Part shown: piece by piece, positions 1-64,000 of the stretch
Numbering within the stretch: position 1 is the first letter of the stretch
Layout: each line of letters opens with the position of its first letter
NCBI GenBank assembly: GCA_022823945.1
Contig: JAJEBK010000018.1
Coordinates: 26,987-90,986 of the forward strand
Direction of reading: 5' to 3'
Source of the DNA: Anaerolineae bacterium
Lineage (GTDB): Bacteria; Chloroflexota; Anaerolineae; Aggregatilineales; Phototrophicaceae
DNA length: 64,000 bases
Made by a program: the position numbers and the translations under genes
The notes under the pieces: model-generated
The model's input: the letters and a program-made list of their open reading frames with translations, nothing else
Database searches by the model: none
What the model was told of the DNA's origin: nothing

Positions 1-116
1 ACTGCAAATAATCGTCTTCCAGCCGAGGTCATATTCTTTCCAAACCCAAGACTGAACTTCGGAGTAGCTATAACAGCGCGAGGCCATCAATAAGCGATTA
101 GCGAAGACTGTATCTG

Positions 117-458
117 CTAAATCAAAGCGAGTTCACTAAGAATACGGCGAATTTCCCACGGTCTTACTTCATCGCATTTTGGCTTTAAGCAAACAGCGAG
201 CAAAGTAATCTGCTCCGCCCCAACATGGTAGGCGACGCGAAAGCCACCGGACTTCCCTCTTTGCCCAGAGGGATTCGCAAGTCGGACTTTGTATACTTGG
301 CTGCCCGCGCCCCTCAACCTGTCGCCAGGTCTTTCTCCCTGTGAAAGCCGCTCTTGGAGAGCGCGAAGTTCAATTGCCAATGAAGGGTGCCTGCGCGCGA
401 GACGATTTGCTTTTCTTGTGAATCTATTGGGGAAGACGACTTTCAATCTCATCGTCAT
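117..458 (-). CDS. RelE/ParE-like type II toxin
   Basis: 113 aa, basic, 'RLARRHP...GERPGDRLRG...LANPSGQRGKSGGFRVAYHV' RelE-like core; overlaps 3' end of a small upstream ORF; paralog of the ORF ending at 8696. Confidence 0.75.
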   Translation of the reverse strand: MTMRLKVVFPNRFTRKANRLARRHPSLAIELRALQERLSQGERPGDRLRGAGSQVYKVRLANPSGQRGKSGGFRVAYHVGAEQITLLAVCLKPKCDEVRPWEIRRILSELALI

Positions 459-621
459 CCAAGCCTAACTCAATCAGGTTCAGCGCGTCTTCAGCCGGCA
501 GGACTTTGCCTTCTTGCATCTCTTTCAAGCTGACTTGGATATCGTGAAGAAACTCCGTTTGGACGGTTTCATTCTCGCGGGATTCCTTGACCAACACTTT
601 GATTCCTGGCGCGACCTTCAT
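424..621 (-). CDS. Putative antitoxin partner of RelE-like toxin
   Basis: 65 aa acidic ORF, overlaps toxin start; shares 'L-DI--SL-EM-EGK' core with the ORF at 8162..8395. Confidence 0.6.
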   Translation of the reverse strand: MKVAPGIKVLVKESRENETVQTEFLHDIQVSLKEMQEGKVLPAEDALNLIELGLDDDEIESRLPQ

Positions 622-718
622 TGACTTGCTCCCCCTACTCTATGTAGACAGTCGCATCTGGCTTGACTATTCGTAATCAAGATACTCCACTGGCATGAGA
701 TTTGCAACAAGTTCTTAT

Positions 719-1339
719 TTACCGCCGCCGCCAAAACCCCGCAATCCGCCACAGCACCCGCCACGCGCGCAATATCAGCAGGTAGCCCTGCGTCTCGCTG
801 TGGTTGTCGTATCGCACCCCGCCGCCGCTGCGCAGGTAATGGCTGAGGTCGGCCACCGCGCCATCGAAATCCAAACGCCGCGCACGCAGCCGCCCCCGTG
901 CCTCCCAGGCAGGCAGCAAGCCAGGCTCCAACTCCAGCGCGCGCGTATAATCGGCTTCTGCTTCGGCAAAGCGCCGCAATTCTTCAAAGCATTGTGCCCG
1001 CGTGAAGCAGGCTTCGTCATGGTCGGGCTCGATGTGCAGGGCGGTGGTCAGATCGCTGATGGCTTTGTCGCGCTGATTTTGCAGGCGGCGCAGCTTGCCA
1101 CGCGCCAGGAAAGCCGCTGCCAGGTAGGGTTGCGCGCGCAGGGCTTTGTTGATGCTCTGCTCGGCGGCTTCGTATTCTCCCAGCAGGGTCAGCGCTTCGC
1201 CGCGGCCGACATGCACAGCCGCCAGATCGCCCAATCCCAGCTTGAGCGCGCTGTCGAAAGCAGCGATGGCACCGGCATAATCGCCATTATCCAGCAGCGC
1301 CAAACCCCGCTCGTAGTAATTATCCGGCGACGGATTCAC
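719..1339 (-). CDS. Tetratricopeptide repeat protein
   Basis: Repeated TPR signatures (YYERGLALLDNGDYAGAIAAFDSALKL; AFLARGKLRRLQNQRDKAISDLTTALHIEP; ADYTRALELEP). Confidence 0.85.
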   Translation of the reverse strand: MNPSPDNYYERGLALLDNGDYAGAIAAFDSALKLGLGDLAAVHVGRGEALTLLGEYEAAEQSINKALRAQPYLAAAFLARGKLRRLQNQRDKAISDLTTALHIEPDHDEACFTRAQCFEELRRFAEAEADYTRALELEPGLLPAWEARGRLRARRLDFDGAVADLSHYLRSGGGVRYDNHSETQGYLLILRAWRVLWRIAGFWRRR

Positions 1340-1427
1340 CTGTGCCTCCTTTGCCCGCTGCCTATTCTAGCTTGCGTGGGCGGTTGATTCACCGCAGAGG
1401 CGCAGAGGACGGAGTGAGGGTTACAAT

Positions 1428-2873
1428 GTGTACACTGGATACTCGACTGCTGTTTCGGAGTCTGCTGTGGTGCGCCGCCTCTTGACTTTGCTGCTTTTCG
1501 CGCAGGCATTGGCGAATCTGTTTTGGCTATCGCCGGCTGCGCATTCCGGGCAGGTGGCCATCCCCTGGTTGATGCTGCGCGGCAAAACGCTCTTTGGCGA
1601 TATTTGGGAGCAGCATGCGCCGGGCAGTTCGCTTTTGGCTGCCGCAGTCCAGTCTATCTTGCCACTCGACCCCGCTCTGGTAGCGCGTTTGTTGAATGCG
1701 CTGCTGGTCGCCTCGTTGACGTTGCTGGTCTATTGGCTGGCGAGGCGCTTGTGCAGCGAAGCGGCGGGGCTGGCGGCGGCGCTGGTCTTTGCCTGGTGGG
1801 CACCTGTCTATGGCAATGTCTTGCTCTACTTCGACACGCTGCTGGCGCTGTGTGTATTGGCGGGGCTGTGCTTCTATTTCGGTGCCTCGCAGCTTTCGCG
1901 GCGGCGCTTGCTATGCATAGGCATCTGCATGGGCGCGGCGACGCTGTTCAAGCAGCATGCCTGGCTGGCTGTCGCTTTGGCAGGCGTCTGGCTGCTGGGC
2001 GATGGCTGGCGAGGGGCTTTGATCTATCTGCTGGGCGCGCTGCTGCTGCCGCTGCTGCAATGGGCGGCGCTGGTGGCGGCTGGTCTTTGGGATACCTACC
2101 TGTACTGGAATTGGACATTCAACCTCAGCGGGCTGATGGATGGCGTGCCGCTGGATGGCGATTTTCTGCGCAAGCTGCTGCTGGGCGACTTGCTGGTCTT
2201 GCCCTTTGTGTTGCTGGCCTGGCGTCACGAGCGCCGCTGGCTGCTGCTGCCGCTGTTGTGGTTGGCGGGATTGAGCACGATCTATCCGCGCGTTGGCGAG
2301 ATTCATGCCATGGCGCAGTTGCCTTTCGCCGCTGTCATGTCGGGCATCGCGCTGGCAAAATTGCGCCGCTCCATGCGAGAACCGCGCAGCTGGGATGTGC
2401 CGCGCCTGATGCTGGCAGGCTTGGCGCTGGGCATCGGCATCGGCTGGCTGTGGACGGGCGCGGTGAGCTGGCTGCCGACCAAGTTGGGTGTGGGCGCGAC
2501 TCTGGGCTATGACGAGTTTCGCCCGCTGGCGGCAGCGCTGAAAACTCGCGCGCAGCCCGGCGACACGCTTTTCATCTTGCCGCAAGCCGACAGCACGCCG
2601 CAACTGCATCCGCTAACCGGGCTGGCACCGCCTGGCACCTGGATCAAAGGCTGGCGCTGGTATTTCAGGCCGCCGCATGTCTTGACCCAGTTGCAGCGCG
2701 AATGGGAGGAGACGTCGCCCGACTGGATTATCGTCTTCCCAGAGTTGCTGCCGGCTGGCGCGCCGGGCATCTACGAATTGCTGGACATCGTCGAGCGAGA
2801 GTACAAATTGGTTTTCAGCGAAGACGATATTTACTGGCATGGCCGGGCGGATGTCTATGGACGCGAGCCGTGA
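1428..2873 (+). CDS. Glycosyltransferase family 39-like multi-pass membrane protein
   Basis: 481 aa, many TM helices; N-terminal 'MLRGKTLFGDIWEQHAPGSSLLAA' typical of ArnT/PMT-like proteins. Confidence 0.65.
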   Translation: MYTGYSTAVSESAVVRRLLTLLLFAQALANLFWLSPAAHSGQVAIPWLMLRGKTLFGDIWEQHAPGSSLLAAAVQSILPLDPALVARLLNALLVASLTLLVYWLARRLCSEAAGLAAALVFAWWAPVYGNVLLYFDTLLALCVLAGLCFYFGASQLSRRRLLCIGICMGAATLFKQHAWLAVALAGVWLLGDGWRGALIYLLGALLLPLLQWAALVAAGLWDTYLYWNWTFNLSGLMDGVPLDGDFLRKLLLGDLLVLPFVLLAWRHERRWLLLPLLWLAGLSTIYPRVGEIHAMAQLPFAAVMSGIALAKLRRSMREPRSWDVPRLMLAGLALGIGIGWLWTGAVSWLPTKLGVGATLGYDEFRPLAAALKTRAQPGDTLFILPQADSTPQLHPLTGLAPPGTWIKGWRWYFRPPHVLTQLQREWEETSPDWIIVFPELLPAGAPGIYELLDIVEREYKLVFSEDDIYWHGRADVYGREP

Positions 2874-4081
2874 TCCAGCTGTCGCCGCGCGGAGGGGCGG
2901 TTTATCGGCTGCTGTCGCTGCTGGTGGGCTTGATCGCGCTGTATGGCTTGGGCGCGCTGCTGGGGGCTTCGTTTGTGCTGCTAGGCAATCCGCTGGCGGA
3001 TCATGTGGCCGAGTCAACCATCAGGGCGTTGACCAATCGCGCATTTGACCTGGCGCTGTTATCGGGTTTGGTCGCTGCTGGCTTGCTGATGGCTGGGGGC
3101 GCAATGTCATCGCGCGGCTCCCGTTGGCTGTCGCGCGGCTGGATTGCGCTGGCGCTGGGCAGCCTGTTGGCGACCCCGCTTGTCGATGATCTGATGCTGT
3201 CGATTGCGCTGGCGATCGGCTTGTTGCTTGTCGCGCTTCTGCTGAAACCCACCGGTCTTGCCGAGCGAGGCATTCAGCGCGTGTGGCGGCTGGGCATGTC
3301 CCTGGCTGCGCTGAGTTTGACCTTGCCGCATCTCATCGACTCCGTGTCTGCCGCTGCGTTTCGGGCTTTCCAGCTGCAAGTCGCTTTTGCTTTCGCCATG
3401 CTGAGCATCGTCTATTGGCTCTTCGGATGTTTCAGCCGCGTCGAGCCGGACTGGGCTCGCGACAGCCTGCGCACCTGCTCGATTCTGCTGTTGCTCGGCG
3501 GCGGGCTCGTGTATGCTGGACGATTGGGCTTGTCTGCGTCGATTGCGCTGGTGGCGGGCACGGTGGTCTTGCTCTGCTTCGTCGTCATCGCATCGCACTG
3601 GGTTCGGGCGATCAGCCGGCGCAATGAAAATGCCACCTTGTCGCCGCACTGGCTGGCGCTGGCGACCCTGCTGTTGTTGGTGAATGGCTTGCTGGGCGCG
3701 CTGAGCATCCAACCAGGCATCCAGGCGGCGATGCGTGGCAACGAGCTGATGGCGGCACAGGACTGGCTGGCAGGCTGCGGACTGCTGTGCGTGTTGCTGG
3801 CGCTGGGCAACCAGGCTGCCAGTGATTTGCGCGGCGACAACCGGCGCATCACCGGCTACATCCCTTTTTGGCTTTGCGGCTTTGGCGCGGCTTTGGCGGC
3901 CATCTTTCAGGCGGGGCGAGGTCTTCTCCAGCATTATCTGCGCGCCGCCGACACGGCGGAACTGCTGCTGCCTTTGAGCGCGCTGTGGATAGGTTGCCTG
4001 TTTGCTTTCACAGCGGGATTGCTGATTTATGCGCTGGGATATCTGGTGCGCCTGCCCCGCATCCGCATACTGGCGGACTAG
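2870..4081 (+). CDS. Multi-pass integral membrane protein, unknown function
   Basis: ORF 2702..4081; GTG at 2870 overlaps the preceding TGA (GTGA), the likely start; highly hydrophobic. Confidence 0.65.
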   Translation: MIQLSPRGGAVYRLLSLLVGLIALYGLGALLGASFVLLGNPLADHVAESTIRALTNRAFDLALLSGLVAAGLLMAGGAMSSRGSRWLSRGWIALALGSLLATPLVDDLMLSIALAIGLLLVALLLKPTGLAERGIQRVWRLGMSLAALSLTLPHLIDSVSAAAFRAFQLQVAFAFAMLSIVYWLFGCFSRVEPDWARDSLRTCSILLLLGGGLVYAGRLGLSASIALVAGTVVLLCFVVIASHWVRAISRRNENATLSPHWLALATLLLLVNGLLGALSIQPGIQAAMRGNELMAAQDWLAGCGLLCVLLALGNQAASDLRGDNRRITGYIPFWLCGFGAALAAIFQAGRGLLQHYLRAADTAELLLPLSALWIGCLFAFTAGLLIYALGYLVRLPRIRILAD

Positions 4082-4464
4082 GCTCTGCGAGCAGGCAAGA
4101 GCGCAGCCAACAAGACGCTGGCATAGCAGAGCATCAGCCATGCGCCGAAGCTGCCCGCGGCCGACTCGCTCATGTTGGGGAAAACGACCGCGAAATTTTG
4201 CGTGACCACAGCATCCAGCGCCAAGCCGGGCAGCACGAGCAGCGCCGCCGCTTCGAACCGTTGCGCCGGCTGCAAACCCGCTCGCGCAAACAGCAGTGTT
4301 GCCAAGCCGATCATCGAAAGGCCGCCCAGAAGCCACAGCGCCGCCAAAACCAGGGGGTTGTCGTGCAAGAAAAACACCTGCCCGGCCGCGCGCACAGCCA
4401 AAGTCGCCAGCAGCCAGACACCGAAACCCACACCCGCAAAGTACGACCGATTCACCTGCGCCAC
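4078..4464 (-). CDS. Small membrane protein (DUF5367-like)
   Basis: 128 aa, four predicted TM segments by eye. Confidence 0.55.
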   Translation of the reverse strand: MAQVNRSYFAGVGFGVWLLATLAVRAAGQVFFLHDNPLVLAALWLLGGLSMIGLATLLFARAGLQPAQRFEAAALLVLPGLALDAVVTQNFAVVFPNMSESAAGSFGAWLMLCYASVLLAALLPARRA

Positions 4465-4467
4465 TGC

Positions 4468-5238
4468 CTAGCCCCGCATGCGTACTCGCATCCAGTCGCT
4501 GCCTGGATGACCTTGAGCTGCCCAGCCACGCAGCGCCGCTTCCATATCATAGGCTGCCCGCCGCAATTCAATGTTTAGCTCGCCAGCCTGCCATTCCAGC
4601 AGCGCCCATTCCGCCGCGCCGGGATTGCTCGCCGACATGCCGACGCTGCCCGGATTTACCACGCGCCAGCCATCCAGCTCGCGGTCCATCGCCACATGCG
4701 TATGCCCGCACAGCGCCAGCCGTCCCGCGCGGTCGAGCAGGGCATCGGCTGCTTCTTCATCGGGGCTGTCGGGACGCAGCGCGGTCGATTCGTCATCGCC
4801 GGGGATGGCGTGAAAGCCAACTACTCGCCCATATCCCGCCACATCCAGCTTCAGCTCACGCCCCAGGCTGTCGCGCAGCAGCGCAAATTCGTCCCAGCCT
4901 AGCTGCCGCATATTCCAGGCGTAGACCGCGCTCATCTGCAAAATTGCCTGGCGATGGGCGGCGTAGTCGGCTGCTTCTTTGGGCGGTGGCATCTGCATGC
5001 GCGCGCCTGTAACCAGGTAACGGTCGGTGTTGCCGCCGATGAGTTTGCAGCGGTCTTCGCCCCAGTATTTACGCCGCTGCACAATCGTTTGCATGCACTG
5101 GGCGGGCTCGCCACCCAGCGCCGCTAGATCGCCCAGGCACCAGATTTGGTCGAATTCGCCACAGCGGTCGATATCGGCCAGCGCCGCTTGCAGGGCGGGC
5201 AAGTTGCCGTGAATATCGCCGAAAACCGCCAGTCGCAT
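4468..5238 (-). CDS. Metallophosphoesterase (YfcE/MJ0936-like)
   Basis: 'MRLAVFGDIHGNLPAL...CLGDLAALGG...GNTD...CGHTHV...NPGSVG' motifs; internal Met at 5238 chosen as start. Confidence 0.9.
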   Translation of the reverse strand: MRLAVFGDIHGNLPALQAALADIDRCGEFDQIWCLGDLAALGGEPAQCMQTIVQRRKYWGEDRCKLIGGNTDRYLVTGARMQMPPPKEAADYAAHRQAILQMSAVYAWNMRQLGWDEFALLRDSLGRELKLDVAGYGRVVGFHAIPGDDESTALRPDSPDEEAADALLDRAGRLALCGHTHVAMDRELDGWRVVNPGSVGMSASNPGAAEWALLEWQAGELNIELRRAAYDMEAALRGWAAQGHPGSDWMRVRMRG

Positions 5239-5407
5239 GGTGACACCGTCGTTGAATGGTTTCGCTGCCAAGTGTAGCATGAAAGCGGGCGATCGACAGA
5301 CGGCAGGATTGTGGGGGATGATGACCAAATGGAATTGGCTTTCGGCTGTGAACTGTCACGGCGCGCGGTAAGATGATCGTCCGCGTCATCGTCTGGTTCA
5401 TATGAAG

Positions 5408-5436
5408 TTGACACAATTCCAATGCCCCGCTATGCT
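5408..5436 (+). promoter_or_regulatory. Sigma-70-type promoter of the cysteine synthase leader
   Basis: TTGACA (5408-5413), 17-bp spacer, TATGCT (5431-5436). Confidence 0.65.
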
Positions 5437-5463
5437 CGCTTCCAGCCGCATGACGAGGCAATC

Positions 5464-5517
5464 ATGACCATGCCCCACCGCATTTGTTGTTGTCCCTGGC
5501 ACATGACCGGAGCCTGA
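5464..5517 (+). CDS. Cysteine leader peptide MTMPHRICCCPWHMTGA
   Basis: 17-codon ORF with GAGG 5 nt upstream and three consecutive TGT Cys codons at 5485-5493; lies between the promoter and a terminator-like hairpin ahead of the cysteine synthase. Confidence 0.65.
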   Translation: MTMPHRICCCPWHMTGA

Positions 5518-5531
5518 CCGCCAGCGACAAC
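5489..5531 (+). promoter_or_regulatory. Attenuator hairpin 1:2
   Basis: GTTGTCCCTGGC (5489-5500) pairs with GCCAGCGACAAC (5520-5531), 11 of 12 positions; left arm overlaps the Cys codons. Confidence 0.6.
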
Positions 5532-5555
5532 CGCCAACAGCCCAACGCAACACCC

Positions 5556-5619
5556 AAGTCAACTGGCACAGACGCGACCGGCTAGCCCGCGCGCCGCCCA
5601 AAACCAGTTGACTTTTTTG
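5556..5619 (+). terminator. Attenuator terminator hairpin 3:4 with T-run
   Basis: AAGTCAACTGG (5556-5566) is the exact reverse complement of CCAGTTGACTT (5604-5614), followed by a T-run; ends about 22 nt before the ATG at 5641. Confidence 0.65.
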
Positions 5620-5640
5620 TTGACGCGCCACGAGGAGACT

Positions 5641-6603
5641 ATGCCCTTGACCGCGGAAGTACAGCTGGACGACATGCAGACCACCTCGCTGGCGCAGGAT
5701 ATCGAGCGTCAGGTGGGCAATACGGCGCTGTTGAGCTTTCGACGCGTCACGCAGCACTTGCCGGGCGAGGTGCGCGTCTTCGCCAAAGCCGAATGGCAGA
5801 ACCCCGGCGGCAGCGTCAAAGACCGCGCGGCGCTGAGCATCATCCAGCAAGCCGAACGAGCCGGGCAGCTTTTCCCCGGGCGCACCATCCTCGACAGCAC
5901 CAGCGGCAACACCGGCATCGCCTATGCCATGATCGGCGCGGCAAAGGATTATCGCGTCAAGCTCTTCTTGCCCGAAAATGTCAGCCCAGAGCGCGTCTCC
6001 ATCCTGCGCGCCTACGATGTACAACTGGCATATACCGACCCATTGGAAGGCTCGGACGGCGCGATACGGGCGGTGCGCGAACTGGCGTCGCGAGAATCGG
6101 CAGACTATTTTTATGCTGACCAATACAACAACCCCGCCAACGGGCAGGCGCATTATCACGGCACAGGCGCGGAGGTCTGGCGGCAGACGGGCGGGCAGAT
6201 CAGTCATTTTGTGGCTGGACTGGGCACCAGCGGCACTTTGGTCGGCGCGGGGCGGCGGCTCAAGGAATTGAACCCGGCGCTGCAAGTCGTCTCGGTCGAG
6301 CCCGATTCGCCATTTCATGGGCTGGAAGGCTTGAAGCACATGGGCACGGCGCTGCAGCCCGGCATCTATGACCCGCGACTGGCGGATCTGCAGCTGGCGG
6401 TGCGGACGGAAGCTGCGCACAGCATGGCGCTGCGACTGGCGCGTGAAGAAGGTTACCTTGTGGGCATCAGCGCGGCGGCGGCGATGGTCGGGGCGCTACG
6501 GGTGGCGGAAGGACTGGCGGAGCTTGGCGCTGCGGGGACTGTCGTAACGCTTTTTCCCGATAACGCTTACAAATACCTAAGCGAGGCTTTTTGGCGGGGG
6601 TAA
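5641..6603 (+). CDS. cysM: Cysteine synthase (O-acetylserine sulfhydrylase family, CysM/CysK)
   Basis: 'EWQNPGGSVKDRAALSII', 'DSTSGNTGIAYAMIGA', 'GTSGTLVGAGRRLKE' PLP beta-family motifs. Confidence 0.9.
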   Translation: MPLTAEVQLDDMQTTSLAQDIERQVGNTALLSFRRVTQHLPGEVRVFAKAEWQNPGGSVKDRAALSIIQQAERAGQLFPGRTILDSTSGNTGIAYAMIGAAKDYRVKLFLPENVSPERVSILRAYDVQLAYTDPLEGSDGAIRAVRELASRESADYFYADQYNNPANGQAHYHGTGAEVWRQTGGQISHFVAGLGTSGTLVGAGRRLKELNPALQVVSVEPDSPFHGLEGLKHMGTALQPGIYDPRLADLQLAVRTEAAHSMALRLAREEGYLVGISAAAAMVGALRVAEGLAELGAAGTVVTLFPDNAYKYLSEAFWRG

Positions 6604-6636
6604 ACTGAATTACAGAGACTATAGAGAAAAGACTCT

Positions 6637-6708
6637 GCCACAGAGGCACAGAGATAAACCTTTGCTTTTCTCTCGGTGTACTCTCTCTAACTCGGTGTAC
6701 TCGGTGGC
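6637..6708 (+). repeat. Composite intergenic repeat (family B), near-full copy
   Basis: gccacagaggcacagaga-taaacctttgctttt-ctctcggtgtactctctctaactcggtgtactcggtggc. Confidence 0.8.
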
Positions 6709-6753
6709 TAATTCATTGCATTGCTTACTTGTGTTTACTTCTGTGGCGAATGA

Positions 6754-7179
6754 TCACCGCTCATAGGGAATGATCTTGTCCCATTCATCCGCAGTCGAGC
6801 GCGCCACGAAAGCCACCACTGGCTGGGTATCGCTCAGGTTGAAGACTTCATGCGGGATGCCTGGCTCGATGAAAATGAAATCGCCGGCGCTGTTGTCCAC
6901 CACCTGCTTGCAGCCATCGCCATATTCGTGCCGTACTTCGCCTTCCAGGATATAGAGCATCACCTCGAAATCGACATGGATATGCGCATAGGCAACGCCG
7001 CCGGGCGGAATCGTCGCCACATTGATGGACAATGCCTGGGCATTTACATTTTTGCTGGACAAGCCTGTCTTGTAGTGGATGCCGTTCCAGTCACGCTTTG
7101 CCCCGCCACCGCGCAGCACGCTGATGCCGTCATCGCCCTCGACCAGCGCTTTCATGTCGCTATTTTCGCTCATGCCCAC
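6754..7179 (-). CDS. Cupin-domain protein
   Basis: 'AYAHIHVDFEVMLYILEGEVRHEYGDG...GDFIFIEPGIPHEVFNLS'. Confidence 0.85.
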   Translation of the reverse strand: MGMSENSDMKALVEGDDGISVLRGGGAKRDWNGIHYKTGLSSKNVNAQALSINVATIPPGGVAYAHIHVDFEVMLYILEGEVRHEYGDGCKQVVDNSAGDFIFIEPGIPHEVFNLSDTQPVVAFVARSTADEWDKIIPYER

Positions 7180-7237
7180 CCTCGCATAGACCTGTCTTTA
7201 GTGGGCGAGTCTAGCTAAAATCGGGCGCGATAGCCAG

Positions 7238-7789
7238 ATGAAAGGACGGGTGATGCCAGCCAAAATCGGCATTTTGACAGTCTCCGACCGCGCTCACCGC
7301 GGCATTTATGAAGACCGTGGCGGACCTGCCATCCGCGCTTACATGGACGAGGTGCTGACCAATCCCTGGCAGCCGGTCGCCCTGGTCGTGCCCGACGAGC
7401 TGGAGCAGATCACGCGGGCATTGATGCAGTTAGTGGATGACGAGGGCTGCAGCCTGGTCGTTACAACTGGCGGCACGGGACCGGCCCCGCGCGATATCAC
7501 GCCCGAAGCCACCGAAGCCGTCTGTGAAAAGATGCTGCCCGGCTTTGGCGAGCTGATGCGGCAGGTTTCTCTGCAATTTGTGCCGACAGCGATTTTGTCC
7601 CGACAAACCGCTGGCATCCGCGGGCGCGCGCTGATCGTCAACCTGCCCGGCAAGCCCAGCGCCATCCGCGATTGTCTGGATGCGGTGATGCCCGCCATCC
7701 CTTATTGCATTGACCTGGTCGATGGCGCGTACTTAACCACCGACGAATCGCGCGTAAAAACGTTTCGGCCGCAGGGGGCGACTCAATAG
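7238..7789 (+). CDS. Molybdenum cofactor biosynthesis protein MogA/MoaB family
   Basis: 'ILTVSDRAHRGIYEDRGGPAI', 'VVTTGGTGPAPRDITPEAT', 'LIVNLPGKPSAI'. Confidence 0.9.
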   Translation: MKGRVMPAKIGILTVSDRAHRGIYEDRGGPAIRAYMDEVLTNPWQPVALVVPDELEQITRALMQLVDDEGCSLVVTTGGTGPAPRDITPEATEAVCEKMLPGFGELMRQVSLQFVPTAILSRQTAGIRGRALIVNLPGKPSAIRDCLDAVMPAIPYCIDLVDGAYLTTDESRVKTFRPQGATQ

Positions 7790-7886
7790 CTCGCGCCAGC
7801 ATTGCTACATGATGTTGCGCGACAACAGCCTTCGACACTTCCCCGGTGACAGGAGAAAAGTCAAGAAACTTACGAAAAAAAACTGG

Positions 7887-7925
7887 ACCACCGAGTACAC
7901 CGAGTTGAAAGAGTACACCGAGAAT
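7887..7925 (-). repeat. Family B partial copy
   Basis: accaccgagtacaccgagttgaaagagtacaccgaga. Confidence 0.7.
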
Positions 7926-8028
7926 CCTTTGCGGGATGCTTGAAGTCAGTACGATCGGCTCATTCGTATACCTCAAGCAGAATCTCTCATACTTTGATAG
8001 CCAGATTCTAGCTCGATTCGCTTTTGCC

Positions 8029-8069
8029 TTTGCCTCTGTGTACTCAAATTACTCGGTGTACTCGGTGGT
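8029..8069 (+). repeat. Family B partial copy
   Basis: gcctctgtgtactcaaattactcggtgtactcggtggt. Confidence 0.7.
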
Positions 8070-8161
8070 AAAATGTGTCTGACTTTCTTGGTTTCGCTGG
8101 GAATTTGATGAATGCATGGCCATCTGTTATACTAAAGCTTGAAACTGTGCATGGAGATGAC

Positions 8162-8395
8162 ATGGGGTCGAGAACGGATTTGAACACACCTGTCGCCAGC
8201 CGACCCAAGACGCGCCGCGCTGCGCCTGTGCAGGAATGCGCGCTGGATGGGGAAGAGCAGTATCTGGAAGATATCCGCGCCAGCTTGCGAGAAATGCGAG
8301 AGGGCAAGTTGCACGACTCTTTCGAAAGCATCGCGGAGATACGTAAAGAACTTGGCATTCAACCCGACAACAATAAGGCAAACCACCGTATTTAA
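8162..8395 (+). CDS. Putative antitoxin, paralog of 424..621
   Basis: 'YLEDIRASLREMREGK' matches 'FLHDIQVSLKEMQEGK'; upstream of RelE-like toxin; internal ATG at 8162 preferred. Confidence 0.6.
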   Translation: MGSRTDLNTPVASRPKTRRAAPVQECALDGEEQYLEDIRASLREMREGKLHDSFESIAEIRKELGIQPDNNKANHRI

Positions 8396-8696
8396 GTCGC
8401 GCCTCAAGCGACTTGCAAGACGATACCCGGCCGTCCTTGATGTGGTAGAAGACATTACGCATCGTCTTGCGAGGGGCGAGCGACCAGGCAAACTGTATCG
8501 CCGAGTTGGCGCTACAGTCTTTCATGAGAGGCTGCCAAATCCATCCGCCAGGCGTGGGAAAAGCGGCGGATTTCGAATTGCTTACCTGGTGGAAGACGAG
8601 AGTAGCGTCGTTCTATTGGGCATCTGCGCGCGCAACGACTGTCCAGAATTGCAGGAAACGTCCATTCGACGTCTGCTTAGGGAAGAAGGTTACTGA
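8352..8696 (+). CDS. RelE/ParE-like toxin, paralog of 117..458
   Basis: 'KRLARRYPAVLDVVEDITHRLARGERPGKLYRRVGA...LPNPSARRGKSGGFRIAYLV'; start uncertain (TTG 8352 is one possibility). Confidence 0.7.
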   Translation: MAFNPTTIRQTTVFKSRLKRLARRYPAVLDVVEDITHRLARGERPGKLYRRVGATVFHERLPNPSARRGKSGGFRIAYLVEDESSVVLLGICARNDCPELQETSIRRLLREEGY

Positions 8697-8734
8697 ACGC
8701 ACCGGGTCTGCCCTTGCGCAGCGGTCTCCTGCGG

Positions 8735-9913
8735 TCAATCCATATGCCGCTGCCAACTGCCTTTGTCCAGGATCTGCTCAATCGCCGCCAGAGCCGCGCG
8801 GATTTCATCATCGCTGTTGTAAAAATGTGGCGCGATGCGGATGCCGGCTTTGGGACGGAAGTCGATCTTGATATCGCGCGCCAGCAGCTCGCAGGAGACC
8901 TCATAAGCATGGGGCGGATTGACCGTGACAGTGCCGGCGCGCTCTTCGGGCAATCGCGGCGAGACGACTTCATATCCCAGCGCATCTGCCAATTCGATAA
9001 CCAAAGCGGTTTGACGCATGGATTTTTCGCGGATGGCAGCGACACCGACCTGGGCGATGATGTCGACGCCGGGTTGTACAGCATGCAGCGAGGCAATGCC
9101 CGGCGTGCCATTCATCAGCCGATAACTGTCTTCGCGCAGGTCTAGCCCCTCCACATCAAAGTCGAATGGCGCGCGACTGGCGAACCAGCCGGTCACTTTG
9201 GGCTTCAAGCCGGGCAGCAGGTCGGGACGCACATACATAAACACGCCGCCAGGTCCGCCACAGAGCCACTTCAGGGTGCCGCCGATGTAATAGTCGACAT
9301 CCCACGCGGCGACATCCACCGGGATGACCCCCACGCTGTGATAGCCATTGAACAACGTTTGCGCGCCGACTCGATGCGCCTTTGCCGTGATTTCCTTCGC
9401 CGGCATGATAAACGCGCTGCGAAAGCACACATGCGAAACGCTGACCAGCCGCGTGCGCTCGTCAATCGCAGCCAGCAGCTCGTCGATATCGATGCTTACG
9501 CCATCGCGCGATTCGATCATCTGCACTTCGATATGTGGCGGCAGCCAACTGCGCAAGGCATAGACATCGCTGGGAAAGTCGAGGTTGGTGATGACAACTT
9601 TGTCGCGTTTCGTGTCGCTATAGTCCAGCGCGCCCAACAAGATACTGTTGGCTATGCTGGCATTTTGGTGCATCAGCACCGTGCCCGGTGCCGCGCCCAT
9701 CAAAGGGGCGATCTTGTCACCGACGGTCTGGGGCAACTCGAACCAGCCGCAGCCCCAAGCCGAAACGCCTTGCCCCGCCCAGGTATCGGCATACTGCTGC
9801 AAGCTGGCATAGACGCCGCGCGGCATGGCACCCAGCGAATTGCTGATGAGGTAATTGCAGCGCTCCAGGATCGGGAATTCGCCGCGCCATTCTAGCAAGC
9901 TGTCTGTGGTCAT
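8735..9913 (-). CDS. Aminotransferase class V-fold PLP enzyme (kynureninase-like)
   Basis: 'NASIANSILLGALDY', 'VSVSHVCFRSAFIMPAKEI', 'YYIGGTLKWLCGGPGG' PLP-Lys context. Confidence 0.8.
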   Translation of the reverse strand: MTTDSLLEWRGEFPILERCNYLISNSLGAMPRGVYASLQQYADTWAGQGVSAWGCGWFELPQTVGDKIAPLMGAAPGTVLMHQNASIANSILLGALDYSDTKRDKVVITNLDFPSDVYALRSWLPPHIEVQMIESRDGVSIDIDELLAAIDERTRLVSVSHVCFRSAFIMPAKEITAKAHRVGAQTLFNGYHSVGVIPVDVAAWDVDYYIGGTLKWLCGGPGGVFMYVRPDLLPGLKPKVTGWFASRAPFDFDVEGLDLREDSYRLMNGTPGIASLHAVQPGVDIIAQVGVAAIREKSMRQTALVIELADALGYEVVSPRLPEERAGTVTVNPPHAYEVSCELLARDIKIDFRPKAGIRIAPHFYNSDDEIRAALAAIEQILDKGSWQRHMD

Positions 9914-9938
9914 GCTGTCCTCATTCTCGTATAGGTGG

Positions 9939-10901
9939 CTAGCGGGGAAAGAGGGCTCTGCGCATCTGCGACAGCCGCTGCAAACGATAAGGCATCGTTC
10001 GTTCGAGGCGGCGCTGCATTTCTGCTGTCAGCAGCGCTTTATCCTGCGGCGCGACCAGCGATTTGGCGATTAAAGCGTCAATTAACCGTTCCATATCGCG
10101 CCTGGCAACCCTGCGCTCTGCCCAGCCGAGTTTCTGCCCCTTGGCAATGCGCTGCAAGCGGTCGAGGCTGGCTGCTGGCGCTTCGCCCCATAGGTCGCGC
10201 AATATACGCGCTTTGACTTCGTCGGCCTGGGCTTGGTGCAGCGGGACCTGGCTGCGTGTGACGCTGTGCGAACTTTCATGGCGGCGGTAGCGATAGAGGT
10301 TTTCGGGCAAGTTGGCGAATTGTATGCTCGTCTGTTTGAGCATGCGCCAGGGCAGTTCCCGCTCTTCGCCGGAACGTCTGCCTGCTTCGTAACCACCAAC
10401 CGCCTGTAGCAGTTCACGGCGAAACATGACTGTGGTGTAGATAAAGCTCACGCCGCCCAGCATATCGAATAGGATGAGGGCATGCTGCTGTGGCAGGGCG
10501 AATCGGTAGAGCACTTGCGACAAGTCTTTGTTGGCCAACTCGCCCTCTGTGCCAACGGCGCCGATTTCGGGATGCGCCTCCAGGAATGCGACCTGCTTCT
10601 CGAGTCGCTGTGGCAGGCTGATATCATCACAGTCCATAAAGGTGATGTAGTCGCCCGCCGCGGCGTGGATGCCATGATTGCGGGCGTCTGCCATGCCCAT
10701 GTTATGCCCCAGCTGCAACAAGCGAATGCGTTCATCGCGCTGCTGGCAGTCTTGTACGATCTGCGCCGAAGCGTCTTGCGAGCCATCATCGACGATCAGA
10801 AATTCAAAGTCGGTCAGGGTCTGCGTCAAGATGCTGGCGATGGCTTCGCTGAGGTAGGCCTCGCCGTTGTATACCGCCATGACGACGCTGACTTTGGGCA
10901 T
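9939..10901 (-). CDS. Glycosyltransferase family 2
   Basis: 'PKVSVVMAVYNGEAYLSEAIASILTQTLTDFEFLIVDDGSQDAS', 'DYITFMDCDD'. Confidence 0.92.
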   Translation of the reverse strand: MPKVSVVMAVYNGEAYLSEAIASILTQTLTDFEFLIVDDGSQDASAQIVQDCQQRDERIRLLQLGHNMGMADARNHGIHAAAGDYITFMDCDDISLPQRLEKQVAFLEAHPEIGAVGTEGELANKDLSQVLYRFALPQQHALILFDMLGGVSFIYTTVMFRRELLQAVGGYEAGRRSGEERELPWRMLKQTSIQFANLPENLYRYRRHESSHSVTRSQVPLHQAQADEVKARILRDLWGEAPAASLDRLQRIAKGQKLGWAERRVARRDMERLIDALIAKSLVAPQDKALLTAEMQRRLERTMPYRLQRLSQMRRALFPR

Positions 10902-10949
10902 GGATAGTTTGTCTCGAGCGCTGCCTGGTCGAGCGCGAGTATACCATAG

Positions 10950-11031
10950 ATACCCCCTCGGTCCCCCGACGGGACAGGGGGAGGCAGATTTTGGCTACCC
11001 TCTCCGTCCTGACGGGGAGGGGTAGGGGGCC
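10950..11031. repeat. C/G-rich palindromic repeat (family A), two units
   Basis: CCCCCTCGGTCCCCCGACGGGACAGGGGGAGGCA and GGCTACCCTCTCCGTCCTGACGGGGAGGGG. Confidence 0.8.
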
Positions 11032-11095
11032 TGGCGTTGACTCGGCGGCGGACGGTGGCTACTATTTGCTGCATTGACGGCGAGAGGCAAAAGCG

Positions 11096-11497
11096 ATGAC
11101 CGAGCCAAACATCAACACTGTCGGCGGCAATGGCAGCTTCCAGGAGGTGATCGCCAATTCTTCACCAGAGATTCAGTCCATGGCGCACGCTGCCCGCGCG
11201 CTGCTGGCGGATGTCATGCCGGGCATCACCGAGGTGCCCTGGGCGCGCCAGAAGATCGCTGGTTATGGCGTCGGTCCGAAAAAAATGTCGCAGCATTTTT
11301 GTTATATCGCGCCATTTAAGCGGCATCTCAACCTGGGCTTCATGTATGGCGCGCATTTGCCCGACCCCGAGAATCTGCTGGAAGGCAAAGGCACGGACCT
11401 GCGGCATATCAAAATCCGCCGGGCTGACGACCTGCATAAGCCCGCCGTGCGTGAACTGATCCTGCAGGCGAGCCAATATCTGCCGAAACTGAAGTGA
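11096..11497 (+). CDS. DUF1801-like protein
   Basis: 133 aa; 'KMSQHFCYIAPFKRHLNLGFMYGAHLPDPENLLEGKGTDLRHIKIR'. Confidence 0.65.
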   Translation: MTEPNINTVGGNGSFQEVIANSSPEIQSMAHAARALLADVMPGITEVPWARQKIAGYGVGPKKMSQHFCYIAPFKRHLNLGFMYGAHLPDPENLLEGKGTDLRHIKIRRADDLHKPAVRELILQASQYLPKLK

Positions 11498-11518
11498 GTT
11501 TGCTGCGCCTGCTGTGAG

Positions 11519-11947
11519 CTAGCTGGGCAAGGTACCGACTCGGTCGCTGTCGAGCTTTTCTTCGATATTCTTCACCTGCACCTGCAGCACACGAACATCG
11601 CCCTGCAAGTCCTTGACGGAGTTGTTCAGGTCATTAACACGCTCTGTCAATGCGGCGATGTCGGACTTGGACTCGATCCTGTTGGCTTCCATACTGTCAC
11701 TATTGCCTTGGATGCCAGCATACAATTCAGCGCGCGTGGCGTCTATCTTGTCACTGTTGTCTTTGATGCCGGCATATAGTTCAGCGCGTGTGGCGTCTAT
11801 CTTGTCGCTGTTGCCTTTGATGTCGGACTTCAACTCCAGGCGTGTGGCATCAATCTTTGTGTCAAGCGACCGATAGTGATAGACAATGGTCAGAATTACT
11901 GCTACGACACTGCCGATAGTAACTAGAATCTCGGCGGACACTTGCAC
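11519..11947 (-). CDS. N-terminal TM plus tandem 18-aa coiled-coil repeat protein
   Basis: Hydrophobic N-terminus followed by KIDATR(L/A)EL(K/Y)(S/A)(D/G)I(K/Q)(G/D)NSD repeats. Confidence 0.65.
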   Translation of the reverse strand: MQVSAEILVTIGSVVAVILTIVYHYRSLDTKIDATRLELKSDIKGNSDKIDATRAELYAGIKDNSDKIDATRAELYAGIQGNSDSMEANRIESKSDIAALTERVNDLNNSVKDLQGDVRVLQVQVKNIEEKLDSDRVGTLPS

Positions 11948-12034
11948 AGCTTCTTCCCCTTCTCGTCAACCTGTGCCGAACTCTCCTCTTAGCGTACCTC
12001 GCCGCGCGCAGTCGGTCAAATTGCGGAGGTCTTT

Positions 12035-13003
12035 TCAGCTCTTCAGCCCGCGGATCTTGCCGAACATATCGCGGAAGACCGGGTCGCGATGGATGAAGCT
12101 CGCCACGCGCACAAGCTGCCGGCTGCGATCGACACTCCAGGTGACCTGGTCGGTCAGCAGCGGACTGTTCGTCAGTTCGCTGGGCACCCACTCGGCGTTG
12201 ATGAGCCAGGCAATAGTCGAAATATCCCATATCACGCTGGATGCCGCGAAGACTTCAGGGCGGTATTCGGCGAAGATCTGGCACAAGTAATCGCCCACTG
12301 CGCTCGTGCCACCGATGCTCGCGCGCAACTCTGGCAAAGTTGTCAGCAAGTGCGAGCTGACGCCCAGGCAGGGCACGATGACAAGAGGCACGCCGCTGTC
12401 CAGCACGACTTGCGCCGCCGGCACATCCTGCGCCAGGTTGAATTCGCGCGTATGCCCCCAGTGCAATGCGTGCCCAGCCAGCCAGACCACCACAATCTTG
12501 CTGATGATCTCGGGCGCAAGCAGCAGCGCCGAAGCCACATTGGTGATCGCGCCGATGGCAACGACATAGAGGGGATCGTCGTCTGGGCTGGCAAGCGCTT
12601 TGTCGATCAGGTTGCGGACGGCGACGCTATCGACTGGCTCGCGACCAGCGCCCAGATACGACTCCGCGCCTCGGTAGGCAAAGCCATCGGCAGCGATGCT
12701 CAAAAATTCCAGCAGGCGCAGAATCTCGTCATAACTCTTCTGCATCCCATCGCCAGGCGACTCGGAGCGGCTGTTGTGAAATGGCGCGGCATATACCGCT
12801 TCGACCGACAGCTGCTGTGGCGAAAGCAGCGCATATACAAGGGCGAATTGGTCGTCAATCTCGTTGTAAGTATCCGTATCCAGCACCATGCGCACTTTGT
12901 CGCGCGGTGGCTGCAAACGTTCCAGGCGGAAGGCATCGCTCAAGGTGGGAAAAATCATCATCTGTCCTTGCCATTGTTGGCGTAAATAAATGCGAGCGGT
13001 CAT
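12035..13003 (-). CDS. Nucleoside hydrolase (inosine/uridine-preferring family)
   Basis: 'MVLDTDTYNEIDDQFALVYALLS' Asp cluster near N-terminus; 'VVAIGAITNVASALLLAPEI'. Confidence 0.88.
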   Translation of the reverse strand: MTARIYLRQQWQGQMMIFPTLSDAFRLERLQPPRDKVRMVLDTDTYNEIDDQFALVYALLSPQQLSVEAVYAAPFHNSRSESPGDGMQKSYDEILRLLEFLSIAADGFAYRGAESYLGAGREPVDSVAVRNLIDKALASPDDDPLYVVAIGAITNVASALLLAPEIISKIVVVWLAGHALHWGHTREFNLAQDVPAAQVVLDSGVPLVIVPCLGVSSHLLTTLPELRASIGGTSAVGDYLCQIFAEYRPEVFAASSVIWDISTIAWLINAEWVPSELTNSPLLTDQVTWSVDRSRQLVRVASFIHRDPVFRDMFGKIRGLKS

Positions 13004-13055
13004 TTTACCCGCCCGTTGCGGGGATTATACCGTTTGCGCGTTGGGGTGGCCAGAT

Positions 13056-14435
13056 TCAGGGCGTCGTGCCTGGCTGGATATAGGCGGTGCCATGCGTCTG
13101 ATAGACCGGCGGATAGATTACCGCAGCATCCAGCGCGCTCTGACCTTGCTCGAAGTATTGCATCACAGTCACAATCGGGGCGGGCCATTGATGCCACATG
13201 AAAGCGGGTATGTCCGATGGAAGGTCGGGGTTGTGGCTGCCATAATCAAAGAAATAGCGCCCTTGGGACAATTCCACATCTGATGTTTCCAGGGCGGCGA
13301 CAATGGCCTCGGGGTCGGTGAAAGTGCCGGCGCGCTCAATGGCATTCGCCAGCAGCAGCACGCTGTCATAGGGTTCCATGGCGAAGCTGGGCGCGGTATC
13401 ATCCCAGTATGCTTCATACTTTCGATTGAGTTCGGTGCCCATCACGCTGAATAGAGAGGGGATGACGCCGGTGCGATTGAAGGCGCAGTAATTGCCATCT
13501 TCGACGCTATCCCAAAACTGCGTCGATTGCTCGGCGTCATAGCCGGCGATGCAAATCGTGTCCTGGCTGGGCGCGATGCCCAGTTCCGCCATTTGCTGGT
13601 TGAGGTTGAGCGCGGTATCGCCGGTGATGATGATATGGATGGCGTCAGCCGGCTCCGGGCGCGATTCAATGCGGCTGAGAATAGGGACGAAATCTTCGGT
13701 GCCCAGTTCGATATTGAATTGCTCGACCGCGATGCCAGCCGCCTGCAGCCGCGCTTTCTCGTCAGCCGCGGCCGGTTGCCCAAAGTCAGTATTCTCCGCC
13801 ATGATGATCACATCGTCAACGCCCAGCGAAATGAGCCAATCGGCGACCACCGCGCCCACCATCGACCAGGCGGGCGAGATGCGGAAGATATAATCTGTCC
13901 CGTCATTGATGCGCGGCGGCCGCCCGTCGAATTCGCTGATGCCATTGGCAGTGACATTGTCGTTCCAAGGACCCGCCCAGACTGTCGGGATGTGGTTTTC
14001 TTGCAAGATGCCCATCGCCGCCAGCGCCACCGCGCTATGGAAGCCAGCGACCGCACCGTGAATGCCTTCATCGAATATAAACCGTTCCGCCACCGACTGC
14101 CCGCGTTCGGAGATGCCTTCGGTATCCCCGGTGATGATCTCCAGCCGATAATCAACGCCGTTGATGTTGATTCCGCATTCGGCGTTGATGTCTTCGGCTG
14201 CTTGCTTAACCGCCCAGTCAATGACGACTCCGGCCACCACCGCTCCGGGCGCGGATAGCGGCGCGAAGGCACCAAACTTTATCGTCTCATCGGCGAATTC
14301 ACATTGGCTTTCGGCGCGGGCAAGACTCAAATTCGCCATTAGCGCTGTGAGAAACAACAGGAACAGCGCACAGGCTGGCGGTTTATGGATCATGCCCTTG
14401 CCACTCGATTCCATAAGAAGCTCCGCTGCATGCAA
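13056..14435 (-). CDS. Branched-chain amino acid-type ABC transporter substrate-binding protein (paralog 1)
   Basis: Signal-peptide-like N-terminus; periplasmic binding fold 'IKFGAFAPLSAPGAV...AAEDINAECGI'. Confidence 0.85.
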   Translation of the reverse strand: MHAAELLMESSGKGMIHKPPACALFLLFLTALMANLSLARAESQCEFADETIKFGAFAPLSAPGAVVAGVVIDWAVKQAAEDINAECGININGVDYRLEIITGDTEGISERGQSVAERFIFDEGIHGAVAGFHSAVALAAMGILQENHIPTVWAGPWNDNVTANGISEFDGRPPRINDGTDYIFRISPAWSMVGAVVADWLISLGVDDVIIMAENTDFGQPAAADEKARLQAAGIAVEQFNIELGTEDFVPILSRIESRPEPADAIHIIITGDTALNLNQQMAELGIAPSQDTICIAGYDAEQSTQFWDSVEDGNYCAFNRTGVIPSLFSVMGTELNRKYEAYWDDTAPSFAMEPYDSVLLLANAIERAGTFTDPEAIVAALETSDVELSQGRYFFDYGSHNPDLPSDIPAFMWHQWPAPIVTVMQYFEQGQSALDAAVIYPPVYQTHGTAYIQPGTTP

Positions 14436-14522
14436 ACGGCTATCAGCATATCACTCACGGAGCTTCTCGCGTATTGATAGCAAGCCAGAAACTCGTTGCC
14501 GCTGGCGCAAATCCCCCGATCG

Positions 14523-15854
14523 TCAAGGCGATGCGCCTGGCTGGATATAGGCGGTGCCATGTGTCTGATAGACCGGCGGATAGATTACCGCTGCATCCAG
14601 CGCGCTCTGATCTTGCTCGAAGTATTGCACGACTGTCACAATCGGGTCGGGCCATTGATGCCACAGGTAGGTCGGTTCGCCTTCGGGCAAGTCTGGATTG
14701 TGGCTGCCATAGTCGAAGTAATAGCGTCCCTGCGCCAACTCGATGTCGATAGTCTCCAGCGCGGCAACGATGGCGGCCGCGTCGTTGAAGCTGTCGGCGG
14801 CATCCATCGCCTTGGCCATCAGCCATACGCTATCATAAGGCTCTAGCGCATAGCTGGGGGCGACGCCGCCCCACTCGGCTGTATAGCGGTCATTCACATC
14901 GTGCGCGATATCGCCGAAGAGCGCGGGCGTGGCACCGACACGGGTGAAAGCGCAGTAGTTGCCATCGGGCACAGCCGCCCAAAACTGCGTCGAATCGCCG
15001 GCGAAGCTTTCGGCGACGCAGATGGTATCGGCGCTGGGCGCAATGCCTAGCTCAGCCATCTGCTGCACCAGGTTGAAGCCGGTCTCGCCTGTAACCAGCA
15101 CACGAATGGCATCCGTCGGTTCGGCGCGCGCCAAAACGCGGTTGAGCACAGGCACAAAGTCTTCTGTGCCCAGCTCGAAGCTGTACTGCTCGACTGTCAC
15201 GCCGGCCGCTTCCAAGAGGGCTGCTTCATCGGCCGCGGCCGGGATGCCATAATCGGTGTTCTCCGTCATGATGATGACATCATCCAGGCCAAGCTCGATG
15301 AACCAGTTCGCAGCCACCGCCGCCACCATGGAATTGGCTGGCGAGGTGCGGAAGATATAGTCGACGCCGTCTTCTACCCGTGGCGCCCGGCCATCAAATT
15401 CGATGATGCCGTTGGCGGTGATGTTGTCATTCCAGGGTCCGGCGAAGAGCGTGGGGATGGAGTTTTCCTGCGTCACCAGCATCGTTGCCAGCGCCACCGC
15501 GCTATGGTAGCCGCCGACAACGCCATGCACGCCATCTTCAAAGATCCAGCGCTCGGCCAGAGCCTGTCCGCGCTCAGAGATGCCTTCGCTGTCGCCAGTC
15601 AGCACTTCTATGCGGTGGTTGACGCCAGCAATATCGATCCCGCAATCGGCGTTGATATCGGCTGCCGCCTGCTGATAGGACCAGTCGATGATGACGCCGG
15701 CACCGGTCGCTCCTGGTGGCGAAAGCGGCGCGATGCCACCCAGACGGATGGTCTCCTCGGCGAATTCGCAGTGCGAGTCGGCGTATGCGGCTGGCAGAAC
15801 GAGCGAAAACAGAACAAGCAGCATTGCCAAAAAAGTGATTTTGTAGCGCATCAT
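14523..15854 (-). CDS. Branched-chain amino acid-type ABC transporter substrate-binding protein (paralog 2)
   Basis: Strong similarity to 13056..14435, including 'YPPVYQTHGTAYIQPG'. Confidence 0.85.
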   Translation of the reverse strand: MMRYKITFLAMLLVLFSLVLPAAYADSHCEFAEETIRLGGIAPLSPPGATGAGVIIDWSYQQAAADINADCGIDIAGVNHRIEVLTGDSEGISERGQALAERWIFEDGVHGVVGGYHSAVALATMLVTQENSIPTLFAGPWNDNITANGIIEFDGRAPRVEDGVDYIFRTSPANSMVAAVAANWFIELGLDDVIIMTENTDYGIPAAADEAALLEAAGVTVEQYSFELGTEDFVPVLNRVLARAEPTDAIRVLVTGETGFNLVQQMAELGIAPSADTICVAESFAGDSTQFWAAVPDGNYCAFTRVGATPALFGDIAHDVNDRYTAEWGGVAPSYALEPYDSVWLMAKAMDAADSFNDAAAIVAALETIDIELAQGRYYFDYGSHNPDLPEGEPTYLWHQWPDPIVTVVQYFEQDQSALDAAVIYPPVYQTHGTAYIQPGASP

Positions 15855-16012
15855 ACTTTCCTCCTCATTGCATAGGCAATTTATCCTAATTAACAGTGTA
15901 CGATAAATTGAGCCAGGGAGTCAAGCAAGTGCGCAACCCGGCCAGTGCAATCGCATCAAAATGAAAGCTCGCGCGTATTCTGCTTCATCGGACTTATCGA
16001 GGGGTCTTTTAG

Positions 16013-16127
16013 GGCGAGTCACCGCCTCGCCCCTACTTGCCGTCTGGGAATCTCTGTGAAACCAACCAATGTATTGCAACAATCAAATGGAATCGCGTAG
16101 GGGCGACTCTTGAGTCGCCCAAACGAA
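16013..16127. repeat. Short inverted intergenic repeat (family C, GTAGGGGCGACTCttGAGTCGCCC type)
   Basis: gggcgagtcaccgcctcgcccctac and gtaggggcgactcttgagtcgccc within about 115 bp; related strings near 43285 and 57208. Confidence 0.55.
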
Positions 16128-16195
16128 CCATTGTGGTGTTGTGGGCGAGACAAGCAGCACCCTACCTTTGGATGAGATCCTGGCGCATCCGGGTC

Positions 16196-17581
16196 CTAGC
16201 TGCCCACCTCGAAGTACGATGTGCCGTGCGTCTGATATACTTCTGGCCAGACGACAGCGGCATCCAAGCCATTCTGCCCTTCTTTGAAGTATTGCAACAC
16301 GGTGACAACCGGCACGGGCCATTGATGCCACATATAGGCGGGCTCATCGGCGGGCAGGTCGGGATTGTGGCTGCCATATTTGAAGTAATAGCGCCCCTGT
16401 GAAAGCTCAATATCCGCCAGCTCCAGGGCGGCTACGACAGCCTCTGCATCCGTATAGCTGCCGGCTCGCTGAATCGCGTCTGCCATGAGCCAAACGCTGT
16501 CATAGGCTTCCATGGCGAAGCTGACCAGGATATCGCCGAAGTCTTCCAGATAGCGCCGATCCAGCTCGGCTGCCAGATCAGTATAAAGACCGGGCACTGT
16601 GCCGACCCGTTCAAATACACAGTAGTTGCCATCGGGGACATTGTTCCAGTATTGCGTCGACTGGAACGCCAGGTGGTTGGTGACGCAGATGGTATCGGCT
16701 GTCGGGGCTATGCCCAACTCAGCCATTTGCTGCGTGAGGTTATAGGAAGTTTCACCACTGACCAGCAGGCGGATGGCATCGGGCGGCTCTTGGCGTGCCT
16801 GGATGCGACTGAGGATAGGGACGAAGTCTTCGGTGCCCAGCTCGATTTCCAGTTGCTCGACATGCACGCCGGCGCGTTCCAGGTGCGCTCGTTCGGCGGC
16901 GGCGGCGGGGTGTCCATAGTCGGTGTTTTCCAGGATGATAACCGCGTTGGCCACGCCCTGCGAGACCAGCCAGTCGGTCACGACCTTGCCGACGATGGAA
17001 CTGGGTGGCGCGGTGCGGAATACATAGTCGACGCCCTGGCTGCGGCGCGGCGGCTTGCCCTCATATTCGACATAGCCGGCGGCGCTGATATTGTCGTTGC
17101 GGGGATGGGCATAAATCGTGGGAATGCGATACCGCTGCACCATGCCCATGGTCGCCAGCCCGACCGCGCTGTGATAAAAGCCAACGATGCCCTGCACCTT
17201 GTCCTGCAAGATCAGCCGCTCAACAACCGCCTGCCCATACTCCGACACGCCCTCAGAATCGGCTATGACCATATCCAGGCGATGATTCGCGCCATTAATC
17301 TGGATGCCGCAATCGGCATTGATATCGGCGATGGCTTGCTCGAAGCCCCACTGCATGCCGATGCCGCCAGTCACAGAGCCTGGCGCAGAAAGCGGCACAA
17401 CAGCGCCCAGCCGCACGACTTCTTCGGCGAAGTCGCAATTGTCATCGGCGTGGCTTGTGCCGGCCGCCAATGTGATAAGCAAACACAACATAATCGTGAG
17501 TCGCAATCCTGTCATCGGCATCATTGGCTCCACTGGCCACACAAGCTTTTCACCTCTTAGGATATGGATTTGCTTGCACAA
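16196..17581 (-). CDS. Branched-chain amino acid-type ABC transporter substrate-binding protein (paralog 3)
   Basis: Same architecture as the two preceding genes. Confidence 0.85.
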   Translation of the reverse strand: MCKQIHILRGEKLVWPVEPMMPMTGLRLTIMLCLLITLAAGTSHADDNCDFAEEVVRLGAVVPLSAPGSVTGGIGMQWGFEQAIADINADCGIQINGANHRLDMVIADSEGVSEYGQAVVERLILQDKVQGIVGFYHSAVGLATMGMVQRYRIPTIYAHPRNDNISAAGYVEYEGKPPRRSQGVDYVFRTAPPSSIVGKVVTDWLVSQGVANAVIILENTDYGHPAAAAERAHLERAGVHVEQLEIELGTEDFVPILSRIQARQEPPDAIRLLVSGETSYNLTQQMAELGIAPTADTICVTNHLAFQSTQYWNNVPDGNYCVFERVGTVPGLYTDLAAELDRRYLEDFGDILVSFAMEAYDSVWLMADAIQRAGSYTDAEAVVAALELADIELSQGRYYFKYGSHNPDLPADEPAYMWHQWPVPVVTVLQYFKEGQNGLDAAVVWPEVYQTHGTSYFEVGS

Positions 17582-17733
17582 GGCAAGTGCCGACCAAAAG
17601 CAGAGCCAGGCAAGTTGTGTAACACATCAATCACAAAGGTACAAAAGTCGCAGAGATTGTTTGCCACAGAGGCGCTTGTCATAGGCCAAGTTGAGTATAC
17701 TGCGTCTGCGCTCTTGCTAGAAAAGGAATCGGC

Positions 17734-18360
17734 ATGCCCCGCTTGTTCGTTGCCATCGACCTGCCGGACGCCGCCAAAGACCAGATTCTTGGTTTGCGCG
17801 AGGACGACCTGCCGCCCGGCCGCTGGACACGCCGCGACGCGCTGCACTTGACGCTGCATTTCATCGGCGAAACGGGGGAGAAACAAGCGCGCCGATATGA
17901 GCAGGCGCTGCAGCAGGTGGATGTGCCGGCTTTCGTCTTGCAGATCGGCGGCGTCGGGCAATTTCCGGTCGACAGCAGGCCCCGTGTGATCTGGGCGGGC
18001 ATAGGGAATACGCCGGCGCTGCGCGCGCTGCACGAGGCGGCTGGACGCGCCTTGCAAATCGGCGGCTTTCGGCTGGAACGGCGGCGCTTCCACCCACACA
18101 TCACGCTGATGCGCTTCAAGAAACCGCTGCGCCGAGGTCTGGCAAGCCGCTGGATTCAAGCGCATCTGGATTTCCACATCGAGCCGGTTTCTGTGCGGGA
18201 ATTCGCTTTGTACGAGAGCCAACTGCGTCCGGGCGGCGCGGTCTATACAAAACGCGCAGTGTATGCGCTGCGCAGGCACCCCCCTCAGTCCCCCCGACGA
18301 GTCAGGGGGAGGCAAACTCCCCTCGGTCCCCCGACAGGTCAGGGGGAGCAAATACCTTGA
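17734..18360 (+). CDS. thpR: RNA 2',3'-cyclic phosphodiesterase (2'-5' RNA ligase family)
   Basis: 'HLTLHFIGE' and 'HPHITLMRF' HxTx motifs; C-terminal ~28 aa encoded by a C/G-rich repeat. Confidence 0.9.
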   Translation: MPRLFVAIDLPDAAKDQILGLREDDLPPGRWTRRDALHLTLHFIGETGEKQARRYEQALQQVDVPAFVLQIGGVGQFPVDSRPRVIWAGIGNTPALRALHEAAGRALQIGGFRLERRRFHPHITLMRFKKPLRRGLASRWIQAHLDFHIEPVSVREFALYESQLRPGGAVYTKRAVYALRRHPPQSPRRVRGRQTPLGPPTGQGEQIP

Positions 18361-18396
18361 CCCCCCTCTCTGATGCTTTGGGGAGGGGCCGGAGGT
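18279..18396. repeat. C/G-rich palindromic repeats (family A) overlapping 3' end of thpR
   Basis: cccccctcagtccccccgacgagtcagggggaggcaaactcccctcggtcccccgacaggtcagggggag... Confidence 0.85.
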
Positions 18397-18417
18397 TGGT
18401 GTAGGACGCACCCTTCC

Positions 18418-19626
18418 TCAATCCGCTTGCGGCAGACGATACACACGCAGCAACAGCGCAGAACCCACAATCACCGCGCCTATGGTCACAAAAGCCAGCT
18501 CCAGCGAAGTCTGTGCCAGCGCTGCATAAATGGGCGCGCCCATGGCGATGAACAAGCTGGCGAACATATTGATTAGCGACAGCACCGTCGCGCGATTTTC
18601 GCTCGAAATCAGCGCATTCTGATAAGCCGAAAAGAGCGGCGCTTTCGTATCGTTTGCGCCGTACATGAATGTGACCAAAAGCACTGTTGCGATGGGTCCG
18701 GTCGCCGCCGCCAGCAGCCAATACAACAGGCCCGGCAGCAGAATCAACAGCGCCACCGCCCGCGCCTGCCCCAGCCAGGCTTCCAGCTTCCAGGCATAGC
18801 GCTGCGTGATCACGGCCAGCAGACTGCCCAGCGATAGGGTCAAACCCACCACGAATGGCGTTGCGTGATTTTGCACCAGGTAGGGTGGTGCCAATGTGGT
18901 GACCAGAGTCGCCGTGAATGGCGTGCTGAAGACCACCAGCATCGCCAGCCGCCGCAAGCGCCGATTGCCGGCCAGCAGAGCAAAACCCGTGCGCAGCAGG
19001 CTCAGGCTGCCCGGTCGCTCTTCGCTTGACGATGCCGCAGGCTCGCGCAAGGTAAAGCACACCAACAGCCCAATGCACAGCGCGACTACGGTCAAAGCAA
19101 TGGCGGGGATGAAGTTCTCGACGCGGGCATCGCCGATGATGAAGCCGCCGAGCACCGGCGCGATGACAAAGGCGATCTGGCTGTAGCTGTTGAGCCGCCC
19201 CATAGCGCGCTTCATGGCATCTTCGCGACTGTCCGCAGGCAAGCTGTCATAGACCAGCGCCTCGACCGCGCCCGAGGCAAAGGCGAAACCCGTGCCTGTC
19301 AGCAGCGCGATGACGATGTACCACTCGAAGCTGCGCGCGAAGATGAAGATGAACTCGGCGCACATCAGCAAAAAGGTCGAAGCGGCGATGGACCACTTGC
19401 GCCCCAGCCGGTCGGCCAAGATGCCAGTGGGAACTTCCATCAAGAAGATGGTGAAGATCATGATCGATTCTATGAGGCTGATCTGCACTAGGCTCAAGCC
19501 GCGCGCCAGCAACAGCAGCGCAACGGCATGCACATAGAGATGAAAGCGCTGGGCAAAGCTGATGACGATGACTTTGTTGATGTTGCCGGCAGTCATGGCA
19601 GCTCGCTTGGGGCTGGTTGGGCACAT
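18418..19626 (-). CDS. MFS transporter
   Basis: 12-TM-like; 'FLMEVPTGILADRLGRKWSI' MFS loop motif. Confidence 0.88.
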   Translation of the reverse strand: MCPTSPKRAAMTAGNINKVIVISFAQRFHLYVHAVALLLLARGLSLVQISLIESIMIFTIFLMEVPTGILADRLGRKWSIAASTFLLMCAEFIFIFARSFEWYIVIALLTGTGFAFASGAVEALVYDSLPADSREDAMKRAMGRLNSYSQIAFVIAPVLGGFIIGDARVENFIPAIALTVVALCIGLLVCFTLREPAASSSEERPGSLSLLRTGFALLAGNRRLRRLAMLVVFSTPFTATLVTTLAPPYLVQNHATPFVVGLTLSLGSLLAVITQRYAWKLEAWLGQARAVALLILLPGLLYWLLAAATGPIATVLLVTFMYGANDTKAPLFSAYQNALISSENRATVLSLINMFASLFIAMGAPIYAALAQTSLELAFVTIGAVIVGSALLLRVYRLPQAD

Positions 19627-19758
19627 CGAGTATAGCAGTCAACCGCCTCAGCCCTTAGCCCTCGACATGTCAGGGAAAAGCGCGCTGTGTCGGACACATG
19701 GATTAAATTCTGAGACTTTGTACATCAGTGAATCCAAGCAAATTGTTGAAAAAGCTTG

Positions 19759-19837
19759 ACCACCGAGTACACCGAGTCTGAGAGAGTGCACCGAGAGAAT
19801 AATATGGGTTTTCTCTGTGCTTCTGTGCCTGTGTGGC
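19759..19837 (-). repeat. Family B near-full copy, reverse orientation
   Basis: accaccgagtacaccgagtctgagagagtgcaccgagaga...tttctctgtgcttctgtgcctgtgtggc. Confidence 0.8.
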
Positions 19838-19951
19838 AAATGTTTGTTGCATAACTTACTTTCGTTTACTACTGTGGCAAAGTAACTTTGTGCCTTTGAG
19901 TCCTTTGTGGTTTAATCTGCCAGGTATCGGGGCGAGCGACAGGAGCGACGC

Positions 19952-20719
19952 ATGCGCAAAAACCGAGTGCGCGAGATCTGGGCGGCGGGCAAGCCAGCGC
20001 TGAATGGCTGGCTGCATATCCCCAGCGCCTGGTCTGCCGAGATCATGGCGAATCAAGATTGGGACAGCTTGGTCATCGACATGCAGCACGGCATGATGGG
20101 CATGGAAACCGCCATCATTATGCTGCAGGCGATTTCCACCACCGACACAGTGCCCATGGCGCGAGTCAACTGGAATACGCCTGGCGAAATCATGCGTCTG
20201 CTGGATGCTGGTGCCTATGGCATCGTCTGCCCGATGATCGAAACGCGGCAAGAGTGCGAGGACTTCGTGGGCGCGTGCCGCTTTCCACCGCTGGGTTATC
20301 GCAGCTTGGGTCCCACGCGCGCTCGCATCTATGCGGGTGAAGCGTATGCCGAGCAGGCGAATGACACGGTGCTCACTTTTGCCATGATCGAGACGCAGCT
20401 GGGCTTCGACAATCGCGACGAAATCATGGCTGTGCCGGGCTTGGACGCGGTCTTTGTGGGCATCGGCGACTTGCGCTTGAGCATGACGGGCCGGGCTGGT
20501 TTTGATCGGGACGCGGTGGTCGAGGCGGCGCTGGATGACATATTGGAATCGGCGCGGCGGCATGATGTCAAAGCCGGCATCTTCTGCGCCAGCACCGACC
20601 ATGCCATCGAGATGATCCGGCGCGGCTATGACTTCATCACTGTGATGACCGAGACGGCGATCATGACCAGCGCGGCCGGGCAGATCATCAACGCGGTGCG
20701 CGGGGTTGGGGCGGGTTAG
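19952..20719 (+). CDS. HpcH/HpaI aldolase family protein
   Basis: 'DSLVIDMQHGMMGMETAIIMLQAI', 'GAYGIVCPMIET', 'DAVFVGIGDLRLSMTG'. Confidence 0.88.
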   Translation: MRKNRVREIWAAGKPALNGWLHIPSAWSAEIMANQDWDSLVIDMQHGMMGMETAIIMLQAISTTDTVPMARVNWNTPGEIMRLLDAGAYGIVCPMIETRQECEDFVGACRFPPLGYRSLGPTRARIYAGEAYAEQANDTVLTFAMIETQLGFDNRDEIMAVPGLDAVFVGIGDLRLSMTGRAGFDRDAVVEAALDDILESARRHDVKAGIFCASTDHAIEMIRRGYDFITVMTETAIMTSAAGQIINAVRGVGAG

Positions 20720-21516
20720 TCGAGACGCCGTTTGCGATAGAGTTGCAATTCTTCGCTTGACACTTCGTGCTCTGGAACTAAACGATAATGGCGTTCCGCT
20801 AATTTGACCAGACCTTCATCCGGGTCGGTTCCAAATTCAAACAGCGCTATGCTTTCTTCGTCCATGAACTGAGCAGCAATCGGTCGTGCAACCAATTCTG
20901 GAAACTTTTCCGCGCAAAGCGCCAAGTCTTGTTCTATTTGAACGACTCCAATCTGATCCGCTTTGCCCTTCGCTTGCACCGGCATGACATAGTGTGCCCC
21001 TCGTTTGTCCAGTCCCACATAAATCTCATCGGTCTCGATCTGGCCAATGTTATGCACGGTTGTACGCAAGTGGTTTTGGATGGAATAACAGGTCACGCCA
21101 GTGAAGATATCTACAAGTCTGTTGTATCGCAGTTTCGCCAATAGCGCCTGTTCGTCAGTTAGGGCATACCGTGCTACGATTCCAGGAGTAGCATCCGGTA
21201 TGTTAGTGATTGGCAACATAGGATCAGGTTGAATCTTTGAAACGGCCTTGAGTTCAAACGCATACTTCGCTTGTCCCTTGCCAACTATTACCCAAGATAG
21301 CCCCGCTGGTGCTTCTCGAATAATTGTGTCGGGCAGAGGCGTTCTATGCCTAAATGAGTAGACGACGTCCCCTAGATTCTTTGGCAAAGGAATATCAAGT
21401 TGCTTCGCTGCTTGTGCAATGTCTTCGCGCGAAAATGAAACAACTGAATCGCCCGACTGATACTGTTGGAAAAAGATGTATTCAATTATCCGAGAGTAAC
21501 GGTTTGGTCTTGGCAT
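20716..21516 (-). CDS. Putative type II restriction endonuclease (PD-(D/E)xK-like)
   Basis: 'IETDEIYVGLDKRGAHYVMPVQAKGKADQIGVVQIEQD' resembles D...(E/Q)xK active site; adjacent to DNA methyltransferase, lower GC. Confidence 0.65.
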   Translation of the reverse strand: MPRPNRYSRIIEYIFFQQYQSGDSVVSFSREDIAQAAKQLDIPLPKNLGDVVYSFRHRTPLPDTIIREAPAGLSWVIVGKGQAKYAFELKAVSKIQPDPMLPITNIPDATPGIVARYALTDEQALLAKLRYNRLVDIFTGVTCYSIQNHLRTTVHNIGQIETDEIYVGLDKRGAHYVMPVQAKGKADQIGVVQIEQDLALCAEKFPELVARPIAAQFMDEESIALFEFGTDPDEGLVKLAERHYRLVPEHEVSSEELQLYRKRRLD

Positions 21517-21525
21517 CTCTTGAAT

Positions 21526-22833
21526 TTAGCCGTTCCATTGGAGTAATAGAACTTCTTCGCGCAGTTGCTCTTTTGTTACGGTCGAAAAACGTGTGCGGAA
21601 CAGTTCAATGTCAAGGACTTTATATCCCAGTTGTTCGGCGACCTCTGCCAGGATTTCTCCAGTTCGTATCATTATGCGAAAATACGATGCCTGATCACCG
21701 ACAACGTAGGCCAGCTTGGCACCCGGACGCAATAATGTGCGCAGATCTGATAAGTGACGAGCCATTCCTCCAAAATATAATCTAACCACTTTCGCGTACT
21801 GTCTTTCAAATCCCGAAGTCTTCCTCAGTTCTAGTCGACGCTGTTCAATAGAGTCAGCCAGCGCTTGGATTCTAGGTATGTTGGCTACCCAGCTGTGATC
21901 GGAATCAGCTTTGTAGACGCTTCGTGTGTTAGATCGAATGAACTGTTGCTTTTGTCTACGCAAATCTGCGCGGCTCGACAGAAAACCAAGCAATACTGAT
22001 TCGAGACGCGTCGTTCGACTATAATCTTTTTCATTTGGATATGGTGGAGAAGTTATTACGGCGTCAATTGAGCGCGGCTTCAAGCGACTTTGCATTGCCC
22101 TTGCGTCTGCCTTATGCACCGTTGCGGGCGTAAACGGTAGCATGCGAACTTCTTGTAAGTCGCATACCATCATTTCAAGTGCGTCAAGCCACGGTCCAAG
22201 CACAGGCGCATCAGCCTTTAGTTTGCCCACGCCTATCTCTGGGCCGAATCGAAGATTGCTTATTTCTTTCACGGTTTGTTTCGCCAATGCCAATTTCGCG
22301 TGACTCTGCAATCTAGTTTCTTGATACTGATCGATGCAATCCAAAAGCGTTAGTACCTTGTGCAAGGGCAAAGGGCTAATTGAGTTTTTGATTAACAGTC
22401 GGGACTTTTCAGCATCCAATGTGCGAAGTTGCTCAGTGAATACGTTGATTCCAAAGTTGCAACTGTCATATTTTAGCATGGATTCTTGTCGCAACTCACG
22501 AAGTCTGTTAGCGACAGTTTGCCCATATTCGACCAAGAGGCGAGGATCAACATCCCAATCCGTTTTCACCCGCGCAGCAAAGTGCGCCATCGCATTGGCC
22601 TCCACTCCAACACTAGCGATTCCGAGCTTTTTGGCTTCTACGAGGGTTGTGCCAGTACCGCAAAACGGGTCAAGGATAGTTTGACCCTTTGCAAGGTTGA
22701 ATTTCTCAATATAGTCGCGGACCAAATGAGGCGGAAAGGACAATACAAACCTGTACCATTCATGGACAGGTCTGTCCCCCACATATAACCGATTTAGCTC
22801 GTTGCCGTTTTGAAGCTGTGTAGAGTATGCCAT
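21526..22833 (-). CDS. DNA methyltransferase (TSPPY type)
   Basis: 'ILDPFCGTGTTLVEAKKLG' (motif I) followed by 'DAVITSPPYPNEKDYS' (motif IV); Met at 22833 or 22908. Confidence 0.85.
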   Translation of the reverse strand: MAYSTQLQNGNELNRLYVGDRPVHEWYRFVLSFPPHLVRDYIEKFNLAKGQTILDPFCGTGTTLVEAKKLGIASVGVEANAMAHFAARVKTDWDVDPRLLVEYGQTVANRLRELRQESMLKYDSCNFGINVFTEQLRTLDAEKSRLLIKNSISPLPLHKVLTLLDCIDQYQETRLQSHAKLALAKQTVKEISNLRFGPEIGVGKLKADAPVLGPWLDALEMMVCDLQEVRMLPFTPATVHKADARAMQSRLKPRSIDAVITSPPYPNEKDYSRTTRLESVLLGFLSSRADLRRQKQQFIRSNTRSVYKADSDHSWVANIPRIQALADSIEQRRLELRKTSGFERQYAKVVRLYFGGMARHLSDLRTLLRPGAKLAYVVGDQASYFRIMIRTGEILAEVAEQLGYKVLDIELFRTRFSTVTKEQLREEVLLLQWNG

Positions 22834-22911
22834 TTGAACCTTGCAATTGATTAGGACAAATGTACTGCAAGCGCGCGTAAATGGCAAATGATATTCATGA
22901 GAAATCAAAAC

Positions 22912-24087
22912 CTACATCGCTTCACCCAGGCAAATTTCCAGATCGCGGGCGCTGCGCAGCCAGGTATGGTCCAGCGGCACATTCTTGCGCACGCCGACCA
23001 CATCTTCCAGCGGCACGGCGCGCACAACATCGCCATGAATGCCGACCATGATATTGCTTTCGCCAGCAGCGATAAAGTTGGCCGCCGCCGTACCCAGGCG
23101 CGTCGCCAACAAACGGTCTTTGGGCGATGGCACGCCGCCGCGCTGCACATGGCCGAGTATGGTGACGCGCGATTCCAGCCCGGTGCGCTTTTCCAGCTCC
23201 CGCGTTAGCAGCAGGGTGTTGCCACTGCGCTCTTTTTCGATCTTGGCCAGCTCGGCGCGGATAGATTTGCGCATGCGTCTGGCGGCTTTGCTGGCGCTTT
23301 TGTCATCTTGGCAGCGCGCAATTTCGGCATTGGCTTCGGCCAGGCGGAGGCGGGCGTCATGCAGCTTTGCGCCGATTCGCTGTGTCATCGCGCCTTCGGA
23401 AACGGCGACAATGCTGAAACGTTTGCCACCTCGGCTGCGCTCGCGGATAGAATCGGCGATCGCCTCAATATTGAAGGGAATCTCCGGTATCAAGATGACA
23501 TCCGCGCCACCAGCCAGCCCAGCGCCCAGCGCCAGCCAGCCGGTGTTGTGTCCCATGATCTCGCAGACGATGATGCGATGATGGCTGTGCGCTGTGGAAT
23601 GCAGGCGGTCGATGGCATCAGTGGCGATGTTCAGCGCTGTATCAAAGCCGAAAGTCACATCCGTGCCGCTGACATCGTTGTCGATCGTCTTGGGCAGGCA
23701 GACCACATTGATACCGAGCCGGGACAAACGGTGGGCATTTTTGGCTGTGCCACCACCACCCAGACAGACCAGCGCATCCAGATGATGCCGCTCGTAGACC
23801 TCGACCATGACATCTGTCATATTGCGCGACTTGCCGCCGATGGGCATTTTGTGTGGCTTGTCGCGGCTGGTGCCCAGGATCGTGCCGCCCAGTGTGAGGA
23901 TGCCACTGAGATTCTCTGAGCCCAGCCAAATGATGCGATTTTGCATCAAGCCACGAAAGCCATCGCGAAAACCGATCAAGCGCATGCCGTGCTTGTCAAT
24001 CGCCACTTTGCCCACCGCGCGAATGGCGGCATTCAAGCCCGGGCTGTCCCCGCCGGCGGTGAGGATGCCAATCGTCTTTGCGCTCAT
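22912..24087 (-). CDS. pfkA: 6-phosphofructokinase
   Basis: '[20 protein letters not shown]', '[12 protein letters not shown]', '[20 protein letters not shown]', '[17 protein letters not shown]'-like region. Confidence 0.92.
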
Positions 24088-24232
24088 TTGCTAGCCTCGT
24101 CAGGACATATTCATGCCCACACGATTTGAACACAGCCGCGCGCAGAAGGCAAATTGGGCGGCTGGAACCAACCTCTTGGGCGGTTGAACTGTGCTATGAT
24201 TCGCCCACAAGCCGCATCACAAGGAGTCACAA

Positions 24233-24793
24233 ATGCCCGTTCTGGAACGGCTGATTGATGCCGATGCCTTTTTGGAGATGCAACTCCTGCCGGAATACCG
24301 GGACAACGAATACGAGTTGATCAATGGAGTGATGGTCGAGATGCCGCCACCAGGATTCGTGCACGGGGAGTATGCAGGGAAGTTATTCCATTATCTATGG
24401 CAATACGCCAGAAAGTATGATTTGGGCAGGGCGAGTGTCGAGGCGGGATTCCGCTCTGCGCGCGACCCGCATATCGTTTTGCGTCCCGATGCCGCATTCC
24501 TGACTCATGCCCGCGCTCAACTGATCCGCGGACGGGGCTTGTCGCCAGTCATGCCCGACTTGGCGGTGGAGATCGCTTCGCCAAGCGATACCCTGTCGGC
24601 AATGCGCGAAAAAGCCGGGCTATACCTGCGCAATGGCATGCGGCTGGTGTGGCTGGTATTCCCGGATGACGAGCGCGTCGAAGTGCACAACAGCAGCGGC
24701 GAGAGCCAGTCCTTGGGCACAAGCGATGCCTTGACCGGCGGCGATGTGCTGCCCGGCTTCCGGCTGGAGCTGGGGAAGCTGTTTTCGCTCTAG
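24233..24793 (+). CDS. Uma2 family protein, tandem copy 1
   Basis: 186 aa; 'YELINGVMVEMPPPG', 'LRPDAAF', 'PDLAVEIASPSDTLSAMREKAGLYLRNGMRLVWLVFPDD'. Confidence 0.88.
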   Translation: MPVLERLIDADAFLEMQLLPEYRDNEYELINGVMVEMPPPGFVHGEYAGKLFHYLWQYARKYDLGRASVEAGFRSARDPHIVLRPDAAFLTHARAQLIRGRGLSPVMPDLAVEIASPSDTLSAMREKAGLYLRNGMRLVWLVFPDDERVEVHNSSGESQSLGTSDALTGGDVLPGFRLELGKLFSL

Positions 24794-24840
24794 GGCAGTC
24801 GGAATAAAAACAGCGCAAATCAGACAGAAGGGAGACGACC

Positions 24841-25401
24841 ATGCCGGTGCTGGAACGGCTGATTGATGCCGATGCCTTTTTGGAGATGCAACTCCTGCCG
24901 GAATACCGGGACAACGAGTATGAGTTGATCGATGGAGAAATGATCGAGATGCCGCCACCAGGTTTCGTGCATGGAGAGTTTGCTGTAAGGCTGAGTTACT
25001 ACATTCACGCATTTGCCAAAGCTCGCGGGTTAGGCAGGACGACGGTGGAGTCTGGTTTTCGTTCTGCATTCGATTCAAGATTGGTGCTGCGCCCCGATGT
25101 GTCCTTTACAAGGCACGATCGTGCACCAAAGCCTGGCGATCGCGGGCTGAGCGCTGTCATGCCCGATTTGGCGGTGGAGATCGCTTCGCCAAGCGATACC
25201 CTGTCGGCAATGCGCGAAAAAGCCGGGCTATACCTGCGCAATGGCACGCGGCTGGTGTGGCTGGTATTCCCGGATGACGAGCGCGTCGAAGTGCACAGCA
25301 GCAGCGGCGAGAGCCTGTCCCTGGGCATAAGCGAGACTTTGACTGGCGGCGATGTGCTGCTCGGCTTCCGGCTGGAGCTGGAGCGGTTGTTTTCGCTCTA
25401 G
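24841..25401 (+). CDS. Uma2 family protein, tandem copy 2
   Basis: 186 aa; same N- and C-terminal blocks as copies 1 and 3, divergent centre. Confidence 0.88.
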   Translation: MPVLERLIDADAFLEMQLLPEYRDNEYELIDGEMIEMPPPGFVHGEFAVRLSYYIHAFAKARGLGRTTVESGFRSAFDSRLVLRPDVSFTRHDRAPKPGDRGLSAVMPDLAVEIASPSDTLSAMREKAGLYLRNGTRLVWLVFPDDERVEVHSSSGESLSLGISETLTGGDVLLGFRLELERLFSL

Positions 25402-25453
25402 GGCAGGGCAGTCGGAATAAAGACAGCGCAAATCAGACAGAAGGGAGACGACC

Positions 25454-26014
25454 ATGCCGGTGCTGGAACGGCTGATTGATGCCGATGCCTTTTTGGAGAT
25501 GGAACTCCTGCCGGAATACCGGGACAACGAGTATGAGTTGATCGATGGAGAAATGGTAAATATGACTGCACCGGGTATCGGCCATGGACTGCTCGCGGGA
25601 GTGATGTTCATGTTTTTGTGGAATCATGTGACAGAATATGATCTTGGCACGGTTGCGGTAGAAGCAGGCTTTCGCTCTACTCATGACCCACATCTTGTGC
25701 TGCGCCCCGATGTCGCGTTTATAAGTTATGCCGCGCTGCCCAAGAAAGGGCGCAAAGGTTTATCGCCTGTCATGCCAGATTTGGCGGTGGAGATCGCTTC
25801 GCCAAGCGATACCCTGTCGGCACTGCGTGAGAAAACCGGGTTATACCTGCGCAATGGCACGCGGCTGGTGTGGCTGGTATTCCCGGATGACGAGCGCGTC
25901 GAAGTGCACAGCAACAGCGGCGAGCGCCAGTCCCTGGGCATCAACGAGACCTTGACCGGCGGCGATGCGCTGTCCGGCTTCAGGCTGGAGCTGGGGCGGC
26001 TGTTTGCCTTGTGA
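25454..26014 (+). CDS. Uma2 family protein, tandem copy 3
   Basis: 186 aa; same flanking blocks; TGA overlaps GTG of trmH-like gene. Confidence 0.88.
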   Translation: MPVLERLIDADAFLEMELLPEYRDNEYELIDGEMVNMTAPGIGHGLLAGVMFMFLWNHVTEYDLGTVAVEAGFRSTHDPHLVLRPDVAFISYAALPKKGRKGLSPVMPDLAVEIASPSDTLSALREKTGLYLRNGTRLVWLVFPDDERVEVHSNSGERQSLGINETLTGGDALSGFRLELGRLFAL

Positions 26015-26688
26015 GCGGGCCTGTGCCTACCCAAGCGCGCCTGCAAAAGCTGAAACGCGCGGCGAGTCAACGTCAACCTGGCTTGACGATCGTGACTCAA
26101 GATGTCTTCGACCCGCACAACCTGGGCGCGATTGCCCGCAGTTGTGATGCTTTCGGCGTCCAGCACCTGCATGTCATCTTCGAGAGCAGCGACCCATTCG
26201 ACCCCAAGACAATCGGCAAAAACAGCTCTACCGCCACCAACAAATGGTTGCAATACCACACGCATTTCGATAGCGAAAAAGCCTTGCGCTCGTTGAAAAA
26301 CGATGGCTGGCAAGTGGTCGCGACCGTGCTGGACGATGCTGCCGAGTCGCTGTTTGATGCGGATTTTGGTCAGCCTTGCCTGGCCTTGCTGCTGGGAAAC
26401 GAGCGCGACGGACTTTCGCAGCGCGCGCTGGAACTCGCCGACCGGCGCGTAACCATCCCCATGCGCGGCATTGCGCAAAGCCTGAATGTTTCGGTTACGG
26501 CGGCGCTATGCTTGTACGAGATCACACGCCAGCGGCAGGCTCTTTCCCCAGAGCGCCTGCAAAACACAGCCGAGCAGACCACGCAGACCTTGAATTACTT
26601 TCTGGAGATGCACGCGCATTTGGGGCGGCGCAGCAAGCAGCAGCGCAAACTGCGAGCGAAACAGCGACTGTCAAAAAAGCCCCGCTAG
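26011..26688 (+). CDS. TrmH/SpoU family RNA methyltransferase
   Basis: 'VTQDVFDPHNLGAIARSCDAFGV', 'ALLLGNERDGLSQRAL', 'IPMRGIAQSLNVSVTAALCLYE'. Confidence 0.92.
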   Translation: MSGPVPTQARLQKLKRAASQRQPGLTIVTQDVFDPHNLGAIARSCDAFGVQHLHVIFESSDPFDPKTIGKNSSTATNKWLQYHTHFDSEKALRSLKNDGWQVVATVLDDAAESLFDADFGQPCLALLLGNERDGLSQRALELADRRVTIPMRGIAQSLNVSVTAALCLYEITRQRQALSPERLQNTAEQTTQTLNYFLEMHAHLGRRSKQQRKLRAKQRLSKKPR

Positions 26689-27251
26689 GTCCAATAAAAA
26701 ATGATGCGTCCGTTCTGCCGCGCGTCTGGTCGGCCCGATTTGACTGTGTCCACGGCATGCAGGCTGAGCGCGCGCATCTGCTGGCGCGTGCACCACATGC
26801 GCACCACCATGGGATCGCCTTCGTCTCCAGCATAAGGATTGAAGAAGTCGGCCACGCTGTCGGCGTCATCCACATCCAGTTCATCAAATTCGTCGTCCAG
26901 CTCATCCGGATCACTGGGTACATATTCGGTCGCCACCAGGATGATCTGGTCGCGGTCGCGGTCGTGCGCCAAGCCCATTTGGGCGATGCGAAATAGCGGC
27001 TCGATCGGCTCGCGCAATTCCATATCCAGTTGGCTGAAATCGGCTTCTGTAGCGGTGTTTTCACGCGAATCGATATCATCCAGCATCTCTGTGATGGCGG
27101 CCGACAGGGCATGCGCTTGCTCTTTTTCAATCGTAAACGAGACGATGCGATTGTCCTTGCCCGCTTGCAAGTGAAAGGTACGTTGTCCTTTGGGGCCGAT
27201 CGTGCCAACCGTGACGAAGTCGACCGGATTCAGTTCAATCACATTGCTCAT
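26685..27251 (-). CDS. DUF3090 family protein
   Basis: 'IELNPVDFVTVGTIGPKGQRTFHLQAGKDNRIVSFTIEKEQAHALSAAI'; ATGA overlap with upstream phosphatase. Confidence 0.85.
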   Translation of the reverse strand: MSNVIELNPVDFVTVGTIGPKGQRTFHLQAGKDNRIVSFTIEKEQAHALSAAITEMLDDIDSRENTATEADFSQLDMELREPIEPLFRIAQMGLAHDRDRDQIILVATEYVPSDPDELDDEFDELDVDDADSVADFFNPYAGDEGDPMVVRMWCTRQQMRALSLHAVDTVKSGRPDARQNGRIIFYWT

Positions 27252-27913
27252 TGCGCCCCTCCATTCCGCGGCGATTGCTCGTCCGTCTTGCCGCGCGCCG
27301 ATTTCAGCGCCTGCAGGTGCGCGGTGTCGTTCATGTTCACTATGAAGGGTCGGCTGTGCCCCAGCTGCAAAGTGCTGATGGAGGCGGGCGAAATCACGAT
27401 GCGCTGGAATACATCCAGATGCATGCCCAAATAATGCGCCAATGTCATTTTGATCAGGTCGGCATGAAAGACCAGCGCGATCAGCTGATTGGGATGAAGC
27501 TGCACCAGCGCTTCGATGGCATCGACGATGCGCGTTTGTACGCCGCGCATGGATTCGCCTTCGGGGAAGACCGCCCGCGATGGATATTCCTGCACGACCG
27601 CCCACATCTTGCGCTTCGATAACTCGGCGATCGCCTTGCCCTGCCAGGCACCATAACGCACCTCGCCGATTTGTTCACTTGCCTGGATGGTCAAGCGCGG
27701 ATGATGCGCAACGATGGCGGCGGCTGTTTCCATAGTGCGCTCGATGGGGCTGGCATAGAGATGGTCGAGCGGTGCTGCTGCCAAACGCGTTCCCAGCGCC
27801 TCGGCTTGCGCGCGGCCTTCATCGTTCAGGTGCACACCGGCTGTCCAACCCGCCAACTTGCCCGTCTTCACGAAGTCGTTGACCGCGTGGCGTATTAGCA
27901 AAATCGTCGTCAT
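27248..27913 (-). CDS. Histidine phosphatase/phosphomutase (MSMEG_4193-like)
   Basis: 'TTILLIRHAVNDFV', 'LNDEGRAQAEALGTRL', 'LYASPIERTMETA'. Confidence 0.88.
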   Translation of the reverse strand: MTTILLIRHAVNDFVKTGKLAGWTAGVHLNDEGRAQAEALGTRLAAAPLDHLYASPIERTMETAAAIVAHHPRLTIQASEQIGEVRYGAWQGKAIAELSKRKMWAVVQEYPSRAVFPEGESMRGVQTRIVDAIEALVQLHPNQLIALVFHADLIKMTLAHYLGMHLDVFQRIVISPASISTLQLGHSRPFIVNMNDTAHLQALKSARGKTDEQSPRNGGAQ

Positions 27914-28062
27914 AAGTGGCTTCGCCGCTGCCAGTGAATTCTCTAGAGCATATCATATTCGCCAGCTCATCGGCTAGCCAGTCTGCGCATAGCCGCCGGT
28001 TGCTGTGTATGATACCAGAGGCGCGGCTCAAGTCGCGCAGTCTGCGCGTCAGGAGAAGAGGC

Positions 28063-28881
28063 ATGCAATTCGCCATCAATTATTCGCCGCAAGCGCTGCA
28101 GCTGTGGCGCGAGGGCTTGATCACAGTCGACCTCTTCAAGTGCCCGGACTGGCCCGACCTGGTCGCCGAGGTCAGCCGCTACCATGCGCTGTATGTGCAT
28201 TGCAGCCTGATTGTCGGGCTGGGAAAGCTGGCAGATGTCGACATGGAGGCGCTGGCTCGCTGGCTGGATACGGGCGAAACGAAAGTCATCAACACACATC
28301 TTGTCGCGTTGCGCTCCACATTTGCGCCCGGCGAACGCGTAGATGCCGACGCCATCGTCTCGCACATCGTCCACGAGCTGGAGCCGCTCTGCAACCGCTT
28401 CGGCGCGGAACGCATCTTGGTCGAAAACCTGACTTGCCCATTGCGCGGCTGGGGCGCAGACCAACTGCCCGCATCAGTCGACCCCGCAGTGATTACGGCA
28501 GTCTGCGAACGCAGCGGCTGCGGCCTCTTGCTCGATCTGGCGCACGCCACGCTCGCTTGTGAAGGCACAGGGCGCGACGATATCCGCGGCTATCTCGATG
28601 CCATGCCCGTGCACAGGCTGCGCGAACTGCATGTAGTCGGCATCCAACCCGAACCCGATGAGCTGGGCATACGCCACGACCACTTCGCCCTGACCGAAAG
28701 CGACTGGGCAATCGCGGAATACGCGCTGGGGCAGATCCGCGCGGGCAAATGGCGGCATCCCGAGCGCATGGCGTTTGAATATGGGGGCATCGGCGAGAGG
28801 TTCGCTTTCCGCAGCGATCCAGCTGTTATGGCAGGGCAGGCTCCGCGTCTTTACGCCCTTGCCAAATCGGCATGTCCATGA
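28063..28881 (+). CDS. Sugar phosphate isomerase/epimerase-like TIM-barrel protein
   Basis: 'MQFAINYSPQALQLWREG...ERILVENL...LLLDLAHA...LRELHVVG'. Confidence 0.7.
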   Translation: MQFAINYSPQALQLWREGLITVDLFKCPDWPDLVAEVSRYHALYVHCSLIVGLGKLADVDMEALARWLDTGETKVINTHLVALRSTFAPGERVDADAIVSHIVHELEPLCNRFGAERILVENLTCPLRGWGADQLPASVDPAVITAVCERSGCGLLLDLAHATLACEGTGRDDIRGYLDAMPVHRLRELHVVGIQPEPDELGIRHDHFALTESDWAIAEYALGQIRAGKWRHPERMAFEYGGIGERFAFRSDPAVMAGQAPRLYALAKSACP

Positions 28882-28907
28882 ATTTCGCCATTGCCGGGCA
28901 GTTGCCT

Positions 28908-31787
28908 TTAGGACCGGCGCGACTCGACGAATTCAATTGCGGACAGCAGCATGTCCAGGCCCCTCGCGCGATTGCCGCTCAGATGCAGGCGGATGGCGCG
29001 GCGTCCGTGCCCTTGCAGCGCTTGCAGATCACCAGCTGCCTGGGCTGCGAAAAGGGTGCCGAAGCTGTAGTCAAAACCGGGAATGGACAGGTCGGGTGCG
29101 GCATCGGCGGTCAACTGCCAAAAGACGCCATTGTCGCCGCCGCCTTTGTGATATTGCCCGGTGCTGTGCAAGTAGCGCGGACCATAACCGATCGTAACGG
29201 CGCGTTTGGTCACATGGCGCAGTCGCCGCTGCACTTGTTCCAGCATGCGCGCTTCTTCGGCAGTTGGCGTGAAGTAAACGAGCAGCGCAAAGTAATCGCC
29301 AGCTTTGGTGCCGGCCATTTGCGCGCCGATCACCTGAACGACATCGCTGCCATTGAAGCCATGCTGCCGGCAGAGCTCGCGCAGGGGACCAAGCGTGTGT
29401 TCGTTCGCGTAAAGCTGTAACGATTCGCGCGTCATTACGGGCGCGGACTGTGGCAGGCTGCCCGACTGGCGGACTGTATCCAACAGCGCTTGGGTGGCAT
29501 CTTTTGCTTCGGTCACATTGGGCTCGTCGAAAGGATTTACGCTCAGCAAAGCGCCGGCGATGGCGGTGGCATATTCCCAGCGCAAAAATTCGCCAGCGAT
29601 CGCCAGCGTGTCTTCCAGGCGCAGGGTGACGCGCGGATGCCCGGCTTCGCGCAAGGTGCGCACAGCTGCGTCCATCTGAGCCACATCGGCGTCATCGTCC
29701 ACGCGCAAATAGACAAACAGGCGGTCGGTCACATAATCGTGCGGCAAGCCAATCGCCGCTCCCACCACTGGCAGCGCGCCTTTGCCTTCTTTGCCCAGGC
29801 TTTCCGCCAGCAGTTGCTCTGCCCAATCGCCGAAGCTGCGCAGCGACTCGCTGGTGTAGATGGTGATTTTGTCTCTGCCTTGCAGCGCCAGCGCGCCGAT
29901 GACCGCGCCCAACAGCAAGCCGGGATGATAATGCGCCGGGATGCCTTCGCCGATGGTGCCCAGCATGGTATCCGCCCGCTCCCACAAGCCCGCCAAATCC
30001 AGCCCAATCAAAGCTGCGGGCACCATGCCGAAGTAGCTCAACGCGCTGTAACGGCCGCCGATATCCGCGGGATTGAGAAATAATTCGCGCACACCAGTTT
30101 GTTTGGCGGCTTGCTCCAGACGCGAGCCAGGATCGGTGATGACGATGAACTGCTCGCCAGCGCCGCCCGTCTTCTCCCAGAAATAATGATCGAGCGCCAG
30201 AGTCTCGACAGTGCCGCCGGACTTGCTGGCGACCACGAAGAGCGTACTTTCCAGCTCAATGGCGTCTTCGACCTGGCTGATGCGCGCGGGGTCGGTGCTG
30301 TCCAGCACGATCAGTTGTGGGAAGCCAGCTTGCCGACCAAATGTGCGCGCCAGCACTTCGGGAGCAAGTGAACTGCCGCCCATACCCAGCAGTAGAACAT
30401 GCCGCCACTGTCCACCCCGCACACTTTCTTGCAGGGCGGACAAGCGCTCGCGGTCGATAGTCGTGGCGATATCCAGCCAGCCCAGCCGCTTGGCGATTTT
30501 GTCGATGGTTGGCGCGTGGTTCTTCCACAAGCTGCCATCTTTGTTCCACAAGCGCGCATTTGCCAATTGCTCGTCCAGGTGGTCTATGGCCTCGTCCACC
30601 GCGCCGTGATAGATGCCCAGCGCCAGCTTGGTGCGCTCAATGATGCCGCTGCGCAACAAGGTTCGTTTGGCAGCCACCTGCGAGATCAATTTTTCAAAGG
30701 CGTCAATGAAGGCATCCACGCCATCGTCTTGCAGGCGAGTCGTTACTTGTGCCAGGTCGACCCCCAGCTCTGCCAGGCGGTCCAGCGCTTCGTCGGGCGG
30801 CAAAAAGCCTGGCATGTCTTTTGACAGGGTGTCGGCGGCAGTGCCATGATCTTTGAAGGCGGCCAGTGTCGCTGGCGGCAGCGTGTTGACGGTGTGCGCG
30901 CCGATCAAATTATCGACATACAACGTGTCGGAATAAGCGGGATTCTTGGTGCCGGTGGAGGCCCAAAGCGGACGTTGCGCCTGGGCGCCAGCAGCTCGCA
31001 GTTGCTCAAAACGTTCGCCTTCAAAGATGCGCTGGAAAGAGCGATACGCCAGCTTGGCGTTGGCGATAGCGGTTTGCCCCAGCAGCCGGCTGTTGGCGCT
31101 GATGCGGGCTGTGTCTTGCCGCAGCTGTGCCGCGCGGATGTTGTTCTCGAGGATGTGGTCGACCATCACATCAATGCGGCTCAAAAAGAAACTGGCCACC
31201 GAAGCCACGTGTGTAACATCTTCGCCAGCAGCCAGTCGTCGCTCCAGCCCGCGAATGAAGGCTTCGGCAACTTGCTCATAATTGTTGATGGCAAAGATGA
31301 GCGTCACATTGACATTGATGCCGGCCCCGATCGCCGCTTCGATCGCCGGGATGCCCTGGGGCGTCGCCGGGATTTTTATCATCAGGTTGGGGCGGTCGAC
31401 CGTGCTGAAGAGGCGCTGGGCTTCGTCGATTGTGCCTTGCGTGTCGCGCGCCAACAGTGGCGAAACTTCCAGGCTTACATAACCATCGCCGCCGCCGCTG
31501 CGCTCATAGATCGGTCGGAAGAGGTCGGTCGCATTTTGGATGTCCTCGATCGCCAGCGCCTCGTAGATATCGGGCGCGTCCAGATCCAGCATAGTCATGA
31601 TAGCGCTGTCATAAGTGTCGGAATCGCCGATGGCTTTCTGAAAGATAGACGGGTTGGAAGTCACCCCCAGCACGCCTTCTGTTTCGATGCGGCTTTGCAG
31701 CCCGCCATTGCGCAGGTCATCGCGGTGAATGTAATCGAGCCAGGCGCTCTGTCCGAAATTCTGAATCTCCAGCAAGGGATTGCTCAT
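28908..31787 (-). CDS. Bifunctional transaldolase/glucose-6-phosphate isomerase
   Basis: 959 aa; N-terminal transaldolase ('GVTSNPSIFQKAI', 'MIKIPATPQGIPAIEAA'), C-terminal Pgi ('GMGGSSLAPEVLARTF', 'VVASKSGGTVETLAL'). Confidence 0.93.
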   Translation of the reverse strand: MSNPLLEIQNFGQSAWLDYIHRDDLRNGGLQSRIETEGVLGVTSNPSIFQKAIGDSDTYDSAIMTMLDLDAPDIYEALAIEDIQNATDLFRPIYERSGGGDGYVSLEVSPLLARDTQGTIDEAQRLFSTVDRPNLMIKIPATPQGIPAIEAAIGAGINVNVTLIFAINNYEQVAEAFIRGLERRLAAGEDVTHVASVASFFLSRIDVMVDHILENNIRAAQLRQDTARISANSRLLGQTAIANAKLAYRSFQRIFEGERFEQLRAAGAQAQRPLWASTGTKNPAYSDTLYVDNLIGAHTVNTLPPATLAAFKDHGTAADTLSKDMPGFLPPDEALDRLAELGVDLAQVTTRLQDDGVDAFIDAFEKLISQVAAKRTLLRSGIIERTKLALGIYHGAVDEAIDHLDEQLANARLWNKDGSLWKNHAPTIDKIAKRLGWLDIATTIDRERLSALQESVRGGQWRHVLLLGMGGSSLAPEVLARTFGRQAGFPQLIVLDSTDPARISQVEDAIELESTLFVVASKSGGTVETLALDHYFWEKTGGAGEQFIVITDPGSRLEQAAKQTGVRELFLNPADIGGRYSALSYFGMVPAALIGLDLAGLWERADTMLGTIGEGIPAHYHPGLLLGAVIGALALQGRDKITIYTSESLRSFGDWAEQLLAESLGKEGKGALPVVGAAIGLPHDYVTDRLFVYLRVDDDADVAQMDAAVRTLREAGHPRVTLRLEDTLAIAGEFLRWEYATAIAGALLSVNPFDEPNVTEAKDATQALLDTVRQSGSLPQSAPVMTRESLQLYANEHTLGPLRELCRQHGFNGSDVVQVIGAQMAGTKAGDYFALLVYFTPTAEEARMLEQVQRRLRHVTKRAVTIGYGPRYLHSTGQYHKGGGDNGVFWQLTADAAPDLSIPGFDYSFGTLFAAQAAGDLQALQGHGRRAIRLHLSGNRARGLDMLLSAIEFVESRRS

Positions 31788-31937
31788 TGGGTCGCCGCCT
31801 CCCGACGTTATGCAGCTTGCCTGTCTGGCGTCATTTTAACAGGCTTGGTGGCGCAGGGCAATCGCATCAAAATGTGTTGAACTGGGGGAACTCAATGCTG
31901 GCAAAGGCTGAATCTGGGCAGTGCGGGCTTGTTCTGG

Positions 31938-32333
31938 TTATTCAACGATGCTTTCGACCATGCCCTCGCGAGCGAGAATGATGCCCTCGAGGCGCGCCAG
32001 GCGCTGGGTATTGTCGTCCACTTTGTCTTCTATACGGCGCAGGTCCGCGCGAATCTTGGCGTTTTCTGATCGATACTCTGCGCGCGACTCGCTGATTTCA
32101 CGGCGCAATTCTGAAATATGGGCAAGCATTTCCTCACGCAAGGCGGCGTTGCCAGCAAGCATTTCCTCGCGCAGGGCGGCGTTGTCGGCTTTGAGTTCCT
32201 TACGCAGATCATCATACCGTTTCTCCAGAACATGTTGTATGCGCCACACCGCGCCCAAAATCGCCAGGATTGTAATGACGAGTTCTAAAGAAAGGTTCGT
32301 GTCGAAATTCACTTCAAACTCCAACCTGCCCAA
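31938..32333 (-). CDS. N-terminal TM plus coiled-coil repeat protein
   Basis: TM segment, then 'ALREEMLAGNAALREEMLAHISELRREISESRAEYRSENAKIRADLRRIEDKVDDNTQRLARLEG'. Confidence 0.6.
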   Translation of the reverse strand: MGRLEFEVNFDTNLSLELVITILAILGAVWRIQHVLEKRYDDLRKELKADNAALREEMLAGNAALREEMLAHISELRREISESRAEYRSENAKIRADLRRIEDKVDDNTQRLARLEGIILAREGMVESIVE

Positions 32334-32498
32334 TCTCTGCTGCTAGCTAAGTCTAGCGCAGTTTTTCAAGATTTCCAAGTTGACTTGACGCCGCGTCAAG
32401 CAAATTCTGCATCCGCGCCCAGCCTTTCACTCTGTGCCCTCGGTGTCCTCTGTGGTTAAATCTATCTATCCGATTGCCATTTTCTGCGAGCAGCAACC

Positions 32499-33929
32499 AT
32501 GACTGACACCACAAAAAGCGAAAAACCCGCCATCACCGAGCAGCCGCCCATCACGACCGCGCATAGAATCTCGCTGCCCGGAGGTGAGCTTGCCTATAGC
32601 GCCACAGCGGGTATGTTGCCGCTCAAAGACGAACAGGGCGAGATCGCCGCGCAGATCTTCTACACTGCCTATCAGTTGGATTCCGCCGACAGCGCCGCTC
32701 GCCCCTTGATCTTCGTCTTCAATGGGGGACCCGGCTCGGCGTCGATCTGGCTGCATATAGGCGCGCTGGGACCCAAACGCGTCGACATGGGCGCAAAAGG
32801 TTTTATGCCGCCGCCGCCCTACAAGCTCATCAACAACGCGCATACCTGGCTCGATCTGGGCGACCTGGTCTTCATCGACCCGGTTGGCACAGGTTATTCT
32901 CGCGCGGCAGACCCGGACGATAACAAGAAGTACTGGGGGCTGGAAGCTGATTTGGAAGCGGTGGGCGAGTTCATCCGCCTGTATCTGTCGCGCAACAAAC
33001 GTTGGACATCGCCGCTGTATCTGGCTGGCGAGAGCTATGGCACGACGCGCGCAGCGGGCTTGGCAGGCTATTTGATCGACCGCGGCATCGCTTTCAACGG
33101 CATCGCCCTGATCTCCACCGTGATGAACTTTCAGACCATCCGCTTCACCAAAGGCAACGACCTGCCTTATGCGCTCTATGTGCCCAGCTATTGCGCCTCT
33201 GCTCATTATCACGGCGCGCTTTCTGACGAGCTAAATGCGCGGGAATTGCGACCTTTGCTGCAAGAAGTGGCGGACTGGGCGGAAGGCGACTACACAATCG
33301 CGCTGGCAAAGGGCGATCGCTTGACCGACGAAGAGCGAGGGGCGGTGGCGGAGCGACTTGCGCAATACACCGGTTTGTCGACTCGTTTTGTACTGGGCGC
33401 AGATTTGCGCATCAACATCATGAGCTTTTGCAAAGAGCTGCTGCGCGATGACAAGCGGGCGATCGGGCGGCTGGATTCGCGTTTTGTGGGCATCATGGCT
33501 TCGGCCGAGGGGCAGAGCTTCGACTTCGACCCGTCCATGCACGCCATCGTCCCGCCCTACAATGCCGTCTTCAACCAATACATCCGCGAGCAACTGGGCT
33601 TCCATAGCGACTTGAATTACGAGATATTGAGCTTCCGCGTCAATGCGAACTGGCAGTACGCGGGTGGCGAATTCCCCGATACCAGCGAGGGACTGCGCGC
33701 GGCTTTCGCCAAGAATCCCTTCATGCGCGTGTTGGTGGCGCAAGGCTATTATGACCTGGCCACACCATTCCAGGCTGCCTATTATTCGCTGGCGCACATG
33801 GGCTTGGACAACACTCTGCGCGACAATGTCACAATCGCCGAATACGAAGCCGGGCACATGATGTACCTGCACGAAGCCTCGCTGGCAAAACTGAAGGCAG
33901 ATGCGGCGGAATTTATTCAGGCCTCATAG
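32499..33929 (+). CDS. Serine carboxypeptidase-like peptidase S10
   Basis: 'LIFVFNGGPGSASIWLHIGALGP', 'LYLAGESYGTTRAAGLAGYL', C-terminal 'EAGHMMY'. Confidence 0.9.
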   Translation: MTDTTKSEKPAITEQPPITTAHRISLPGGELAYSATAGMLPLKDEQGEIAAQIFYTAYQLDSADSAARPLIFVFNGGPGSASIWLHIGALGPKRVDMGAKGFMPPPPYKLINNAHTWLDLGDLVFIDPVGTGYSRAADPDDNKKYWGLEADLEAVGEFIRLYLSRNKRWTSPLYLAGESYGTTRAAGLAGYLIDRGIAFNGIALISTVMNFQTIRFTKGNDLPYALYVPSYCASAHYHGALSDELNARELRPLLQEVADWAEGDYTIALAKGDRLTDEERGAVAERLAQYTGLSTRFVLGADLRINIMSFCKELLRDDKRAIGRLDSRFVGIMASAEGQSFDFDPSMHAIVPPYNAVFNQYIREQLGFHSDLNYEILSFRVNANWQYAGGEFPDTSEGLRAAFAKNPFMRVLVAQGYYDLATPFQAAYYSLAHMGLDNTLRDNVTIAEYEAGHMMYLHEASLAKLKADAAEFIQAS

Positions 33930-34801
33930 TTGTGGCGCATGATATCCAGCCACAGCACCAAGCCTTGCCATTCTCCGTAACGGTCGTAGCGCTGGCGGAT
34001 TTCCTGGTCACTGGCTTTTGCACCGTTCTTGTGCCGGGTGGCATAGAAGGTTCGCGCCGCGCTGTCAATGGCCAGCCGGCCATAGTGCCCGGCCATGCGC
34101 GCATAGGTGGCGGCGGCATAATCGCCAAAGCCCTTTAGCGCCTTGACCGCCTTGTACAAAGCATCAGCATCCAGCCACTTCCATGACTCGGGCTGAATTT
34201 CGCCATGGGCGATTTTCTGCGCCAGTTCGTGCAGATAGGCATTGCGGTAGCCGGCGCGCACGGCATCTGCCAGTTCATCAAATGGCATTGCGGCGATGCG
34301 CTCGGCGGCCGGGAAGGCGTGCAATCCTTCGATAGTCGGGTGAGGCGCGCCCAGCCGGCACAAACGGCGGCACATCTGCACGGTCTGCGCCCAGTTGCAG
34401 TTGGTTGTCAGCAAGATCTTCGCCAGGTTTTCCCAAGCGCTGGGGCAGGTGAGGATGCGGCCATGCCCCTCGGCTTCCAGCCATTCATAGCCGTCATACG
34501 CGCGCATGGCGGCATAAAAAGGGCGCAAGTCGCGCTCGCTGCCCAGCATGCGCCGGGCGGCATCATTCATTTTCGGCTGGATATCGTGAATCGTCTGCGC
34601 ATCGGGCTGCCCCACCGCCATACCAAACTCATGCTTCATCAGCCACATGCGCGTCACCAGCCCATGGCGATTCTGATGAATATATTCCAGCAGCCCGTCT
34701 GCGGCGTGCCAGGTGAACGGTGCCAACTGCAGCCAGCCATGACTGTGGACTGTGGCGTAAAAATTGAAATCAGCCCGCGTCGGCGAGATGATGCGATACA
34801 T
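33917..34801 (-). CDS. HhH-GPD superfamily DNA glycosylase-like protein
   Basis: 'ENLAKILLTTNCNWAQTVQMCRRLCRLGAPHP', 'LKGFGDYAAATYARMAGHYGRLAIDS'. Confidence 0.65.
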   Translation of the reverse strand: MYRIISPTRADFNFYATVHSHGWLQLAPFTWHAADGLLEYIHQNRHGLVTRMWLMKHEFGMAVGQPDAQTIHDIQPKMNDAARRMLGSERDLRPFYAAMRAYDGYEWLEAEGHGRILTCPSAWENLAKILLTTNCNWAQTVQMCRRLCRLGAPHPTIEGLHAFPAAERIAAMPFDELADAVRAGYRNAYLHELAQKIAHGEIQPESWKWLDADALYKAVKALKGFGDYAAATYARMAGHYGRLAIDSAARTFYATRHKNGAKASDQEIRQRYDRYGEWQGLVLWLDIMRHNYEA

Positions 34802-34848
34802 AGGCGGCGGGTTGTGTGCCGATAAAATTTAGCCGATTACGATCGGTC

Positions 34849-35325
34849 TCATGCGGGCATCTTGTCCAGCACTTCCTGGATCTGCTGCAGGTGGTTGATG
34901 CCATGCCCGGAATAGAGGCGCGCCAGGTCTTCCAGGCTGTAATCGGGGCGGTCGGGGCTGGCTGCGCGGCCGACTTTCGCCCATTCGTCATCGCTCATGT
35001 TTTCCAGCAAGATCGCCCAGCGCGCTTGCAGCCCATCGAGGATTTTCAGCGAATGTTCGATATCGGCATTGCTGGCATCGGGCATTTCGGCGATGGCATT
35101 GACATCGTAGCTGGTGAACTGGAAGCTGGGGCTGGTGAGTATCAGCTTGAAGCGGCGGATGCAGACCATGTGCGTGTCGGCCAGATGGTGGATATTTTGG
35201 GCGATCGTCCATTCTGGCGCGTTGTAGGCGGTGGTCAGCTGCTCGTCGCTCAAGCCGGCGACTTTTTCGCGCAGCTGGGCGGGCAGCGCGCGGATGATGG
35301 CGATGCTTTCGGCGCGTGATTGCAT
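34849..35325 (-). CDS. DinB-like domain protein
   Basis: 'APEWTIAQNIHHLADTHMVCIRRFKLIL', 'LARLYSGHGINHLQQIQEVL'. Confidence 0.85.
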   Translation of the reverse strand: MQSRAESIAIIRALPAQLREKVAGLSDEQLTTAYNAPEWTIAQNIHHLADTHMVCIRRFKLILTSPSFQFTSYDVNAIAEMPDASNADIEHSLKILDGLQARWAILLENMSDDEWAKVGRAASPDRPDYSLEDLARLYSGHGINHLQQIQEVLDKMPA

Positions 35326-35486
35326 GATGTGGACTCCTTCTTGGTGTGTGAATGAGGCTGTATTGTAGCGACAGAATGCGCAATAGACATAGAGAAAAAC
35401 GCGCAGAACAAGCTCTTCGGCGCTAATTTGCGGGCGGACGATGCTGTGCTTGCGCTACAATGATGACTTGTAGAAGCACGGTGCGC

Positions 35487-36428
35487 ATGAAGGCGAGGAG
35501 AACGAAACTGGGCGAGCCAAGCAACGATGCCCCCGACATCATCGGCATCGGCGTCTGCACGGTCGATTATCTGGTGATCGTGCCGCGCCTGCCGCAGCGC
35601 AACGAAAATATGCGCGCGCGCACATTTGCGCGAGAATTGGGTGGCCTGGCTTCCATCGCCTTGATCGCCGCCGCTCGCTTGGGCGCTCGGGCCAAGCTCG
35701 TTACGCGCATCGGCGATGATGAGGCTGGCGCTTATATCCGCGGCGCGCTGCTGGCCGAAGGCATCGATATCTCGCAACTGTTGGTCGAGGCGGGCAGCGA
35801 ATCGCATGTATCGGTGATCGTCGTGGACGAGCCATCGGGCGACCGCAGCATCATGACTCGCCCCCCCACGAGCCAACCTGTGGGAGCGCAGGAATTGCGG
35901 CGCGCAGACATCGGCGATGCTCGCGTTCTTTTCGTCGACAAGTGCAACGAGGCGACGCTGCAAGTGGCGAAGTGGGCGCGGGAGGTGGGCTCGCATGTCG
36001 TGCTGGATCCATCCCAGCCCTACGCGGAGGTCAAGCCGCTGCTGGAACATGTCACTGTGCCCATCGTGCCCGAAGCATGGGCGCGCGCCTGGATGCCCGA
36101 CCGGCCAGTCAGCGCGGTTGCCGAGCGTCTTTGTCAGGAGGGCGCGGAGATCGCAATCGTCACACTGGGAGAACGCGGTGCCGTGGCGAGCTGGGGCGGG
36201 CAGACGCAAACTTTCCCCGCTTTTGCGGTGGATGTGGTCGACACGACTGGCGCGGGCGATGCCTATCACGGCGCATTCATGTACGCGCTGCTGCAGGGCT
36301 GGGATGTGCCGCGCATGGCAACTTTCGCTGCCGCTGTCGGCGCATTAAATTGTCGCGCGCTGGGCGGTCGCAGCGCCTTGCCAGGCTTGGATGAGGTAGA
36401 GCGATTCCTGGCGCAATCTGTCCGCTGA
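35487..36428 (+). CDS. PfkB family carbohydrate kinase
   Basis: 'IIGIGVCTVDYLVIVPRLP', 'VVDTTGAGDAYHGAFMYALLQG'. Confidence 0.9.
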   Translation: MKARRTKLGEPSNDAPDIIGIGVCTVDYLVIVPRLPQRNENMRARTFARELGGLASIALIAAARLGARAKLVTRIGDDEAGAYIRGALLAEGIDISQLLVEAGSESHVSVIVVDEPSGDRSIMTRPPTSQPVGAQELRRADIGDARVLFVDKCNEATLQVAKWAREVGSHVVLDPSQPYAEVKPLLEHVTVPIVPEAWARAWMPDRPVSAVAERLCQEGAEIAIVTLGERGAVASWGGQTQTFPAFAVDVVDTTGAGDAYHGAFMYALLQGWDVPRMATFAAAVGALNCRALGGRSALPGLDEVERFLAQSVR

Positions 36429-36469
36429 GAATCTGCCTGCATGCTCACTGCGAGTTCGTGGAAAATTGG

Positions 36470-36475
36470 TATACT
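36470..36475 (+). promoter_or_regulatory. Extended -10 of HU gene promoter
   Basis: TTGGTATACT upstream of ATG at 36510. Confidence 0.45.
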
Positions 36476-36509
36476 GGCTGCCGTACCTTAACTTGAAGGA
36501 GTGAGAGCA

Positions 36510-36782
36510 ATGAACAAAGCAGAATTGATTGATGCGATCGCCGCAAAGTCGGGCCTGGACAAGAAGCAGTCGGGCGCGGCTCTGGCAGCGATGATCGAGT
36601 CGGTCGAAGAAGCGTTGGTCGGTGGCGAGCGCGTGCAGTTGGTCGGCTTTGGCACCTGGTCGGTGAACAGACGCGAAGCGCGCATGGGCCGCAATCCCAG
36701 CAACAACGAGAGCATTGAGATCGCCGCCAAGAATGTCGTCAGGTTCAAGCCGGGCGCCAGCTTGGCCAAGTCGGTGAATTAA
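36510..36782 (+). CDS. HU family DNA-binding protein
   Basis: 'MNKAELIDAIAAKSGLDKKQSGAAL...VQLVGFGTWSVNRREARMGRNPS'. Confidence 0.93.
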   Translation: MNKAELIDAIAAKSGLDKKQSGAALAAMIESVEEALVGGERVQLVGFGTWSVNRREARMGRNPSNNESIEIAAKNVVRFKPGASLAKSVN

Positions 36783-36848
36783 TTCTGTTCCAGCGATTAT
36801 AGGATTGCATCGCAATGTGATCTCGCTGGCTAACGAATCTGCTACATC

Positions 36849-36885
36849 AGCCTGCTGATCATGTATCGGCAGGCTCTGTTTTTTT
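36849..36885 (+). terminator. Rho-independent terminator
   Basis: AGCCTGC ... GCAGGCT stem followed by T7 run, downstream of HU gene. Confidence 0.75.
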
Positions 36886-36969
36886 GAATGTGCCACAAAA
36901 TCAATCAGGATACCGCGCTAGCGACGCGGCGAATCGTCGCCAATCATCATTGAGCTGAGGGGAATTGCC

Positions 36970-37344
36970 ATGAACAAATCTGAGATGGTAGATGCCATAT
37001 CGGCGAAGACCGGTCTAACAAAGAAAGATGCAAAACTGGCTTTGGATGCCTTTGTCGAATCGGTAATGGACTGTGTCGCAAGCGGCGAAGAGGTAGGGTT
37101 TACGGGTTTCGGCAAGTGGCAGGTCGCTAATAGAGACTCGAGAATGGGAATAAATCCTGCAACAGGCGCAAGAATCCAAATCTCGGAGCGTAAAGTGGTG
37201 AAATTCAAGGTCGGCGCAACATTGAAGGCGGCAGCCAACCAGGAAAAGCCGAAGCGCAAAGCGAAACCAGCAGGAAAGGCGAAGAACGAAGCCAAACCGA
37301 AGCGCAAACGCAAACCTGCCCGTCTGCGCGATCTACTCGGCTGA
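36970..37344 (+). CDS. HU family DNA-binding protein with basic C-terminal tail
   Basis: HU core plus 'KPKRKAKPAGKAKNEAKPKRKRKPARLRDLLG'. Confidence 0.9.
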   Translation: MNKSEMVDAISAKTGLTKKDAKLALDAFVESVMDCVASGEEVGFTGFGKWQVANRDSRMGINPATGARIQISERKVVKFKVGATLKAAANQEKPKRKAKPAGKAKNEAKPKRKRKPARLRDLLG

Positions 37345-37502
37345 CAGCCTTTCCAGCGAGCAACTGCCTCAGCACGGAGTCTTTTGCAATCACAAGGCAG
37401 CGCGCCGACCTGCCAGGTCTTGAACCACAGTTGGCGCGGACGAACAGCATTCTTGCTTTATGTAATAGACTGGGTCTGCCCTTCTGTGGCAAAAACCTCC
37501 TC

Positions 37503-38495
37503 TCACACCGCTTTTGGCACATTTTTCAGCGCATCATCAATGAGATCATCGGCGCTGATGCCATCGGCCTGGGCATCGAAGTTCAGCAGGATGCGGTGGC
37601 GCAGAGCGGCATGGGCGATGGCCGCGATATCGTCAAAGGCGACATTGCTGCGTCCATCCAGCAGCGCGTTGATCTTTGCGCCGATGATGAGCGCCTGCGC
37701 CCCGCGTGGACTCGCCCCATAACGGGCATAGCGCTTGATGAGTGAGTCGTCAGCGGCTTGCTCGGGATGCGTTGCCACCACCAGGCGAGCCACATAGGCG
37801 CTGACATGGCTGGCGATCGGCGTGCTCAATGCCAGCTTGCCCATGCCCAGCACCTGCGCTCCATCGGCGACCTTGCCGGCTTGCGGCGGCTGCACACCGG
37901 TCGTGCGCTCCAGGATGTTGACGAGATCCTGCACATCGGGGAATGGCACATTCACCTTGAACAGGAAGCGATCCAACTGCGCTTCGGGCAGGGGATAGGT
38001 GCCTTCCATCTCCAGCGGATTTTGGGTGGCCAGCACAAAGAAGGGTGCGTCGAGCTCATAGCGGCGTCCAGCGACGGTGACTGTCTTTTCTTGCATGGCT
38101 TCCAGCATGGCAGATTGTGTCTTGGGCGTGGCGCGGTTGATTTCGTCAGCCAGCACGAGATTGGCGAAGATCGGGCCAGACTGAAACCGAAACTGGCGGC
38201 GGCCATCTTCGGTCTCTTCCAGGATGTCTGTGCCGACAATATCGGCGGGCATCAGGTCGGGCGTAAACTGGATGCGCGAAAATTGCAGATCAAGCACAGC
38301 GCCCAGGGTGCGGATGAGCATGGTCTTGCCCAAGCCTGGTACGCCTTCCAGCAGGGCATGTCCGCCGGCCAGCACGCAAATCAACGTGCTGCGCAAGACA
38401 TCGCGCTGCCCGACAATGACCTTGCCGACTTCCGCCTCAATGCTGCGCGCCAGCTCGCCAAACTGCTCCAGTCCGATTTCTGCCGCATCGCTCAT
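37503..38495 (-). CDS. MoxR-family AAA+ ATPase
   Basis: 'VLAGGHALLEGVPGLGKTMLIRTL', 'LVLADEINRATPKTQSAMLEAMQEKTVTV'. Confidence 0.93.
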   Translation of the reverse strand: MSDAAEIGLEQFGELARSIEAEVGKVIVGQRDVLRSTLICVLAGGHALLEGVPGLGKTMLIRTLGAVLDLQFSRIQFTPDLMPADIVGTDILEETEDGRRQFRFQSGPIFANLVLADEINRATPKTQSAMLEAMQEKTVTVAGRRYELDAPFFVLATQNPLEMEGTYPLPEAQLDRFLFKVNVPFPDVQDLVNILERTTGVQPPQAGKVADGAQVLGMGKLALSTPIASHVSAYVARLVVATHPEQAADDSLIKRYARYGASPRGAQALIIGAKINALLDGRSNVAFDDIAAIAHAALRHRILLNFDAQADGISADDLIDDALKNVPKAV

Positions 38496-38684
38496 GGCGC
38501 TCGCCTTGTTGGTCGTTTGAGAATGCCGTCGATTATAGACTTGCTTGGGGCATTGCTGTAGGGGTGAATAAAACCTCTCCGCCAACTCTGTGAAACCAAG
38601 CAAGTTATGCACATTTTTGCCACCGAGTACATCGAGTATTTTAAGTACACAAGTAAGCGCGAGTAAGTCGTGAAACTACAAATT

Positions 38685-38781
38685 GCCACAGAGACACAGA
38701 GACACAGAGAAACCCTTGCATTTCTCTCGGTGCACTCTCAATAACTCGGTGCACTCTCAATAACTCGGTGTACTCGGTGGT
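38685..38781 (+). repeat. Family B near-full copy with an extra internal unit
   Basis: gccacagagacacagagacacagagaaacccttgcatttctctcggtgcactctcaataactcggtgcactctcaataactcggtgtactcggtggt. Confidence 0.8.
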
Positions 38782-38832
38782 CCCGTTTTATTCATTACTT
38801 GACTTACCTTCTGCTGCGCTATACTGCGCGGC

Positions 38833-39936
38833 ATGACACCAGCCGATGCTAGCCAACACGCCGACTTGTCACAGCGACAGGCGCAGTTGCATCGTGAAAA
38901 CATGGCGGTGTTGATGCCGTCCGCGCCGGGCAAGGACCAAAAATCGCGACTGGGTTTCTTCATCGACTGGCTGACGCGCGCCGGGCTTCACTGGTACCAA
39001 CCCGATCTGCGCGCGTATCGGGATTATTTGCTGCACGAGCGCACACGCGTCAACAAACGGAATCAGATCAAGGCGGCCACGCTCTCGCCACAGACAGCCT
39101 TGGCGCATCTGGCCACCATCCGCGGTCGCTATAATGAGCTGACGCGCAGCAACGAAATCCGCGATCGTCTGTACGAGCTCGCCAATCCAGACGCCAGCGA
39201 AGCCGAGCAGCGAGCGCTGGTGGATGAATTCTTCGTGCGCCTGGCCAACGATCTGCATCCGGCAACCGCGCCCATCAAAGTGCTTGAGCTGCAAGACCGC
39301 GCCGACAGCGAGCATCTGCGTTTGAAACCCTACCAGGTCAGCGCTCTGCTGGGCGCGCCGGGCATCGGCAGCCTGCGTGGCCTGCGCGATACGGCGCTGA
39401 TGACACTGATGGTGTGCACTGGCATCCGCGCGGCTGAAGCGGCAGCATTGGTTGTTGATGACTTGCGCCAACAACTGGGCGGCGAATTGTCGCTGCGTGT
39501 GCGCGAGGGCAAGGGCGGCAAGCAGCGACTGATTCCGTATGGACCGCTGAATTGGTGCCTCATGTATGTGGATGCCTGGCAGGTCGCAGCGCAGATCAAA
39601 GCGGGAGCGGTTTTCCGCAGGATTCTCAAGGGCAACCGGGCTATCGGCGCGAAGCCAATTGGCGCATGGACTGTCAACGACATTATGAACAACTACCCAA
39701 TCAGCATTGACGGGACGCTGCGTCTGGTCAAGCCGCACGATTTGCGCCGCACATATGCGCGAAACGCCTACGACTTTGGCATGGATCTGGAGCGCATCCG
39801 CCAAAATCTGGGGCACGCCAGTTTGCAGACCACGCAGACCTACATCGGCGCACTGGATGGACGCGACCGGCATCCGCCCAACATGTTCCGTCCGCCACAT
39901 GAGATGGCGCAACTGCATTCGTTATTGGGGCGGTGA
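38833..39936 (+). CDS. Tyrosine recombinase/integrase
   Basis: 'GIRAAEAAALVVDDL', 'HDLRRTYARNAYDFGMDLERIRQNLGHASLQTTQTYIG' (R...HxxR...H...Y). Confidence 0.9.
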   Translation: MTPADASQHADLSQRQAQLHRENMAVLMPSAPGKDQKSRLGFFIDWLTRAGLHWYQPDLRAYRDYLLHERTRVNKRNQIKAATLSPQTALAHLATIRGRYNELTRSNEIRDRLYELANPDASEAEQRALVDEFFVRLANDLHPATAPIKVLELQDRADSEHLRLKPYQVSALLGAPGIGSLRGLRDTALMTLMVCTGIRAAEAAALVVDDLRQQLGGELSLRVREGKGGKQRLIPYGPLNWCLMYVDAWQVAAQIKAGAVFRRILKGNRAIGAKPIGAWTVNDIMNNYPISIDGTLRLVKPHDLRRTYARNAYDFGMDLERIRQNLGHASLQTTQTYIGALDGRDRHPPNMFRPPHEMAQLHSLLGR

Positions 39937-39977
39937 CACATCCAGGCGCAGATGCGTGCTCGCAAAGGGAGTTGTTC

Positions 39978-40715
39978 CTAGCCAGCAGGCGCGTCGGCAG
40001 CCGGCACCTCAAGCGCGATGGCTTGTTTGATCAAGTCGCGGAACGATGCTTCGGGCAGGGCGCCGGGCTGCATAAAGATCAATTGTCCGGACTTGAACAT
40101 GGCGATAGTCGGGATGCTGCGAATTTGGAAAGCCTGGCTCAGCCCCGGATTGGCGTCGGTATCTACCTTGACAACGCGGATCTGCCCGGCGAATTCGGCC
40201 GCCAGCTTCTCCAGGATGGGCGCGACTTGCCGGCAAGGACCGCACCACTCCGCCCAGAAATCCACCAGCACGGGCATGTCATGCGAGGCGGCGATGGCGT
40301 CTTTCTCAAAAGTGGCGTCGCTCACATCCATGGGCTTGCTGAGCAGCTTGCGTTTGGGTTTGGCTGGCTTGACGGGCTTGGCGGGCGGTTCATCGGCTTC
40401 GCGCGCATCGTGCAGCTGCTGGATGAAGTCGGGCAGGTCGCTGGACCATGGGCGCGAACGCCGCAGCAGCGCCTCACCACGATATGAGCCGATCAACAGC
40501 GCCTTGTCCTGATAGTCGAAGCGCTCGCACAACTGTGGATTGCTGGCGGGGTCGACCTGGGCGAACAAGATGTCGGCCTCTTCATCGGCGGCTTTGACAA
40601 AGGCGGTTTTGAAATCGCTGCGCAATTTGTCGCCGCCATTCGAGAGCAGGATGAGCGCGGGTACGCGGCGCGTTCGGCGGGCGAATGTGGCGTCAGTCAG
40701 GGTTTGTAATGACAT
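39978..40715 (-). CDS. Tandem thioredoxin-fold protein
   Basis: C-terminal 'VLVDFWAEWCGPCRQVAPIL'; N-terminal thioredoxin-like region lacks CxxC. Confidence 0.85.
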   Translation of the reverse strand: MSLQTLTDATFARRTRRVPALILLSNGGDKLRSDFKTAFVKAADEEADILFAQVDPASNPQLCERFDYQDKALLIGSYRGEALLRRSRPWSSDLPDFIQQLHDAREADEPPAKPVKPAKPKRKLLSKPMDVSDATFEKDAIAASHDMPVLVDFWAEWCGPCRQVAPILEKLAAEFAGQIRVVKVDTDANPGLSQAFQIRSIPTIAMFKSGQLIFMQPGALPEASFRDLIKQAIALEVPAADAPAG

Positions 40716-40724
40716 ATTGAGTTT

Positions 40725-40979
40725 CTACTTGGTTATGGCATTGGTAAGCTGCCGGATGGGTGTAGGCTCGGTGGGCCGCACTATCTCCCGTTCGGTCGCG
40801 ATCTCAGCGTCGATCTGCGCCAAGACTTCTTCACTGAAATCGGCAATGACACTGGGTTTGCCGTCGTCGTCATAAGTGGTGATGCGATATGTGCCTAGCT
40901 TGGCTTTTCCCGCAGAGATGTCCGCTGCTTGCTTAAAGCTTCTCGCCAGCCTTTCACTGAATTCGCTCATAATGTTCAC
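40725..40979 (-). CDS. Putative short antitoxin downstream of RelE-like toxin
   Basis: 84 aa; starts within toxin stop (ATGA overlap); no HTH visible. Confidence 0.5.
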   Translation of the reverse strand: MNIMSEFSERLARSFKQAADISAGKAKLGTYRITTYDDDGKPSVIADFSEEVLAQIDAEIATEREIVRPTEPTPIRQLTNAITK

Positions 40980-41320
40980 CCCCGGTAGTTCTCCACGATT
41001 TCCAACACGGCTTGCCTGATATCGCGCTTCCGCGCCGGAGATATATCTTCTCTTTCGCGTTTGCTATAAACATCTAACAGAAATACTGGAATGTCGACTC
41101 CGGTATAGAAAGTAATCACTCTGAATCCTCCGCTTTTCCCGCGCCCTCTAAGCGGAAATCTAATTTTTCGGGCTCCGCCAGTTCCCGGCACAACTTTGCC
41201 AGCAGTAGGATTCAGTCCTACGAAAGTCTTTATGAAATCTATCTCCTCATCAGTCATGCGGAGATGTTTCGACTGACGAAGAAATGCGTGAGTTTCGACA
41301 ATCGTATGCATCACGATCAT
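40976..41320 (-). CDS. RelE/HigB-like toxin
   Basis: 'GGARKIRFPLRGRGKSGGFRVITFYTGVDIPVFLLDVYSKRERED'. Confidence 0.8.
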   Translation of the reverse strand: MIVMHTIVETHAFLRQSKHLRMTDEEIDFIKTFVGLNPTAGKVVPGTGGARKIRFPLRGRGKSGGFRVITFYTGVDIPVFLLDVYSKREREDISPARKRDIRQAVLEIVENYRG

Positions 41321-41364
41321 CCTCAGTGTACTCGGTTGTCAATCCAAATGCAACGACTGCTTCG

Positions 41365-43170
41365 CTAGCCTGCCAGGCGCTCAATATAGTCCAGACTCTG
41401 GTGCCGGAAGTAGCTGTCATACAGAGTCGCATAATGCCCGCTGTCCGCCATGAGCGTGTCGTGTGTGCCCGATTCGATGATTTCGCCGTGATCGAGCACG
41501 ATGATGCGGTCGGCATGCTGGATGGTCGACAGGCGATGGGCGATGACGATGGATGTGCGGTCGCCCAGCAAGGTGTCCAGGCCTTCCTGGATCAATGTTT
41601 CGGTCAGGGGGTCGACGCTGGCGGTGGCTTCGTCCAGGATGAAGATCGCCGGGTCTTGCAGCAGCACACGCGCGATCGCCACCAGCTGCCGCTGGCCCAT
41701 GGACAGGTTGCCGCCCCGCTCGCCCACTTCGGTCTGCAAGCCATCTTGCAGGCTGACCAGCCAGTCGCCGCGGCCCACCATGTTGGCGGCGCGCACCACT
41801 TGCTCATCTGTGGCTTCGGGCTTGCCGTAGCGGATATTGTCCATGACGCTGCCATCAAAGAGGAAAGGCGTCTGCGTGACCATGCCCAGCTGCGCACGGT
41901 AACTGGGCAGGTTGAAATAGCGGATATCGCGCCTGTCGATGAACAGGTCGCCCCGTTGATACTCATAGAAGCGGTTGATCAGCTTGGCGATGCTGGTCTT
42001 GCCGCTGCCCGTATGCCCAACCAGCGCCAGTGTCTCGCCAGGCTGGATGTGCAGGTTGAAGTCGCGCAGGACAGGCTCGCCCTCGTTGTACTGGAAATCC
42101 ATCGAAGAAAATTCAATTTCGCCCTGCAGGGAATGCACATATTCATCGGCCTTCTGCTTGACCAGCGCCTCGGCATCCAGCAAGGCAAATACACGTTCGC
42201 CGGCGGCAAGCCCAAGCTGAAATTGGCTCCAAAATGACGAAATGCTCGTCAGCGGGAACCAAATCATGCCCATACCCTGAATGAACAAGAACCACTCGCC
42301 AGCCGTCAGAATACCCTGCTGCGCCATGTTGATACCAAACCAGACCACCGCCGCCACACCCAGTCCGGCAATGGTGACCAGGATCGGGAATATGCTGCCG
42401 AAGACGAAGCCGTTGATCTTCTCAACCTCGTATGATTCATGATTCACCGTCTTGAACTCGTCATAAATCATCTGCTCGCGGCGGAAGGCTTTGGCGACGG
42501 CGATGCCACTGATCGATTCCTGGATGTGCGCATTGACGATCGCCAGTTGCCGGCGCGAGTTGGTCACAGTGCGGCGCGCGACTGTGCGAAACTTCAGCGC
42601 GGTGTAGATGATGAAAGGCATGATGGCCGCCAACACGATCGTCATGTTCACATTGACTGTGAACAGGTAGATCATCAGCAGCACAACCAGCAGCAGGCGG
42701 CTCATCAGGTTGATGCTCAGGCGCACCGTCTCGGAAAATGCCTGCGTGTCGGAAAGCACGCGGCTGACCACCTTGCCGGTGGCGTATTGATCATAGAAAG
42801 ACATATCGCGCTCAGTTACGGCGTTGAAGGCGTCTTCTCGCAGGTCGAAAGTCACATCGCCGACCGCCTCGGCTGAAAGCCACTGGCGGATCATGTTGGC
42901 CACCCAGCCGGCGCTCGCTGCCACGCCCAGGATGATCGATGCCCCGATTGGGTCAAAGGTCTCGGGCGTGAACTGCAACTGGTCCAGCGCTTGCGAGACG
43001 ACCACCGGCAGAATCAAGTCCATCACCGAGCTTAGGAAGACGACAGCGGCCACCACCAGCATCTTCCAGGCTTGTGGACGAAAATAGCCAAGAATTCGTT
43101 TGACCAGCGCCCAGTCGGTGTATTGGCGGTCGTAGTCTTCGGCGTCCAGCCCATCCATTATGAAGCCCAT
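41365..43170 (-). CDS. ABC exporter, fused TM and ATPase domains (subunit 1)
   Basis: 'LALVGHTGSGKTSIAKLI', 'GERGGNLSMGQRQLVAIARVLLQDPAIFILDEATASVD'. Confidence 0.93.
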   Translation of the reverse strand: MGFIMDGLDAEDYDRQYTDWALVKRILGYFRPQAWKMLVVAAVVFLSSVMDLILPVVVSQALDQLQFTPETFDPIGASIILGVAASAGWVANMIRQWLSAEAVGDVTFDLREDAFNAVTERDMSFYDQYATGKVVSRVLSDTQAFSETVRLSINLMSRLLLVVLLMIYLFTVNVNMTIVLAAIMPFIIYTALKFRTVARRTVTNSRRQLAIVNAHIQESISGIAVAKAFRREQMIYDEFKTVNHESYEVEKINGFVFGSIFPILVTIAGLGVAAVVWFGINMAQQGILTAGEWFLFIQGMGMIWFPLTSISSFWSQFQLGLAAGERVFALLDAEALVKQKADEYVHSLQGEIEFSSMDFQYNEGEPVLRDFNLHIQPGETLALVGHTGSGKTSIAKLINRFYEYQRGDLFIDRRDIRYFNLPSYRAQLGMVTQTPFLFDGSVMDNIRYGKPEATDEQVVRAANMVGRGDWLVSLQDGLQTEVGERGGNLSMGQRQLVAIARVLLQDPAIFILDEATASVDPLTETLIQEGLDTLLGDRTSIVIAHRLSTIQHADRIIVLDHGEIIESGTHDTLMADSGHYATLYDSYFRHQSLDYIERLAG

Positions 43171-43332
43171 GGGCAGTCTCCTTCGTAGTCCGTTTCCATT
43201 TTCGGGCGATCTGGTATATCGCCCCAAGCCTAATCACACTTGGATATTGCCTCCCCCTCCGACCCGACGGGGGACCGAGGGGGTTATCGAGCGAGTTATC
43301 GCCTCGTCCCTACGAGAAACTCCAGTTGGTAA

Positions 43333-45129
43333 TCACGCCATCTCCAGCTGAGGCGCGTCGTAACGGGCGAAAATGCGCCGATAATGGGGCGAGCTGCCCA
43401 GCAATTCTTCGTGCGTGCCATTGGCGATGACCCGTCCATTTTCCAGCACGATGATGCGGTCTGCCCAGCGGATCTGCGACAGACGATGCGTGATAAGGAT
43501 GGTGGTTCGTCCCTCCTGGGCGCGGCGCATGGCTTTTTGGATTTCGTCTTCCGTGGCGCTGTCGATTGCGCTGGTGGAATCGTCCAGGATCAAGATGCGC
43601 GGCTGACGCAAAAATGCGCGCGCCAATGCCAGCCGTTGTCGCTGCCCGCCGGAGAGCATCACGCCGCGCTCGCCGATCTCGCTGTCATAGCCTTCGTTGA
43701 AAGACATGATGAAATCGTGCGCCTGGGCTTCTCGGGCGGCGGCCTCGATTTGTTGGCGTGTGGTATCTTGCACGCCAAAAGCGATATTTTCTGCCACAGA
43801 GCGCGAAAACAGGAAGATATCTTGTTCGATCTTGCCCATCTGCGAGCGCAGGCGGTCGAGATTCCAGTCGCGCACATCCACGCCATCAATCAAAACGCGC
43901 CCGGCATCGACATCGTAGGTGCGTCCGACCAGTTGCGTCAAAGTCGTTTTGCCGCTGCCCGTCTGCCCGACGATTGCGACTGTCTGCCCTGGCTCGACCC
44001 GGAACGACACATTCTCCAACACCGTCCGGCCGTGGAACTTGAAAGTGATGTTGTCGAACTCGATCGTGCCGTCTACCGGAGCGCGGTGCCCCGCCAGATT
44101 CTCATCAATGTCCGAACGTTGCTCTATCAGCTCGAGGATGCGACGCGCGCCGGCGATGCCCAGCTGGATCATACTGATCGAAAACAGCGAGATGAAAACC
44201 GGGAACGAAAGCACTTGCATCAAACCGGCGACAGCGATGACATCGCCAATGCTGAGGATGCCGCGCCCGTACATATGCAGGCAATGCAGGAAGAAGAAAC
44301 CGAAGGCGATGCCGAACATCAACAAGGGCAGATACGCCGCTTCGATCTTGCCCTGCTGCACGAAGAAGTCGCGATATTTCCAGGCGTTGCGTTTGAACTT
44401 CTTGCGCTCTTCGACCTCCTGCGCCGCCACTTTGACGATCTCGATGCCACTGATGGTCTCTTCCAGGCGCGCGCTGAGGGTGCCGTACTGCTGACGTTGC
44501 TGCATCATCACCGGTTGCAGCCGGCGCATGTAACGGCGCACAACGACGGCATAGGCAATTACGAAAATGAACGGCACCAGCAGCAATTCCAGATTGATCG
44601 CTGCGATATAGACCATCGGCACCGCGAAACCCAACACCATATCGAAGATGAACATAATGCCAGGATGAATGACGAAGTTCAGTTGGCGCACATCATCGGT
44701 GGCGCGCGCCATGATATCGCCCACCCGCTGTTGGTCATGGAATGTCTGGCTCTTGCCCAGCAAACTGGTATACAGCTCGTGCCGCGAATCTCGCTCGACC
44801 CGCGTCGACAAGATAACCATCGCCATCGACCCCATCAGCGAAAACAGTCCGTCCGATACCGACAAGACCAATACGGCGAGGCTTACCGCGATGACCGCTT
44901 GGGCGTCTCCGCCCTCGATGATGATCTCCGCGCCTCTGCCAAACATCACTCGCGCTCCTGAAAAGGTGATGTAGGTCAAAGCGAAGCCCACCAAGCCCAC
45001 GAAGAAATACAGCTTGTGCTCGAAGCAGTGCGAGATGATCCAGCGCACGGCCGATTTTCGGTTGTATTCCCGCAAGCCCTCAATCGCAAATTCGCTCTTC
45101 TGCGCCAAGATGGTCTCCTGTGGCATCAA
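43333..45129 (-). CDS. ABC exporter, fused TM and ATPase domains (subunit 2)
   Basis: 'VAIVGQTGSGKTTLTQLVGR', 'GVMLSGGQRQRLALARAFLRQPRILILDDSTSAID'. Confidence 0.93.
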   Translation of the reverse strand: MMPQETILAQKSEFAIEGLREYNRKSAVRWIISHCFEHKLYFFVGLVGFALTYITFSGARVMFGRGAEIIIEGGDAQAVIAVSLAVLVLSVSDGLFSLMGSMAMVILSTRVERDSRHELYTSLLGKSQTFHDQQRVGDIMARATDDVRQLNFVIHPGIMFIFDMVLGFAVPMVYIAAINLELLLVPFIFVIAYAVVVRRYMRRLQPVMMQQRQQYGTLSARLEETISGIEIVKVAAQEVEERKKFKRNAWKYRDFFVQQGKIEAAYLPLLMFGIAFGFFFLHCLHMYGRGILSIGDVIAVAGLMQVLSFPVFISLFSISMIQLGIAGARRILELIEQRSDIDENLAGHRAPVDGTIEFDNITFKFHGRTVLENVSFRVEPGQTVAIVGQTGSGKTTLTQLVGRTYDVDAGRVLIDGVDVRDWNLDRLRSQMGKIEQDIFLFSRSVAENIAFGVQDTTRQQIEAAAREAQAHDFIMSFNEGYDSEIGERGVMLSGGQRQRLALARAFLRQPRILILDDSTSAIDSATEDEIQKAMRRAQEGRTTILITHRLSQIRWADRIIVLENGRVIANGTHEELLGSSPHYRRIFARYDAPQLEMA

Positions 45130-45256
45130 TAGGGGGTAGAGGAGTATACACGAGAATCTCGGCTTGGGTAAGGGTACAGCGATCCGACTGCTTGTTTGCC
45201 CTCGGCAAGTCTGGCAAAATCCGCAGCTTGCGCCGCATACCTACTGTGAGGCAATC

Positions 45257-46285
45257 ATGCAAGCTATCCGAGCTGCCGTGCGCGATGCCGCCAGACTCTG
45301 CCAACTGGTGCAAGATCGCTACCTGAGCGCCAGCACAAAAACGGCGGGCGATCATACCGAGCCAGTGACAATCGCTGATTACGGCTCGCAAGCCATCATC
45401 TGCCGCGCCTTGCAGCAGCGCTACCCTGACGACGCGGTCATCGCCGAAGAATCGGGCGGGCAATTCAACCAACTGGTATCCAGCGAAAAGCGCGCGCAGG
45501 TGCTGCAACTGCTGACGACTGTGCTGGGCGAGGCGGTGAGCGAGTCGCAGCTTTTGGCTTGGCTCGATTTCGGCGCGGGCCGGCGGTCTCGACGCACCTG
45601 GGTGATCGACCCCATCGATGGCACGAAAGGATTCCTGGCGCGGCGGCATTATGTAATCGCTTGCGGTCTGCTGATAGACGAGAGGGTTGCCGATGGCATC
45701 GTTGCGGCGCCGGGCTACAACATTAGACCCCCCTCAGTCCCCCCGGTGGGTCAGGGGGAAGGCAGACCCCCCTCGGTCCCCCCGACGAGTCAGGGGGAAG
45801 ATGGCCCTGGTGCGTTGTTTTATACGGAGGGCGGCCGAGCCTATCGAGCGCCATTGACGGGCGGCGCTGGGCAGCGAGTGACAGTATCGGCGCGGCGAGA
45901 TGTTGATGAATTTGTCGCCGTGCAGAGCTACGAGCGGGCGCACGCCAGCAAATCACGCATGGGTCGGGCGCGGGAGCTGGCGGGTTTGGGGGGCGCGCGC
46001 ATCATTGAGCTGGACAGCATGGAGAAATATGCTTTGGTGGCTTGTGGCGATGGCGATTTGTATATGCGCTTGCCTCGCCCGGGCAGCGATTATGCGCACA
46101 AGGTCTGGGATCATGCCGCTGGCGTGGCGCTGGTGCAGGCGGCTGGCGGCATGGTAACGGGGCTGGACGGCGAAGCGCTGGATTTTTCGCGCGGCGAGAC
46201 TCTGCCCAATGCGGGCATGATCATCAGCAACGGGCAGCATCATGCGCGGGTGGTCGCGGCGGTGGGGCGGATAATGACAGATTGA
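45257..46285 (+). CDS. 3'(2'),5'-bisphosphate nucleotidase/inositol monophosphatase-family protein with in-frame repeat insertion
   Basis: 'AVIAEESGGQF', 'WVIDPIDGTKGFLARRHYV', 'KVWDHAAGVALVQAAGG'; interrupted in frame by 2 x 13 aa repeat. Confidence 0.88.
   Translation: MQAIRAAVRDAARLCQLVQDRYLSASTKTAGDHTEPVTIADYGSQAIICRALQQRYPDDAVIAEESGGQFNQLVSSEKRAQVLQLLTTVLGEAVSESQLLAWLDFGAGRRSRRTWVIDPIDGTKGFLARRHYVIACGLLIDERVADGIVAAPGYNIRPPSVPPVGQGEGRPPSVPPTSQGEDGPGALFYTEGGRAYRAPLTGGAGQRVTVSARRDVDEFVAVQSYERAHASKSRMGRARELAGLGGARIIELDSMEKYALVACGDGDLYMRLPRPGSDYAHKVWDHAAGVALVQAAGGMVTGLDGEALDFSRGETLPNAGMIISNGQHHARVVAAVGRIMTD
45728..45805. repeat. Family A repeat, two 39-bp units inside a CDS
   Basis: Encodes PPSVPPVGQGEGR / PPSVPPTSQGEDG; each unit 13 codons. 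Confidence 0.9.
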
Positions 46286-46349
46286 CTTTATAGCACGACA
46301 CAGGATATGGTACAAATGTGTTAATTGCGAGGCTGCTGAGGGCAGGTGT

Positions 46350-47144
46350 ATGCCGCTAAAACGGAATGTTATTCAGGTCGGTGACGCATTATCCTTGCTA
46401 GATGAGGTTGAGGACGAATCAATCGATCTAATCGTATGCGACGGACCCTATGGCGTCACGGAGAATGAGTGGGACCAAATCTCAAATATCCAAGAGTACA
46501 ATCTTGATCTCATAAAAAGATTTTCTTCAAAACTAAAAGATGGTGGCGCTTTGTATTTGTTTGGGAAGCCAAACTGTATTGACTTTATTGATTACCGCCC
46601 ATACTTGAATCTGAAATCAAAAATTGTTTGGTATCAGCCAAGCCGGCTGGCTCAAGGAAGGATCAACTACACGAACAATTACGATGTCATCTGTTACTTT
46701 GTCAAAGGGTACAGACCTCGCTGTTATAACTTGGATAATATCAGGGTCGCTCAGCTAGTAGAGCTTGAGCATCGGCTTCGCTGTGAACGGGTACCCTCTG
46801 TTAAAAACGGAAAGTATGGAAAGACTAAGTTTAATGCCAAGGGGAAAAACCCGGGAGACGTCTGGGGAGATATAAAGCAGCTTACTTATAAGTCGAAAGA
46901 GCTTGCATGTAGAGAGACGCTGAATACTATTCAGAAGCCGGAAAAGCTAATTGAACGACTGGTCTTGGCTAGCTCAAATCTTGGCGATCTTGTATTGGAT
47001 CCATTTGCAGGCGTGGGTACTTGCCCTGTTGTGTGCCAAAGGCACCAGCGGAATTTTATTGCATTCGAGCTAAACGCAGAGTTCGTTAACCTAGCAAACT
47101 TGAGACTAGAAGCTACTGAACGACAGCTAGAAATGGAGATTTAA
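46350..47144 (+). CDS. DNA methyltransferase (beta-type motif order)
   Basis: 'DLIVCDGPYGVTENEWDQ' then 'DLVLDPFAGVGTCPVVCQRHQRNFIAFELN'; low-GC island. Confidence 0.88.
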   Translation: MPLKRNVIQVGDALSLLDEVEDESIDLIVCDGPYGVTENEWDQISNIQEYNLDLIKRFSSKLKDGGALYLFGKPNCIDFIDYRPYLNLKSKIVWYQPSRLAQGRINYTNNYDVICYFVKGYRPRCYNLDNIRVAQLVELEHRLRCERVPSVKNGKYGKTKFNAKGKNPGDVWGDIKQLTYKSKELACRETLNTIQKPEKLIERLVLASSNLGDLVLDPFAGVGTCPVVCQRHQRNFIAFELNAEFVNLANLRLEATERQLEMEI

Positions 47145-47146
47145 TT

Positions 47147-47635
47147 CTGGCTCAAGATGTCTATAAGCCTCTCATAAAACTTGTTCAACAGGCATTTTCT
47201 CTAGCAAGGAGTTTGGGCATACCGAATCTTTTGCAGCCAGGTCTTGCCAAAGAGATAGTTATTGCCGACATACTCGGCCATGAAGTAATACCTGCAAAGC
47301 GCCAACCCGATGCGCGCGATCCCGAAAACCCAGAAATTGTGTACGAATATCTTAGTTGTAAGGAAGGTGGCTCAGGACAATTTGATAGAATGTTCAAGTC
47401 GCCGCTTGATAAGCGAGAAAGATCATTAAATAGAATTAGACGAAATTCAAAGATATACCTTGCTGTCTTCTATGCAGACAATCAATTAGAAGTCAAGACA
47501 ATTTACGAACTTGCCCCTGAAGTAGTTGAACAAGAAGCTGTCCGTCAGTTGGATAGAAGCGCAAACGACATTTCTCATGTTGGATTCTCAATATCATGGA
47601 CAGCACAGCACGGTCAGGTTGTATATCATGATTAG
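47147..47635 (+). CDS. Putative type II restriction endonuclease
   Basis: Immediately follows methyltransferase; frame open from the MTase stop; 'LAKEIVIADILGHEVIPAKRQPDARDPENPEIVYEYLSCKEGGSGQFD'; start codon uncertain (no ATG in frame). Confidence 0.6.
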   Translation: MAQDVYKPLIKLVQQAFSLARSLGIPNLLQPGLAKEIVIADILGHEVIPAKRQPDARDPENPEIVYEYLSCKEGGSGQFDRMFKSPLDKRERSLNRIRRNSKIYLAVFYADNQLEVKTIYELAPEVVEQEAVRQLDRSANDISHVGFSISWTAQHGQVVYHD

Positions 47636-47660
47636 AGGATCACATAACGAAGGATAACGG

Positions 47661-48815
47661 TCAAATCGCCATCTGCTGCGGACGCCGCCCGGCGATAAGC
47701 CCTATGTACTCCGCTATCAATTCATCCATAATCGCGTCCCAGCTTTGTGTTTCGGCAAAGACGCGCGCTTGTCGCCCCATCCAGCGCATATGTTCGCGGT
47801 CATCTGTAATCGCGCGGATGCCCTGCACCAGCCCGGCTGTGTCGCCGCTTGCAAATGTATAGCCGTTGCTGCCTTCGCGCACAACTTCCGCCACGCCGCC
47901 GACTCGCGCGGCCACCACAGGCAAGCCCGCTGCCATCGCTTCGACCACGACCAAGCCGAATGTCTCCAGCCGCGAGGGGAACACGAAGATATCGGCGCTG
48001 GCATACGCGCTGGCCAGCCTGTCTCCGCGCAGGTAGCCCATGAAGTTTGCGGGCAGTCCGGCGAAGGTTCGTTCCAGTCGCTTTCGCGCAGGTCCGTCGC
48101 CCACCAGCGCCAGGCGCGTATTGGGCAGCTGCTGCAGGGCAGGGCGGATGTGCTCCAGCTGTTTTTCATCGGACAAGCGACCCACATAGACCAGCAGCGT
48201 GTCGTCCGGGCAACCCTGGCTCATCTCGGCGCGCATGGCTGACGAACGGAAACGGGGATGAAATGCCTCTGCGTCAACCCCGCGCCGCCACAAGCCAACA
48301 TCGCGTATACCCAGCGCCTGCATCTGCCTCTGCACGAGCTGTGAGGGCGCGAGCCGCACATCCGCCCAGTTGAAAACCCGCCGCGTCAACTGATCGATGA
48401 GCGGGCGCGCGACATCGAGGCGCAATCCGCCCACTTGGAACTGGCTGGCCAGCCGCGCATAGTCGAGGTGGAAAGACGCCACAGTCTGCACACCCAGCCA
48501 TTTCAGCATCGCCATAGTCGGGATGCCAGTCATAGCTGGATGAAAGAGATGCGCGATATCAGGTTGGAAGGCGGCAATATCGCGAAAAAGACCCGATGTG
48601 GCAAAGCCGAGACGCGCTTCTGGATAGAGCGGAACCGCGATGCTGGGCAGGCTGCGGACGGGCGCATTGTTGTAGCGCCGATTTTCGCCATAGCGTGGCG
48701 CGATCACCATGGCCTCTATGCCGCGCGCAGACAGATGATCCAGCAGCAGGCAAGCTACCTTGACGATTCCATCAACCTTGGGCAGAAAAGTTTCGCTGAC
48801 AAGTGCGACGCGCAT
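47661..48815 (-). CDS. Glycosyltransferase family 4
   Basis: 'MRVALVSETFLPKVDGIVKVACLLLDHL', 'FPSRLETFGLVVVEAMAAGLPVVAARVGG'. Confidence 0.92.
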   Translation of the reverse strand: MRVALVSETFLPKVDGIVKVACLLLDHLSARGIEAMVIAPRYGENRRYNNAPVRSLPSIAVPLYPEARLGFATSGLFRDIAAFQPDIAHLFHPAMTGIPTMAMLKWLGVQTVASFHLDYARLASQFQVGGLRLDVARPLIDQLTRRVFNWADVRLAPSQLVQRQMQALGIRDVGLWRRGVDAEAFHPRFRSSAMRAEMSQGCPDDTLLVYVGRLSDEKQLEHIRPALQQLPNTRLALVGDGPARKRLERTFAGLPANFMGYLRGDRLASAYASADIFVFPSRLETFGLVVVEAMAAGLPVVAARVGGVAEVVREGSNGYTFASGDTAGLVQGIRAITDDREHMRWMGRQARVFAETQSWDAIMDELIAEYIGLIAGRRPQQMAI

Positions 48816-48952
48816 GGCTTGCCTCGGCTGCGATTGCGCCTTAGTTGTAACACGGTATGACTGACGCCGGCGCAGGGTCATGGCAGCAGCGACAAAATCC
48901 AGCCAAACGCGTGTTATACTTTTTCTGTCCGCCCGCGCCGAGAGGTCTCGTG

Positions 48953-49564
48953 ATGTCCACCGATTTGTTGCTCGAAAAGACGCCGTCCACGCCTGAGGCA
49001 GTTGCTGCCGCCAGCGACTTCGTCACGATCGAAGAATACTTCGCCATTGCAGCTGATGTCGAAGAGCGCATCGAATACATCGACGGGGAAATCTTCTTTA
49101 TGGATGGGGTCACACTTTTTCACAGCAGCATCCAGATCAACATAACCGGTTTTCTCTACAATCAACTTGACGCCACAGATTATGGCATTCACAGCAGCAA
49201 TGTCAGTGTGCATGTCAGTCCGTCCGCCTATTTGTTCCCTGATTTGTGTGTTGTGCGTGGCCCGGGTCTGGTTGCGCGCAGAGGCACGGCGCTGTTGAAT
49301 CCGGTTCTTGTGGTAGAGGTGCTTTCGAAGTCGACAGCGCGCAAAGACCGCGGCATCAAGCTGCAACGCTACCAAGCGATTTCCAGCCTGGAGCATGCGC
49401 TTATCATCGAGCAGGACTTCGTTGCTGTCGAGCATCATCGCCGGGATCGCGGTAATTGGAAACAAGCGACTTACACCTCGCTCGACGACAGTGTGCCGCT
49501 GGGCAGCCTGGGCGCGTCGCTGAGCCTGGCGCAGATCTACCGCGGCATCGAGTTCGCCCCATAA
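48953..49564 (+). CDS. Uma2 family protein (non-tandem, divergent)
   Basis: 'VTIEEYFAIAADVEERIEYIDGEIFFMDG', 'YLFPDLCVV', 'NPVLVVEVLSKST...RDRGIKLQRYQAI'-type motifs. Confidence 0.85.
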   Translation: MSTDLLLEKTPSTPEAVAAASDFVTIEEYFAIAADVEERIEYIDGEIFFMDGVTLFHSSIQINITGFLYNQLDATDYGIHSSNVSVHVSPSAYLFPDLCVVRGPGLVARRGTALLNPVLVVEVLSKSTARKDRGIKLQRYQAISSLEHALIIEQDFVAVEHHRRDRGNWKQATYTSLDDSVPLGSLGASLSLAQIYRGIEFAP

Positions 49565-49568
49565 TGCC

Positions 49569-50450
49569 ATGACCGCTGACGCCTCACCTCGCAGCAGCAG
49601 CCCGCAGCCTCTTGCAGGCGAGCCTTCGGCCATGCAGAGCCTGCCCTATTGGGCGCGAGCGACCAACCCAATCGTGCGCCGGCATCTGGGTTTGTACTGG
49701 CGCACCCTGCCGCCAGAATTCGAGCCGATCTTCTATATCTGCGGCTTTTGGATCGCGCTGCTGGTGATCGGCATTTTTGTTCCCTTTGTGACCGACCTGG
49801 CGACCACCGTGATTGTGGTGTCGGTGCTGGTCATTCCTGTTGGCGCGATCTTTTATGTGCGCGCGTTGATCTCGATCGCAGGCAATTCGGCAGCGGTGAT
49901 GGCGGACGAGCTGCGCAACAACACCATGCTGCTGCTGATGTCGACGCCAATGTCGCTGGATCAGATTTTTCTGGGCAAGGTGGCTTCGGCGATCTGGCGA
50001 AAAATGGACGACCTGATCCTGATCGTGCAAGGGGCGGCAATCTTCGGTCCGCCACTCATCATCATGCACTACGCCGGGCTGTTCCCGCTGCGCGAGTCGG
50101 GCGGGTTGCCCTTTGTGCTGATCATCGCCATGTCGTTGACTTCGCTGCTGCGCCTGGTGCTGGAGCCATTGATGTTCGGCATGGTGGGCGTGGGCATCGG
50201 CGCATTTTTGCCCATCCGCAGCCTGGCTATCAGTGCATCGGTGGCTTGGGTCGGCTTTTATCTGCTGCTGATCAATATGCTGCAGCAGCTCAACTTGCGG
50301 CAGTTGGATGCGGCGCTGGAGGGCGGGGCCGGCGTGCCGATGGCGGTGGCGCTGATTGTGCTATTGGAGCTGACGCTGCCCATCGCGCTGCCTTATGCGT
50401 TGATTCGCGGCGTGAGCGCGTTGCTGTCGCGGCAGTTGCGGGCGGGGTGA
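49569..50450 (+). CDS. Multi-pass membrane protein (possible ABC-2-type permease)
   Basis: 293 aa with several TM helices; 'MADELRNNTMLLLMSTPMSLDQIFLGKVASAIWRKMDD'. Confidence 0.55.
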   Translation: MTADASPRSSSPQPLAGEPSAMQSLPYWARATNPIVRRHLGLYWRTLPPEFEPIFYICGFWIALLVIGIFVPFVTDLATTVIVVSVLVIPVGAIFYVRALISIAGNSAAVMADELRNNTMLLLMSTPMSLDQIFLGKVASAIWRKMDDLILIVQGAAIFGPPLIIMHYAGLFPLRESGGLPFVLIIAMSLTSLLRLVLEPLMFGMVGVGIGAFLPIRSLAISASVAWVGFYLLLINMLQQLNLRQLDAALEGGAGVPMAVALIVLLELTLPIALPYALIRGVSALLSRQLRAG

Positions 50451-50533
50451 GGGGCTACTCTACTAATATGGCATTCGCGTTGCAAGAAGACTTACAGCTT
50501 GACGACACTTGTCGATTTGCTTGAGTAGAATAC

Positions 50534-51348
50534 TCACAAATTAGTTAGGCTTGAAGGCGCTAATTCAGTAAAGAACTTTGTTGCATCGCAAGGTTGCCTT
50601 TTGCGATATCGGTGTTGCGTAGGAATCAGACGCTTCTGTATTTGCTTTACCCACGTTGTGTATTGTGTTAACTCTCCATCAAATCGTTCATCATGATTCA
50701 TATCCTTCAGTTGTGCGAAGCGGCGTAATATGTAGCAACACAGATCAGCTATCTGAATCAGCACGACACGGTGAGAATCCGCATAATACGGCACATCGAC
50801 GATTTTGCTGAGCCGATTTTCTGAGGCATTGAAGCTGTAGTAATCATCTGTCCATGTAGGTGGATCGTCCAACAAACTTAAGAGATTGTCGGGTGAACGC
50901 CCCTTATCGAAGATGAGCAGCGTGTCCCCTTTGTTTGCCTTTTCAGTCTGATGCGCTTTCTGTAATGTCAAGATATTGTGGAATGCAGCGGCAGTCCATC
51001 CTTGAGTGTCCTTGCTATTTCAACTGATTCTGAATAGGCACGAAACTGATGCATCAAAATTACGGCGAAGGTGATCTTGTGCTTTCTTCTATCAAGCCAA
51101 TCAAGAATTTGATTTACCACCTCAAATCTAGTGTTTGGGTCTACGCCTCTCCAAGCCTTATTCCCGGGAATCAGATCTTGCGCGTGGATTTCGCTGACCT
51201 TACGTCTTGCAAGTTTGCTTATTGTAGAGAATAGTTCTGCGCATTCTCGTTTTGCCAAGTTCATACGCTGCGAATTGACGATTACGCCGCCTAGTACAAT
51301 AATCCCAGTGTCAGCGCCGCCAGATTCGTCAAGATAGCAAAACTTCAT
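50534..51348 (-). pseudogene. DUF3800-like protein split by a frameshift near 50971-50990
   Basis: 'MKFCYLDESGGADTGIIVLGGVIV' N-terminal half and 'DTLLIFDKGRS...VLIQIADLCCYILRR' C-terminal half in different frames; W-T-A-A-A-F-H-N-I-L joins them in the second frame. Confidence 0.65.
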
Positions 51349-51534
51349 TGATGCAGTCCTTATTTTCTTGTCGCGCTAAATGGTGAAGCAACCTAATTTA
51401 GCGACTTTTTCTATTTTCACACCTCCGCTTCGCCAGTATTCTACCACAGAAACTATCTAGTTACAACGAATATGGGTTTGGGGGTTAAATTTACATACAG
51501 TGCAAACGTAGGATGCCATCTACAGAATCCTTAT

Positions 51535-52491
51535 TTACCCCTTCACCGCGCCCAGCGTCAGCCCCTTGATGAAGTAGCGCTGGAAGAAGATGAAGATGAA
51601 CAGCGTCGGCAAACTCCCGATCAAACTCGCCGCCGCCTGCCCGCCCCAGTCGACCGTGTATTGCCCGGTCAGGTTCAAGATGCCCACCATGATGGTGCGG
51701 CTCTCGGCTCGCTGCGTGAGGATGAAGGGCCACAGGAAGTCGTTCCAGATCCAGGTGAATTGCAATGTCGCCAGCACCGCCAGCGCCGGCAATGTCAGCG
51801 GCAGCATGATGCGCAAGAAGATGCTGTATTCATTCGCGCCATCGATCAGCGCCGCCTCGCGCAGGGCATTAGGCACGACCTGGAAGAAATTGCGCATCAC
51901 CAGCGTACAGATCGGAATGCCAAAAGCCGTGTGAATGATGATGACTGCCCACAGCGTGTCGTACAAGCCGATGTCGTTCATCAAGCGGAAGACGGGGATC
52001 AGCGCGATCTGGGGCGGCAAAAACATGCCCGCCACGATGAAGACGAAGAGCAGCCCATCGCCGCGAAAACGATATTTGCCCAGCCCATAACCAGCCAGCG
52101 TGCCCAGCCCGATCGAGAGTAGCGAAGCCGGAATCGTCAGCAGCAGCGAATTGCCCAGGTACAAGCCCAGGTTGCCCGCGTCCGGGTCCATGACTCGCGC
52201 GAAATTTTCGCTGGCGAAGCTGCGCGGAATCGTCCAGTAGCCGCCCGCCGAGACCTCTGCCTGCGTTTTGAACGCTGTGACGATCGCGCCATACACTGGC
52301 ACCATGAACAAGATGAGCACGATCGTCAAAGCCCCATAACGCAGCGCCTCGCCCAGCCGCCTGGCCCAGTTGCCCTGGTCGCTTTCTCCTCTTTTACTCT
52401 TGGCGAAAACGGGATTGGGGCCTTGAAGCCCCTCCCTCATTTTGGGGGAGGGGTTTGGGGTGGGGGGCTCACGCTCAGTCATAGAGCTCAT
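51535..52491 (-). CDS. Carbohydrate ABC transporter permease (MalG-like)
   Basis: 'EAALIDGANEYSIFLRIMLPLTLPALAVLATLQFTWIWNDFLWP' EAA loop; N-terminal extension encoded by repeat. Confidence 0.9.
   Translation of the reverse strand: MSSMTEREPPTPNPSPKMREGLQGPNPVFAKSKRGESDQGNWARRLGEALRYGALTIVLILFMVPVYGAIVTAFKTQAEVSAGGYWTIPRSFASENFARVMDPDAGNLGLYLGNSLLLTIPASLLSIGLGTLAGYGLGKYRFRGDGLLFVFIVAGMFLPPQIALIPVFRLMNDIGLYDTLWAVIIIHTAFGIPICTLVMRNFFQVVPNALREAALIDGANEYSIFLRIMLPLTLPALAVLATLQFTWIWNDFLWPFILTQRAESRTIMVGILNLTGQYTVDWGGQAAASLIGSLPTLFIFIFFQRYFIKGLTLGAVKG
52423..52467 (-). repeat. Family A-type G/C repeat inside MalG-like 5' end
   Basis: ttgaagcccctccctcattttgggggaggggtttggggtgggggg; inverted copy at 53371..53414. 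Confidence 0.85.
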
Positions 52492-53359
52492 CCGCGCGGG
52501 CGGTTTGTCGGAAGTACAAAAAGATAATGATGAGCGTCATGGCGAAGAGGATGACGGCTGCCGAGCTGCCATAGCCCATTTTGAACTTGCGGAAGGATTC
52601 GCTGTACATGAAGACCGCCAGCGTATCCGACTTGTTGAACGGACCGCCGCGCGTCATCACCCAAATGATCTCGAAGCTCTTGAGCGAATTTATCGCCGTC
52701 AACGCCAGCACGACCACCGTGGACGGGCGCAGCATGGGGATGATGACCTTGCGCAGGGTCTGCCAGGTGTTTGCGCCATCGACCTTGGCGGCTTCTACCA
52801 GCGGCGCAGGCACAGAGGTCAATCCCGCCAGAAAGATGACCATGTTTAGACCGGTCTGCTGCCAGGCCCAGGCGATAAAAACAGCAAAGAGCGCGGTATT
52901 TGGATTGGCCAGCCAGGCGGTGGCAAGTTGATCCAAGCCCAGCCCGCGCAGGAATAGATTGACGATGCCCAGCTTCGGACTATAGAGCCAGACCCAGATG
53001 ATGCCGATGATGACGGGCGAAAGGCAGATGGGCAGGTAAAAAAGTGACTTGTAGACTGTATTAATCGTCCGTTTTCCCTGCAATCCCAGCGCCAGCGCCA
53101 ATCCCAGCAGGGTCGGCACGGTCATCGCCAGTCCCAGCCAGATGGCCGTATTGCGGATGGCATTGCTGAACAGGCGGTCGCTGAAGATTTTTTCGAAGTT
53201 CGCCAGCCCGATGAACTGGTAGTCGGTGCCATAGCCGACCCAGTCGGTGAAAGAATAATAGAGCGAATTCAGCGTGGGCAGGATGACGAAGGTGAAATAG
53301 ACCAGCAGCGGCAGCAGCAGGAAACTGGCCGGGAGGATCCAAGGATGGCGTCTCAACAT
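52475..53359 (-). CDS. Sugar ABC transporter permease (MalF-like)
   Basis: 'EAAKVDGANTWQTLRKVIIPMLRP' EAA loop, 6 TM. Confidence 0.92.
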   Translation of the reverse strand: MLRRHPWILPASFLLLPLLVYFTFVILPTLNSLYYSFTDWVGYGTDYQFIGLANFEKIFSDRLFSNAIRNTAIWLGLAMTVPTLLGLALALGLQGKRTINTVYKSLFYLPICLSPVIIGIIWVWLYSPKLGIVNLFLRGLGLDQLATAWLANPNTALFAVFIAWAWQQTGLNMVIFLAGLTSVPAPLVEAAKVDGANTWQTLRKVIIPMLRPSTVVVLALTAINSLKSFEIIWVMTRGGPFNKSDTLAVFMYSESFRKFKMGYGSSAAVILFAMTLIIIFLYFRQTARADELYD

Positions 53360-53370
53360 CGCTGTGCCTC

Positions 53371-53414
53371 ACCCCCACCCCAAACCCCTCCCCCAAAATG
53401 AGGGAGGGGCTCAA
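53371..53414 (+). repeat. Inverted copy of the 52423..52467 repeat upstream of MalF-like gene
   Basis: acccccaccccaaacccctcccccaaaatgagggaggggctcaa. Confidence 0.85.
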
Positions 53415-53490
53415 TTCTCCTGCTAGTGTTTAAGCTTCCCCTTCCCTCTTGATGGGGGAAGGGGACCGAGGGGATGGGGGAAACGAAATC

Positions 53491-54765
53491 CTACCCCATA
53501 CCGTCGAACTCGGCCTGGGCATCGGCTTGTACGCGATCGAGCATGGCTTCGTAGTCGCCTGGATTCGCCATGAATTCCGAGAAAGAGTTCAAGCCGACTT
53601 CTGCGACCGGTGGCGGGGTTGCCAGGTCGTAATTGAAAGCGAAGACTGGGTCGGCGGCAATTTCGGCGGCGATGCGCGCTACGACATCGTTGTAATTGCT
53701 GGTATCGACCAGCAGGCTCGGCGCCAGGTTGCCCGCGCCTTCAGCGAAAGCCCACTGTACATCCGGGTTGGTCAAGTAGTTCAGGAAGGCTTTGGCCGCG
53801 TCTGCATTGGCGGCATCGGCTGATACGACGAAGGTGTCAATTGGACCGAGCGAGGCGCGTGGCGTGTCTTCGTCAATGGTGGGGAAAGAGAAGTAGTCGA
53901 AGTCTTCGCCCGCTACCATGTCATTGCCCGCATACAAGCCGCCGATCCAGGTGCCCATCAACGTCATGGCTGCTTCGCCATTGGCGACGAAGTTGGCTGC
54001 TTCGTCCCAGTCGTAGGCGTTGGCGTCGGGATAGAAGTAGCCGGCATCGACCAATTCTTTCCACAATCCAAAGGCGCGTACGACTTCGGGATCGGTATAG
54101 GCGGCCTCGCCGTTCATCAGTTGGTTGCGATAATCATTGCCCGCCGTGCGCAGCAAGATCATGTCAAACCAGAATTGACCGGGCCAGCGGTTGATCGAAC
54201 CGAGCGAGAAAGCCGGGATGCCCGCCATTTTGAATTTCTCAGCGACATCGACCAGCTCGTCCCAGGTCGTGGGCACCATCGCGCCGACTTGCTCGAAGAG
54301 CGCCGTGTTGTAAAACATGCCGACCCAGTGCAGGGTCAAAGGCACGGCATATTTGTGCATGTCATAAGTCGCGGCGGTATCTATGACGGCTTGCGGGAAT
54401 TGCGAGCCCATGTCGTTGGCGTCCCAGATGTCATCAATCGGCATCAGGAATCCGTCATCGACAATGAACTGGATGCGCGCGCCCGCCCAATAGCTGAAGG
54501 TATCCGGCGGGTTGCCGCCTGCCAGCTGCACCAGGATGGATGTCTTGAATTGTTCATGGTCGACCGGGCTGGCCGCGTGCATCAAACCCGGATTGGCTGC
54601 AATGAAGTCATCAACGATGCCGTCAATAAACTCGCCGCCGAAACCGCCAAAGTAATGGGAGACGGTGAAATCGCCCATCAAGTCGTCTTCTGCGAGAGCC
54701 GGCGCCACCAGCAGCCCCGCCACCAGCAGCAACATGACTGCCAGGAGTTTCCATTTGCTCAACAT
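53491..54765 (-). CDS. Extracellular sugar-binding protein (ABC)
   Basis: Signal peptide; 'FIDGIVDDFIAANPGLM', 'GEAAMTLMGTWIGG', 'AKAFLNYLTNPDVQWAFAEGAGNLAPS'. Confidence 0.92.
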   Translation of the reverse strand: MLSKWKLLAVMLLLVAGLLVAPALAEDDLMGDFTVSHYFGGFGGEFIDGIVDDFIAANPGLMHAASPVDHEQFKTSILVQLAGGNPPDTFSYWAGARIQFIVDDGFLMPIDDIWDANDMGSQFPQAVIDTAATYDMHKYAVPLTLHWVGMFYNTALFEQVGAMVPTTWDELVDVAEKFKMAGIPAFSLGSINRWPGQFWFDMILLRTAGNDYRNQLMNGEAAYTDPEVVRAFGLWKELVDAGYFYPDANAYDWDEAANFVANGEAAMTLMGTWIGGLYAGNDMVAGEDFDYFSFPTIDEDTPRASLGPIDTFVVSADAANADAAKAFLNYLTNPDVQWAFAEGAGNLAPSLLVDTSNYNDVVARIAAEIAADPVFAFNYDLATPPPVAEVGLNSFSEFMANPGDYEAMLDRVQADAQAEFDGMG

Positions 54766-54895
54766 TTCATTCGCTCCTTGTTCTCAACAGTTTTGACAAT
54801 AGGCTTGCGTACAGATTCTACCATAGACAGCTCCTTGAATGGCAAATTTTCGCTTGTTGCTAAATATACAACATTGTTTTATTATTGTCAATAAA

Positions 54896-54936
54896 TTGGC
54901 AGCACACTGCAGTTGACGCGAAAAATCGGCTGCCAA
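54896..54936. promoter_or_regulatory. Candidate operator: inverted repeat TTGGCAGC-N25-GCTGCCAA
   Basis: Perfect 8-bp arms in the divergent intergenic region between the binding-protein gene and IclR gene. Confidence 0.4.
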
Positions 54937-54954
54937 TAGAGTGGGTATATCGTC

Positions 54955-55698
54955 ATGGCAGAAATCCAATCGCTGGCTCGGGGATTGAAAATCCTCAACC
55001 TGCTGGAGCAAGCTCGCGGCGGCATGGGCACGACCGAAGTCGCAAAAGAAATGACGATCGACAAGAGCAGCGCCAGCCGACTGCTGCATACCCTGGCCAA
55101 TTATGATTTTGTCGCGCAAGACGAGAGCAGCGCTCGCTATCAGCTCGGGCCGCGGTTGCTGACACTGGGGCAGCGCGTGCTCGACCGTATCAGCCTGCGC
55201 GACCGTGCCCGCCCATATCTTCACAAGCTGGTGGACGCGACCGGCGAATGCGCGCACCTGGCTATCCTGGCGCAGCGACAGGCGCTCTATATCGACCAGG
55301 CTGAATCCAGCGCCGCCCTGCGCGTCGAGTCGGAGATCGGCACGCTCTCGCCCCTGCATTGCACGGCTCTGGGCAAAGCCATGCTGGCATTTGGCGATGG
55401 CGCTTTGCCCGATTCGCTGCTGCCTTTCACCCAGCGGACCATCACCGACCAGGCAGTTTTGCAAGCGCAACTGTTGCAAATACGCCAGCGCGGATATGCC
55501 ATTGATGATGAAGAATACAATTATGGCGTTCGCTGCGTCGCCGCGGCAGTTCACGATCATCGGGGTTTGTTGCTGGGCGCTATTGGCATCAGCGGTCCGG
55601 CCGGACGCGTCACTCTGGAGCGCATCGACGATTTTGGCGCGCTTGTGCGGCAGGTAGCGGCCGATCTGTCCGCCAAGCTGGGTTATGTTGCGGGTTGA
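54955..55698 (+). CDS. IclR family transcriptional regulator
   Basis: 'SLARGLKILNLLEQARGGMGTTEVAKEMTIDKSSASRLLHTLANYDFV', 'HCTALGKAMLAF'. Confidence 0.93.
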   Translation: MAEIQSLARGLKILNLLEQARGGMGTTEVAKEMTIDKSSASRLLHTLANYDFVAQDESSARYQLGPRLLTLGQRVLDRISLRDRARPYLHKLVDATGECAHLAILAQRQALYIDQAESSAALRVESEIGTLSPLHCTALGKAMLAFGDGALPDSLLPFTQRTITDQAVLQAQLLQIRQRGYAIDDEEYNYGVRCVAAAVHDHRGLLLGAIGISGPAGRVTLERIDDFGALVRQVAADLSAKLGYVAG

Positions 55699-55716
55699 TT
55701 ATTTGCTGGAACGCTG

Positions 55717-57177
55717 TTGATGATTATGCAACAGAAAGCGACTGCCATGCAATACAAAATGCTGATTGATGGAAAGTGGCGCGATTCGTTCAGTGGCGAA
55801 GGCTGGGAAGTGCACAATCCTGCCAGCGAAGCGCTCATTGCGACTGTGCCTTTTGGGGGCGCTGCCGAAGCCACGGCGGCTGTTGACGCGGCCTGGCGCG
55901 CCCTGCCCGGCTGGCAAGGCATGACGGCTTATGAGCGCGGCGGCATCTTGCGCGATATCGCCGATGCCCTGCGCGGTCGCCTGGATGAGCTGGCGCGTAT
56001 CATGACGGCGGAATGCGGCAAACCGCTGCTCGAAGCGCGTGGCGAGTGGGGCGCTTGTGCCGATCTCTTTGACTGGTATGCCGAAGAAGGCAAACGCGCC
56101 TATGGCCGCACGATCCCAGCCCGCAAAGCCGACAAACGTCTGCTGTCCTTGCCACAGCCGCTGGGAGTTGTGGCGACTATCACCGCCTGGAACTTCCCGG
56201 CTTATCTGCTGGCGCGCAAGTGGGCGGGGGCGTTGGCAGCCGGTTGCACGATCGTCGGCCGACCCAGCGAGCTGACGCCGATGAGCGCTATGGCATTGGC
56301 GAATGTGATGGTGGAAGCGGGCATCCCGCCTGGCGTCGTCAACCTGGTCAATGGCGAGCCCCAGTCCATGGGCGCTGCGCTGCTGGCCGATGCGCGCGTG
56401 CGCAAACTCAGTTTCACGGGCTCGCAGCGAGTCGGGCAGATTCTCATGCGGGGGGCTGCGGACGGCATCAAGAAGCTGGGCATGGAGCTGGGCGGCAGCG
56501 CACCGGTGTTGGTCTTCGCTGACTCTGATATAACAATGGCGGCTCAACAAGGCGCGCTGGCGAAGTTTCGCAACAACGGGCAGGTTTGCATCTCGCCGAC
56601 GCGCTTTTATGTCGAGCAGCCGGCGCTGGAAGACTTTTTGGTCGCGGTCAAAGCCGAGACTGAAAAGCTGGTGGTGGGCGATGGCCTGCAACCGGGCGTG
56701 ACCAACGGTCCTATGGTCAGCGCAGCCGGGCGCGACAAGGTCGAGCGATTTGTGGCTGACGCGCTGGACAAACAGGCTGCGCTGGTTTGTGGAGGCGCGC
56801 GACCCGCCCTGGAACGCGGCTACTTTTATCAGCCGACGGTGCTCACCGATGTCACCAGCGACATGCAGATCGGCTGCGACGAGGTCTTCGGACCTGTCAT
56901 GGCTGTCAGTGCATTCACCACGTTGGACGAGGCTCTGCAGCTGGCAAATGCCACGCCGTATGGTTTGGCGGGATATGTGATGACGCGCGACCTATCCACA
57001 GCCACGCGGGTTTATGAAGGCTTGGACTTCGGCATCATCGGCGTCAATGACATGGTGCCAGCCACAGCCGAAGCGCCTTTTGGCGGCAGCAAGACCAGTG
57101 GCTTCGGACGCGAAGGCGGACAAGAAGGCTTGTACGAGTATATGGAGCAGAAATTTGTTTCGATTGGCTTAGTCTAG
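55717..57177 (+). CDS. NAD(P)-dependent aldehyde dehydrogenase (succinate-semialdehyde dehydrogenase-like)
   Basis: 'ITAWNFPAYLLARKWAGALAAGCTIVGRPSELTP', 'LGGSAPVLVFADSD', 'NNGQVCISPTRF'. Confidence 0.93.
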   Translation: MMIMQQKATAMQYKMLIDGKWRDSFSGEGWEVHNPASEALIATVPFGGAAEATAAVDAAWRALPGWQGMTAYERGGILRDIADALRGRLDELARIMTAECGKPLLEARGEWGACADLFDWYAEEGKRAYGRTIPARKADKRLLSLPQPLGVVATITAWNFPAYLLARKWAGALAAGCTIVGRPSELTPMSAMALANVMVEAGIPPGVVNLVNGEPQSMGAALLADARVRKLSFTGSQRVGQILMRGAADGIKKLGMELGGSAPVLVFADSDITMAAQQGALAKFRNNGQVCISPTRFYVEQPALEDFLVAVKAETEKLVVGDGLQPGVTNGPMVSAAGRDKVERFVADALDKQAALVCGGARPALERGYFYQPTVLTDVTSDMQIGCDEVFGPVMAVSAFTTLDEALQLANATPYGLAGYVMTRDLSTATRVYEGLDFGIIGVNDMVPATAEAPFGGSKTSGFGREGGQEGLYEYMEQKFVSIGLV

Positions 57178-57183
57178 AGTGCT

Positions 57184-57345
57184 ACCCCTCGGTCCCCCCA
57201 ATAGCCGTGCGTAGGGGCGAGCCAACCTCCCTCGGTCCCCCCGACGAGTCAGGGGGAGGCAAGCATTGGCTACCCTCTCCGTCCTGACGGGGAGGGGCTG
57301 GGGGAGGGGTCATAGTAAGCTTTGGCTACCCTCTCCGTCCTGAGG
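57184..57345. repeat. Family A (and C) repeat cluster
   Basis: cctccctcggtccccccgacgagtcagggggaggc; ggctaccctctccgtcctgacggggaggggc and a further partial copy. Confidence 0.8.
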
Positions 57346-57372
57346 AGGTGGAGTGCGGCTGGTTCAACAAAA

Positions 57373-58167
57373 TCAGTCGGCGAGGTAGGCATCGGGACGG
57401 CGGTCTTCAAAGACCGGGATGGCGCGCCGCGCTCGCTGGACCTCGGCCAGGTTGATCTCCGCTGTAACCAGGCATTCGTCTTCGCCGGCTTCAGCGATTA
57501 CCTGCCCCCAGGGGTCGATGATCATGCTGTGCCCGCCGAAGACCGTCCCGCCGGTTTCACCGCAGGAATTTGTCGCGGCTACAAAGCACTGGTTTTCGAT
57601 AGCGCGCGCCTGCAACAGGGTTCGCCAATGCGCCGCACGCGCCAGAGGCCATTCCGCGCAGAGCAACATCAGCGCCGCCCCATGCGCCACCGCGTAATGC
57701 CGAAACAATTCTGGAAAGCGCAAATCATAACAGATTGCCAAGCCAGTCGTGCCCCAAGCCTGCTGCAGCAGCGCCGGTGCCTCGCCTTCGGACAACCACA
57801 GGTGCTCGTCAAACAAGCGAAAGAGGTGAATCTTGCGGTAGACGCCGCGCAGTTCACCAGCCGCGTCATAGAGCGTCGCGCAATTCATGACCCGGTCGCC
57901 GTGGCGCTCCAGCAGAGAGCCATAGATGGCGATGCGGTTTGCTTGGGCGGCTTCTGCCACTTGCGCGAATATGGCTTGGCCCAATTGCGCCGCATGTTCC
58001 TGGGCGTTTTCCAGGTCATAGCCGGTCGACCACAACTCGGGCAGCACTGCGATGTCTGCGCTGCCTGCGGCTGCCTGCGCGATCATGTTTGTGGCGGTGG
58101 CGAGGTTGTCATTGACGCGCGCCAATTTGATGCGCATCTGGGCGAGACTGATTGTGAGCTTTGTCAT
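57373..58167 (-). CDS. Carbon-nitrogen hydrolase (nitrilase/omega-amidase-like)
   Basis: 'DIAVLPELWSTGYD', 'GVYRKIHLFRLFDEH', 'GLAICYDLRFPELFRHYA' (E-K-C). Confidence 0.92.
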   Translation of the reverse strand: MTKLTISLAQMRIKLARVNDNLATATNMIAQAAAGSADIAVLPELWSTGYDLENAQEHAAQLGQAIFAQVAEAAQANRIAIYGSLLERHGDRVMNCATLYDAAGELRGVYRKIHLFRLFDEHLWLSEGEAPALLQQAWGTTGLAICYDLRFPELFRHYAVAHGAALMLLCAEWPLARAAHWRTLLQARAIENQCFVAATNSCGETGGTVFGGHSMIIDPWGQVIAEAGEDECLVTAEINLAEVQRARRAIPVFEDRRPDAYLAD

Positions 58168-58485
58168 GGCAGTTCCACGAGCTAAGGGATGCTGATTGTA
58201 CCTGTACAAAACGCCTGGGATACAGAGGCATTTTTCGTCGCACTCAGCGCGCGCATTGCAATCGGCGCTTGACTGTGGTATAGTGGCGAGCGAATAGAAA
58301 GAAGATCGTGTTTGTTCTGCGCGCCGAACCGCCAATTTGTCAATTCATCCAGGCTGTATGCAGGTCACGCTGCGCATTGTGGCGTGGCGGATTATTTGAT
58401 GCCTGGAGTCGCCGGCGCTGTATACAGAAACAAGAACGCGGACAGTTGCGTATAGACTGAATAGAACAATCTGTGGAGACTCCTG

Positions 58486-59007
58486 ATGTATACACGAGGC
58501 GACCAAATCGTCCATCCCCGTTATGGCGCGGGCACCATCGTCGGCAACAAAAAGATGACTTTCAAGGGCAAGACGCGCAGTTACCATATAGTCGAGCTAG
58601 TCGGCGACCGCGGCGAAGTGATGATCCCGATCGAAGTGGCCACCAGCATGAACATCCGCCCGGCTATTGAAGACTTGTCTATCTTCAAGGAAATTTTTGC
58701 CCTGCCGCCAGCGCAGCTTTCTGACGATTACCGCACCCGCCAGGCGCAGATCCAAAAGCAGATCTCCACGCGCGAACCCGATGCCATGGCCGGGGCGCTG
58801 CGCGATTTGTATTGGCGCGAGCAGACGGACAAGCTCACCTCGGTCGAGATGAAGATGAAATCCAACTTGATCAAGATGCTCAGCCACGAAATCGCCGTCA
58901 TTTGTAGCGATATGAATGTCGAAAAAGCCACCAGCTATTTGTCGGAGATGCTCTATGATATGGTGCGGCAGGAAAGCGACGAAGCCGAAGAAGTCACAAT
59001 GACCTGA
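58486..59007 (+). CDS. CarD family transcriptional regulator
   Basis: 'GDQIVHPRYGAGTIVGNKKMTFKGKTRSYHIVEL...VMIPIEVA'. Confidence 0.9.
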   Translation: MYTRGDQIVHPRYGAGTIVGNKKMTFKGKTRSYHIVELVGDRGEVMIPIEVATSMNIRPAIEDLSIFKEIFALPPAQLSDDYRTRQAQIQKQISTREPDAMAGALRDLYWREQTDKLTSVEMKMKSNLIKMLSHEIAVICSDMNVEKATSYLSEMLYDMVRQESDEAEEVTMT

Positions 59008-59073
59008 ACTTGCGCCGCTTGCAGCAGACAACCGACCAGCCTAGAATGAAGTCCAGCGCGCGGAGGTAAAGCG

Positions 59074-59397
59074 ATGCAGCAATTGACAGAAACTCCAGCA
59101 GTCAGATGGATCATAGCGCACCCGCGTTTCAGCGCCTGGGTCGTGCTGGCGGCGGGCATGGTTGCCTTGCTGGTGTACGAGGCGCGCAATGTCGGGCTGC
59201 TGCCCACGCAATGGATCGCGCTGATTGTCGCGACTGTTCTGGTGGCCGGCGCCTGCATCTGGATCATCAGCTGGGAAGACAAAGACAACCCCGAAGATGT
59301 CGCCCAGGCCGATGCGGCAATCGGCGAAACGCAAGACCTGAACGACTTGCTGAATACTGCGGCCGGGCAGCGCGCGGAGCAGCTCAAGAAAACATGA
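59074..59397 (+). CDS. Small two-TM membrane protein
   Basis: 107 aa; ATGA overlap with the downstream acetyltransferase. Confidence 0.6.
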   Translation: MQQLTETPAVRWIIAHPRFSAWVVLAAGMVALLVYEARNVGLLPTQWIALIVATVLVAGACIWIISWEDKDNPEDVAQADAAIGETQDLNDLLNTAAGQRAEQLKKT

Positions 59398-59966
59398 GCG
59401 CTGCATCAGCCCGCCTTGTCTTGCCCGAGGCGGCTTACATAGACAGTTACATCGACGCCGTATACGAATACATCCGCGCGGGACACAGAGACCTTTGGCA
59501 ACCCGAGATTCTGCGCGCCAACTTTGACGAATATTTGCAGACCCTGTGCGATAAAGAAACCGCCCCTCTGGCTGGCATGGTGCCGGCTACGCTCTATTGG
59601 CTGATCGCGCCCGGCGGCATCTACGCGGGAGAGCTGGACCTGCGGCATGTCCTCACCGACGATTTGCGGCGCTTTGGCGGGCACATCGGCTACAGCATCC
59701 GCCCATCGCTGCGCAGACAAGGGTATGGCAGGCTAATCTGTCGGCTGGGTATTGAAGCCGCCAGAGCGCGCGGCATCGGCGACATCCTGATAACCTGCGC
59801 TGACGACAACATCGCCTCGCGCAAGATCATCGAAGCCAATGGCGGTGTGCTGAAAGACAAAATAGATGCTGGGCAAGGCGTCTTGACACGGCGTTATTGG
59901 GTGCGCCCCACAGCGCCGACCCCGCAAGCGCCAGAAACGCAGCCAGCCCCGCCGCCGATGCGATAG
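59394..59966 (+). CDS. GNAT family N-acetyltransferase
   Basis: 'GGHIGYSIRPSLRRQGYGRLICRLGIEAARARGIGDILITCADDNIASRKIIEANGG'. Confidence 0.9.
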   Translation: MSAASARLVLPEAAYIDSYIDAVYEYIRAGHRDLWQPEILRANFDEYLQTLCDKETAPLAGMVPATLYWLIAPGGIYAGELDLRHVLTDDLRRFGGHIGYSIRPSLRRQGYGRLICRLGIEAARARGIGDILITCADDNIASRKIIEANGGVLKDKIDAGQGVLTRRYWVRPTAPTPQAPETQPAPPPMR

Positions 59967-60274
59967 CGGTTGCGCGCCACCAACCGGTACGCACGCCTGC
60001 CCAGCCAAGCCGCGCCTGGCACATGCAGCAGCAGCCACACGGGCATCCCCAAAGGCAGCTCCCGCAGCAAACGCCGCACGCCATCAAAGCCAGTCAAACG
60101 TTGTGCGCCGACCAACACATGAATCTCGCCCATCAGCGCTGGCTGTGCCTCGATTGTATGCAGGTCGGTGAAAGCGATGCGATCACGCCAATCCAGCCCG
60201 TGCAGCCAGCGGCAACAGGCACGGCACAAACTACACTGCCCATCATATAATGCGGTAATGGCTGCGTCTTGCAC
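59894..60274 (-). CDS. DCC-family (DUF393) thiol-disulfide oxidoreductase-like protein
   Basis: 'ALYDGQCSLCRACCRWLHGLDWRDRIAFTDLH'; overlaps convergent GNAT gene 3' end. Confidence 0.75.
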   Translation of the reverse strand: MQDAAITALYDGQCSLCRACCRWLHGLDWRDRIAFTDLHTIEAQPALMGEIHVLVGAQRLTGFDGVRRLLRELPLGMPVWLLLHVPGAAWLGRRAYRLVARNRYRIGGGAGCVSGACGVGAVGRTQ

Positions 60275-60380
60275 GGCAAATTCCCGTCAATTCTCCGGGG
60301 TGGGGATAGACTTCAACGCGATTATAGCTACCAGCCAGTCAATAACACTCCCTGGTCACAGCCTATAGTATACTCATGCG

Positions 60381-62930
60381 ATGCTGCCGCTTCAAATTGA
60401 ATTGCGCAACTTCCTGGCATATCGCGCGCCACCGCCGATCTCCTTCGCGGGCATCGGGCTGGCCTGTTTGACCGGGCGCAATGGCGTGGGCAAGTCGTCC
60501 CTGCTGGATGCCATGACCTGGGCGCTGTGGGGGCGGGCACGGGCGCGGCGCGACGAAGACCTCATCCACCTCGGGCAGGCGGACATGTCGGTTGCGCTGG
60601 ACTTTGAGCAAGAGGGCTTGCGCTATCGGGTGCAGCGGCGTCGTTCCCGAACCGGCACAGGCAGCCGCGGGGCGCTGGATCTTTGGGTGCTGGGCGATCT
60701 GGGTCCGCGCTCTATCAACGAAAACAGCATGCGTCGCACACAAGCCAAGATCAACGAGACCCTGCGCCTGGATTATGAAACTTTTGTGCATTCGGCTTTC
60801 TTGCAGCAGGGACGCGCCGATGCGTTCACGCTGAAGACCGCCGCAGAACGCAAACGCATCCTGTCGGATATTCTCGGACTGGACCAGTGGACGGATTATC
60901 AAACCGCGGCCAAAACGCGCCTGTCTGCCAACGCCGCCGAGACCGAGCTGATGCAGGGTGAGTTGCGCCGCTTTGCTGCCGAAATCGAGCGCGCTCCTCA
61001 ACTGCAAGCCGAGCTTGAATCCGCCCGAGAGGCGCTGGATGCTGCTGAAACCGAGCTGGACCAAATCAGCGCTGCCTATGACAAAGTGGCGAATTCCAGC
61101 CTGGCGCTGCGCCGCGAAAATGAGAATCTGCGCGAACTGGAAACGCGAATCGCCGACCGCCAGTCCGATATCAGCGCCGTGGCCAGCGAGATCTCCCGCC
61201 AGAACGAAAGAATCGTAGGCTATCAGCAGATTATCGCCCAGAGCGATGCGATAAAAGCCGGCTATGCCAAACTGCAGGTGGCGCGCAGCAGCCAAAGCGC
61301 GATCGCCGAGCAACTGGCTCAACAGCAAGAATTGGAACGGCGCTGCCATCGACTGGAGCGGGAACTGGCCGAGCAGGCCGCGGCGCTGGAACGCGATGCT
61401 GATGTCATCCGCGAGCGAATCCGCGCTTTGCAGGGTATTTTGTCCGCCGCCGCCGAGCACGATATCGCCGACTTGCAGACGCAGCTGGGCGCGCTGGAGA
61501 GCCTGGCGGCGCAACGCGACCAAGCCAATGCGCGTGTGCAGGCGCTACGCGAAGAACGTTCGGGTTTGCTGGCGCAACAAGCGGCGTTGCGGTCAGAAGG
61601 CACAGCCATCAACCAACGCCTGGAGCGGCTGGAGCGTGCCGACGGCGCAACCTGTCCACTCTGCGGGCAGGCGCTCACCACACAGCACCGCGATGATATG
61701 CTGTCGCAATTGCAAGCGCAACGAGACGACATGCGCGAGGAATATCGACGCTGCAATATGGCGCTGGGCGATATTGACAATCGGCGCGAGGCGCACGAAC
61801 GCGACCTGGTGGGGTGGGCGCAGCGGCTGAACGAGTTGCCGGGCTTGCAGCAGCGCATGGGTGTCGCCAGCGAAAATGCCCGCCGCGCGCAAGCTGCCCA
61901 AGCAGACATGCAGCTGGAGAGACATGCCCTTCAGCAGATCGTGACACGACTGAACAAGGCAGATTATGGCACGGAACTGCGACGACAGCTCGCTCAGGCT
62001 CGTGAAGAACAAAGGTGCATCGGCTATGACAAAGACTCGCATGCCGAGCTGCGCGCCAAGCTAAAAGCCTATGACCGCTATGACCACGAGCAGACGCGGC
62101 TGGAATTCGCACAGCAGAGCCTGCCCGAAGCCCAGCGCTCCCATGACGAAGCATCCAGGCGACAAAAAGCGCTGCAGTTGGCGCTGGCGCAGGCTCAAGT
62201 CAAGCAGGCGCAGTTGCAGGATAATATCGCCGCGTTGCAAGAACAGGTGAAACAGGAACGCGATCTGCGCGCCCAGGTCGACCAGCAGCGGGCGATTGTG
62301 CTGGCTGCCAGCGAGCGCAAAACCATCGCCCAACAAGAATTGCTGGCCATTGAAGCCGGACGCGCCAACCAAGAACGGCTGGAGGCGCAGTTGGAATCGC
62401 TCCGGCACACAGCGAGCCTGCTCAACGAACTGCGCGTAGCCTTTGGGCGGGACGGCGTGCCCGCCATGATCATCGACAGCGCCATCCCCGAGCTGGAGAC
62501 AAGCGCCAACGAGCTGCTGGCGCGCATGACAGAGCGGCGCATGTCTCTCGCGCTGAGCACGCAGCGGCAGCGAGCGAGCGGCGATCTGCAAGAAACGCTG
62601 GATATCGCAATCGCCGACGAGCTGGGCACGCGCCCGTATGAACTCTACAGCGGCGGCGAGGCATTTCGCATCAATTTCGCGCTGCGCATCGCCCTATCAA
62701 AGCTGCTGGCTCGGCGGGCGGGGGCGGGGCTGCGCGCGCTGTTTATCGACGAGGGCTTTGGATCGCAAGACGAAAATGGACGCGCGCTGCTGGTCGATGC
62801 CATCAGCGCCATCCGCAGCGACTTCGACCTCATTCTGGTCATCACGCATATCGACGACCTGCGCGACTCCTTCCCGCTGCACCTGCTGGTGGAAAAAACC
62901 GCCGAAGGCAGCGTTGTGAGTTGGCAATAA
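60381..62930 (+). CDS. sbcC: SbcC/Rad50-like SMC-family exonuclease subunit
   Basis: 849 aa; Walker A 'GRNGVGKSSLLDAMTWALWG', zinc hook 'CPLCGQ', C-terminal 'LYSGGEAFRINFALRIALSKLL...LFIDEGFGSQDENG'. Confidence 0.93.
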   Translation: MLPLQIELRNFLAYRAPPPISFAGIGLACLTGRNGVGKSSLLDAMTWALWGRARARRDEDLIHLGQADMSVALDFEQEGLRYRVQRRRSRTGTGSRGALDLWVLGDLGPRSINENSMRRTQAKINETLRLDYETFVHSAFLQQGRADAFTLKTAAERKRILSDILGLDQWTDYQTAAKTRLSANAAETELMQGELRRFAAEIERAPQLQAELESAREALDAAETELDQISAAYDKVANSSLALRRENENLRELETRIADRQSDISAVASEISRQNERIVGYQQIIAQSDAIKAGYAKLQVARSSQSAIAEQLAQQQELERRCHRLERELAEQAAALERDADVIRERIRALQGILSAAAEHDIADLQTQLGALESLAAQRDQANARVQALREERSGLLAQQAALRSEGTAINQRLERLERADGATCPLCGQALTTQHRDDMLSQLQAQRDDMREEYRRCNMALGDIDNRREAHERDLVGWAQRLNELPGLQQRMGVASENARRAQAAQADMQLERHALQQIVTRLNKADYGTELRRQLAQAREEQRCIGYDKDSHAELRAKLKAYDRYDHEQTRLEFAQQSLPEAQRSHDEASRRQKALQLALAQAQVKQAQLQDNIAALQEQVKQERDLRAQVDQQRAIVLAASERKTIAQQELLAIEAGRANQERLEAQLESLRHTASLLNELRVAFGRDGVPAMIIDSAIPELETSANELLARMTERRMSLALSTQRQRASGDLQETLDIAIADELGTRPYELYSGGEAFRINFALRIALSKLLARRAGAGLRALFIDEGFGSQDENGRALLVDAISAIRSDFDLILVITHIDDLRDSFPLHLLVEKTAEGSVVSWQ

Positions 62931-62957
62931 AAGCATAAGGAAATAGGGAGGCAAGAA

Positions 62958-63707
62958 ATGACAAAACTGGAATCGCTGTTGACGCGCGACGAAGTGAACT
63001 TTTTCGTGGAGAATGGATATTTGGGACCCTACGCCGCCATGCCGCCTCAAGAGATGGCGGACATCCGCCGCGAGATTGAAGACCAGGTGTTGACGACCGA
63101 TGGTCCCAACCCGCGCTCGCGCATGCAGTCGCGGCACATGGACCAGGCGGCGATCTATGACCTGGCGACGCACCCCGCCATCATCGACCGCATCGCCGGC
63201 TTGCTGGGTCCTGATCTCATCGTCTGGGCGACCAATTTGTGGTTAAAAGAGCCGGGCGGCGCGCAGATTCCCTGGCACCAGGATATCAATTTCTGGCCCC
63301 TCGAGCCGCCGGTGAACATCTCAGCCTGGATCGCCATAGACGAAGTCACAGTCGAAAATGCCTGCGTACAAATCATCCCGGGATCACATCGACAATCGCT
63401 GCCCCATACGCGAGCCGAAGCCGGCATGGCATTTAACAAAATGGCCGACCCGACGACCTACGATGCCAACGCGGCTGTCAATATGGAATTGAAGCCCGGC
63501 GAGTTCTTCCTGTTCAGCGAGCGGCTGCTGCATGGCTCGAGTCGGAATAGTTCGCAGAAGCGGCGTCTGGGCATATCGGTGCGCGTAACCTTGCCGATGG
63601 TGCACATCAACCAGGATGCCTCGCCCCTGCATGCGGGACATTCCGCTATCATCGCGCGCGGCAACGATGTCATGGGTTTCAATCGCTATGCTGGCAGACC
63701 AGAATGA
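62958..63707 (+). CDS. Phytanoyl-CoA dioxygenase (PhyH) family protein
   Basis: 'IPWHQDINFWPLEPPVNISAWIAIDEVTVENACVQIIPGSH' HxD motif and distal H (LLHGSSRN). Confidence 0.92.
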   Translation: MTKLESLLTRDEVNFFVENGYLGPYAAMPPQEMADIRREIEDQVLTTDGPNPRSRMQSRHMDQAAIYDLATHPAIIDRIAGLLGPDLIVWATNLWLKEPGGAQIPWHQDINFWPLEPPVNISAWIAIDEVTVENACVQIIPGSHRQSLPHTRAEAGMAFNKMADPTTYDANAAVNMELKPGEFFLFSERLLHGSSRNSSQKRRLGISVRVTLPMVHINQDASPLHAGHSAIIARGNDVMGFNRYAGRPE

Positions 63708-63736
63708 AAACCCCTCGCCCATTAAACCCCACCCCG

Positions 63737-63860
63737 GCCCCTCCCCGACGAGTCAGGGAGGGGGGTCAAACCCCTCCCCCAGCCCCTCCCCGACGAGTCA
63801 GGGAGGGGGGTCAAACCCCTCCCCCAGCCCCTCCCCGACGAGTCAGGGAGGGGGGTCAAA
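63737..63860. repeat. Family A tandem array, 45-bp period, about 2.8 units
   Basis: gcccctccccgacgagtcagggaggggggtcaaacccctccccca repeated at 63737, 63782, 63827. Confidence 0.92.
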
Positions 63861-64000
63861 TGTAATGGTCCTATTTTATTGGACACAAAATCTCAGAAAC
63901 TTTGAGGGAGTTTTGCTGCTGCCACTGCGCCTCGGTTTCTGCCGGCGTCTTGTAGCCTAGAGCGCTATGCGGTCGTAGCTGATTGTAGACTACCTCGATA
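63861..64000 (-). mobile_element. IS3-family-like insertion sequence, truncated by window edge
   Basis: End beginning TGTAATGGTCCTATTTTATTGGACAC; contains the C-terminus of a transposase at 63871..64000. Confidence 0.7.
63871..64000 (-). CDS. IS3-type transposase, C-terminal fragment
   Basis: Reverse strand reads IEVVYNQLRPHSALGYKTPAETEAQWQQQNSLKVSEILCPIK*, the 'YN..RPHSALGYKTPAE' integrase-core signature. Confidence 0.85.
   Translation of the reverse strand, partial: IEVVYNQLRPHSALGYKTPAETEAQWQQQNSLKVSEILCPIK

Follow-up and report, generated by a model that had tools for sequence, protein, structure and literature searches.

Ribosome-mediated transcription attenuators of the trp and his type are known from Proteobacteria, Actinobacteria, and some Firmicutes. 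Leaders with poly-Cys uORFs occur in mycobacteria, where they are reportedly leaderless according to the title of a 2020 study said to be by Canestrari et al. The mycobacterial leaders were predicted without terminators (Seliverstov et al., PMC1262725) and are cited as a case of translation attenuation in an excerpt of a second source (PMC13236596). The uORFC-8-2 motif upstream of cysS in the Rhodobacterales is, in an excerpt of its description, a predicted transcription attenuator (PMC8632094).

The locus analyzed here is located in a stretch of 64,000 nucleotides (the window, G000:C31:26987-90986) from an Anaerolineae assembly of 3.5 Mb in 55 contigs. The leader of the cysM gene in the window has every sequence-level defining feature of a trp-type attenuator and very probably functions as a cysteine-responsive, ribosome-mediated transcription attenuator. 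It shares with the trp and his attenuators a leader peptide in which several residues of the regulated amino acid follow one another, the 1:2, 2:3, and 3:4 alternatives, and an intrinsic terminator ahead of a biosynthetic gene, but differs in the amino acid (cysteine), the host (Anaerolineae), and an antiterminator 5' strand that extends across the uORF stop codon. Most Anaerolineae leaders differ further from the trp and his attenuators in that the peptide tail encoded by the antiterminator strand is constant, (K/R)(R/Q)GR-stop, and in that one design is used for several sulfur genes. The short Cys-run uORF upstream of a cysteine biosynthesis gene is also found in the mycobacterial poly-Cys leaders. 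Those leaders are cited as leaderless and translational and have no conserved terminator; the window leader contains a GAGG motif, a predicted 5' UTR of ~20 nt, and a conserved intrinsic terminator with a T6 run. Tandem Cys codons (two in uORFC-8-2), two stems, and a U-run are shared with uORFC-8-2; that motif controls cysteinyl-tRNA synthetase in Alphaproteobacteria and the excerpt describes no covarying antiterminator for it (PMC8632094), whereas the window leader is located upstream of cysM in the Anaerolineae. The preliminary description of the window knew of no such attenuator in this lineage, and a search of the open-access literature (subscription papers were outside its scope) likewise gave no cysteine attenuator from the Chloroflexi. 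The design, trp-type attenuation, is known; the host lineage and a seemingly class-wide sulfur regulon appear to be new.

The cysM Gene and the Elements of Its Leader

The gene downstream of the leader had been described as a cysteine synthase gene, which fits its best database matches: the top NCBIfam model is TIGR01138 (cysM; 319.9 bits, under the curated cut-off) and the top PDB matches are cysteine synthase B. The genes on either side are both encoded on the minus strand and cysM is therefore apparently monocistronic. The amino acid specified by the control codons (encoding CCC to CCCCCC in the genus) is the product of the downstream enzyme. The promoter, GAGG motif, uORF, Cys codons, arms 1–4, T-run, and cysM ATG of the preliminary description are all present in the window at the positions given there and are listed here with the elements identified in this study.

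5408-5436, + strand: sigma-70-type promoter TTGACA-17-TATGCT, 10/12 consensus matches; TTGACA/TATNCT-like hexamers with the same spacing in 29/32 genus leaders
5408-5413 and 5431-5436, + strand: promoter parts TTGACA and TATGCT, separated by the 17-nt spacer (sequence)
5455-5458, + strand: uORF ribosome-binding site GAGG, followed by 5 nt and the ATG at 5464 (sequence)
5464-5517, + strand: leader-peptide uORF MTMPHRICCCPWHMTGA, stop codon at 5515-5517 (sequence)
5470, + strand: ATG of the alternative uORF MPHRICCCPWHMTGA, ending at a stop codon (genus leader comparison)
5485-5493, + strand: Cys codons TGT TGT TGT, the presumed sensor; 3–6 Cys codons here in 32/32 genus leaders
5489-5500, + strand: arm 1, overlaps the Cys codons and pairs with arm 2 (sequence, folding)
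5507-5528, + strand: antiterminator 5' strand (CCGG, GCCTG, GCCAG, GAC), spans the uORF stop codon (folding; covarying counterparts in genus and class)
5520-5531, + strand: arm 2, 11/12 pairs with arm 1; its GCCAG pairs with CTGGC of arm 3 (sequence, folding)
5556-5567, + strand: arm 3, forms the terminator stem from the 5' side (sequence, folding, genus alignment)
5558-5581, + strand: antiterminator 3' strand (GTC, CTGGC, CAG..GC, CCGG), shares positions with arm 3 and the inner part of the terminator (folding)
5604-5614, + strand: arm 4, forms the terminator stem from the 3' side and complements arm 3 perfectly over 11 bp (sequence, folding, genus alignment)
5613-5618, + strand: T-run (T6) of the intrinsic terminator, unchanged in all 32 genus leaders
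5633-5637, + strand: cysM ribosome-binding site AGGAG (sequence)
5641-6603, + strand: cysM, PLP-dependent cysteine synthase, 320 aa

Two elements of the preliminary description were revised. The uORF had been assigned to the ATG at 5464, which is present in the window but absent from L007, a relative with 96% identity in the comparison of genus leaders, and the ATG at 5470 is therefore probably the start. The promoter predicts a transcript start ~20 nt ahead of the ATG at 5464, and the GAGG is present. The 2:3 helix had been described as CTGGC pairing with GCCAG; this pairing exists but is only part of a larger antiterminator that, according to folding, consists of four segments (5507-5510/5578-5581, 5512-5516/5569-5575, 5520-5524/5563-5567, and 5526-5528/5558-5560). 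The suggestion that the long 3:4 loop may fold internally was borne out, and the inner stem is conserved in relatives. A two-arm (2:4) antiterminator (AGCCAAC/GTTGGCT) was dropped because it is not kept across subclades.

The support for the window leader is comparative and does not come from folding energy: compared with shuffled sequences, the energy of the whole leader is unremarkable (z = -0.68) and does not discriminate. A simple terminator scan did not pick up the window terminator because it was limited to loops of 8 nt. No gathering match to Rfam 15 was found in the window, whether T-box, SAM, or other leader family, and a search of 13 loci at a loose threshold (E up to 1) gave nothing relevant and one irrelevant weak match.

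Conservation within the Genus

The genomes used for comparison look like metagenome assemblies. A cysM orthologue is present in 32 out of 34 same-genus genomes and all 32 orthologues are preceded by a uORF with 3–6 Cys codons (e.g., MKHLTCCCCCCQTR, MRIRKHNCCCCCRRTGA, and MFVQFCCCCCCEMGR, each ending at a stop codon). Within the genus, the Cys run is kept but the tail of the peptide differs (among others TGA, RRTGA, and QTR). A 1:2 hairpin containing the Cys codons and a terminator ending in T6 were identified in every one of the 32 cysM leaders, and the minimum-energy fold of the first 23 leaders consists, as a rule, of the Cys-codon hairpin and the 3:4 terminator. A covariance model of the genus leader gave one strong full-length match, located before cysM, in each of the 32 genomes with the gene and none in the other two, where no orthologue was detected. 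The model also gives a weak reverse-strand match at most of the cysM leaders because the terminator (5556-5618 in the window) is close enough to a palindrome. A count of ATG..CysCysCys patterns in the genome of the window (285 on the forward strand) was swamped by chance matches.

In the genus alignment, 89% of the positions in the 1:2 and 3:4 arms are paired compared with 21–56% when the arms are slid. Covariation of 1:2 and 3:4 is not significant in this alignment alone because the arms are too conserved. Overall, the Cys run and the arms of the preliminary description are retained in 32/32 genus orthologues, and compensatory changes in 1:2 and 2:3 are found outside the genus. A lack of conservation in close relatives, which the preliminary description had named as a refutation, is therefore not observed.

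When the Cys codons are removed and arm 4 is absent, most genus members fold into a nested structure in which GGGAGC pairs with GGC.CC, CCGCCT with AGGCG, and GCCA with TGGC of arm 3. A narrower per-sequence duplex test revealed covariations of this antiterminator in L037 (GTTAACCGCTT/AAGCGatGTTAAC), L040 (CTTTAGCCGCGT/ACGCGCTGAAG), the L009 group (GGTGACTTTAG/CTAAAGGCACC), and L018 and L019 (GGGAGC/GGCTCC). The window sequence itself showed no significant duplex in this test (p = 0.75) because part of its antiterminator falls beyond the tested columns. As a free duplex, the genus antiterminator was weak against shuffled downstream DNA (z = -0.68) because the helix is interrupted. The outer and inner helix of the genus alignment together exceed 500 out of 500 shuffles in pairing, double changes, and covariation score. 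The longest uninterrupted stem formed with the leader's own rather than foreign downstream DNA gave p = 5.6e-7 overall, for sequences that are not independent, and the same test was uninformative within family f1.

Leaders in the Order and the Class

The upstream DNA of 120 further orthologues within the order and the class was examined. An ATG-initiated uORF with the pattern C.?C is present in 86 of these regions, compared with 9.4 in shuffled sequences and 19 on the reverse strand. A related leader with the peptide tail CxC(L/C)(K/R)(R/Q)GR-stop precedes most cysM orthologues of the order and also occurs in part of the remaining class families; the cysM relative lacks this uORF in f11, f22, f24, f30, f45, f52, and other class families. 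Outside the genus the peptides are shorter and the tail is constant (CLCLRRGR, CMCLKQGR, CICPGRGR, and CCCLKRGR, followed by the stop codon); the leader peptide of G103, which belongs to the same family as the genome of the window, is MFQRVCCCCLNGGVLTL. The constancy of the tail is explained by RNA pairing: the codons TGT CTG AAG (Cys-Leu-Lys) make up arm 1, with the partner CTTCAGACA after the stop codon, and the (K/R)(R/Q)GR codons plus the stop codon make up the antiterminator 5' strand GCGGGGACGTTAG.., with the partner ..CGTCCCCGC downstream. In most relatives, the uORF stop codon is contained in the antiterminator 5' strand.

Covariation within the class was analyzed in 43 sequences that had been picked because their 2:3 stem was recognizable and then cut at the 3' end of that stem. 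Of the 2:3 core, 87.7% is paired, and it contains 29 double-change cells compared with a shuffled mean of 4.4 (reached by 0/500 shuffles), a figure that is partly circular because the same stem was used to choose and trim the sequences. The 1:2 helix, which was used for neither purpose, is 85.8% paired with 25 double-change cells compared with 8.7 in shuffled sequences (reached by 0/500 shuffles). Slid controls were 34–51% paired. Strong covariation outside the genus is seen at the sequence level in both 1:2 and 2:3, two helices that exclude each other. Tested against dinucleotide-shuffled downstream DNA, the 2:3 helix reached a z of about -3 or beyond in f2, f4, f6, f7, f12, f18, and f42, and -2.8 in f34, and a terminator stem anchored at the T-run beat shuffles in 113 out of 122 leaders. 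Furthermore, in many leaders (e.g., L146) a second possible partner for the antiterminator's 3' half (..AAGCGTGGCGCGTCCC) lies further downstream, GGGA.CGCCGCGCTTT within the terminator, and the choice between the two is a direct either-or switch.

Proposed Mechanism and Alternative Explanations

The proposed mechanism takes the uORF, Cys run, two alternative helices, terminator, and linkage to cysteine and sulfur genes as they are found in the sequences. Transcription would start near 5443 and the uORF would be translated by a ribosome. With plentiful Cys-tRNA, the ribosome would reach the stop codon and cover the strand that the antiterminator needs, and the 3:4 stem and T6 run would end transcription ahead of cysM. 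With scarce Cys-tRNA, the ribosome would stall on the Cys codons and block arm 1. Arm 2, the stretch that spans and follows the stop codon, would then be free to pair with arm 3 as antiterminator, and the polymerase would read into cysM. Untranslated RNA would form 1:2 and 3:4 and be terminated.

The preliminary description had suggested folding the leader with arm 1 masked, and the growing transcript was folded in this way. With a ribosome on the Cys codons (folding from 5504 on), the antiterminator is predicted to form from nt 5568, its core pairs with a probability of at least 0.95, and to remain the best structure until nt 5608, when arm 4 is being made. Once arm 4 is complete, the predicted terminator (-27.0 kcal/mol) is ~7 kcal/mol better than the antiterminator (about -20 kcal/mol), and when arms 1 and 2 are both covered the terminator alone forms. 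The terminator being the more stable fold at equilibrium, antitermination in the window must win kinetically. A kinetic decision is usual for attenuators. The attenuator interpretation thus draws support from the conserved Cys run and arms, the covarying 1:2 and 2:3 helices, and the fold predicted with the Cys codons covered.

A stalled ribosome might instead act on translation, by exposing the cysM ribosome-binding site or by coupling translation. The mycobacterial poly-Cys uORFs set a precedent, being cited as translation attenuation in the excerpt of PMC13236596 and lacking terminators in the leaders seen by Seliverstov et al. (PMC1262725). Such a mechanism is very improbable for the window leader, where an intrinsic terminator with a genus-invariant T6 lies between the uORF and the gene, the AGGAG of cysM (5633-5637) is outside every predicted stem, and the distance to the terminator differs between species. 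Slightly less probable still is a sequence-specific arrest peptide with the tail CLKRGR-stop that responds to a signal other than Cys-tRNA, such as a sulfur metabolite. The tail is indeed kept across much of the class, but its codons make both RNA strands, TGTCTGAAG of 1:2 and GCGGGGACG of 2:3, which covary as RNA, and in the genus of the window the tail is quite different and the Cys run stays.

The unremarkable folding energy of the whole leader would also agree with a constitutive terminator next to a chance short ORF, or with a metabolite riboswitch or T-box. The chance of this is close to nil given a Cys-run uORF at one place in >100 species and covarying alternative helices, and the riboswitch and T-box variants are further opposed by the lack of an Rfam family match. 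Ribosome-mediated transcription attenuation in response to cysteine is accordingly the preferred reading of the window leader.

Other Genes Preceded by Cys Leaders

A second model was built from the 43 class leaders and used to search the phylum and the order; the new targets are not among the sequences from which it was built, and their genes were assigned with Pfam for representatives and by sequence likeness for the rest. Matches in the phylum sample are restricted to the class of the window, which is weak evidence for absence beyond the class because the strict filters also miss the window itself.

The leader, a CxC..RG uORF with antiterminator, was identified in other Anaerolineae families before single cysE genes (L337, MNTCMCLKRGL-stop, and L350, MNICMCLRRGS-stop) and cysK-cysE pairs (L343-L345). 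It was also identified before rhodanese-SufE genes (L338-L341, L349, and L351). In L352 (360-3939, minus strand) it precedes a cluster of genes for a rhodanese, a ThiS-family sulfur carrier, a ThiF/rhodanese fusion, and a cysM-like protein, which resembles a CysO-type route to cysteine via a carrier protein. In family f3, where the sampled genomes mostly have no cysM orthologue, the leader precedes a gene for a DUF4395 membrane protein (L346-L348, L353, and L355-L357), in several cases followed by a thioredoxin-like gene. Its position behind a Cys leader suggests a role of DUF4395 in cysteine or thiol metabolism.

The genome of the window contains a second, compact poly-Cys attenuator (L279, G000:C24:39481-40113 and upstream; also L354), with the uORF MRESFESQTHINCCCWSAGC ending at a stop codon, before a rhodanese-type sulfurtransferase gene that is followed by a probable SufE gene (sequence likeness). 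This rhodanese leader was traced from weak matches of the genus leader model and is present in 30 out of 30 genus loci examined (L258-L287), including the genome of the window; R1 matches in L255 and L256 were judged spurious. Two same-genus genomes, G005 and G008, have neither a detected cysM orthologue nor a cysM leader; in both, the rhodanese gene and the Cys leader in front of it are retained (L286 and L276).

It is likely, with somewhat less confidence than for the window leader itself, that sulfur assimilation in the Anaerolineae is controlled by a lineage-specific cysteine-attenuation regulon. Its members would be cysM, cysK-cysE, cysE, rhodanese-SufE, the rhodanese-ThiS-ThiF-cysM cluster, and DUF4395-thioredoxin, each preceded by a homologous uORF-antiterminator in which the stop-codon region doubles as an antiterminator strand, and it would do the job that is done elsewhere by CysB, CymR, and T-boxes.

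Through these leaders, classical amino acid attenuation reaches the Anaerolineae, a large class of the Chloroflexota whose members are mostly uncultured, and the comparative support for this is strong. That coding sequence, stop codon, and antiterminator overlap makes the leaders a clean system for separating peptide from RNA constraint. By its repeated use, the leader design places the rhodanese-SufE, ThiS/ThiF, and DUF4395-thioredoxin genes within cysteine metabolism and offers functional leads for the poorly known ones among them. Together, the Cys leaders point to how the Anaerolineae may match sulfur assimilation to the supply of cysteine.

Follow-up and report, generated by a model that had tools for sequence, protein, structure and literature searches.

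An untagged palindromic repeat lies in frame in a HAL2-like nucleotidase gene and in other genes of a Chloroflexota genus

Palindromic repeats inserted in frame into genes have been described from Rickettsia; several other bacteria show the same with REPs (PMC3733652). The Rickettsia palindromic elements (RPEs) lie in frame within open reading frames, often as dimers or groups, and encode 20–30 residues (PMC3733652). The GTAG and CGTC REPs are hairpins of 20–40 bp that occur as singletons and dimers, mostly between genes, with a minority in frame inside open reading frames (Di Nocera et al. 2013, PMC3733652). Two Xanthomonas species have been reported to carry different REPs at nearly the same position in recB (PMC3733652). 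For the Chloroflexi, our search of the openly accessible literature returned only GTAG-23 of T. roseum and no description of the repeat analysed here.

This repeat occurs as two tandem units within a bisphosphate nucleotidase-like gene of the window, the whole stretch of 64,000 nucleotides that was analysed. The window belongs to a 3.5-Mb assembly in 55 contigs (G000), which we compared with 33 congeners; the genus is represented by 34 species genomes, all of them drafts and probably metagenome-assembled. The insert very probably consists of two arrayed units of a palindromic element, REP-like and non-autonomous, that is tolerated in frame in a surface loop. It resembles the RPEs in being a short palindromic repeat that is present in many copies and lies in frame within functional genes, but it has another sequence, is GC-rich and lacks the CGTC tag of R. 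conorii RPE-4 and RPE-6. It is likewise, as are the GTAG/CGTC REPs, a short hairpin found as singletons and dimers, mostly intergenic and in a minority of cases in frame. T. roseum GTAG-23 is tagged and clustered (PMC3733652), whereas the present repeat is untagged and dispersed. Among 51 distinct units the stem is flanked by CTCRR and RG, with neither GTAG nor CGTC at the ends, so the family falls outside those super-families, though it works alike.

In-frame palindromic insertion as such was already known. What is new here is an untagged palindromic family in the Chloroflexota together with repeated turnover at one protein loop. With it, a phenomenon for which Rickettsia is the best-known case reaches many ordinary metabolic enzymes in a genus of Chloroflexota.

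A dispersed hairpin repeat

The 16-base core of the repeat, CCCCCCTCRGTCCCCC, is found 9 times in the window where 0.85 matches would be expected, and none of 100 shuffles reached 9. Across the G000 genome, a 17-base exact core occurs 95 times (0 for a reversed-pattern control) and a 14-base core with at most 1 mismatch 223 times (6 for the control). A profile scan of 68 stretches around copies, 467 kb in all, yielded 156 copies in 128 arrays. The repeat lies on both genome strands, and 98 of the 116 non-genic arrays are single copies. Its A module has 34 bases, a 5′ arm (CCCCCCTCRR) and a hairpin, TCCCCCCGAC-nn-GTCRGGGGGA, and is followed by RG. A second hairpin, the B module (A)CCCTCTCCGTCCTGACGGGGAGGGGCTGGGGGAGGGGTT, follows A in 35 of 116 non-genic arrays versus 1 of 12 genic ones. 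No Rfam family was found in the window.

The palindromic nature of the repeat, as claimed from the sequence alone, is supported by covariation among the copies. Across 51 distinct copies, hairpin covariation is 0.134, compared with 0.059 ± 0.008 after shuffling (0 of 500 shuffles reached it), with 23 cells changed on both sides; it is strong at the inner pairs, where GC to AT and AT to TA changes are each seen in 11 sequences. The shuffle control leaves the relatedness of the copies in, and a slid-register control is likewise far lower. A rival fold, in which the 5′ C-run would pair with the G-run, shows no compensatory changes in the copies and was rejected. The single-strand fold of the nucleotidase array is no better than that of shuffles (z = +0.91; z near 0 for the A unit), and the evidence for the hairpin was therefore taken from covariation instead. 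As a high-copy, dispersed hairpin of 20–40 bp, the repeat is REP-like in the broad sense.

Copies elsewhere in the window had been described as intergenic. This holds for four sites (10952, 43250, 53442 and 57183; Table 1), but the pair at 18279/18317 encodes the tail of a LigT/ThpR-like protein. With a spacing of 38 nt, each of its two units is translated in a frame of its own. The G062 and G090 orthologs of this protein match only to residue 180–181, up to the repeat tail.

Table 1. Positions in the window of the insert-bearing gene, its inserted units and other repeat copies
Feature	Position	Strand	Details
HAL2-like 3′(2′),5′-bisphosphate nucleotidase gene	45257..46285	+	342 aa + stop (codons 45257–46282); insert carrier
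Inserted unit 1	45722..45760	+	39 nt, codes I-R-PPSVPPVGQGE; absent in G062, G090, G064 and ~20 other congeners
Inserted unit 2	45761..45799	+	39 nt, codes G-R-PPSVPPTSQGE; absent in orthologs like unit 1
Host codons GAT GGC (DG)	45800..45805	+	seen at empty site of orthologs
Two A-module copies (18279/18317), spacing 38	18279..18350	+	C-terminal tail (18279–18357) of LigT/ThpR-like protein (gene 17734–18360)
A-module copy then B module, intergenic	10952..11000	+	
A-module copy, intergenic	43250..43284	-	
Two A-module copies (first degenerate) then B module, intergenic	57183..57260	+	
Divergent A-like copy, intergenic	53442..53475	-	3 core mismatches

The insert in the nucleotidase gene

The insert-bearing open reading frame is a single frame and matches PF00459 (inositol monophosphatase family) over residues 5–339 (E = 1.7e-39). 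Among curated models, its nearest group is that of the HAL2 3′(2′),5′-bisphosphate nucleotidases. With TIGR01330 (bisphos_HAL2) it scores 194 bits (E = 3e-57), below the curated cut-off of 267 for that equivalog; we therefore call it HAL2-like and give no exact substrate. The best Foldseek matches of its predicted structure are Arabidopsis SAL1 (8f9y; TMq 0.86, E 9e-30) and yeast HAL2 (1qgx). Profile and predicted fold together place the protein in the HAL2/SAL1/CysQ bisphosphate nucleotidase family. A DNA methylase gene (PF01555; 46350–47141, + strand) lies directly downstream, and this stretch looks A+T-richer.

Two tandem units of 37–39 bp, 89% identical and spaced 39 apart, match at 45728 and 45767, in agreement with the in-frame, two-unit repeat recognised by the sequence-only reading. 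They read CCCCCCTC(A/G)GTCCCCCC...GTCAGGGGGAAG (45728–45800), and the second is nearer to the genome consensus than the first (38.9 versus 32.2 bits). The bounds proposed for the insert, 45728–45805, had the right content, two 39-bp units, but need moving. The near orthologs, those of G062, G090 and G064 (84–88% identical) and of about 20 more aligned congeners, have an empty site in which TAC AAC is followed directly by GAT GGC, the clean join that had been predicted. Their alignment defines the inserted DNA as 45722–45799, exactly 2 × 39 nt (78 nt), and assigns GAT GGC to the host. The insert encodes 26 residues (156–181); without it, the protein has 316 residues. A MITE would have terminal inverted repeats and a target-site duplication. 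No duplicated bases are visible at the insert junctions in the ortholog alignment, and at some of the handful of other insert loci compared, neighbouring bases appear to have been replaced by the insert.

Among the same-genus orthologs read, only that of the sister species G081 (92% identical) shares the insert. There it is 87 nt long, and its left end resembles part of a further unit. The two species thus show the expected variation in copy number or length, differing by a multiple of three.

The gene is under constraint. Its dN/dS between G000 and G081 is 0.224 at a dS of 0.178, and values range from 0.18 to 0.26 across all pairs. Positions invariant across 32 sequences, including WVIDPIDGTKG and WDH, are intact in the insert-bearing gene (the final residue was trimmed in most orthologs of this alignment, with no effect on the result). 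Judged from these sequences, the gene is not a pseudogene, a finding that would have counted against the insertion reading. A constrained gene, a preserved frame and an empty site in relatives are found together here, which is how RPEs behave; the analogy with Rickettsia, already drawn in the sequence-only reading, points to a shared way of working rather than to membership of the same family.

In the AlphaFold2 model (mean pLDDT 87.6), residues 157–182, which correspond to the insert, have pLDDT below 50 and form a loop between strands 143–151 and 186–191. The insert is therefore a predicted disordered surface loop, as had been anticipated. A similar linker of unrelated nucleotide sequence in orthologs lacking the repeat would have spoken against insertion. 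Near orthologs have no linker at this site, but distant HAL2/SAL1 homologs carry a non-homologous loop of variable length there, and the site was thus already tolerant of length changes.

In-frame copies in other genes

Counting that of the nucleotidase, 12 of the 128 arrays in the 467-kb sample lie in frame inside coding sequences. The remaining genes encode a sugar-phosphate isomerase-like protein, a sulfatase, an S-Me-THD (DUF917) protein, a DNA methyltransferase, a GH116 protein, an amine oxidase, a DAO-family oxidoreductase, an SHMT–GcvT fusion, a membrane protein (three units), a glycosyltransferase-like membrane protein (two units) and a P450 (two units, in opposite orientation). Pfam domains span the insert in the sulfatase, GH116, amine oxidase, DAO, S-Me-THD and AP_endonuc_2 genes. 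Five of the six unit frames are free of stops. The genic copies use at least five of the six repeat frames, so that none of the possible peptides is preferred. Inside genes, direct tandem units are 39 apart in all 4 cases; elsewhere the spacing is a multiple of three in 13 of 20, numbers too small for a firm conclusion. The unit length divisible by three that had been emphasised does not hold generally: outside genes repeat spacings run from 28 to 72.

Gene-breaking insertions were not recognised among the 128 arrays of the 467-kb sample. Five same-strand arrays accompanied by a frame change were considered as such and look like gene–gene junctions; two in-gene matches (L131:1301 and L132:14849) were excluded, their frames being probably spurious. 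At some gene–gene junctions the end of a gene falls inside the repeat. For example, hisD terminates within a copy (L161:4309–4342), with hisC directly after, so that the element supplies its stop codon and C-terminus. In the apparent serine hydroxymethyltransferase/GcvT-like fusion, the repeat occupies the linker region (L172:1284–1317). The two opposed copies in the cytochrome P450 gene (L198:10746–10840) add about 33 residues in frame.

Turnover of inserts between species

The 34 species genomes make it possible to read directly where sites are empty, where inserts were gained, lost or turned round, and where they later decayed. Among the species read, the amine oxidase insert is present in G000 only. 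The glycosyltransferase-like gene has two units in G000, one in G064 and none in G062 and G090. The DAO insert is found in G000, G081 and G064 (6 nt shorter), is apparently decayed in G090 and is absent from G062; the frame is kept throughout.

The loop of the GH116 protein (29 species, L249–L277) holds a forward repeat in ten species, a reverse repeat in three (one of them a remnant), both in G083 and a possible remnant in G064, and is free of the repeat in the remainder; it is always in frame. Sister pairs differ in orientation (G077/G079 and G085/G094) or in presence (G075/G084). On a two-gene tree, these states require at least 13 changes, and filled versus empty at least 9, counts that are approximate because only 10 of the 26 inner branches are well supported and that do not separate gains from losses. 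We tentatively raise the possibility that, in this genus, one mobile hairpin moves into the same tolerant protein loops again and again, being lost and regained, with the frame kept and the orientation free. The hairpin might then be a continuing source of disordered peptide insertions, moved by something other than a Y1 transposase.

Origin and mobilisation of the insert

We propose that a repeat array integrated into the nucleotidase loop and, as the simplest assumption, place this event in an ancestor shared by G000 and G081. An insert of 2 × 39 nt preserves the frame, and five of six unit frames lack stops; translation would therefore continue through the insert and add a disordered Pro/Gly-rich loop, while purifying selection maintains the nucleotidase. 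The element resides mostly between genes, and copies inside genes would survive if they add a total length divisible by three, introduce no stop codon and sit in a loop or tail. The array may later lengthen or shorten by slippage, or by recombination between neighbouring units. Copies presumably spread by transposition, or by copying via a hairpin intermediate, through the action of some enzyme. Against this account stand the failure to find a mobilising enzyme, the lack of a visible target-site duplication at the nucleotidase site, the apparent replacement of neighbouring bases at other loci, which does not resemble clean transposition, the ordinary single-strand fold of the array and the draft state of all the genomes.

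The tandem units, their exact 39-bp spacing and the 9 nt by which the inserts of G000 and G081 differ would also be expected of a local minisatellite, a 39-bp unit that arose and expanded within the gene by replication slippage, unrelated to mobility. Coding minisatellites likewise have units that are multiples of three and vary in copy number or length between relatives, but here the element is dispersed genome-wide and the locus is empty in most congeners. The roughly 223 copies, on both strands, mostly single and at many unrelated gene loci, refute slippage as the sole origin; as a complete account it is very improbable, and it stands as a source of local copy number, in which role it may have made the second unit. 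Still harder to credit is a decaying pseudogene that has yet to acquire stops. An insert near conserved strands could be damaging, but the dN/dS of 0.22 against the sister that shares it, and the retention of WVIDPIDGTKG and the other invariant positions, argue otherwise. The sequence-only reading of a dispersed element accommodated by a working gene is borne out.

A further alternative is that the loop, rather than being merely tolerated, has taken on a useful role, for instance as an interaction linker or through an mRNA hairpin. Some inserts do persist across species, as that of the DAO gene does, but no frame or peptide is preferred, the nucleotidase insert is missing in most species and the GH116 loop repeatedly lacks the insert or carries it in the other orientation; we regard recruitment as improbable. 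Slightly less so, though still improbable, is that the copies are moved, like those of GTAG REPs, by a RAYT (REP-associated tyrosine transposase). The likeness to REP dimers lies in the hairpin, flanked by a single-stranded arm, and in the opposed A and B modules, but the consensus has no GTAG tag, and a PF01797 (Y1_Tnp/RAYT) search gave no match in G000, G081, G062 and G064, genomes that are about 94% complete, or in G090, although it was positive in five control genomes and in the nearly repeat-free G063. With no Y1 transposase detectable in repeat-rich species, the question arises of what moves the element.

Whether such inserts are merely carried along or give rise to new segments of proteins becomes testable by comparison and simple enzyme assays. 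Copy number varies widely between congeners, from about 2 to 261: the close relatives G000 (223 copies), G081 (261) and G062 (223) are rich in the repeat, G064 has 85, and G090 (8) and G063 (2) are poor in it.
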